A stretch of 24,216 bases of DNA from a virus. Shown here one piece after another: positions 1 to 24,216 of this stretch. Each line of letters opens with the position of its first letter. Within the stretch, counting starts at the first letter, position 1. The DNA is taken from the IMG/VR virus record IMGVR_UViG_3300025314_000098, positions 1 through 24,216 of that record; one strand, written 5' to 3'. A program made the position numbers and the translations under genes. The notes under the pieces are model-generated. The model had not been told where the DNA came from and made no database searches. It saw nothing but the letters and a program-made list of their open reading frames with translations.

Positions 1-117
1 GCCCGCCGGTACGCAAGTATGCTGGATCAACTCCAGCAATACTGCTGCAGGTGTGCCGCCCGGCCCACGATAATCGTATACCGCCCGGGTAATAAGCCGG
101 CCACCTCGATAATACAA
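1..117 (-). CDS. possible partial divergent gene in a GC-rich left edge
   Basis: Read on the minus strand, this stretch is open for 39 codons from a TTG at 117-115 and runs off the window. The peptide looks protein-like (it begins LYYRGGRLITRAVYDYRG). An in-frame TAG at 129-127 limits the start. No convincing ribosome site precedes the TTG. Plus-strand frames are also open for part of the stretch, so the coding strand is not settled. The base composition is clearly richer in G and C than the remaining 24 kb. The stretch contains a 7-bp hairpin (20-38) and two copies of CCGCCCGG. It could be the end of a host or early-phage gene read away from the packaging genes. I do not recognise a family. 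Confidence 0.22.
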   Translation of the reverse strand, partial: MYYRGGRLITRAVYDYRGPGGTPAAVLLELIQHTCVPAG

Positions 118-195
118 GCTGACATACTATATATATTACCTTAGTATTCCCAAATTTTACATACTGTAAAAGGTTAAAAAGCATACAAAAAGGAT

Positions 196-834
196 ATGAG
201 TATAAGTGATGATGATATTAAAATACTCGTTAAAAAAAACCTCGCACGACTTCGCAAATCAAAACGTATCGCTAAAAAAAAAGAACAAAAAAAGCTGGAT
301 AATAATGTAATCCCCGTATCTACTGAGATTGTTTCGCAGCCGCCAGCCAAAATCCCTGAGCCTGCCAAATCTTCTATACCAGATATTGACAGTAATAACA
401 CGATTGTGAAAAAACGTGCCATTAACTCTCTCGTAAAATGTACTAACCGGCAGCTGGCAGTTAAAACGCTCCTCGAAAACTCAAATTTGTCCCAACGTGA
501 AATAGGAGAAACACTTAACTACTCAACTTCTAACGTTAAGAGAATTAAGGGAAAATTGGATACTATGTCCATTGTGAGTCCTCAGACGCTTCGGCTCGCT
601 CACAAAACACTAAAAAACAAAATGAAGCAAATTCCTATAGAGGTAGAGAAAATCATAAATGGGGAAGTAGTAAGGATTAATGATTACCCCTCTCATGCAG
701 TAGCTCTGGATGCTGCCAAACGTGTTATAGACCAGCACGAGCCAATTATCCAGCGCCATCAATCCGCAAACATCAATCTTAATCTCTCATCCACTGACTG
801 GGATGGGTATGATAAGTTCCGCCGTAAAGAGTAG
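196..834 (+). CDS. putative terminase small subunit (HTH DNA-binding protein)
   Basis: This 212-residue protein probably recognises phage DNA and hands it to the large terminase. The N-terminal 35 residues are very basic (several KK and RK runs), followed by a proline/serine-rich linker (about 40-70). Residues about 87-120 read as a helix-turn-helix, with NLSQREIGETLNYS as the core. The C-terminal part (about 130-190) is helical and contains ALDAAKRVIDQHEPII, the kind of tail seen in small terminases. ATG 196 is the only start before the upstream in-frame stop at 175-177, although AGGA at 191-194 sits only one base away. Arginine is coded about 12 times by CGN and twice by AGR, unlike the genes downstream. 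The large terminase lies 1.1 kb further on rather than adjacent, so a general HTH regulator is the alternative. Confidence 0.6.
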   Translation: MSISDDDIKILVKKNLARLRKSKRIAKKKEQKKLDNNVIPVSTEIVSQPPAKIPEPAKSSIPDIDSNNTIVKKRAINSLVKCTNRQLAVKTLLENSNLSQREIGETLNYSTSNVKRIKGKLDTMSIVSPQTLRLAHKTLKNKMKQIPIEVEKIINGEVVRINDYPSHAVALDAAKRVIDQHEPIIQRHQSANINLNLSSTDWDGYDKFRRKE

Positions 835-1077
835 TAATCATACCATATCTTGTCCCCTCAATTTGGGTAATCAATATGTAGTACAGTCGTTTGTCAGGCA
901 TACCATCCGTTGTGATACCTTGTAACATTACTACCACATAATTATTATTATCAGCCGTTGTTTATATTTTATACAGATACATTCCCGCAGCCATCCCCAC
1001 CACCCCTAAAGAGGCATCGCCTAAATATATTAATCGGATACCTTCTTGGGCGGCTACAAAATTTTTATAAAAAGTTA
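835..1077. other. gap between small terminase and next gene
   Basis: About 240 bases with no supported plus-strand gene. CATACCAT occurs twice, 60 bases apart (839 and 899). On the minus strand a 49-codon frame with an ATG runs from 928 to 779, antisense to the end of the preceding gene, and reads like protein (MLQGITTDGMPDKRLYYILI at its start), but no ribosome site precedes it. The same minus frame continues across a TAA at 964-962 into another protein-like stretch ending MAAGMYLYKI. This could be decayed antisense coding sequence or chance. Confidence 0.3.
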
Positions 1078-1105
1078 TTGACAATTCCCTAATTTGTATT
1101 ACAAT
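1078..1105 (+). promoter_or_regulatory. strong sigma70-type promoter, possibly for a leaderless mRNA
   Basis: TTGACA (1078-1083, perfect -35), a 16-base spacer and TACAAT (1100-1105, 5 of 6 for -10). The expected transcription start, about 7 bases past the -10, falls at or next to the ATG at 1112. No ribosome binding site lies before that ATG, so the transcript may be leaderless. Confidence 0.6.
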
Positions 1106-1111
1106 AACATA

Positions 1112-1480
1112 ATGATACCAAGGAATTATCTTAAGCAATGTATATGTGGAGTGCAATATTGGGGTAATAACGAGGATAGAGCATGTCTTGAGTGTAGTGC
1201 AGATAGGAAGGCCAGATTTACAGAGAGTAAATGTGCCTGTGGCTGTGGTAAAGAGTTCCTGCGTGAAATAAGAAGGAATCCTATTTACGAGAAGAAGTAT
1301 TTTAATAGGGCATGTCAAATGAGGGCTAGGAGGCGTACTGAATCCGGTAAGGCATATATGGAGCTTTATAATAAACGGTATAAGAGGGCTATGCATGAAT
1401 GGTTGTGTAAATTCCCATCTTGTGGCAAGAAGGTAATAAGCGCACGTAGGCGTAAATATTGTGATGAACATAGCCGATAA
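1112..1480 (+). CDS. small cysteine-rich, probably zinc-binding protein
   Basis: This 122-residue basic protein has four groups of paired cysteines: CIC near residue 10, CLEC near 26, CACGCGKEF near 42, and CKFPSCGKK with YCDEH at the C-terminus. The pattern suggests two or three zinc knuckles or ribbons. An arginine-rich stretch (QMRARRR) between them suggests nucleic-acid binding. An in-frame TTG at 1094 would add six residues, but it lies inside the promoter spacer, so I prefer ATG 1112. The gene sits between the terminase subunits, where small accessory or homing-type proteins are common. After the TAA the same frame stays open to 1651 and includes another CxxC, so the protein may be truncated or read through. 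I cannot assign a family. It could be an HNH-like remnant, although no clear HNH triad is visible. Confidence 0.6.
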   Translation: MIPRNYLKQCICGVQYWGNNEDRACLECSADRKARFTESKCACGCGKEFLREIRRNPIYEKKYFNRACQMRARRRTESGKAYMELYNKRYKRAMHEWLCKFPSCGKKVISARRRKYCDEHSR

Positions 1481-1558
1481 TCAATTTCCCTCATAGCTCA
1501 AAAGCAAGACGATGGTATTTGCATAGGGTGCGAAAGATTTATAGTAATAGTTGCTGAA

Positions 1559-1651
1559 ATGGAGGGGCCGGAAGATTATGAATATACACTTGCAGAATTG
1601 AATTCCGGTTATCCAGTTGAACTTTTAAAAATACATGGTATTTTAAAATAA
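1559..1651 (+). CDS. possible 30-residue ORF, or tail of the preceding zinc protein
   Basis: An ATG at 1559 opens 30 codons beginning MEGPEDYEYTLAELNSGYPV and ending at TAA 1649-1651. No ribosome site precedes it. The same frame is open back to 1481, directly after the stop of the zinc protein and in frame with it. It includes a CIGC pair at about 1520-1531. The stretch is therefore either a separate tiny gene with an unusual start or the separated C-terminus of a once longer protein. Confidence 0.3.
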   Translation: MEGPEDYEYTLAELNSGYPVELLKIHGILK

Positions 1652-1661
1652 AAGAGGATTT

Positions 1662-1850
1662 ATGATGGGAGAAGAAAATATTAAAATTTGCAGAAAATGC
1701 AAACAAGAAATGAACATTAGTGCTGGTGTTGAAATTAATTTTTTAATACTATCCAAGAGAAAAATGTGCGAATGCGATGACAGGGTAATAATGGTCTGTT
1801 CTAACGAACAATGTGATCTGTATGGACTTTTGCAAGTGTCTATTGAATAA
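1662..1850 (+). CDS. small zinc-ribbon-like protein
   Basis: This 62-residue protein has the cysteine pattern CRKC (residues about 10-13), CEC (36-38) and CSNEQC (46-51), which fits one small zinc ribbon. GAGG at 1654-1657 precedes two adjacent ATGs (1662 and 1665); the second has the better spacing, so the product may lack the first Met. It is the second cysteine-rich small protein in a row before the large terminase. Function is unknown; a DNA- or RNA-binding adaptor or a regulator of host transcription are possibilities only. Confidence 0.6.
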   Translation: MMGEENIKICRKCKQEMNISAGVEINFLILSKRKMCECDDRVIMVCSNEQCDLYGLLQVSIE

Positions 1851-1876
1851 AAGAGTTTTGAAGTTTTAAATTCTTC

Positions 1877-1906
1877 TTGACAAACCATATAAAATATGCT
1901 TATTGT
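1877..1906 (+). promoter_or_regulatory. candidate promoter upstream of the large terminase
   Basis: TTGACA (1877-1882, perfect) with TATTGT (1901-1906, 4 of 6) after an 18-base spacer. It lies in the 131-base AT-rich gap between the zinc-ribbon gene and the large terminase. Confidence 0.4.
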
Positions 1907-1907
1907 A

Positions 1908-1938
1908 TTGCAATTTAAAACAGCAAACAAAATATAAT
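1908..1938 (+). promoter_or_regulatory. second candidate promoter upstream of the large terminase
   Basis: A perfect TATAAT at 1933-1938 with TTGCAA (1908-1913, 4 of 6) 19 bases upstream. The spacing is long, so it is weaker evidence than the TTGACA site just upstream. A start near 1945 would give a leader of about 37 bases for the terminase gene. Confidence 0.3.
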
Positions 1939-1981
1939 AAAATATTATTTGATTTAATTAAAATGGATATACAAGGTTTGT

Positions 1982-3586
1982 ATGGAATATGATTTCAGAC
2001 CGATAGAAATTGTTGATTTTAAGCCTTTGCCAGATATTAAATATGCACATGATTATCTAGGTATATTTGCGGAGATAGCTAAGTTTAACAGTACAAAAGC
2101 CAGTGTGGAAGAAAAGTTTATATTTGAAGCGAAACGATGGCGATATTTAATTTGTAACGATTTATGGTTTATTTTATATTTTATTTTGAAAATACCAAAA
2201 GTTAATCATCCTTTTGTAATTAATTATTGCTGGGAAGTAGAGACGGGTCCCAAAGATAAAACTTTAGATATTGGCTCAAGAGAACATTTTAAAACATCAA
2301 TAATAACAATAGCTGAAACTATAAAATTTCTTCTAAAACATCCTGAGCATTGCACAGGAATATTTTGTTATGTAAGGGATCGTGCTGAAAAATTTCTGTT
2401 CTCAATTAAAGAAGCATTAACAACAAATGAAATATTACTAAAATTTTTCCCGGATGTATTATATAGAAATCCTGAAAGAGAAGCGCCTATATGGTCAATA
2501 GAAAAAGGTATCGTTGTGAAAAGAAAGTGTACAAGACCGGAACCGACAGTGGGCGCTTATGGATTAATAGAGGGTATGCCGACAAGTATTCATTTAGAAC
2601 GCAGAATTTATGACGATATTATTACTGATGATATTTGCGAAAATTATGAAATGATAGAAAAAGTAAAAAAGAAATATGATATGAGCCAAAGCCTGGGAAA
2701 GGAAGATGGTGTTCATAGAGTTGTCGGCACTTATTATGCCTATGATGACCCTTTGATATATATCAGAGACAAAAAACATATTTATGACAGAGAAAAACCT
2801 ATTTACCATTTAAGATTCAAACCAGTAACCGATGACGGCACTCCTAATGGTAAACCAGTATTTGTATCTGAGGAATATCACGATTTTCTAAAATCTTTAA
2901 AGACTTACAATTCGCAATATTTGCTTAATCCATCCCCCACAGAAACGAAAAAACTTAATAAAGATTGCTTGATAATTACAAAGCCGCAGGATATGCCAGA
3001 GAGACTATTCAAGTTTTTGATTGTTGACCCATCAGGTAAGAAAGGAACTGGCGACCCAGTGGCTATACTCCTCGTAGGAGTCAATCCCGATAAAGATGAT
3101 AATGGCGCCAGTAATATTTATATTCTTAATGCTATTATAGAAAAATATCCATTACCTGAGTTTATCTTACAAGTGGTAACTATGTATAAGAATGGTGGTA
3201 AAATTCTCAGGATTTGTGTAGAAGAAGTCGGACAATCAACAACAGAGGTACATATTAAAGAAAAATTAAATGCAATGGGCTATTATGTTTCTACTGAAAA
3301 TGATACAATCCAAATTTACAAACCAGCCAAAAGGTCAAAAACAGCAAGAATTGAAGAACTGTCTGTACCATTAATCAATGGTAAGATTCATATTTCTTCG
3401 GCAGTCCCACAAAGATATATTGATATTATAAAATCAGAAATGGAAAATTTCCCTTTTAGCAATGATGACCATGCAATAGACATTTTATCCTATTTCGTAA
3501 TTGACACATTACATGACTATCCATTCCCAAAAGTTTATACAAATATTCAGATTGCTAAACCTATACCAATGGGAGCGTTTACTTGA
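1982..3586 (+). CDS. terminase large subunit (packaging ATPase and nuclease)
   Basis: The motor that drives DNA into the prohead and cuts it. It is 534 residues, a normal length. A deviant Walker A (GSREHFKTS, residues 98-106) lies in the ATPase half. The Walker B is RIYDDIITDD (208-217) and the coupling motif is GTYYAYDD (249-256). The nuclease half has acidic positions fitting an RNase H fold: VDPSGKKGTGDP (D349), VEEVG (E414) and HAIDILSY (D500). The start is ATG 1982, with AAGG five bases upstream. It lies 132 bases after the zinc-ribbon gene and its last codons overlap a small gene starting at 3583. The basic and deviant P-loop is usual in phage terminases. The family call is secure; the packaging mode (headful or cohesive end) cannot be read from it. 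Confidence 0.95.
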   Translation: MEYDFRPIEIVDFKPLPDIKYAHDYLGIFAEIAKFNSTKASVEEKFIFEAKRWRYLICNDLWFILYFILKIPKVNHPFVINYCWEVETGPKDKTLDIGSREHFKTSIITIAETIKFLLKHPEHCTGIFCYVRDRAEKFLFSIKEALTTNEILLKFFPDVLYRNPEREAPIWSIEKGIVVKRKCTRPEPTVGAYGLIEGMPTSIHLERRIYDDIITDDICENYEMIEKVKKKYDMSQSLGKEDGVHRVVGTYYAYDDPLIYIRDKKHIYDREKPIYHLRFKPVTDDGTPNGKPVFVSEEYHDFLKSLKTYNSQYLLNPSPTETKKLNKDCLIITKPQDMPERLFKFLIVDPSGKKGTGDPVAILLVGVNPDKDDNGASNIYILNAIIEKYPLPEFILQVVTMYKNGGKILRICVEEVGQSTTEVHIKEKLNAMGYYVSTENDTIQIYKPAKRSKTARIEELSVPLINGKIHISSAVPQRYIDIIKSEMENFPFSNDDHAIDILSYFVIDTLHDYPFPKVYTNIQIAKPIPMGAFT

Positions 3587-3744
3587 ATGGCGACAAGGAA
3601 ACAAATATTAATGGAATTGATTTCGTAGATACGATCAATCCTTTACATGGACAGAAAATGATTTCTAAAGAACAACAGGCGGCTCTGAGAAAAGAGATTC
3701 TCGATGAGTATTTAATTGATTATACAAGAAATATATGGTCGTAG
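3583..3744 (+). CDS. small protein coupled to the large terminase (TTG start)
   Basis: A 53-residue frame starts at TTG 3583, whose last bases form the terminase TGA stop (TTGA overlap). GGGAG at 3571-3575 lies seven bases upstream, ideal spacing. The peptide starts MNGDKETNINGIDFVDTINP and ends with an acidic/basic helix-like segment. The frame fills most of the gap before the portal gene. The overlap and strong ribosome site argue that it is real and translationally coupled. No family is recognised; from position it could be a small head or packaging accessory protein. Confidence 0.6.
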   Translation: MNGDKETNINGIDFVDTINPLHGQKMISKEQQAALRKEILDEYLIDYTRNIWS

Positions 3745-3779
3745 AGTTGGTAAATTTTTTATAGAATTCCGTTGGAGTT

Positions 3780-3827
3780 ATGCTAGGACATATTGTTAGT
3801 ACGGTTAAATTTGAAAGAGTAAAATAA
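3780..3827 (+). CDS. possible 15-residue leader peptide before the portal
   Basis: ATG 3780 opens 15 codons (MLGHIVSTVKFERVK) whose TAA shares a base with the portal ATG (TAATG). GGAG lies only two bases before the ATG, which is short. If translated, it would couple ribosomes to the portal start, which has only a weak ribosome site of its own. It could easily be chance. Confidence 0.25.
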   Translation: MLGHIVSTVKFERVK

Positions 3828-5872
3828 TGGCAGGATTACTATTAATAAAAAATAATCAGCAATTAGACTCTGAATTGAATCAATATGAAATTGATACAAA
3901 CAAAAAACAATTCGAGTCCAGCCTTGCTTCTTATATTCGTGATGTTTGGGAACAAAACAAACGTGCCAAGCTGGATGTTGAACAACGGCTTCTGAAATCA
4001 CTTAGACAGAGAAATGGTGAATACGACCCTGCGAAATTGGCAATGATAAAACTTACGGAAGGGTCTGAGATTTTCTCGATGTTGACCTATATCAAATGTG
4101 TTGCTGCTGAAGCATGGTTGGCGGAATCCTATTCTACGGTAAGGGGTAAAAGTTGGTCATTAGCCGCAACGCCAATACCGGAATTACTGCCAGAAATTAT
4201 AAATAAAATTAACAATAGGGTATTAGATCAAATATACATTGCAACACAAGTATATCAAATAGAAACCGGTGTGGAAGTCACCCCTGAAGAATTTAATGAA
4301 CTTGCACAATTACATGCAGATGAACTAAAAGAGCAAGTTGTTGAGGCTATTGAAATAGAAGCTAAAAAAGCTATTGATAAAATGTCAAAGAAAATTGATG
4401 ACCAATTAGCAGAAGGAGGTTTCGAAGAATCTTTTGCAGACATAAGGTCTGATTTAGTTACATTTGGTACAGGAATAATGAAGGGCCCAACGCCAAGACG
4501 CAAAATAGATGAATTAAAACATATTCAGACATCTGATGGAGAATGGGATATAGGTTATGGTGATGAAGTCCTTGTGGAATTTGACAGATTGAGTCCATTC
4601 GATGCTTACCCCGAAGACGATGCAGTTGATATTCAGGAGGGTAATTTTATTGAATATATGCGTATGTCTCAGCCTGATTTTGGTGATTGCTTGGGGATGA
4701 AAGGATTTAATGATAAATACATACAAACCGTATTAGAGGAAAGCAAATATGGTAGTTCGTTGACACGCTTGCCAATTGACCAGGAAAGGGCTAATATAGA
4801 GGGTAGGCAGGGCAATATTGGTAGTACAAAAAGGATAAATATAATAAATTTTTGGGGAAGCGTTCCTGGTGGATTACTTCTTGAATGGGGGATGGATGAA
4901 TCTCAAATTCCAAATCCTAATTTAAATTATAATGTAAATGCCTGGTTAGTTGATGGTACTGGATATGTCGTAAAATCGGTTTTGAATATTACTAGGACTC
5001 GCCCATATTCGAAGATATGTTTTGAGAAAATACCAGGTTCGTTTTGGGGTAAAAGCCTGCCTGAAGTTGTACGAGATGATCAGGATATGTGTAATGCGAC
5101 TGCACGGGCAATACAGAATAACACGGCTTTTTGCTCATTACCTATGTCTCAAATAGATGTTAGCAAATTAGTCGATGGTTCAAATTCAACAAAATTATGG
5201 GCTGGCAGGACTTTCCAAACAGATACAAAAGGAATGAATGCCGGGAAAGCAGTTGAATTTTACCAACCACCTTCTGTTGTTGCCCATTTGCTTACAGTAT
5301 TTGATAAATTTAGCCGTAGTGCGGACGAGAAAAGCGGGATACCTGCATTCGTACATGGGGCTGCAAATAGCGGGTCAATAGCCAATACTGCATCAGGTTT
5401 TTCGATGTTTATTTCAATGGCTGGTAAAATTATAGCAAATTTAATACAACATATAGACAGAAAATGTGTTGCAACTATTATTAAACGAACCTATAATTAC
5501 AACATGATATACGACAAAGACCCCTCTATTAAGGGCGATGCCAATGTTGTAGTAAGGGGTTCAAGTTCTCTTATCGTTAAGGAACAAGAAGAAATTCGCA
5601 AAGCTGAGTTTATGAGAGATACGAATAATCCAGTTGATTTGCAAATCATGGGAGTAGAAGGCAGAAAGGAATTACTAAGGGATAGGATTAATTCTATAAA
5701 TAGCCTGGATGCGATTAAAATTATACCGGATGAACCGATTCAGTTTTTCCCAACAGGCGGGAAAGGGGTTGTTCCACAAAAAACATTACCAACCAGAGAT
5801 GTTGCTGGGAATTTATCAGGTGGTGTCGAGGTAAATCAATTTCAGGAAATTTCAAAAAAAGGTGGAATGTGA
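3827..5872 (+). CDS. portal protein
   Basis: The portal is the dodecameric ring at the vertex through which DNA enters and leaves. At 681 residues it is close to the long portals of P22-type short-tailed phages. Supporting features are an N-terminal helical region with AEAWLAESYSTVRGKSW, a long charged helical segment (about 130-200), the DLVTFGTGIMKGPTPRRK region typical of portal cores, and a C-terminal helix-rich part with EQEEIRKAEFMRD. The start is ATG 3827, overlapping a tiny upstream frame. It lies between the large terminase and the scaffold, which is the expected place. A homing endonuclease gene follows one base after the stop. Confidence 0.9.
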   Translation: MAGLLLIKNNQQLDSELNQYEIDTNKKQFESSLASYIRDVWEQNKRAKLDVEQRLLKSLRQRNGEYDPAKLAMIKLTEGSEIFSMLTYIKCVAAEAWLAESYSTVRGKSWSLAATPIPELLPEIINKINNRVLDQIYIATQVYQIETGVEVTPEEFNELAQLHADELKEQVVEAIEIEAKKAIDKMSKKIDDQLAEGGFEESFADIRSDLVTFGTGIMKGPTPRRKIDELKHIQTSDGEWDIGYGDEVLVEFDRLSPFDAYPEDDAVDIQEGNFIEYMRMSQPDFGDCLGMKGFNDKYIQTVLEESKYGSSLTRLPIDQERANIEGRQGNIGSTKRINIINFWGSVPGGLLLEWGMDESQIPNPNLNYNVNAWLVDGTGYVVKSVLNITRTRPYSKICFEKIPGSFWGKSLPEVVRDDQDMCNATARAIQNNTAFCSLPMSQIDVSKLVDGSNSTKLWAGRTFQTDTKGMNAGKAVEFYQPPSVVAHLLTVFDKFSRSADEKSGIPAFVHGAANSGSIANTASGFSMFISMAGKIIANLIQHIDRKCVATIIKRTYNYNMIYDKDPSIKGDANVVVRGSSSLIVKEQEEIRKAEFMRDTNNPVDLQIMGVEGRKELLRDRINSINSLDAIKIIPDEPIQFFPTGGKGVVPQKTLPTRDVAGNLSGGVEVNQFQEISKKGGM

Positions 5873-5873
5873 C

Positions 5874-6338
5874 ATGAAAGAAATACAATTAACACAAGGC
5901 AAGGTAGCCTTAGTTGCTGGTGAAGATTTTGGAAAGTTGAATCAATATAAATGGCATATTACAAAAAAAGGTTATGCCGCAAGGAATATTGTTTTAAATA
6001 ATAAAAATAGAACGCTTCGTATGCATCGGGAAATCATGAATGCTCCTAATGGTATTCAGGTTGATCATAGAGATAGAAATAAAATAAATAATTGTAAATA
6101 CAATTTATGGTTTGCAACAAATCAACAAAATTTATTTAATAGAGAAATGCAGAAAAACAATAAATTAAGAATTAAAGGTGTTCATTGGCGCACAGGCGTA
6201 AAGAAATTTCATGCGCAAATAAAGGTTGGTGGTAAGAAGGTCTTTCTTGGTTTATTCCATGTTATGGGCGATGCTGATAGTGTATATAGGATTGCCGAAG
6301 AAAAATATTTTAAGGAATTCGCACGAAAGGTATGCTAG
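5874..6338 (+). CDS. free-standing HNH homing endonuclease with AP2 domain
   Basis: Predicted selfish nuclease of 154 residues. The N-terminal part has HNH features: RMHREIM (H51), VDHRDRNKINNCKYNL (H65, N72-N73) and FATNQQNLFNR. The C-terminal part (about 100-145) reads as an AP2-type DNA-binding domain: GVHWRTGVKKFHAQIKVGG, then FLGLFH. ATG 5874 has AAGGTGG eight bases upstream; an in-frame GTG at 5862 is less likely. It sits directly behind the portal stop and probably uses the portal's transcript. Such genes spread by cutting related phages that lack them at the same site, and have no structural role. Confidence 0.88.
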   Translation: MKEIQLTQGKVALVAGEDFGKLNQYKWHITKKGYAARNIVLNNKNRTLRMHREIMNAPNGIQVDHRDRNKINNCKYNLWFATNQQNLFNREMQKNNKLRIKGVHWRTGVKKFHAQIKVGGKKVFLGLFHVMGDADSVYRIAEEKYFKEFARKVC

Positions 6339-6379
6339 ACCATGAATTATAAAATTACAGAAAAAAAAGTTTTGAATAA

Positions 6380-6631
6380 ATGCTAAAATATATAGGCGAA
6401 CAAAATGAAAGATTGCTTAAAGCACTTGTTAGTATTCAGCAATATCCTGAATGGAAGATTATCAGGGATTGGATTGATGAAAGCATGGAAGATTTATTGA
6501 TAACAAGTGCAAGGGAAATTAGCGATGTAGAAACCCGATGGAAGCAAGGCGGGGCTATAGAATTATTGAAAATACGTGAAAAATTTGATAAGGCTAAAGA
6601 GGCGATTGAACGGATTAATAACCAGAAATGA
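6380..6631 (+). CDS. conserved-type small phage protein after the portal
   Basis: An 83-residue, mostly helical acidic protein containing QQYPEWKIIRDWIDES and ETRWKQGGAIELLKI. This style of small protein (an aromatic/acidic helix followed by an R-x-QGG segment) is common beside portal or head-tail genes in short-tailed phages; its function is not established to my knowledge. The start is ATG 6380, directly after an in-frame TAA, with no good ribosome site. A 14-codon frame at 6342 overlaps the start. Its end overlaps the next gene (ATGA). Confidence 0.65.
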   Translation: MLKYIGEQNERLLKALVSIQQYPEWKIIRDWIDESMEDLLITSAREISDVETRWKQGGAIELLKIREKFDKAKEAIERINNQK

Positions 6632-6789
6632 CAGAAAATAATGACCAGAAACTTAAAAAAGCACTTGAATTTATTAAAGAGGAAAAGATATTAATGCCCG
6701 GCTTCTACGGTGAAGCTGGAATTACTTTTTCTATAGAAAATGGGAATATACAAGATGTAAAAACTTTGAAATTAAAGAAACATAAATAA
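6628..6789 (+). CDS. small coupled protein (ATGA overlap)
   Basis: A 53-residue frame begins at ATG 6628 in the stop of the preceding gene (ATGA) and ends at TAA 6787-6789. It starts MTENNDQKLKKALEFIKEEK, then has a short beta-like middle (GITFSIENGNIQDV) and a lysine-rich tail. The overlap argues for translational coupling. It is the last gene before the terminator. Function unknown. Confidence 0.55.
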   Translation: MTENNDQKLKKALEFIKEEKILMPGFYGEAGITFSIENGNIQDVKTLKLKKHK

Positions 6790-6806
6790 TACAGTATCTA
6801 AATGAG

Positions 6807-6841
6807 TTGTAAATCAAATACCTAATAGGCTTGATTTACAA
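6807..6841. repeat. 11-bp perfect inverted repeat upstream of the terminator
   Basis: TTGTAAATCAA (6807-6817) and TTGATTTACAA (6831-6841) are exact inverted copies with a 13-base loop that can itself form a 3-bp stem. No T-run follows. It lies eight bases before the terminator hairpin. It could be an operator for a dimeric regulator, an anti-termination or RNA-processing hairpin, or a transcript 3' end stabiliser. Confidence 0.6.
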
Positions 6842-6848
6842 TATCCAT

Positions 6849-6905
6849 AAAGGGCTATGGTGATTCAAAGAGTTAAATCTTTGAATTGTCATAGCCCTTT
6901 TTTTT
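6849..6905 (+). terminator. very strong rho-independent terminator between packaging and capsid genes
   Basis: The arms 6849-6871 and 6878-6900 pair over 23 positions (20 Watson-Crick and three G-U in the middle) around a six-base loop, followed by a T-run to 6905. It separates the terminase/portal/HNH block from scaffold and capsid. This allows the two blocks to be expressed at different levels, although I found no good sigma70 promoter between it and 7003. Confidence 0.9.
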
Positions 6906-6990
6906 GTTGTATTTTTACTTTGTACTGAATACTTCAATGAAGCTCAGTATATAGTTTTGCGAATACCTTACATAAGGCTCGCACATTACA

Positions 6991-6996
6991 AGGAGG
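6991..6996 (+). promoter_or_regulatory. consensus ribosome binding site for the scaffold gene
   Basis: AGGAGG at 6991-6996, six bases before ATG 7003. It decides the start: an in-frame TTG at 6997 directly abuts the site and cannot be used well. Confidence 0.85.
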
Positions 6997-7002
6997 TTGC
7001 AA

Positions 7003-7977
7003 ATGGCAGGCTTACCATCAGTAGTAGAAAAAGAAGGAAAAGAGGCGGATGAATTGCTTAGGCAGATTGTTGAGGCTCAAAAGGCTTCGGAGAATACCGA
7101 GAAATCGACTCCCGAATCTGAGAAAACCCCAGAATCTATACCGGTAAAAAGTGATTCTGAGCCAAAGGAACAACCAGAAAAAGTTGAAGATGAAAACGAT
7201 GAGACATGGAAGCATAAATATGATGTGCTTATTGGTAAGTACAATGCTGAAATACCTCGTGTTTCGCATGAAAACAAAGAATTGAAAAATCAGATAGATG
7301 AACTTCAAAATACTATCAATGATATTCAAACAAAGTTTGATGCTCAGCTACAAGAAGTAAGGAATGTTGAACCAAACAAAGAAGTGGATTTGGCAATTTC
7401 TATTATAGATAGAGAACTCGGTACAGAAGTATCGGGAGCATTATCTAAATTGCTGGATTCTAAAACAGGCAATATTCCTAAAAAATACGAGGAAAAGGTA
7501 TCCCGTCTTGAAAAACAAATAAAAAATACTACGGAAAGACAGGTACTTACTGAAAAGCAAGTATATAATCAAAACCTTAATCGTCTGATACCGAATCTGG
7601 TAGAAAAAAACAATAACCCGAAATGGTTGGAATTTCTAAGCGGTATTGTTCCTTTTAGTGGAGGCAGAACATATCAAAATATACTCGATGCAGCACATCA
7701 AAACTTGGATGCTTTAGGGGTAGCAGAGATATTTGATTCCTTCTATAGTCCTTCTAAATCTAACGGCAAAAAGCATGATATTGAAGAAATTCTTGAACCG
7801 GGCAAACCTAAGCCTAATAAAACCTCCAGTATAGGTGAAAAGAAAATTTATTCCAAGAAAGAAATTGATGAATTCTATCTGGATGTAAGGCAGGGTAAAT
7901 ATGCAACAAAAGATGCAGAGCGAAAGAAGATTGAAAAAGATATAGACCTTGCCATTACTGAAGGAAGAATTCAGTAA
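7003..7977 (+). CDS. capsid scaffolding protein
   Basis: Predicted assembly chaperone that fills the prohead and is removed before packaging. It is 324 residues and very rich in Lys and Glu. It has a disordered Ser/Pro/Glu segment (about 30-65), then WKHKYDVLIGKYNAEIPRV, an arrangement common before the coiled coil of phage scaffolds. A long coiled coil follows (about 80-120), a second helical region is at 150-190, and the C-terminus is basic and helical (KKIEKDIDLAITEGRIQ). It lies directly upstream of the major capsid gene, with an ideal AGGAGG. No protease motif is visible, so scaffold is preferred over a fused protease-scaffold. Confidence 0.8.
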   Translation: MAGLPSVVEKEGKEADELLRQIVEAQKASENTEKSTPESEKTPESIPVKSDSEPKEQPEKVEDENDETWKHKYDVLIGKYNAEIPRVSHENKELKNQIDELQNTINDIQTKFDAQLQEVRNVEPNKEVDLAISIIDRELGTEVSGALSKLLDSKTGNIPKKYEEKVSRLEKQIKNTTERQVLTEKQVYNQNLNRLIPNLVEKNNNPKWLEFLSGIVPFSGGRTYQNILDAAHQNLDALGVAEIFDSFYSPSKSNGKKHDIEEILEPGKPKPNKTSSIGEKKIYSKKEIDEFYLDVRQGKYATKDAERKKIEKDIDLAITEGRIQ

Positions 7978-7994
7978 CCATAAGGAGTTAAACA

Positions 7995-8927
7995 ATGACT
8001 GTACCAATTGCACCAGGGGGGATTGATTATACCCAATCAGGGGCCGCCAAATGGATTCCCTATGTATTTAGCAAAAAGACAATCACGAAGTTTTATGATG
8101 CAAGTGTTATCCCTGCTATTGCAAATAGTGATTATGCAGGCGAAATCAAAAACATGGGTGATAAGGTCGTTATTAGAACCGTGCCTGATGTAACCGTTAA
8201 TGACTATACCAAAGACATGGTAATAACGTATCAAAACCTTAATTCGGCAGCCGTTGAACTTAATATCAATAAAGCGAAATATTTTGCATTTAAACTCGAC
8301 AAAATTGATATTAAGCAAATAGATATTGATATGCTGGATAAATCGGCACAGGATGCTTCAGAGCAGATGAAGGTTAAGATTGACGATGGATTCTTGGCTG
8401 ACATTTACACAGGCGCATCTTCTCTTAATAAGGGAGCTACGGCAGGCAGGAAAAGTGCTGATATAAACCTTGGAGCAACAGGGACTCCGATAACAATATC
8501 AAAAACAAATGTCCTGGATTATATCGTTGATTGTGGTGTAGTTCTCGATGAGCAAAACCTGCCAGAAAGTGACAGGTGGATAGTTATTCCAGCCTGGATG
8601 TCTGGAATGATAAAGAAATCTGATCTTAAAGATGCCTCCTTGAGCGGAGACGGTACTTCTATTTTAAGAAATGGCAGGCTGGGTTTAATTGATAGATTTA
8701 CCCTTTTCAATACCAACTTATATACAAAGGTGACGGATGGTGCAAATAGTTGCTATAACATCATCTTCGGGCATAAGAGCGCTATTTGTTTTGCGGCCCA
8801 ATTAACAGAGACCGAATACTTCGACAAATTCGAGACGACCTTTGGTTCTGGTATGAAAGGTTTGAATCTGTATGATTACAAAGCTACAAAACCAGAATCA
8901 TTCGGAGTGCTTTACGTCACAAAGTAG
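7995..8927 (+). CDS. major capsid protein (HK97-type fold expected)
   Basis: A 310-residue shell protein. Features fitting phage coat proteins are an N-terminal arm ending in KWIPYVFSKKTITKFYD, the beta-rich MGDKVVIRTVPDVTVNDYT segment, an amphipathic helix with DKSAQDASEQMKVKIDDGF, the RWIVIPAWMSGMIK segment, and a C-terminal strand region (GLNLYDYKATKPESFGVLYV). AAGGAG lies seven bases before the ATG. It follows the scaffold gene by 17 bases. The fold is inferred from sequence pattern and position. Expression is expected to be high, consistent with the upstream terminator and good ribosome site. Confidence 0.88.
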   Translation: MTVPIAPGGIDYTQSGAAKWIPYVFSKKTITKFYDASVIPAIANSDYAGEIKNMGDKVVIRTVPDVTVNDYTKDMVITYQNLNSAAVELNINKAKYFAFKLDKIDIKQIDIDMLDKSAQDASEQMKVKIDDGFLADIYTGASSLNKGATAGRKSADINLGATGTPITISKTNVLDYIVDCGVVLDEQNLPESDRWIVIPAWMSGMIKKSDLKDASLSGDGTSILRNGRLGLIDRFTLFNTNLYTKVTDGANSCYNIIFGHKSAICFAAQLTETEYFDKFETTFGSGMKGLNLYDYKATKPESFGVLYVTK

Positions 8928-8963
8928 GATTTAATTCAAATCAAATAAGGAGGTATGGATAAG

Positions 8964-9464
8964 ATGAAGAAAAGATTTCTGTTTATTGGTGCAATACTTG
9001 CACTGTTGTTAGCAATACCTACCGTTGGTTATACCGCAACGGTAGATAAGACAGGGGGGGCTGTATATGCAATCCCTCATAGTGGACTCAATAAAGTATT
9101 TGTTCTGTCAAATACGGTCGATATTTCTGGTGCTGGCAATGCAGATATTTATCAGGCATTGCCAGTAGGCACTGGAACGGTAGTCTTGAATGTGTTTACG
9201 AAAATCATTACAGCTAATGATGCCGCAACGTCAAGTGCCGCAGATGTAGGAGATGGTACGGACCCCAATGGTTATGATAATGCAGTGGATATGAAGGCTA
9301 CTGCCGGGACATTAGCCAAAGGTGTTGGGGGAACGGATGCTTATATTACCAATGATGGTACATTGTATACCTCGGGAGATACCATTGATTTAACCTTTGC
9401 TGTTACTGGGACCAATACGGCTGGCAGTGTAAAGGTAATGGCTCTTTGTGTTGATTTAAATTAA
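8964..9464 (+). CDS. decoration-like virion protein with an N-terminal signal peptide
   Basis: The mature part (from about residue 26) is beta-rich and contains VGDGTDPNGYDNAVDM and a C-terminal VKVMALCVDLN. This resembles small head-associated proteins often found just after phage capsid genes. The first 25 residues form a Sec-type leader: MKKR, a hydrophobic core (FLFIGAILALLLAI), then PTVGYTA. The -3 position would be Tyr, so an uncleaved membrane anchor is also possible. AGGAGG at 8948-8953 is ten bases before ATG 8964 and only one base before ATG 8955, so 8964 is preferred (166 residues). A virion protein that enters the Sec pathway is unusual. The next gene has a matching leader. Confidence 0.65.
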   Translation: MKKRFLFIGAILALLLAIPTVGYTATVDKTGGAVYAIPHSGLNKVFVLSNTVDISGAGNADIYQALPVGTGTVVLNVFTKIITANDAATSSAADVGDGTDPNGYDNAVDMKATAGTLAKGVGGTDAYITNDGTLYTSGDTIDLTFAVTGTNTAGSVKVMALCVDLN

Positions 9465-9474
9465 GGAGGGAAAA

Positions 9475-10200
9475 ATGCAGAAAAGACTGTTTTTTTGGGC
9501 AATAATCCTTTCCTTGTTTATCAGCATTGATAGTATTGGATATGCTGCAAGCAGAGAGGATTCTGTCGTAGGTAGACTTACTATTACTGGTGAAACCATA
9601 TCGGGAGTTACAAGACTCGAAATGGATGCCTCCGGTAAGGTATTGTTGGCAACGGGAACAACCGTTCCTGCCAATGGTACGTCTGGCTATGCCAAGGGCT
9701 GTATTTTCATAGATACAGACACAGCAACTGGTATTTGTGCCAGATATGAGAACATCGGGACTGCGGCATCATGTCAATTTAGAGTTATTGGTAATCACGT
9801 TATTGAGTCGAATAGCGTGACTGCTATAGCAACGACCACCACTACAAGCGTATATGTGACAGCGCCAGAAACTTCCAGGCTTACCAGCGTGTCGTTTGCT
9901 GGTTCTAATGGTTTTGGAAGCTCATCCAGTAATTATATTGATTTCGATATAGTTAATCTTGGACAAGATGGGACAGGCGCTCTAACATTGCTGCACGGTT
10001 CAAGCACAACTAAGGGTACTGCTGCTGGTGGTTTGGGTGGGCTAGGAACAAACACTACGTTTCCATTAACGCTTACTGAAACTACTTCGAGTTTGAGTGT
10101 GACTAAAAATGATCGACTTAGACTGGATGCTGCTGTTGTTGGAACATTAACTACACAGGTTACGTATCCTTCATGGCTTCTTACTTTTGCTGGACAGTAA
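9475..10200 (+). CDS. second exported-type structural protein, beta-rich
   Basis: A 241-residue protein with a leader very like that of its neighbour: MQKR, hydrophobic FFWAIILSLFISI, then DSIGYAA, with possible cleavage near residue 24. The mature part has GTSGYAKGCIFIDTDTATG and CARYENIGTAASCQFR, a segment commonly seen in phage structural proteins next to the capsid gene. A Ser/Thr/Gly-rich beta region follows and ends in YPSWLLTFAGQ. AAGGAGGG lies just before the ATG. The shared leader suggests that the two genes act at the same place (membrane, periplasm or cell surface), or that one leader was copied. The role is not known. Confidence 0.6.
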   Translation: MQKRLFFWAIILSLFISIDSIGYAASREDSVVGRLTITGETISGVTRLEMDASGKVLLATGTTVPANGTSGYAKGCIFIDTDTATGICARYENIGTAASCQFRVIGNHVIESNSVTAIATTTTTSVYVTAPETSRLTSVSFAGSNGFGSSSSNYIDFDIVNLGQDGTGALTLLHGSSTTKGTAAGGLGGLGTNTTFPLTLTETTSSLSVTKNDRLRLDAAVVGTLTTQVTYPSWLLTFAGQ

Positions 10201-10215
10201 ACAAGTCAATACCAA

Positions 10216-10242
10216 GGGGAGGGTGATGTTGACTCCCTCCCC
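10216..10242 (+). promoter_or_regulatory. GC-rich intergenic hairpin between export-type and adaptor genes
   Basis: GGGGAGGG (10216-10223) pairs exactly with CCCTCCCC (10235-10242) across an 11-base loop. No T-run follows, so it is not a classical terminator. It may be an RNA-processing or stability element reducing expression downstream, or an attenuator. It leaves GGAGA (10246-10250) free for the next start. Confidence 0.6.
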
Positions 10243-10256
10243 AATGGAGATTCTTA

Positions 10257-10916
10257 TTGAAATATTACGAATTACAGGAAAGAGTAGAATCGAATATCAG
10301 GAAGAAAAACCTATCGTCTATTATTCCTGATTGGATTAATGAAATCCGTGAAGATATTTCGAAGAAATTCCCACTTAAATTCCTACTCACTTCAAAACAG
10401 ATAACCCCAATAGCCAGTACATATTCTTATACATTCGATAAAGGAGAAAGTACGGGTCGATATGGTGGATTCTATGATAATGTAAATTATGACGATGGCA
10501 CGAAAACGATTTCTTTGGATTATGCAAATTCTGATAATTTTGGAATTCTGTATCCGGTGCAAAGTGCTGGTATCCCAAGTTCATATACTGTTAGGGGTAA
10601 TAAATTCACAATAGATAAAATTCCAAGTTCTATTTCTGCTGAGAAATTAAATGCTTCTTATTATATGCTGCCCGATAAATTAACAGATGAATATAATGAG
10701 CATTACATAGACAAACAATATTATGATGCAATTATAAATTTGGTATGTGTTAAAGCATTGATTTTTACTGGTGATCAACCTGAAACATTAAATCGTTATC
10801 AATCGTTAGCTGCTGATGCCGTGGTTAGTATGGTATTTAATGAATCAATTATAACTGTGCCTAAAGAAATTATATTAATGAAATTCGGCTTATTACCACA
10901 ACCAGAGGAAGTGTGA
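10257..10916 (+). CDS. head-tail adaptor / head-completion-like protein
   Basis: A 219-residue protein, probably part of the ring below the portal. The N-terminus (MKYYELQERVESNIRKKNLS, then IIPDWINEIREDI) and a C-terminal helical bundle (YDAIINLVCVKALIFTGD) surround a beta-rich middle (about 45-135), an arrangement seen in phage adaptor-type proteins. It starts at TTG 10257, with GGAGA six bases upstream. It is followed within five bases by a second adaptor-like gene. The role is assigned mainly from position and shape. Confidence 0.5.
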   Translation: MKYYELQERVESNIRKKNLSSIIPDWINEIREDISKKFPLKFLLTSKQITPIASTYSYTFDKGESTGRYGGFYDNVNYDDGTKTISLDYANSDNFGILYPVQSAGIPSSYTVRGNKFTIDKIPSSISAEKLNASYYMLPDKLTDEYNEHYIDKQYYDAIINLVCVKALIFTGDQPETLNRYQSLAADAVVSMVFNESIITVPKEIILMKFGLLPQPEEV

Positions 10917-10920
10917 TAAC

Positions 10921-11637
10921 ATGACTGATATATCTACTGATTTAATTATTCAATGGGATATTGCTTATAAGGGTACTTATAGGTCTATAACTGCTACGAA
11001 AAGTTTTGTAGATATTAAACGTAGGATACGGTTATTGCTAAAACCTGAGCATGGCGCATTTATTGATGATTGGATTAGGGATGCGCAGACAAGGCTTGAA
11101 GATGAATTAAGACTTCGGGAGATGGAAGAACATATTAAGGATACGATATTAGAAGGAAATAAATCTATTCGTGTTCCAAATGATTACCTGGAATTGATAG
11201 ATATTTATATTATTGATAATAATACCAGGGCCCCTCTCTATGATAGATTTCAACCAAGAAAATTTATAGAGACATTTAGAAGTGTTGCTACTTCAAACAA
11301 AGGAATGCCGAGATGGTTCTCGATAATAGGTAAAACTATTGAATTCGATAAGTATACCGACAAAGATTATGAATACGGTATTCTCTATTATAAAAGACTC
11401 CCTACCTTAGTGGAAGAAGATGATATTAACTGGTGGACTGAAAACAGAAGCGATTTATTGTTTTATGCGTCTTTGGTAGAAACGATTCCATTTATCGGGG
11501 AAGATAAAAGAATTAATTTGTGGCAAGGCAAAAAGGATAGCCTGATTGAGGCTTTAATAACTAAAGACAAGAAGGAAAAATGTTCTGGCAATGGTAATCA
11601 ATTATATTCTCCTAATTATTTTGAAAGTGGTAAGTAG
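10921..11637 (+). CDS. phage adaptor protein (P22 gp4-like position) with one W-D-I motif
   Basis: A 238-residue protein. The core has the layout of phage adaptors: DDWIRDAQTRLEDELRLREME (helical), SIRVPNDYLELIDIYI, then GMPRWFSIIGKTIEF, a YYKRLPTLVEEDDINWW segment, and a final helix beginning RSDLLFYASLVETIPFI. Adaptors connect portal to tail. The first 20 residues are an extension containing LIIQWDIAYKG, a single copy of the repeat that is expanded in the genes at 15302 and 16167. AGAGGA lies 11 bases before ATG 10921. The core call is fairly sure; the meaning of the extension is unknown. Confidence 0.65.
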   Translation: MTDISTDLIIQWDIAYKGTYRSITATKSFVDIKRRIRLLLKPEHGAFIDDWIRDAQTRLEDELRLREMEEHIKDTILEGNKSIRVPNDYLELIDIYIIDNNTRAPLYDRFQPRKFIETFRSVATSNKGMPRWFSIIGKTIEFDKYTDKDYEYGILYYKRLPTLVEEDDINWWTENRSDLLFYASLVETIPFIGEDKRINLWQGKKDSLIEALITKDKKEKCSGNGNQLYSPNYFESGK

Positions 11638-11639
11638 AT

Positions 11640-12533
11640 ATGTTGCCTTGGCATAGAAAAACACAAAATTATGGAAATTATTGGCATGTGAATAAGAAGA
11701 ATTATCCATATCAAATATTCTTTTATGAAAAAGAAGGCGATACCTATTCATGTAAAGACAAATTTCCAATTATCTGTACTGGTAAAACAATATTTACCAA
11801 AGATGCTTTTGCCGATTATATTCAAAAAGCTCTTGCTCAAATCAATACTTTGGATATGGGTATTTCATTTGAATATAAAGGCTATCAGTCCACAGATAAA
11901 GATGATTTGGCATTCCTTATGAAAGATGGTGTTAATGCAATGGTGTATTATTTTAAACCCCAGTGGGGGGGGCTTTCTGCGCCTTTTTCAGAAAATGAAT
12001 TTGGAATTAAACTTGCGCTTATAAACAATGTGCGAAAAGAGTGGTTCCTAGGAAGTATTCGCCACGAAATGACACATGCACTTGGATTTGCCCATAAAGA
12101 CGATGATTATAAAGGAATTGTGAAACAATCCGTAATTGCAGGGATGGATGGATTGGGTGAATTTTCTGCCGATACAATACATGGCATAAAGACGATTTAT
12201 GATATTGAGAGCAAATATATTATAAATGGCAAAATAGCGATAAATGGTTTTGAGAAAGCACAAATTTTTATATACGATTCCAAAAAGAAAAATATACTTT
12301 ATCAATCTCCAATAGATGCCAAAGGATATTTTGAATTCAGATTAGACTATCCGATTAAAAGATTTAATATGCTGGCTATTGCAAAGAAAGACGATATGTA
12401 TTGGTTCGGAAAATTAAAAAAGAATAGGGTTCTGGGTCGTAGGATGAAAGGATACAAATTCAATGAATTGAAACTAAATGATTATTGCAATGACCTTAAA
12501 TTTATAAAAGACAAAATAGGAGTTAGTTTGTAA
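11640..12533 (+). CDS. metzincin-like zinc metalloprotease with C-terminal beta domain
   Basis: A 297-residue protein. RHEMTHALGFAH (residues 141-152) gives the full HExxHxxGxxH zinc signature: H142, H146 and H152 as ligands and E143 as the catalytic base, as in matrixins and other metzincins. SVIAGMDGL (164-172) sits where the Met-turn would be; M169 is a candidate but the canonical SVM is not exact. DTIHGIKTIYD after it fits the helix that closes such domains. Residues about 193-258 look like an Ig-like carrier domain. There is no signal peptide. It lies between adaptor and fibre genes, suggesting a virion-carried enzyme that digests surface protein or peptide, or one that matures a structural protein. 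The protease family is likely; the target is unknown. Confidence 0.75.
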   Translation: MLPWHRKTQNYGNYWHVNKKNYPYQIFFYEKEGDTYSCKDKFPIICTGKTIFTKDAFADYIQKALAQINTLDMGISFEYKGYQSTDKDDLAFLMKDGVNAMVYYFKPQWGGLSAPFSENEFGIKLALINNVRKEWFLGSIRHEMTHALGFAHKDDDYKGIVKQSVIAGMDGLGEFSADTIHGIKTIYDIESKYIINGKIAINGFEKAQIFIYDSKKKNILYQSPIDAKGYFEFRLDYPIKRFNMLAIAKKDDMYWFGKLKKNRVLGRRMKGYKFNELKLNDYCNDLKFIKDKIGVSL

Positions 12534-12536
12534 ATT

Positions 12537-13436
12537 ATGGCTGGACTTGAATCATTAACTGGTGATGATCCTTCTGGTTCTGAATCACCCACACAAGGCG
12601 ACAACAGAATCAGGGAATTGACTCAAAAGACAAAGGAGTCTATGTCTAAAGAGCATACCCTTTCTGGAATCCATGCTATTTTGTCAGGCACATCAACAGC
12701 CAGGCCAGCCGCAGGAAATAAGGGCAGATTATATATCCTTGAAAATCCAAGTGTTGCAAAAGAATTACAATATGATAATGGTTCATCGTGGGAGACTATC
12801 ACTAAAAACCAAACAGTAATTGACCAAATAGCAACACTATCTGCCCATATAAGTTCTAATCCTGCTGACCATGCCGATGGTAGCATCAAAAGTAAGCATT
12901 TGGCTACAGGGATTCTGGCAAAGAAGCATTTCAGTAATCTTCCGTCTTTTGCTAATAACAATGATTCCGTTGTAAAGTTAATCGATGGTTCGGAATTGGA
13001 TAGTACATGGCATACACATCCTGAACCAACGTCTGCGTCAGGAATGGTTACATTAAATTCAGTAACAGAATTTGTTACTGGAAAAAGTAATACGGGTGTA
13101 GAGGTTACAGGCCCAACGGTATTTACATTTTCTAATGCTCAGGTTCCAGATGGAGCAGTTGCCGTAATTTTGGAGGGGTGGGGAAAAATTACGCTTCAGG
13201 ATGTAAGAGAAGATGTCATTTATACCCCTAGCATTAAGATTAGAAAAGATACTAGTAGCCAATATAGAGTATTGGTAGGTGGTTATGTAGGGTATTCTGG
13301 CACTTGGGATTATGGTATTTATTCATTGGGATGGAACGGACAAGGCTTATTTCCAGTAACTACAGATAAAAAGATTCAATATCTGGTAGAAGGTTTTAAT
13401 ATTAAATGGGGAATTAGTATTGTCGGTTATATTTAA
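12537..13436 (+). CDS. tail-fibre-like protein
   Basis: A 299-residue protein. The start (MAGLESLTGDDPSGSE, then DNRIRELTQKTKESM) resembles fibre proteins that attach by a short helical head. Residues about 38-88 carry HTLSGIHAILSGTSTARPAAGNKGRLYI followed by YDNGSSWETI (joined over two stretches), a module widespread in phage fibres. DGSIKSKHLATGI is a typical short fibre shaft linker. The C-terminal half is beta-rich and could be the receptor-facing domain. It starts four bases after the protease stop. Host receptor unknown. Confidence 0.65.
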   Translation: MAGLESLTGDDPSGSESPTQGDNRIRELTQKTKESMSKEHTLSGIHAILSGTSTARPAAGNKGRLYILENPSVAKELQYDNGSSWETITKNQTVIDQIATLSAHISSNPADHADGSIKSKHLATGILAKKHFSNLPSFANNNDSVVKLIDGSELDSTWHTHPEPTSASGMVTLNSVTEFVTGKSNTGVEVTGPTVFTFSNAQVPDGAVAVILEGWGKITLQDVREDVIYTPSIKIRKDTSSQYRVLVGGYVGYSGTWDYGIYSLGWNGQGLFPVTTDKKIQYLVEGFNIKWGISIVGYI

Positions 13437-13451
13437 CTGAAAGGTTAAAGA

Positions 13452-14777
13452 ATGGCAGTTACAACTCCTACAGAAATGCTACTTGCTACATCCCCTTGGC
13501 CTAGTGGCGCCACGGTACAATATAAAATAATTGATGATGCCGGAACTATCAAGCAAAATTGGACTGCGACAGGAGTTATCGAAAGGGAAATAGACGCAAC
13601 TGCCGCATTGTCTATATATCAAGTCGTATCTGCAATGTCTGGTGGATTTGCAGGTTTCTCTGGTCATGTATTTTGGAAAACCAGCGATAGCCCCCCATTA
13701 ATACAATCTCAGACCCTTAATATTGAGGGCGATGTAGGCACATTATTAACGAGATTGTCCAGTGATAGGGCAAGTTATTTAGATAACCTCGTCGATAGAT
13801 TGACTCCACCGATTATAACAAGCCTTGCTGCATGTGCGGGGACACTTACTTCTGGAACATATCGCTATAAATTAACCGCTATTAATGCTGCCGGTGAAAC
13901 CGGTGCGTCTAATGAATTGTCTGTTGTAACGGAACAAGTACAAACACCTGTCAATGCTACATTCACTGTTGGTGCTGGTACGCTTGCTCCTGGGACATAT
14001 TATTATAGGATATCCGCAATTAATGCTGTTGGTGAGACGTTGGCTTCAGTTGAAACGTCTTTAGCATTAGTTTCTACTGGAGGCGTTAATGTTAATTGGG
14101 CGGCTGCAAGTGGCGCTACCGGATATAAGATTTATGGCAGGAGTACAGGCGCTGAATTGCTTATGGCTACCGTTGGGGCAGTCCTTACATGGCTCGATGA
14201 TGGTTCGGGAACACCAAGCGGTGCATTGCCATCAGGAAATACTACAAATGGCGTTCAGGTCAATTGGGATGACCCTGTAGAAGGTGTGGCAACATCATTT
14301 AAACTTTACGGTAGAAAAGATGGAGATTTTGGGTATTTAAAGACAATTACTGCTCCTGATAATTCGGAAAATGACGATGGTTCGTTATCGCCTGATACGG
14401 CTATACTACCACCATCTGTAAACGATTCAGGACTAGAGTCTTTATCATACGAAATTATCAATAAAGCCGATGCTGTAAAGACACAAACGGATAAATTAAC
14501 ATTCAATGCAGATACTATTTTGGAAGCTGTAATTGAATATCCGGCCGGATATGTAATAAAAACCGATCTGAATAGCCCGATTTATTTTGCGACATCGCTT
14601 ACTGAGGGAGCAACGAATTATTGGCAGGGTTCTTATATTTCCTTCACAAGTGGCAATTTAAAAAATCAAACACGGAAAATTGAAAGTTATGACGGAAGTA
14701 ATAACTTTATAACCGTTACGGCAGCATTTACAGGTATACCATCGAATGGTGATACCTTTGTTATTGTAAATAAGTGA
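13452..14777 (+). CDS. multi-domain structural protein with Fn3-like repeats
   Basis: A 441-residue protein. Residues about 1-90 are an N-terminal beta domain. Two or three repeated beta-sandwich units follow: GTLTSGTYRYKLTAINAAGE and GTLAPGTYYYRISAINAVGE are clear duplicates (about 130 and 180). The GYKIYGRSTGAEL and SFKLYGRKDGDFG segments are another repeated pair (about 220 and 285), typical of fibronectin type III-like phage domains. The C-terminal 100 residues (from NKADAVKTQTDKL) include YISFTSGNLKNQTRKI and NGDTFVIVNK, a domain style often found at the end of phage appendage proteins. AAGG lies seven bases before the ATG. Probably a virion surface or tail appendage with weak glycan binding. 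Confidence 0.65.
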   Translation: MAVTTPTEMLLATSPWPSGATVQYKIIDDAGTIKQNWTATGVIEREIDATAALSIYQVVSAMSGGFAGFSGHVFWKTSDSPPLIQSQTLNIEGDVGTLLTRLSSDRASYLDNLVDRLTPPIITSLAACAGTLTSGTYRYKLTAINAAGETGASNELSVVTEQVQTPVNATFTVGAGTLAPGTYYYRISAINAVGETLASVETSLALVSTGGVNVNWAAASGATGYKIYGRSTGAELLMATVGAVLTWLDDGSGTPSGALPSGNTTNGVQVNWDDPVEGVATSFKLYGRKDGDFGYLKTITAPDNSENDDGSLSPDTAILPPSVNDSGLESLSYEIINKADAVKTQTDKLTFNADTILEAVIEYPAGYVIKTDLNSPIYFATSLTEGATNYWQGSYISFTSGNLKNQTRKIESYDGSNNFITVTAAFTGIPSNGDTFVIVNK

Positions 14778-14801
14778 TATTTTTTTAGATAGGAGATATT
14801 T

Positions 14802-15302
14802 ATGAGTGTATCAGCAACTGATATAAAATTTTATCTTACTGGCGGGGCGGCAAATTCAAATGTAAATGCTTCGCTTGGTGGCACTACATCAAGTGTAGAA
14901 ATAACAACGGCGGTACTAAACAATCTGTTTGATAATATTAGCGCAGCAGAAGCTCTTGCTGGTGATAATGAATATAGAGCAATTGCCGTGAAAAATACCC
15001 ATGCTACCGATACTTTATATTCAGCAAAGATATGGGGGGATGGCAGTGTCGAAGGAAGTGGATATACTTATCTTAATCTTGCCGTGGATTCTGGTACGCA
15101 ATCAGTAGCAGACGAATCAACTGCACCAAGCGCTCCATCGCTTTCTTTTGATGTATATCCTGTCGAAGGAAATTCCCTTTCGTTGGGAGACATAGCTGCT
15201 GGTGCTCAAAAACGTATTTGGATAAAAAGATCATGTAATGCTGCTGCCGCTGCTTATAGTGCTGATTTAGTAACGCTCACGGTTAAGGGACAGACTACGT
15301 AA
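14802..15302 (+). CDS. phage structural protein of unknown role
   Basis: A 166-residue protein, beta-rich, Ala/Ser/Thr-rich and acidic. The N-terminus has FYLTGGAANSNVNASLGGTT and LFDNISAAEALAGDNEYRAI, a pattern common in phage tail-module proteins of unknown role. AGGAGA lies close before ATG 14802. Its TAA shares a base with the next ATG (TAATG), so it is probably expressed together with the repeat protein that follows. Confidence 0.55.
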   Translation: MSVSATDIKFYLTGGAANSNVNASLGGTTSSVEITTAVLNNLFDNISAAEALAGDNEYRAIAVKNTHATDTLYSAKIWGDGSVEGSGYTYLNLAVDSGTQSVADESTAPSAPSLSFDVYPVEGNSLSLGDIAAGAQKRIWIKRSCNAAAAAYSADLVTLTVKGQTT

Positions 15303-15613
15303 TGAGTTTCTTCGTACTGGATGGTGTATTTGATGTTGAAGAAACATCTATAATCAAATGGAATATTTTGGATTATGGAGATGCTAGTAATACGCTTGAA
15401 TTAAAATGGGATATTTTTAATGATGTTGAAAACGAATTGGAATTAAAATGGGATATTCCAGAAATACCCACAGTTGACAACTCGGTTGAATTACGATGGC
15501 ATCTCCTTGAATTTACAGATTATTCAGATTTAGAATTGCTATGGGATATAATCAATTACGATATTCCCGAATATCAGTTTACAACTGAGAAAAGAGTAAA
15601 ATCATTTATATGA
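15302..15613 (+). CDS. short W-D-I repeat protein (five copies)
   Basis: A 103-residue, very acidic protein. After a short head it consists of five repeats of 14-16 residues centred on [KR/L]-W-[DNH]-[IL], with Trp at 20, 36, 50, 66 and 81 (for example LELKWDIFND and LELKWDIPEI). It ends in EYQFTTEKRVKSF, which matches the end of the large repeat protein at 16167 (KYKFESEERNKTF). The gene starts in TAATG overlap with the previous one and its TGA stop is followed by the next gene's ribosome site. No enzyme motif is present. The strand-turn pattern suggests a beta solenoid or a fibre stalk, or a partner for the larger repeat protein. Confidence 0.7.
   Translation: MSFFVLDGVFDVEETSIIKWNILDYGDASNTLELKWDIFNDVENELELKWDIPEIPTVDNSVELRWHLLEFTDYSDLELLWDIINYDIPEYQFTTEKRVKSFI
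15347..15550 (+). repeat. five-copy W-D-I coding repeat
   Basis: The DNA core AAATGG(G/A)ATAT recurs about every 42-48 bases. The spacers between copies vary in length and sequence. The same core is repeated 18 times in the gene starting at 16167. Confidence 0.75.
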
Positions 15614-15624
15614 AGGAGAAGTTT

Positions 15625-15903
15625 ATGCCAATATTTCACAGTACAGAAGTACGTTCAAAAGCTGATGTTGATAAAGTTACAACGGATAGAATTAATTCAC
15701 TATTTGACAGTCCGGCAGATGAGATGAAATTCCATAGACTTGCATTAACTGGATTCTATTTGCAAATGAATCCAATGGCTCAAGGCGGTAGCAGACGGGC
15801 AGAGATTCAACCGATTATAGAAAAGGTATTGCCAAAATTTGTTGAAATAGAAAAAATTATCCGTGAGGGCCGAGAGTTTAATAAAGAACAGAGGTGGGTT
15901 TGA
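15625..15903 (+). CDS. small helical protein of the tail module
   Basis: A 92-residue protein containing SPADEMKFHRLALTGFYLQMN and a charged C-terminal helix (IEKVLPKFVEIEKIIREGRE). An ATG at 15610 overlaps the preceding stop, but AAGGAGA (15613-15619) is placed five bases before ATG 15625, so that start is preferred. Its end overlaps the next gene in a TTGA junction. I do not recognise the family. Position suggests a virion or assembly accessory. Confidence 0.6.
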   Translation: MPIFHSTEVRSKADVDKVTTDRINSLFDSPADEMKFHRLALTGFYLQMNPMAQGGSRRAEIQPIIEKVLPKFVEIEKIIREGREFNKEQRWV

Positions 15904-16163
15904 GTTATATTGTATTTACATTAGCTGTTAGTGGTTTTGGATATGAAGTCAATAGATTTGGAATAAAAATCAGACAAGAATATATACCAGCCATTTCTGG
16001 TAATACTATAATGTCTCAATCTCAAGCCAATAAACTAGGTGATTTGGTAGATAAGAAAATCCAATTCCATCTAAACCCCGCCGTAACGGTGCAGCAAGTT
16101 AATGATTTATTGAATAATATAAAAACGGCAACACAAATTGTTAATGAAGAATTGGGAATTTAA
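15900..16163 (+). CDS. small protein of the tail module (TTG start)
   Basis: An 87-residue protein from TTG 15900, which overlaps the previous TGA (TTGA); GAGG (15891-15894) is five bases upstream. An in-frame GTG at 15894 would add two residues. The N-terminus is mildly hydrophobic (SYIVFTLAVSGFGYEV) but short for a membrane span. The C-terminal half is helical (VQQVNDLLNNIKTATQIVNEE). Function unknown. The same TTGA coupling is used after the large terminase. Confidence 0.5.
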   Translation: MSYIVFTLAVSGFGYEVNRFGIKIRQEYIPAISGNTIMSQSQANKLGDLVDKKIQFHLNPAVTVQQVNDLLNNIKTATQIVNEELGI

Positions 16164-16166
16164 AAT

Positions 16167-17075
16167 ATGGCATGGACGCAATTAACAGATTTATTAGGAG
16201 CAGCTAGATATTTAGCAGTAGGGTTTAGTATTGATACTACAGGATATGTGGGGCTTGGCAGATTAAATACAGGCGCATTGAGTAATGATTTTTGGGCATA
16301 TAATAGCACACTTAATACTTGGTCACAAAGAGCTAATTTCCCGGGAGCAGCCAGATATGCTGCCGTTGGGTTTGCTATTGGTACAAAAGGATATGTAGGT
16401 TTAGGAGCAGATGCTCTTAATGGATATAAAGATTTTTATGAATACGATCCATCAATTAACACATGGAAGAAAAAAATTGATTTTCCTCAATCAGACAGAA
16501 GGGGTGCAGTTGGATTTGGAATTGGCACAAAAGGATATGTAGGGCTTGGTTTATCAGTGGCCGGTGCAATATTATCTGATTTTTTAATGTTCGACCCAGC
16601 AGGGACTGGAAGTTGGGTTTCAATTGCTACTTTTACTGGCGGTGTTGGAAGATATGCCTCAGTAAGTTTTGTTATTGGAACAAAGGGATATGTAGGTCTT
16701 GGTGAATTAGGCTCAAGCAGAACCGCTTCGTTTTACGAATATAATCCATCAACAAATACATGGCAGGCTAAAGATAACTTTGGCGGTGGAACAAGAGCTT
16801 TTTCCGTTGCGTTTTCCACAACCGCAAATAAAGGGTATGTAGGATTAGGATATGGGGATGCTTCGCCTGTTGGATATAAAACAGACCTTTGGAGTTTTGA
16901 CCCTACATTAGGGTCGGGTTCACAATGGGTAAAAGTATATGATTTTATAGGTTCGGCAAGGTTTGCTGCCGTTGGGTTTGCTATAGGAGTGAATGGTTAT
17001 GTGGGAACAGGAGACACTGGTAGTCTATTATTGAAAGATTTTTATAAGTTCGACCCGACAACTCTATTTTCTGTT
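16167..17075 (+). repeat. six Kelch-like blades (propeller domain)
   Basis: Protein-level repeat of 48-54 residues. Four blades share the segment IGTKGYVGLG or close variants, and several share (F/L)x(E/K)(Y/F)(D/N)Px(x)NTW between blades. The high similarity suggests expansion within the gene. Confidence 0.8.
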
Positions 17076-18005
17076 ACACAGATATTAGGTATAAAATGGC
17101 ATATTTTGCAATCGCCTTCGCCAAAAAGCATAGTATTAAAATGGGATATTTTAGATAAATCTCCAATAACTAAAGATTTAGTTCTGAAATGGGATATTTC
17201 AAATTATGTATATATACCAAATGTGGACTGCGTTCTGAAATGGGATATTTTACAAGAAACCCAGCGAAGTATTTTGTTGAATTGGAATATTGATGATAAA
17301 TCACCAATCTCGTCAAACCGAATTTTAAAATGGGATATTAGAAATTATACACAAGATAAAATATTAAGTTGCAAATGGGATATAGAAGATAAAACACCCG
17401 TATCAAATAACTATATTTTAAAATGGGATATTTATGGTTCCGTACAGAAATCTATTAATTTCAAATGGAATATAGATGGTTTACATGATACACAAGATAA
17501 AACATTAATTTGCAAATGGGATATAGGTGGATACATACAAAAGGATTTAATTTTTGAATGGGATATTGGAGATTTCTCAGATGTTTACCCTATATTGATT
17601 TTAAAATGGGATATTGAACCGTTTGCTAGTTCTCCAACACAAACATTACAATGCGTTTGGGACATTGGAGGTTCAATAGAGAAAAGCTTAATTTGCAAAT
17701 GGGATATATTTGATGAAGACGGCGCTACCGGATATATTTCTGATGAATTAATCCTTAAATGGAATGTTGACGGGCGCTCTGATATTACAAAACAAATCGT
17801 ATTAAAATGGAACATTGCAGCCACGGTAATAGCGAAAGATTTTATTTTAAAGTGGGATATAGAAAGTGAAATAAAAAAGAAAATTGTATTCAAGTGGGAC
17901 ATTGATTCTCAAGGCAAAGCCAAATATAAATTTGAATCCGAGGAAAGAAACAAGACTTTCAGAAGAGAAGTAATCCGTAGAAAACAATTAATTACAACAA
18001 TTTAA
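16167..18005 (+). CDS. Kelch-like propeller fused to an 18-copy W-D-I repeat array
   Basis: A 612-residue protein. Residues 1-303 hold six Kelch-like blades, each with an aromatic W, a short F-x-G-x-x-R turn and a GYVG(L/T)G strand at 26, 75, 123, 174, 223 and 277. This predicts a six-bladed beta-propeller, a fold usually used to bind protein or sugar. Residues 306-580 hold 18 copies of a 14-20 residue unit with Trp at 311, 326, 342, 359, 373, 389, 404, 420, 434, 451, 465, 481, 498, 512, 532, 548, 563 and 577. The end (KYKFESEERNKTF, then a basic tail) matches the 103-residue protein at 15302. A likely reading is a binding head on a repetitive stalk or fibre. It is unclear which end attaches to the virion. 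The ribosome site is weak (GGAA). Confidence 0.75.
   Translation: MAWTQLTDLLGAARYLAVGFSIDTTGYVGLGRLNTGALSNDFWAYNSTLNTWSQRANFPGAARYAAVGFAIGTKGYVGLGADALNGYKDFYEYDPSINTWKKKIDFPQSDRRGAVGFGIGTKGYVGLGLSVAGAILSDFLMFDPAGTGSWVSIATFTGGVGRYASVSFVIGTKGYVGLGELGSSRTASFYEYNPSTNTWQAKDNFGGGTRAFSVAFSTTANKGYVGLGYGDASPVGYKTDLWSFDPTLGSGSQWVKVYDFIGSARFAAVGFAIGVNGYVGTGDTGSLLLKDFYKFDPTTLFSVTQILGIKWHILQSPSPKSIVLKWDILDKSPITKDLVLKWDISNYVYIPNVDCVLKWDILQETQRSILLNWNIDDKSPISSNRILKWDIRNYTQDKILSCKWDIEDKTPVSNNYILKWDIYGSVQKSINFKWNIDGLHDTQDKTLICKWDIGGYIQKDLIFEWDIGDFSDVYPILILKWDIEPFASSPTQTLQCVWDIGGSIEKSLICKWDIFDEDGATGYISDELILKWNVDGRSDITKQIVLKWNIAATVIAKDFILKWDIESEIKKKIVFKWDIDSQGKAKYKFESEERNKTFRREVIRRKQLITTI
17082..17906 (+). repeat. 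18-copy W-D-I coding repeat
   Basis: The core is AAATGGGATAT or one- to two-base variants, spaced 42-60 bases. The spacers fall into two kinds that tend to alternate: longer ones with DK(S/T)P(I/V) and shorter ones with (V/I)QKS or similar. This suggests a two-unit higher-order repeat. The Trp and hydrophobic flanks are the most constant positions. Confidence 0.8.
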
Positions 18006-18006
18006 G

Positions 18007-18600
18007 ATGAATATAATAAACAAACATCCTTACGAGAAATTTCCTGTCTATGCTGATTTTTATATCAATCTCGATAGCAATGAAACTTTAAGTTCTTATA
18101 GCCTTGTCTGTATAAATTTACAGACCGGGACAGGCAGTAAATCTACCGTTGTTGATTCTGATAGCATTGACGGCACGAAAGTAAGGATTGTATTAAAGGC
18201 AGATGCACCGCAAGGCGATCATAAAATTACGGCAAAGGTAAAAACGAGTAATGATAATGATTATGAAATTGATATTATTATAAAAATAAAAGATACAACA
18301 GGGAAGGTAGACAGGTTTACAAAACAGGTCTCAGAGGAATTTGTAGTAATCACTGACTTTTCCAATGATTTGGCTTCAGGCGAAACCATATCAAGTAGCG
18401 AAGTAAGCGCCATTAGGTTATCTGATGGGAGCGATTTAACAAGTAATATTATTGAATTTAGTCAAAAAAGTTCAAAGAAAATACTCGTTGGGGTAATGAA
18501 TGGCACTGATGGGGAATTGTATCGTATCACAATAAAGGTACAAACTTCTCTTGGATATAAATTTCAGAAAAATCTAATTATGAAAGTACAAGAACGCTAA
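18007..18600 (+). CDS. tandem beta-sandwich protein (two related domains)
   Basis: A 197-residue protein made of two copies of one domain. Residues about 5-95 and 105-195 match in order: K(H/Q)xxExFxV, DFxxxLxSxET(L/I)S, a V-x-x-I or A-I strand, then a xxKVxTSxxxxxx strand and a final I-K or M-K strand. The repeat suggests a beta-sandwich pair of the kind found in virion accessory proteins. No signal peptide. It starts one base after the propeller gene's stop with no clear ribosome site, so coupling is likely. Its stop overlaps the next ATG (TAATG). Confidence 0.6.
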   Translation: MNIINKHPYEKFPVYADFYINLDSNETLSSYSLVCINLQTGTGSKSTVVDSDSIDGTKVRIVLKADAPQGDHKITAKVKTSNDNDYEIDIIIKIKDTTGKVDRFTKQVSEEFVVITDFSNDLASGETISSSEVSAIRLSDGSDLTSNIIEFSQKSSKKILVGVMNGTDGELYRITIKVQTSLGYKFQKNLIMKVQER

Positions 18601-20135
18601 TGCCTTATACACAACCATTCAGGCAATCAACCAACAATCCTGGCATAGTAACCAATGCGCCAACAACGGATGTGGTATGGTCTACTGGCAGGAACATCAG
18701 ATTCAAGCATGGATGCGTCTATAAGACGCTAGGTAAGACATTGCTTGCTACTGTGCCAAATAGCTTGCCAATTAGAGCAATGTTTACATTTAGGGCTTAC
18801 GATAATGTATTCAGAACTATAGTTTGTTGTGATACAAAAATCTATGCCTATTCGAAAGAATTTGAGACATATTCGGATATTACACCAAGTCCAGCGCCTG
18901 ATTCAGAATCAACAGATATTTGGCAATTTGCCTTAGTTGGCGGGTTGCCCATACTTACCAATGGTATTAATGGTATATGGAAATGGGCAAATCTCGGTTC
19001 TGTATTGCAAAAGTTGAATATTCCGATGGCTAAGTATATGATAACCTCTATGCACAGGCTTTTATTAGGCTCAATAACTGAAAGCGGATATAATTATCCG
19101 GCAAGGGTGCGTTGGTCGAAAGCGACAAAGCCAGAAATATTTGCTATTGGGAAAGATGGTAAAGGTGGTAGGGCGGATTTTGTTAAAATGACTGGTGATG
19201 GTATCGAGGCATTAGAAAGAATTGTAGGGTTTAGTAATTATAAAAACAGCGTATATGTATTCACAGAACAAAATATTTATGCAATGGATCATTACCAATC
19301 TCCTTATGATTATCAATCCACTATTTTCGCAGAAGGCGTTGGGCTTGTCGGTGCAAGAGCTGTAACGAAAGACAAGTTTGGTATTAATTACCTAATAGGG
19401 CAAGAAGATTTTTATATGATTACCGATACGGTGTCGCCTATAGGTTTTCCAATACGAAATTCAGTATTTCCAAATCTGAATAAGGATGCAATCAGGACTG
19501 CATTTTCATTTTACAAACCAGATACAAAAGAAATATTTAATTGTGTGCCTGTTAATTCTGGCTCGTTTGATACAGCTTATATTTATAATACCGAATTAAA
19601 GAATTGGTCAATATGCGATGTTGATTATACTTGCCATACTTATAATTTCAAGCAAGGCGCTTCTTCCTGGGATAATTTGAGTTTTGGCAGTTGGGATGAA
19701 ATAACAGATAGTCAATGGGACAAGTTAAGCGAAAATGGGGTATTGCCTTATAGTGTTGTAGGTGATACTTCTGGCAATATTTTCAAGCTGGATGATGGAG
19801 CTAACAATAATGGAAAAGCGATAGAAGCCTATATAGAAACTGGTGATATGGTATTTGATAGTACGGTATTCAGTAAAAATATTACGGAGATATTTCCAAG
19901 CGTAAAACCTCAAAGTGCTGATACGCAATTATTGATACAAGTCGGAGCAAGGGAATCTTTGCATCAACAAATCGAATGGTCAGACCCGATGGCTTATACA
20001 ATAGGCGTTGATGAAAAGGCGGATTTTTTGTCAAATGGGAAATATGTTAGATTGAGATTTTATACGAATCAGCTAGATGCTGAATGGATACTTGATGGAT
20101 ATTATTTAAACTATACTTTAGGAGGTTTAAGGTGA
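18600..20135 (+). CDS. P22 gp10-like tail hub / DNA-stabilisation protein
   Basis: A 511-residue protein, beta-rich throughout. The N-terminus (NNPGIVTNAPTTDVVWSTG, then NIRFKHGCVYKTLG) and the later RVRWSKATKPEIFAIG, VYVFTEQNIYAMDHYQSPYD and IYNTELKNWSICDVDYTCH segments follow the layout of propeller-type short-tail hub proteins such as P22 gp10, which is of similar size. This protein would close the head after packaging and carry the tail tip or fibres. It overlaps its neighbours on both sides (TAATG at the start, GTGA/TGATG at the end). The assignment rests on pattern, length and position and could be wrong in detail. Confidence 0.6.
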   Translation: MPYTQPFRQSTNNPGIVTNAPTTDVVWSTGRNIRFKHGCVYKTLGKTLLATVPNSLPIRAMFTFRAYDNVFRTIVCCDTKIYAYSKEFETYSDITPSPAPDSESTDIWQFALVGGLPILTNGINGIWKWANLGSVLQKLNIPMAKYMITSMHRLLLGSITESGYNYPARVRWSKATKPEIFAIGKDGKGGRADFVKMTGDGIEALERIVGFSNYKNSVYVFTEQNIYAMDHYQSPYDYQSTIFAEGVGLVGARAVTKDKFGINYLIGQEDFYMITDTVSPIGFPIRNSVFPNLNKDAIRTAFSFYKPDTKEIFNCVPVNSGSFDTAYIYNTELKNWSICDVDYTCHTYNFKQGASSWDNLSFGSWDEITDSQWDKLSENGVLPYSVVGDTSGNIFKLDDGANNNGKAIEAYIETGDMVFDSTVFSKNITEIFPSVKPQSADTQLLIQVGARESLHQQIEWSDPMAYTIGVDEKADFLSNGKYVRLRFYTNQLDAEWILDGYYLNYTLGGLR

Positions 20136-20710
20136 TGGAATTGGTAAAAGAGGTTATAATACCTATGGAGATAAAGACGGAAGAGATGGCAAAACCCATA
20201 GCACCTCAATTAATTATTGCATGTGTCCCTTGTGGTACATTTTTCGAGCCGCACCATACGGCGACATGGCGTTTGATACAGCCTTATGTTGAGGCTATAG
20301 CAGATAAAACAAAAGGGGAATATACTGGATATGCTGTAAAGCAATCTCTTTGGAATGGGCAGGCAAGTGTCCATTTGGCATATATGGATAATTCAGGAAC
20401 TGCTACGCAAGACAATAGCATAGATTTAGTTTTTAAACATTTAATATCAGACCCAAAAAAAGATTTTGTTGGATATATAATTACAAGACTTGACCCTGCA
20501 TCAATGCACATTTGGCAGGTAGAAATCATGCCAGAATATCGAGCTACCAATGCTTTTAAATTAGGTGTTGGATATTTAGATGGATTTGTAAAATTATGGA
20601 GCAGCCCTCCCGTTACAATGAGTTCACAGCGTGAAGGATGGCATAAGATGTGTATTGATGCTGGATTTGAAGAACTTTATACGGTTTACAGAAAAGTATT
20701 GAAGGTGTAA
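20132..20710 (+). CDS. GNAT-like acetyltransferase-fold protein
   Basis: A 192-residue protein. The central and C-terminal parts fit the acetyltransferase fold: FVGYIITRLDPASMHIWQVEI as the long beta pair, MPEYRATNAFKLGVGYL at the site of the CoA-binding turn and helix, and QREGWHKMCIDAGFEELY at the end. The usual R/Q-x-x-G-x-G/A loop is not exact, so catalytic activity is uncertain. Proteins of this shape are common in phage tail modules with no known substrate. GGAGG (20121-20125) is six bases before GTG 20132 and nine before ATG 20135; either may be used. It overlaps the hub gene stop. Confidence 0.5.
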   Translation: MMELVKEVIIPMEIKTEEMAKPIAPQLIIACVPCGTFFEPHHTATWRLIQPYVEAIADKTKGEYTGYAVKQSLWNGQASVHLAYMDNSGTATQDNSIDLVFKHLISDPKKDFVGYIITRLDPASMHIWQVEIMPEYRATNAFKLGVGYLDGFVKLWSSPPVTMSSQREGWHKMCIDAGFEELYTVYRKVLKV

Positions 20711-20713
20711 TTT

Positions 20714-21691
20714 ATGAATAGTGGTAGCGGTGCAAGTTCTGTATTTGAAAAACTTTTACCTGATTTCGCAAAAGAATCAGTAATAAAATATTTAGATCGT
20801 GCCTGGGATTTTTCTCATCCAGATTTGAATAATTACAATATAGACGCTTTGAATGCCTTAGATACTTATGCCGAATGGAATTCTAATGAACAAGATGGTA
20901 TTGAGGCATTAGCGTCAAGAGCAGACGAAGGTTCTTCTATTGCCCAAAAAGGTAAAGATTTATTAGAAGATATATTTGACGGGTTAAAATTAAATGCAAA
21001 CACAAAACTAGATGATGCCTATACCAAAAAAGCAGATATTTTAAAACAACAACTCACAGAAGAAATATTGCCAGAGCTTGAATCAGAAGCACTTTCTTTA
21101 GGGATGCTAGGTAGTAGCGGACATAATATAAGGCAAACAAAAGCAGCCGAAAAAACATTAGCAATATTGGTTGAGTCAAGCAAGGATATTTATTTCGATG
21201 ATTACGAAACTGCAAGGGATATACAGGAAAACTCTCTTGGGCATGGTATTGTATATAGTGGAGAAAGCACAAGGGACGCTGAATTATTAAGGCAGGCAGG
21301 CTTATATAAAAGAGAATACAACCAGGGTAGTCTTGAAGATGCTTACCGGAAATGGACTGCAAATCAAGTCCATGCCATTGCGAAATTGGAAATTTTGGGC
21401 AATGCAGTTCGGGCAACTGTTGGTGCTATGGTAACAAAAACAGAACCATTTTTCACGCCTAAGCCTATGTCGCAAATTGCAGGACTTGCTATGGTTGGTG
21501 CTGAGATGTTTGCGTCGTTTTACAATGGGACTAAACCATCTTCTAGCCAATACTCTCCTGGTGTTTTTGGAATGTCAAATATTGGTGCAAATACTATGGA
21601 ATCAACAATGAATCCAATGTCATTGAGAATGCCTGGTATTGGGATAACTACGATTGAAGGTATGAAAACAAGTACCTCATTAGGGATGTGA
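20714..21691 (+). CDS. putative internal/ejection protein A
   Basis: A 325-residue helical protein, a paralogue of its downstream neighbour. The shared core includes LGHGIVYSGESTRDAE, then LLRQAGLYKREYNQGSLEDAY (residues about 190-211), LEILGNAVRATVG (225-237) and KTEPFF (242-247). A short hydrophobic stretch (MSQIAGLAMVGAEMFASFY) is followed by a Met-rich, flexible tail. Predicted to be carried in the head and released to help build the channel for DNA entry, from its place after the hub genes. AAGG lies eight bases before ATG 20714. Confidence 0.55.
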   Translation: MNSGSGASSVFEKLLPDFAKESVIKYLDRAWDFSHPDLNNYNIDALNALDTYAEWNSNEQDGIEALASRADEGSSIAQKGKDLLEDIFDGLKLNANTKLDDAYTKKADILKQQLTEEILPELESEALSLGMLGSSGHNIRQTKAAEKTLAILVESSKDIYFDDYETARDIQENSLGHGIVYSGESTRDAELLRQAGLYKREYNQGSLEDAYRKWTANQVHAIAKLEILGNAVRATVGAMVTKTEPFFTPKPMSQIAGLAMVGAEMFASFYNGTKPSSSQYSPGVFGMSNIGANTMESTMNPMSLRMPGIGITTIEGMKTSTSLGM

Positions 21692-21693
21692 CT

Positions 21694-22641
21694 ATGAATG
21701 GTTCTAAAGGAACAGCAACAACAGTAATGACTAATTTACCATCCTATGTAAAACCATATATTTTTAGTGGGGCAGGAGGGGCAGCAAGTAATGTAGAATA
21801 TGGGGTTCATGGATATTTGCCTTGGGCTGAGAGATTATTTGAAGAAAAAAACCCCGAACTATGGCGTTATAATGATGATACTTATGCAAGTCAGGATGGT
21901 TATGAAATAAGTGCTATTAATAAATTGGCTAATCGGGGGAGAAATGGCGATTCTCTTATTAAAAACAATGCCATACCGTATATCGAAGGTGTTCTTGATG
22001 GTAATTATCTTACAGGCACAAAAGCTGAGTTTATCACAATGCTTGACAAGGTTATAGACAAGCCAAAAGAAACTATCGAGGATATTTTAGATGAAATTGG
22101 CATTTCTTTATATGTCATGGGTGATTTATCAAATAGTAACCTAGCTAAAGAAAGCGTTGATGAGACAAAATATTATGATAGAATGGGGGCATTCATAAAA
22201 GTACAAAATTACAAATCAGAGCGTAGACGGCAAGAACATGCACTAGGTTACGGTATTGAATATGGTAAACAAGACGTAGTTGATGCTGAAATATTGAGGA
22301 TGTCGGGACTCTATTTTAGAGAATATGAACAGGGAAGGCTTTCTGATGTTTACAAAAAAGAATATGATAAATTAGTTACCAAAGTCAGGCGGCTTGAAAT
22401 ACTTGGTAATGCAGTTAGGTCTCTTGTGGGTAGCCAATCAGCCAAAACTGAACCTTATTATAGAGCAAGTCCGATTGTTGGTATACTAGGTGGGGCAATG
22501 ACTGGTGCTGTTTCTGGTGCAATGCTCGCTAGTTCTCTGATGGCAGAAGGGGCAAAAATCGGAGGTATGGGTGCTGGAGCCTTTGGGGCTATTGCAGGTG
22601 CTGGTGTTGGCGCTCTTTTAGGTTTTTTATCATCTGGCTAA
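21694..22641 (+). CDS. putative internal/ejection protein B with glycine-zipper membrane segment
   Basis: A 315-residue protein, a paralogue of the preceding gene: DAEILRMSGLYFREYEQGRL (residues 197-216), LEILGNAVRSLVG and KTEPYY align with it along most of the length. The last 55 residues are different: a Gly/Ala-rich hydrophobic region (from IVGILGGAMTGAVSG to GALLGFLSSG) with small residues spaced like a glycine zipper. This suits a membrane-inserting, oligomerising helix pair. AGGG (21682-21685) is placed eight bases before ATG 21694; an in-frame GTG at 21688 is also possible. The role is inferred as forming the trans-envelope pore during infection. Confidence 0.6.
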   Translation: MNGSKGTATTVMTNLPSYVKPYIFSGAGGAASNVEYGVHGYLPWAERLFEEKNPELWRYNDDTYASQDGYEISAINKLANRGRNGDSLIKNNAIPYIEGVLDGNYLTGTKAEFITMLDKVIDKPKETIEDILDEIGISLYVMGDLSNSNLAKESVDETKYYDRMGAFIKVQNYKSERRRQEHALGYGIEYGKQDVVDAEILRMSGLYFREYEQGRLSDVYKKEYDKLVTKVRRLEILGNAVRSLVGSQSAKTEPYYRASPIVGILGGAMTGAVSGAMLASSLMAEGAKIGGMGAGAFGAIAGAGVGALLGFLSSG

Positions 22642-22668
22642 AAAATTATATAATTAGAGGAGTTAATT

Positions 22669-22686
22669 ATGGCACATGGATTATAA
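22669..22686 (+). pseudogene. five-codon stub copying the start of the next gene
   Basis: GAGGAG, then TTAATT, then ATG opens MAHGL and a TAA. The next gene starts in the same way (GATTAATT, ATG, MTNGL). The shared bases cover the ribosome site, start and GGATTA codons. It looks like a duplicated or broken start region, or a real minimal leader peptide. Confidence 0.4.
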
Positions 22687-22747
22687 AATATTTATTTATG
22701 ATAAAATATTGTGCGATGGTAGATAGGGAGAGGGTATTCCCATTCTT

Positions 22748-22879
22748 TTGCAGGATAAACCAGTCATTGAGACGTATGAGCATGTTTCACCTGAATCAGT
22801 AGGAAATATAAGAAAAATATTTTTTTCTAACTTTCCTGGTAATTCTGTAATGTTATCAATGCTAGAAAAGTTATCATGA
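22748..22879 (+). CDS. possible small ORF in the gap before the last internal protein
   Basis: A 43-codon frame from TTG 22748 to TGA 22877-22879 reads like protein (LQDKPVIETYEHVSPESVGN at the start). GGGAGAGGG lies about 13 bases before the TTG, too far for good initiation, and ATT codons lie nearer. It may be a small gene with a rare start, or the remnant of a gene whose start is the MAHGL stub. Confidence 0.3.
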   Translation: MQDKPVIETYEHVSPESVGNIRKIFFSNFPGNSVMLSMLEKLS

Positions 22880-22904
22880 AATATATTTACAGAAGGGATT
22901 AATT

Positions 22905-23945
22905 ATGACAAACGGATTAAATTTATTAACATTAGAAGATGAAGATTTGGTAAAGCCTAGGTACCAGGGACTTGATTTCGAGACCCCTATGATAGAATTA
23001 CCATCAAAACCTTTGCCAACGACTACCGGATTGAGTCTTGAGAATGAAAATCCTATTTTGTCCACGACTAATACTGATTTTGTATCGAGCATTGCGACTC
23101 CAAATTCCCATCAAAAGAAAAAGACCAGTTTTGTTGATTGGTGGAAGAACATGGAACCCGATAAAAAGACAGCATTAACTAGGGGATTGCTTTCTACTGG
23201 TTTAAATATGATGTCTTTAGGTGGTCAGACTTATAAAAGACCTGTAAGTACATTGGGTGTCATAGGGCAGTCAGGTATAGCAGGATTAAGGCAATATGAA
23301 GATACCTTCGATAGAGAACAAGCACATGGATTTAGAAAAGATTATTTAGATTTGGCGAAAGAAAGAAATCAAATGAAAGCTAAGGCTTATGGCTTAAAAT
23401 TAGATGCTGCAACAAATGCAATTACTGAAAAACAAAGTGTCAAAAAAACAAAGGCATTAAAGAGAATTGCGCAAATAGATGAAAAAATAGGAAGATATGC
23501 AAAGAACAACTCTATAGTTGATTCAGAAGCAGCCAGAAGACTTCAGATGTTTGAGGGGAAAAATGTATCAATAGGCTCTACTATGAACGAAGAAGACAGA
23601 CAGCGCATTGTAAATTCTTATAATAAAGAACGGCAGACATTATTGCCATTGACAATGAATGACGAAGAATATGAAGAATACAAACAAAATGAGAAAGAGA
23701 AAATAATAAGAAATGAAAGTTTAAGAGAAATGGACGTTTATGAAAAGAAGCCATTAAGTGATAAAATCAATGAGTTGGGATTAAGTGGGTTAAGTACGAA
23801 ATCTGGCGCAGATAAGGCAAGGGGATTAACAACTGAACCTAGGAGGGTATTAGATGAAGCCACTGCGCAGGATTTTATGAATCAAGCTGGCGGAGATAAA
23901 GAAAAAGCCAGAGAATTAGCAAGGCAAGCTGGATATAATTTCTAA
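22905..23945 (+). CDS. putative internal virion (ejection) protein C
   Basis: A 346-residue protein. The N-terminal 70 residues are low-complexity and Pro/Thr/Ser-rich. Then come VDWWKNMEPDKKTAL and a glycine-rich turn region (RGLLSTGLNMMSLGG), followed by a long charged helical section (about 140-290). The C-terminus (TAQDFMNQAGGDKEKARELARQAGYNF) contains the AGGDKxKARxLAxxxGY-F ending that recurs at the end of internal proteins of short-tailed phages. AAGGG is seven bases before ATG 22905. It follows the two ejection-type paralogues, so a third component of the same assembly is the best guess. Confidence 0.6.
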   Translation: MTNGLNLLTLEDEDLVKPRYQGLDFETPMIELPSKPLPTTTGLSLENENPILSTTNTDFVSSIATPNSHQKKKTSFVDWWKNMEPDKKTALTRGLLSTGLNMMSLGGQTYKRPVSTLGVIGQSGIAGLRQYEDTFDREQAHGFRKDYLDLAKERNQMKAKAYGLKLDAATNAITEKQSVKKTKALKRIAQIDEKIGRYAKNNSIVDSEAARRLQMFEGKNVSIGSTMNEEDRQRIVNSYNKERQTLLPLTMNDEEYEEYKQNEKEKIIRNESLREMDVYEKKPLSDKINELGLSGLSTKSGADKARGLTTEPRRVLDEATAQDFMNQAGGDKEKARELARQAGYNF

Positions 23946-23947
23946 AT

Positions 23948-24216
23948 ATGCCTGATATATTCGATACCCTTATCGTTTCACCAAATAAAACTTTTGATGT
24001 TTTTGATAAAATATCAAAACCAAAAGGTGATATATTTGATAGACTTGATTATTCCGCACCAAAAACCTCCCTATCGCCCACACCACCCGGACTTCAATTG
24101 GATGATGAACCTTCTATAACTGGATTAGAAGAATCAAAACCATCAGAAATTACTAAAGCCTTAAAGCGTGGCATTATTGGCGTTGGCAGACAGGCAGGAT
24201 TGGGACTTGAATATCT
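23948..24216 (+). CDS. start of a further internal/ejection-type gene (cut by window edge)
   Basis: ATG 23948, two bases after the previous stop, opens 89 codons to the end of the window without a stop. The N-terminus has three similar short motifs in a row: DIFDTLI, FDVFDKI and DIFDRLD, separated by Lys/Pro-rich linkers. A Pro/Ser/Thr-rich stretch follows and a helix starts at ITKALKRGIIGVGRQAG. This kind of beginning suits a very large internal virion protein, which often carries a lytic transglycosylase or peptidase further on; none of that is visible here. Confidence 0.6.
   Translation, partial: MPDIFDTLIVSPNKTFDVFDKISKPKGDIFDRLDYSAPKTSLSPTPPGLQLDDEPSITGLEESKPSEITKALKRGIIGVGRQAGLGLEY

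Follow-up and report, generated by a model that had tools for sequence, protein, structure and literature searches.

A tandem tryptophan repeat linked to a small all-beta protein may form a two-component appendage on phage virions

The window, by which we mean the whole stretch of 24,216 nucleotides analyzed here, comprises one 24-kb IMG/VR virus record (IMGVR_UViG_3300025314_000098) and covers part of the genome of a LUZ24/SU10-like phage with a short tail, with a match to the SU10 portal also present among its genes. All features described below lie on the plus strand. The gene at 14802..15302 encodes a 166-residue protein from phrog_13135 (E 2.9e-19), a family of ~167 residues labelled "unknown function", and the match is full-length, with residues 15–165 aligning to positions 24–180 of the 182-position profile. 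This product, hereafter the partner, is the proposed bead of the appendage discussed below. Its stop codon overlaps the start of the next gene (TAATG; 15302..15613), encoding a small array protein of 103 residues with five copies of a W-D-I repeat and a tail, YQFTTEKRVKSFI. The larger array gene (16167..18005) encodes a 612-residue protein consisting of an N-terminal Kelch beta-propeller (16167..17066, boundary approximate; Pfam Kelch_3 5e-11, Kelch_1 3.4e-10), an array of 18 repeat units (17079..17903) with one predicted strand per unit, and a basic C-terminal tail (GKAKYKFESEERNKTF..., 17904..18005), which is a candidate anchor. Directly 3' of this gene is a Gp77-type fibre-tail adaptor of 197 residues (18007..18600; PF23148 E 3e-14, 53.7 bits against a cut-off of 27), followed by a LUZ24 gp56-like virion protein, probably the nozzle (18600..20135; phrog_3287 6.3e-63, 137 phage records). 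The gene order in sister phages is partner, small array, BNR-like propeller, Gp77 and nozzle, and a partner followed by a small array of 4–6 units is also found at loci L055, L020, L243 and L212. No close relative of the 612-residue protein was found in IMG/VR, nor did the array, the tail peptide or Gp77 yield a useful match when the PDB was searched by sequence.

The repeat unit is a strand-like motif, hydrophobic-x-hydrophobic-x-W-[DN]-[IV]. As the initial annotation had proposed, it is common to three virion genes, with one copy in an SU10-type adaptor, five in the 103-residue protein and 18 in the Kelch-propeller protein, where the first and last tryptophans are residues 311 and 577. Defining the array family by at least three tandem units, an aromatic residue every ~14 residues and hydrophobic residues at W-2 and W+2 includes both the five-unit and the 18-unit array of the window. 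The spacing between tryptophans in the window is 14–20 residues, exceeding the usual 14, and the successive gaps along the 18-unit array are 15, 16, 17, 14, 16, 15, 16, 14, 17, 14, 16, 17, 14, 20, 16, 15 and 14. The two spacer types that were said to alternate do so only weakly (13 short/long runs vs 9.5 expected, z = 1.8). The two larger proteins also share the C-terminal motif Y-x-F-x-x-E-x-R-x-K-x-F noted earlier (YKFESEERNKTF and YQFTTEKRVKSF), and a related tail closes the small array proteins of the sister phages L055, L212, L222, L243 and L286.

The single unit in the adaptor (DLIIQWDI, 10939..10962) lies in an N-terminal extension of the gene product (gene 10921–11637), ahead of the adaptor domain PF24175 that begins at residue 29, and sister-phage adaptors do not carry this extension. 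With a profile made from the window's own units, the adaptor copy scored within the range of real units, and when all the other proteins of the window were shuffled 200 times no shuffle reached this score; when scored with a generic profile from other phages it was unremarkable. The adaptor unit is not a chance occurrence.

Of the 24 units, 11 contain an exact copy of the DNA core AAATGGGATAT. Silent variation is possible at only two of its sites, tryptophan having one codon, and the conservation is explained in part by codon usage that already favours AAA and GAT (74% and 80% genome-wide, respectively). Nevertheless, synonymous codon agreement between units was 0.63 compared to 0.48 predicted from codon usage (p ~0.001), and unit identity did not decay with distance along the array. 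Taken together, these two results indicate shared DNA ancestry and leave unsupported the recent local expansion that the initial annotation had suggested.

Outside the window, approximately 65 viral loci were found with 3 to 71 tandem copies, and pattern scans gave ~60 IMG/VR loci with true in-frame arrays. The interval from tryptophan to tryptophan is exactly 14 residues in 804 of 916 cases (88%), and the array is modelled by neither Pfam nor PHROGs. Array genes are situated among late structural and lysis genes, and their N-terminal parts vary from phage to phage, most having no Pfam match. The initial annotation's description of the repeat as mobile holds in the sense that phages with no relation to one another have it joined to N-terminal domains that are themselves unrelated, and profile-type matches with a conserved tryptophan occur far outside this genome. 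Among 119 bacterial stretches fetched by pattern, only one contained a true array (L168, Sedimenticola selenatireducens), most of the others being chance matches or DNA tandem repeats. Several further candidates were discarded: tblastn matches to "tail fiber" genes of Klebsiella Webervirus and Verrucomicrobia phage P8625 lay on the strand opposite to the gene, reading of the Lactobacillus 521B and Klebsiella KP8 matches showed no array, and a WNIRHKRN... pattern that recurs in many IMG/VR contigs is a tandem repeat of another kind. The DNA of the units had been annotated as CRISPR spacers in Vibrio phage 1.081.O. A literature search covering tryptophan repeats, phage donor strands and KVP40 gp15 returned no description of the array and partner and no experiments on either protein.

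In KVP40 and its relatives, gp15 carries a C-terminal extension made of the same 14-residue repeat; the only annotation of this protein is tail sheath stabilizer. In KVP40 and R11Z the gp15 cores are 94.5% identical and the extensions differ by 97 residues (~7 units); judged from these sequences, unit number varies between close relatives. In KVP40 a partner gene is found directly 3' of gp15. A virion proteome is available for a KVP40-type phage, Vibrio phage 6E351A (PMC12028318), whose partner and gp15 are MYOV011v1_p0203 and p0204, respectively.

The array is in general accompanied by the partner. Of the genes directly downstream of arrays, 12 of 45 matched phrog_13135, and these 12 were used to build a partner profile. 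With this profile the family was found in 55 of the fetched loci, not counting the window (51 from IMG/VR, KVP40, F86, 1.081.O and one bacterial contig). The partner was present in 42 of 61 IMG/VR loci with a recognised array compared to 9 of 100 other fetched loci, a count partly shaped by the fetching, as the IMG/VR loci were chosen for array-like DNA and many are fragments. All nine partner loci outside the array class carry, on inspection, arrays or array fragments missed by the first filter. The partner was undetected in 19 of the 61 array loci, many of which are fragments and some longer than 12 kb. Among the 119 bacterial stretches, the sole locus with a real array is also the one with a partner.

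As the loci had been fetched for array-like DNA, the linkage was also tested from the partner side, by searching 50,697 phage records with three partner queries. Matches were found only in KVP40-group phages, EniLVp02, Alteromonas phage PT15-A5 and two remote cases; the family is rare among isolated phages (54 records), with full-length genes in the KVP40 group, EniLVp02 and PT15-A5. EniLVp02 and PT15-A5 were absent from every array search and were reached from the partner only. The gene directly upstream of the partner is, in EniLVp02, a gp15 with ~11 units in which tyrosine replaces tryptophan and, in PT15-A5, a 159-residue protein with aromatic residues at a 14-residue period, again with tyrosine for tryptophan (P <= 2e-4 and 6e-4, respectively, for the period). 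The two remote partner-like matches (MT835760 and LR756511) have no array within 6 kb, which limits the array-partner rule to full-length single-domain partners; the remote homologues form part of long proteins. Within these bounds the association between array and partner is strong. In some loci the two are separated by several genes. Ten array loci other than the window were checked for Gp77, and in six of them its gene comes after the partner. At locus L004 the partner contains an insert that matches a head-decoration family, as might be expected for a displayed protein.

The structure of the partner was predicted using locus L201, where array and partner share a reading frame and only one TAG separates them. 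This allowed the two to be folded as a single chain, using 40 homologues of the partner. In this AlphaFold run the partner was modelled as an all-beta protein with pLDDT 90–98 over most of its length. The run (eight units, tail and partner) docked no unit on the partner, and the array part, for which the run held no alignment, appeared as a low-confidence helix. Comparison of the partner model with the PDB using Foldseek gave low TM-scores and a best E-value of 4.6e-3, with none below 0.001; these weak matches were mostly strand-complemented proteins, namely FimA, FimG with the FimF donor peptide, the Sulfolobus 0406 filament and CanA. Against viral models, the best match was an uncharacterised siphovirus protein (E 5.6e-10). 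The donor-strand hypothesis preceded the search of the PDB, whose matches it predicted.

The interpretation we favour, at a probability of roughly 0.4, is a two-component virion appendage, in which the W-D-I array would be a string of amphipathic beta-strands and each ~14-residue unit would be the strand on which a single copy of the small all-beta partner docks. The mode of docking would probably be strand complementation of the type seen in chaperone-usher pili; the units are 8-residue strands with alternating hydrophobic residues, as expected of a donor strand. The number of units would then set the number of beads on the appendage. In short-tailed phages the string may be tethered via the C-terminal tail, encoded beside the Gp77 fibre-tail adaptor, and in other cases it may be fused directly to a connector protein, such as gp15 in KVP40 or, with a single unit, the adaptor in the window. 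The conserved tail and the Gp77 neighbour in podoviruses, together with the gp15 fusion in KVP40-like phages, are what suggest this anchoring. The N-terminal domain, Kelch in the window and others elsewhere, would be at the free end of the string. Counting against the docking model are the L201 run, in which no unit docked, the weakness of the PDB matches to the partner, the array loci in which no partner was detected and the two remote partner-like matches that lack a nearby array. A docking code had been one of the options raised in the initial annotation and fits best of these, with the difference that the likely counterpart is the neighbouring phrog_13135 protein and not the adaptor or the propeller.

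The main rival to the string-and-bead arrangement, which ranks first, is that the array folds on itself as a beta-solenoid or a trimeric beta-spiral or beta-helix shaft, forming a fibre stalk, with the partner as a separate cap, tip or joint of the same fibre that does not bind each unit. We regard such a shaft as somewhat less likely than the appendage. When the window array was modelled alone in AlphaFold, from an in-register alignment of 36 array sequences, it became all-beta with one strand per unit and a pTM of 0.61, and the arrangement of a Kelch or other N-terminal domain and a tail at the opposite end resembles tip, stalk and anchor. However, despite the 36 aligned relatives the mean pLDDT was only 64, falling below 50 at the end of the C-terminal tail, and no significant structural match was obtained, the best solenoid-like one having an E-value of 0.83. 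Furthermore, a repeat of just 14 residues that includes an invariant tryptophan would be very short for a solenoid made of one chain, the spacing in the window is irregular, and arrays of as few as 3–5 units sit on connector proteins and not only on stalks.

It is improbable that the array is instead a low-complexity display or linker region binding the host surface or glycans directly, with the partner linked to it merely through a shared tail-fibre neighbourhood. The location of arrays in late structural and lysis regions and their freely varying copy number would agree with such a role, but the near-obligatory linkage across Straboviridae, Schitoviridae and podoviruses is not explained by a general neighbourhood, since the partner family is so rare among isolated phages. 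Least probable of the alternatives is a partner that serves as an assembly chaperone, shielding the sticky strands of the array while they fold, and that does not stay in the finished virion, as a small conserved gene tightly linked to a repetitive hydrophobic-strand protein might suggest, because the partner is sometimes several genes away from the array, and its remote homologues within long proteins and the decoration-type insert suit a structural part better.

Returning to the two-component appendage, a more specific proposal, which we make more tentatively still, is that the number of donor strands encoded in the genome specifies how long the appendage is. In podo-, sipho- and myoviruses alike, n W-D-I units would capture n Ig- or pilin-like beads, and phages would adjust the length by gaining or losing 42-bp units, in a form of donor-strand assembly with all donor strands placed on one separate protein. 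If the docking is right, this would be a new means of programming how long a protein appendage becomes, and the model predicts that the beads per string equal the units per array. A widespread virion module that has no Pfam or PHROGs model for its array, and no assigned function for either part, thereby becomes testable. The model would give phrog_13135 a function and would explain the C-terminal extension of gp15 in KVP40, a well-studied phage with a broad host range.

Among known systems, the Gp77 module of podophage GP4 (PF23148) shares with the window and other array loci the Gp77 gene that adjoins the array; the Pfam model covers the adaptor only, and its description includes neither array nor partner. 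The neck fibre of Anabaena phage A-1(L), composed of gp82, gp81 and gp80, is a neck-attached chain of beads made up of many copies of a ~170-residue protein (PMC10966104). The appendage proposed here would likewise be a beaded chain of small proteins, but the A-1(L) beads self-stack as trimers without a string (PMC10966104). Homology of the partner family to this fibre was rejected, as hmmsearch scores were below zero for gp80, gp81 and gp82. In chaperone-usher pili, where FimA, FimG and FimF assemble by donor-strand complementation, the subunit is all-beta and weakly resembles the partner in structure, and W-D-I strands with their alternating hydrophobic residues could similarly complete an incomplete sandwich to give a beaded polymer. 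In contrast to the pili, the donor strands proposed here would follow one another along a separate protein, the string, in a virion assembled in the cytoplasm, and the system has no chaperone or usher. A further counterpart is gp15 of the KVP40 group, a tail terminator with the same repeat and followed by the same partner gene, in which the array is fused to the terminator instead of to a propeller.

The array proteins, built of tandem WDI units, often carry a second repeat at their ends. One phage (locus L037) encodes two such proteins, at 2954-6640 and 1181-2617 and with 50 and 17 units, respectively, the tails of which consist of a second repeat type, L-T-L-x-x-R-S; against these two array proteins, one gene for the small all-beta partner (phrog_13135) was found. 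Elsewhere, array proteins are often closed by one to three copies of the motif V-x-P-x-E-N-R-T-L-x-V, as at the C-termini from loci L200, L289, L204, L168 (a bacterial contig) and L004, and this short second repeat may serve as their anchor. An ORF with GNFWNIRHKRNIWNIRHKRN repeats, recurring across many IMG/VR contigs (several among L005-L054), is retrieved by the same DNA pattern but is unrelated to the array.

Between the two array genes of the window lies a gene (15894-16163) encoding an 89-aa protein that matches DUF4907 (E 4.9e-8), a family associated with Bacteroidota and a possible hint at the host of the phage. At 11640-12533, between the adaptor and further structural genes, lies a gene whose product contains the zinc-protease motif of the metzincins (HEMTHALGFAHK, HExxHxxGxxH) and weakly matches both Astacin and Matrixin; this product is possibly a virion-borne protease. 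The end of the portal gene is overlapped by an HNH endonuclease-like gene (5862-6338; HNH_3, 2.6e-4, under the family cut-off). Two adjacent genes (20714-21691 and 21688-22641) encode proteins of 325 and 317 aa, neither with a Pfam match, which look like paralogues from stretches found in common by eye, e.g. E-x-x-R-x-A-E/A-LL-R-x-x-GLY.

In the public record of Vibrio phage 1.081.O (L058), array-unit DNA at 2182-2375 is labelled as CRISPR spacers 2-6. These fall within the gene for gp15, the tail terminator whose C-terminal extension is the array, and the label is a misannotation of a protein repeat.
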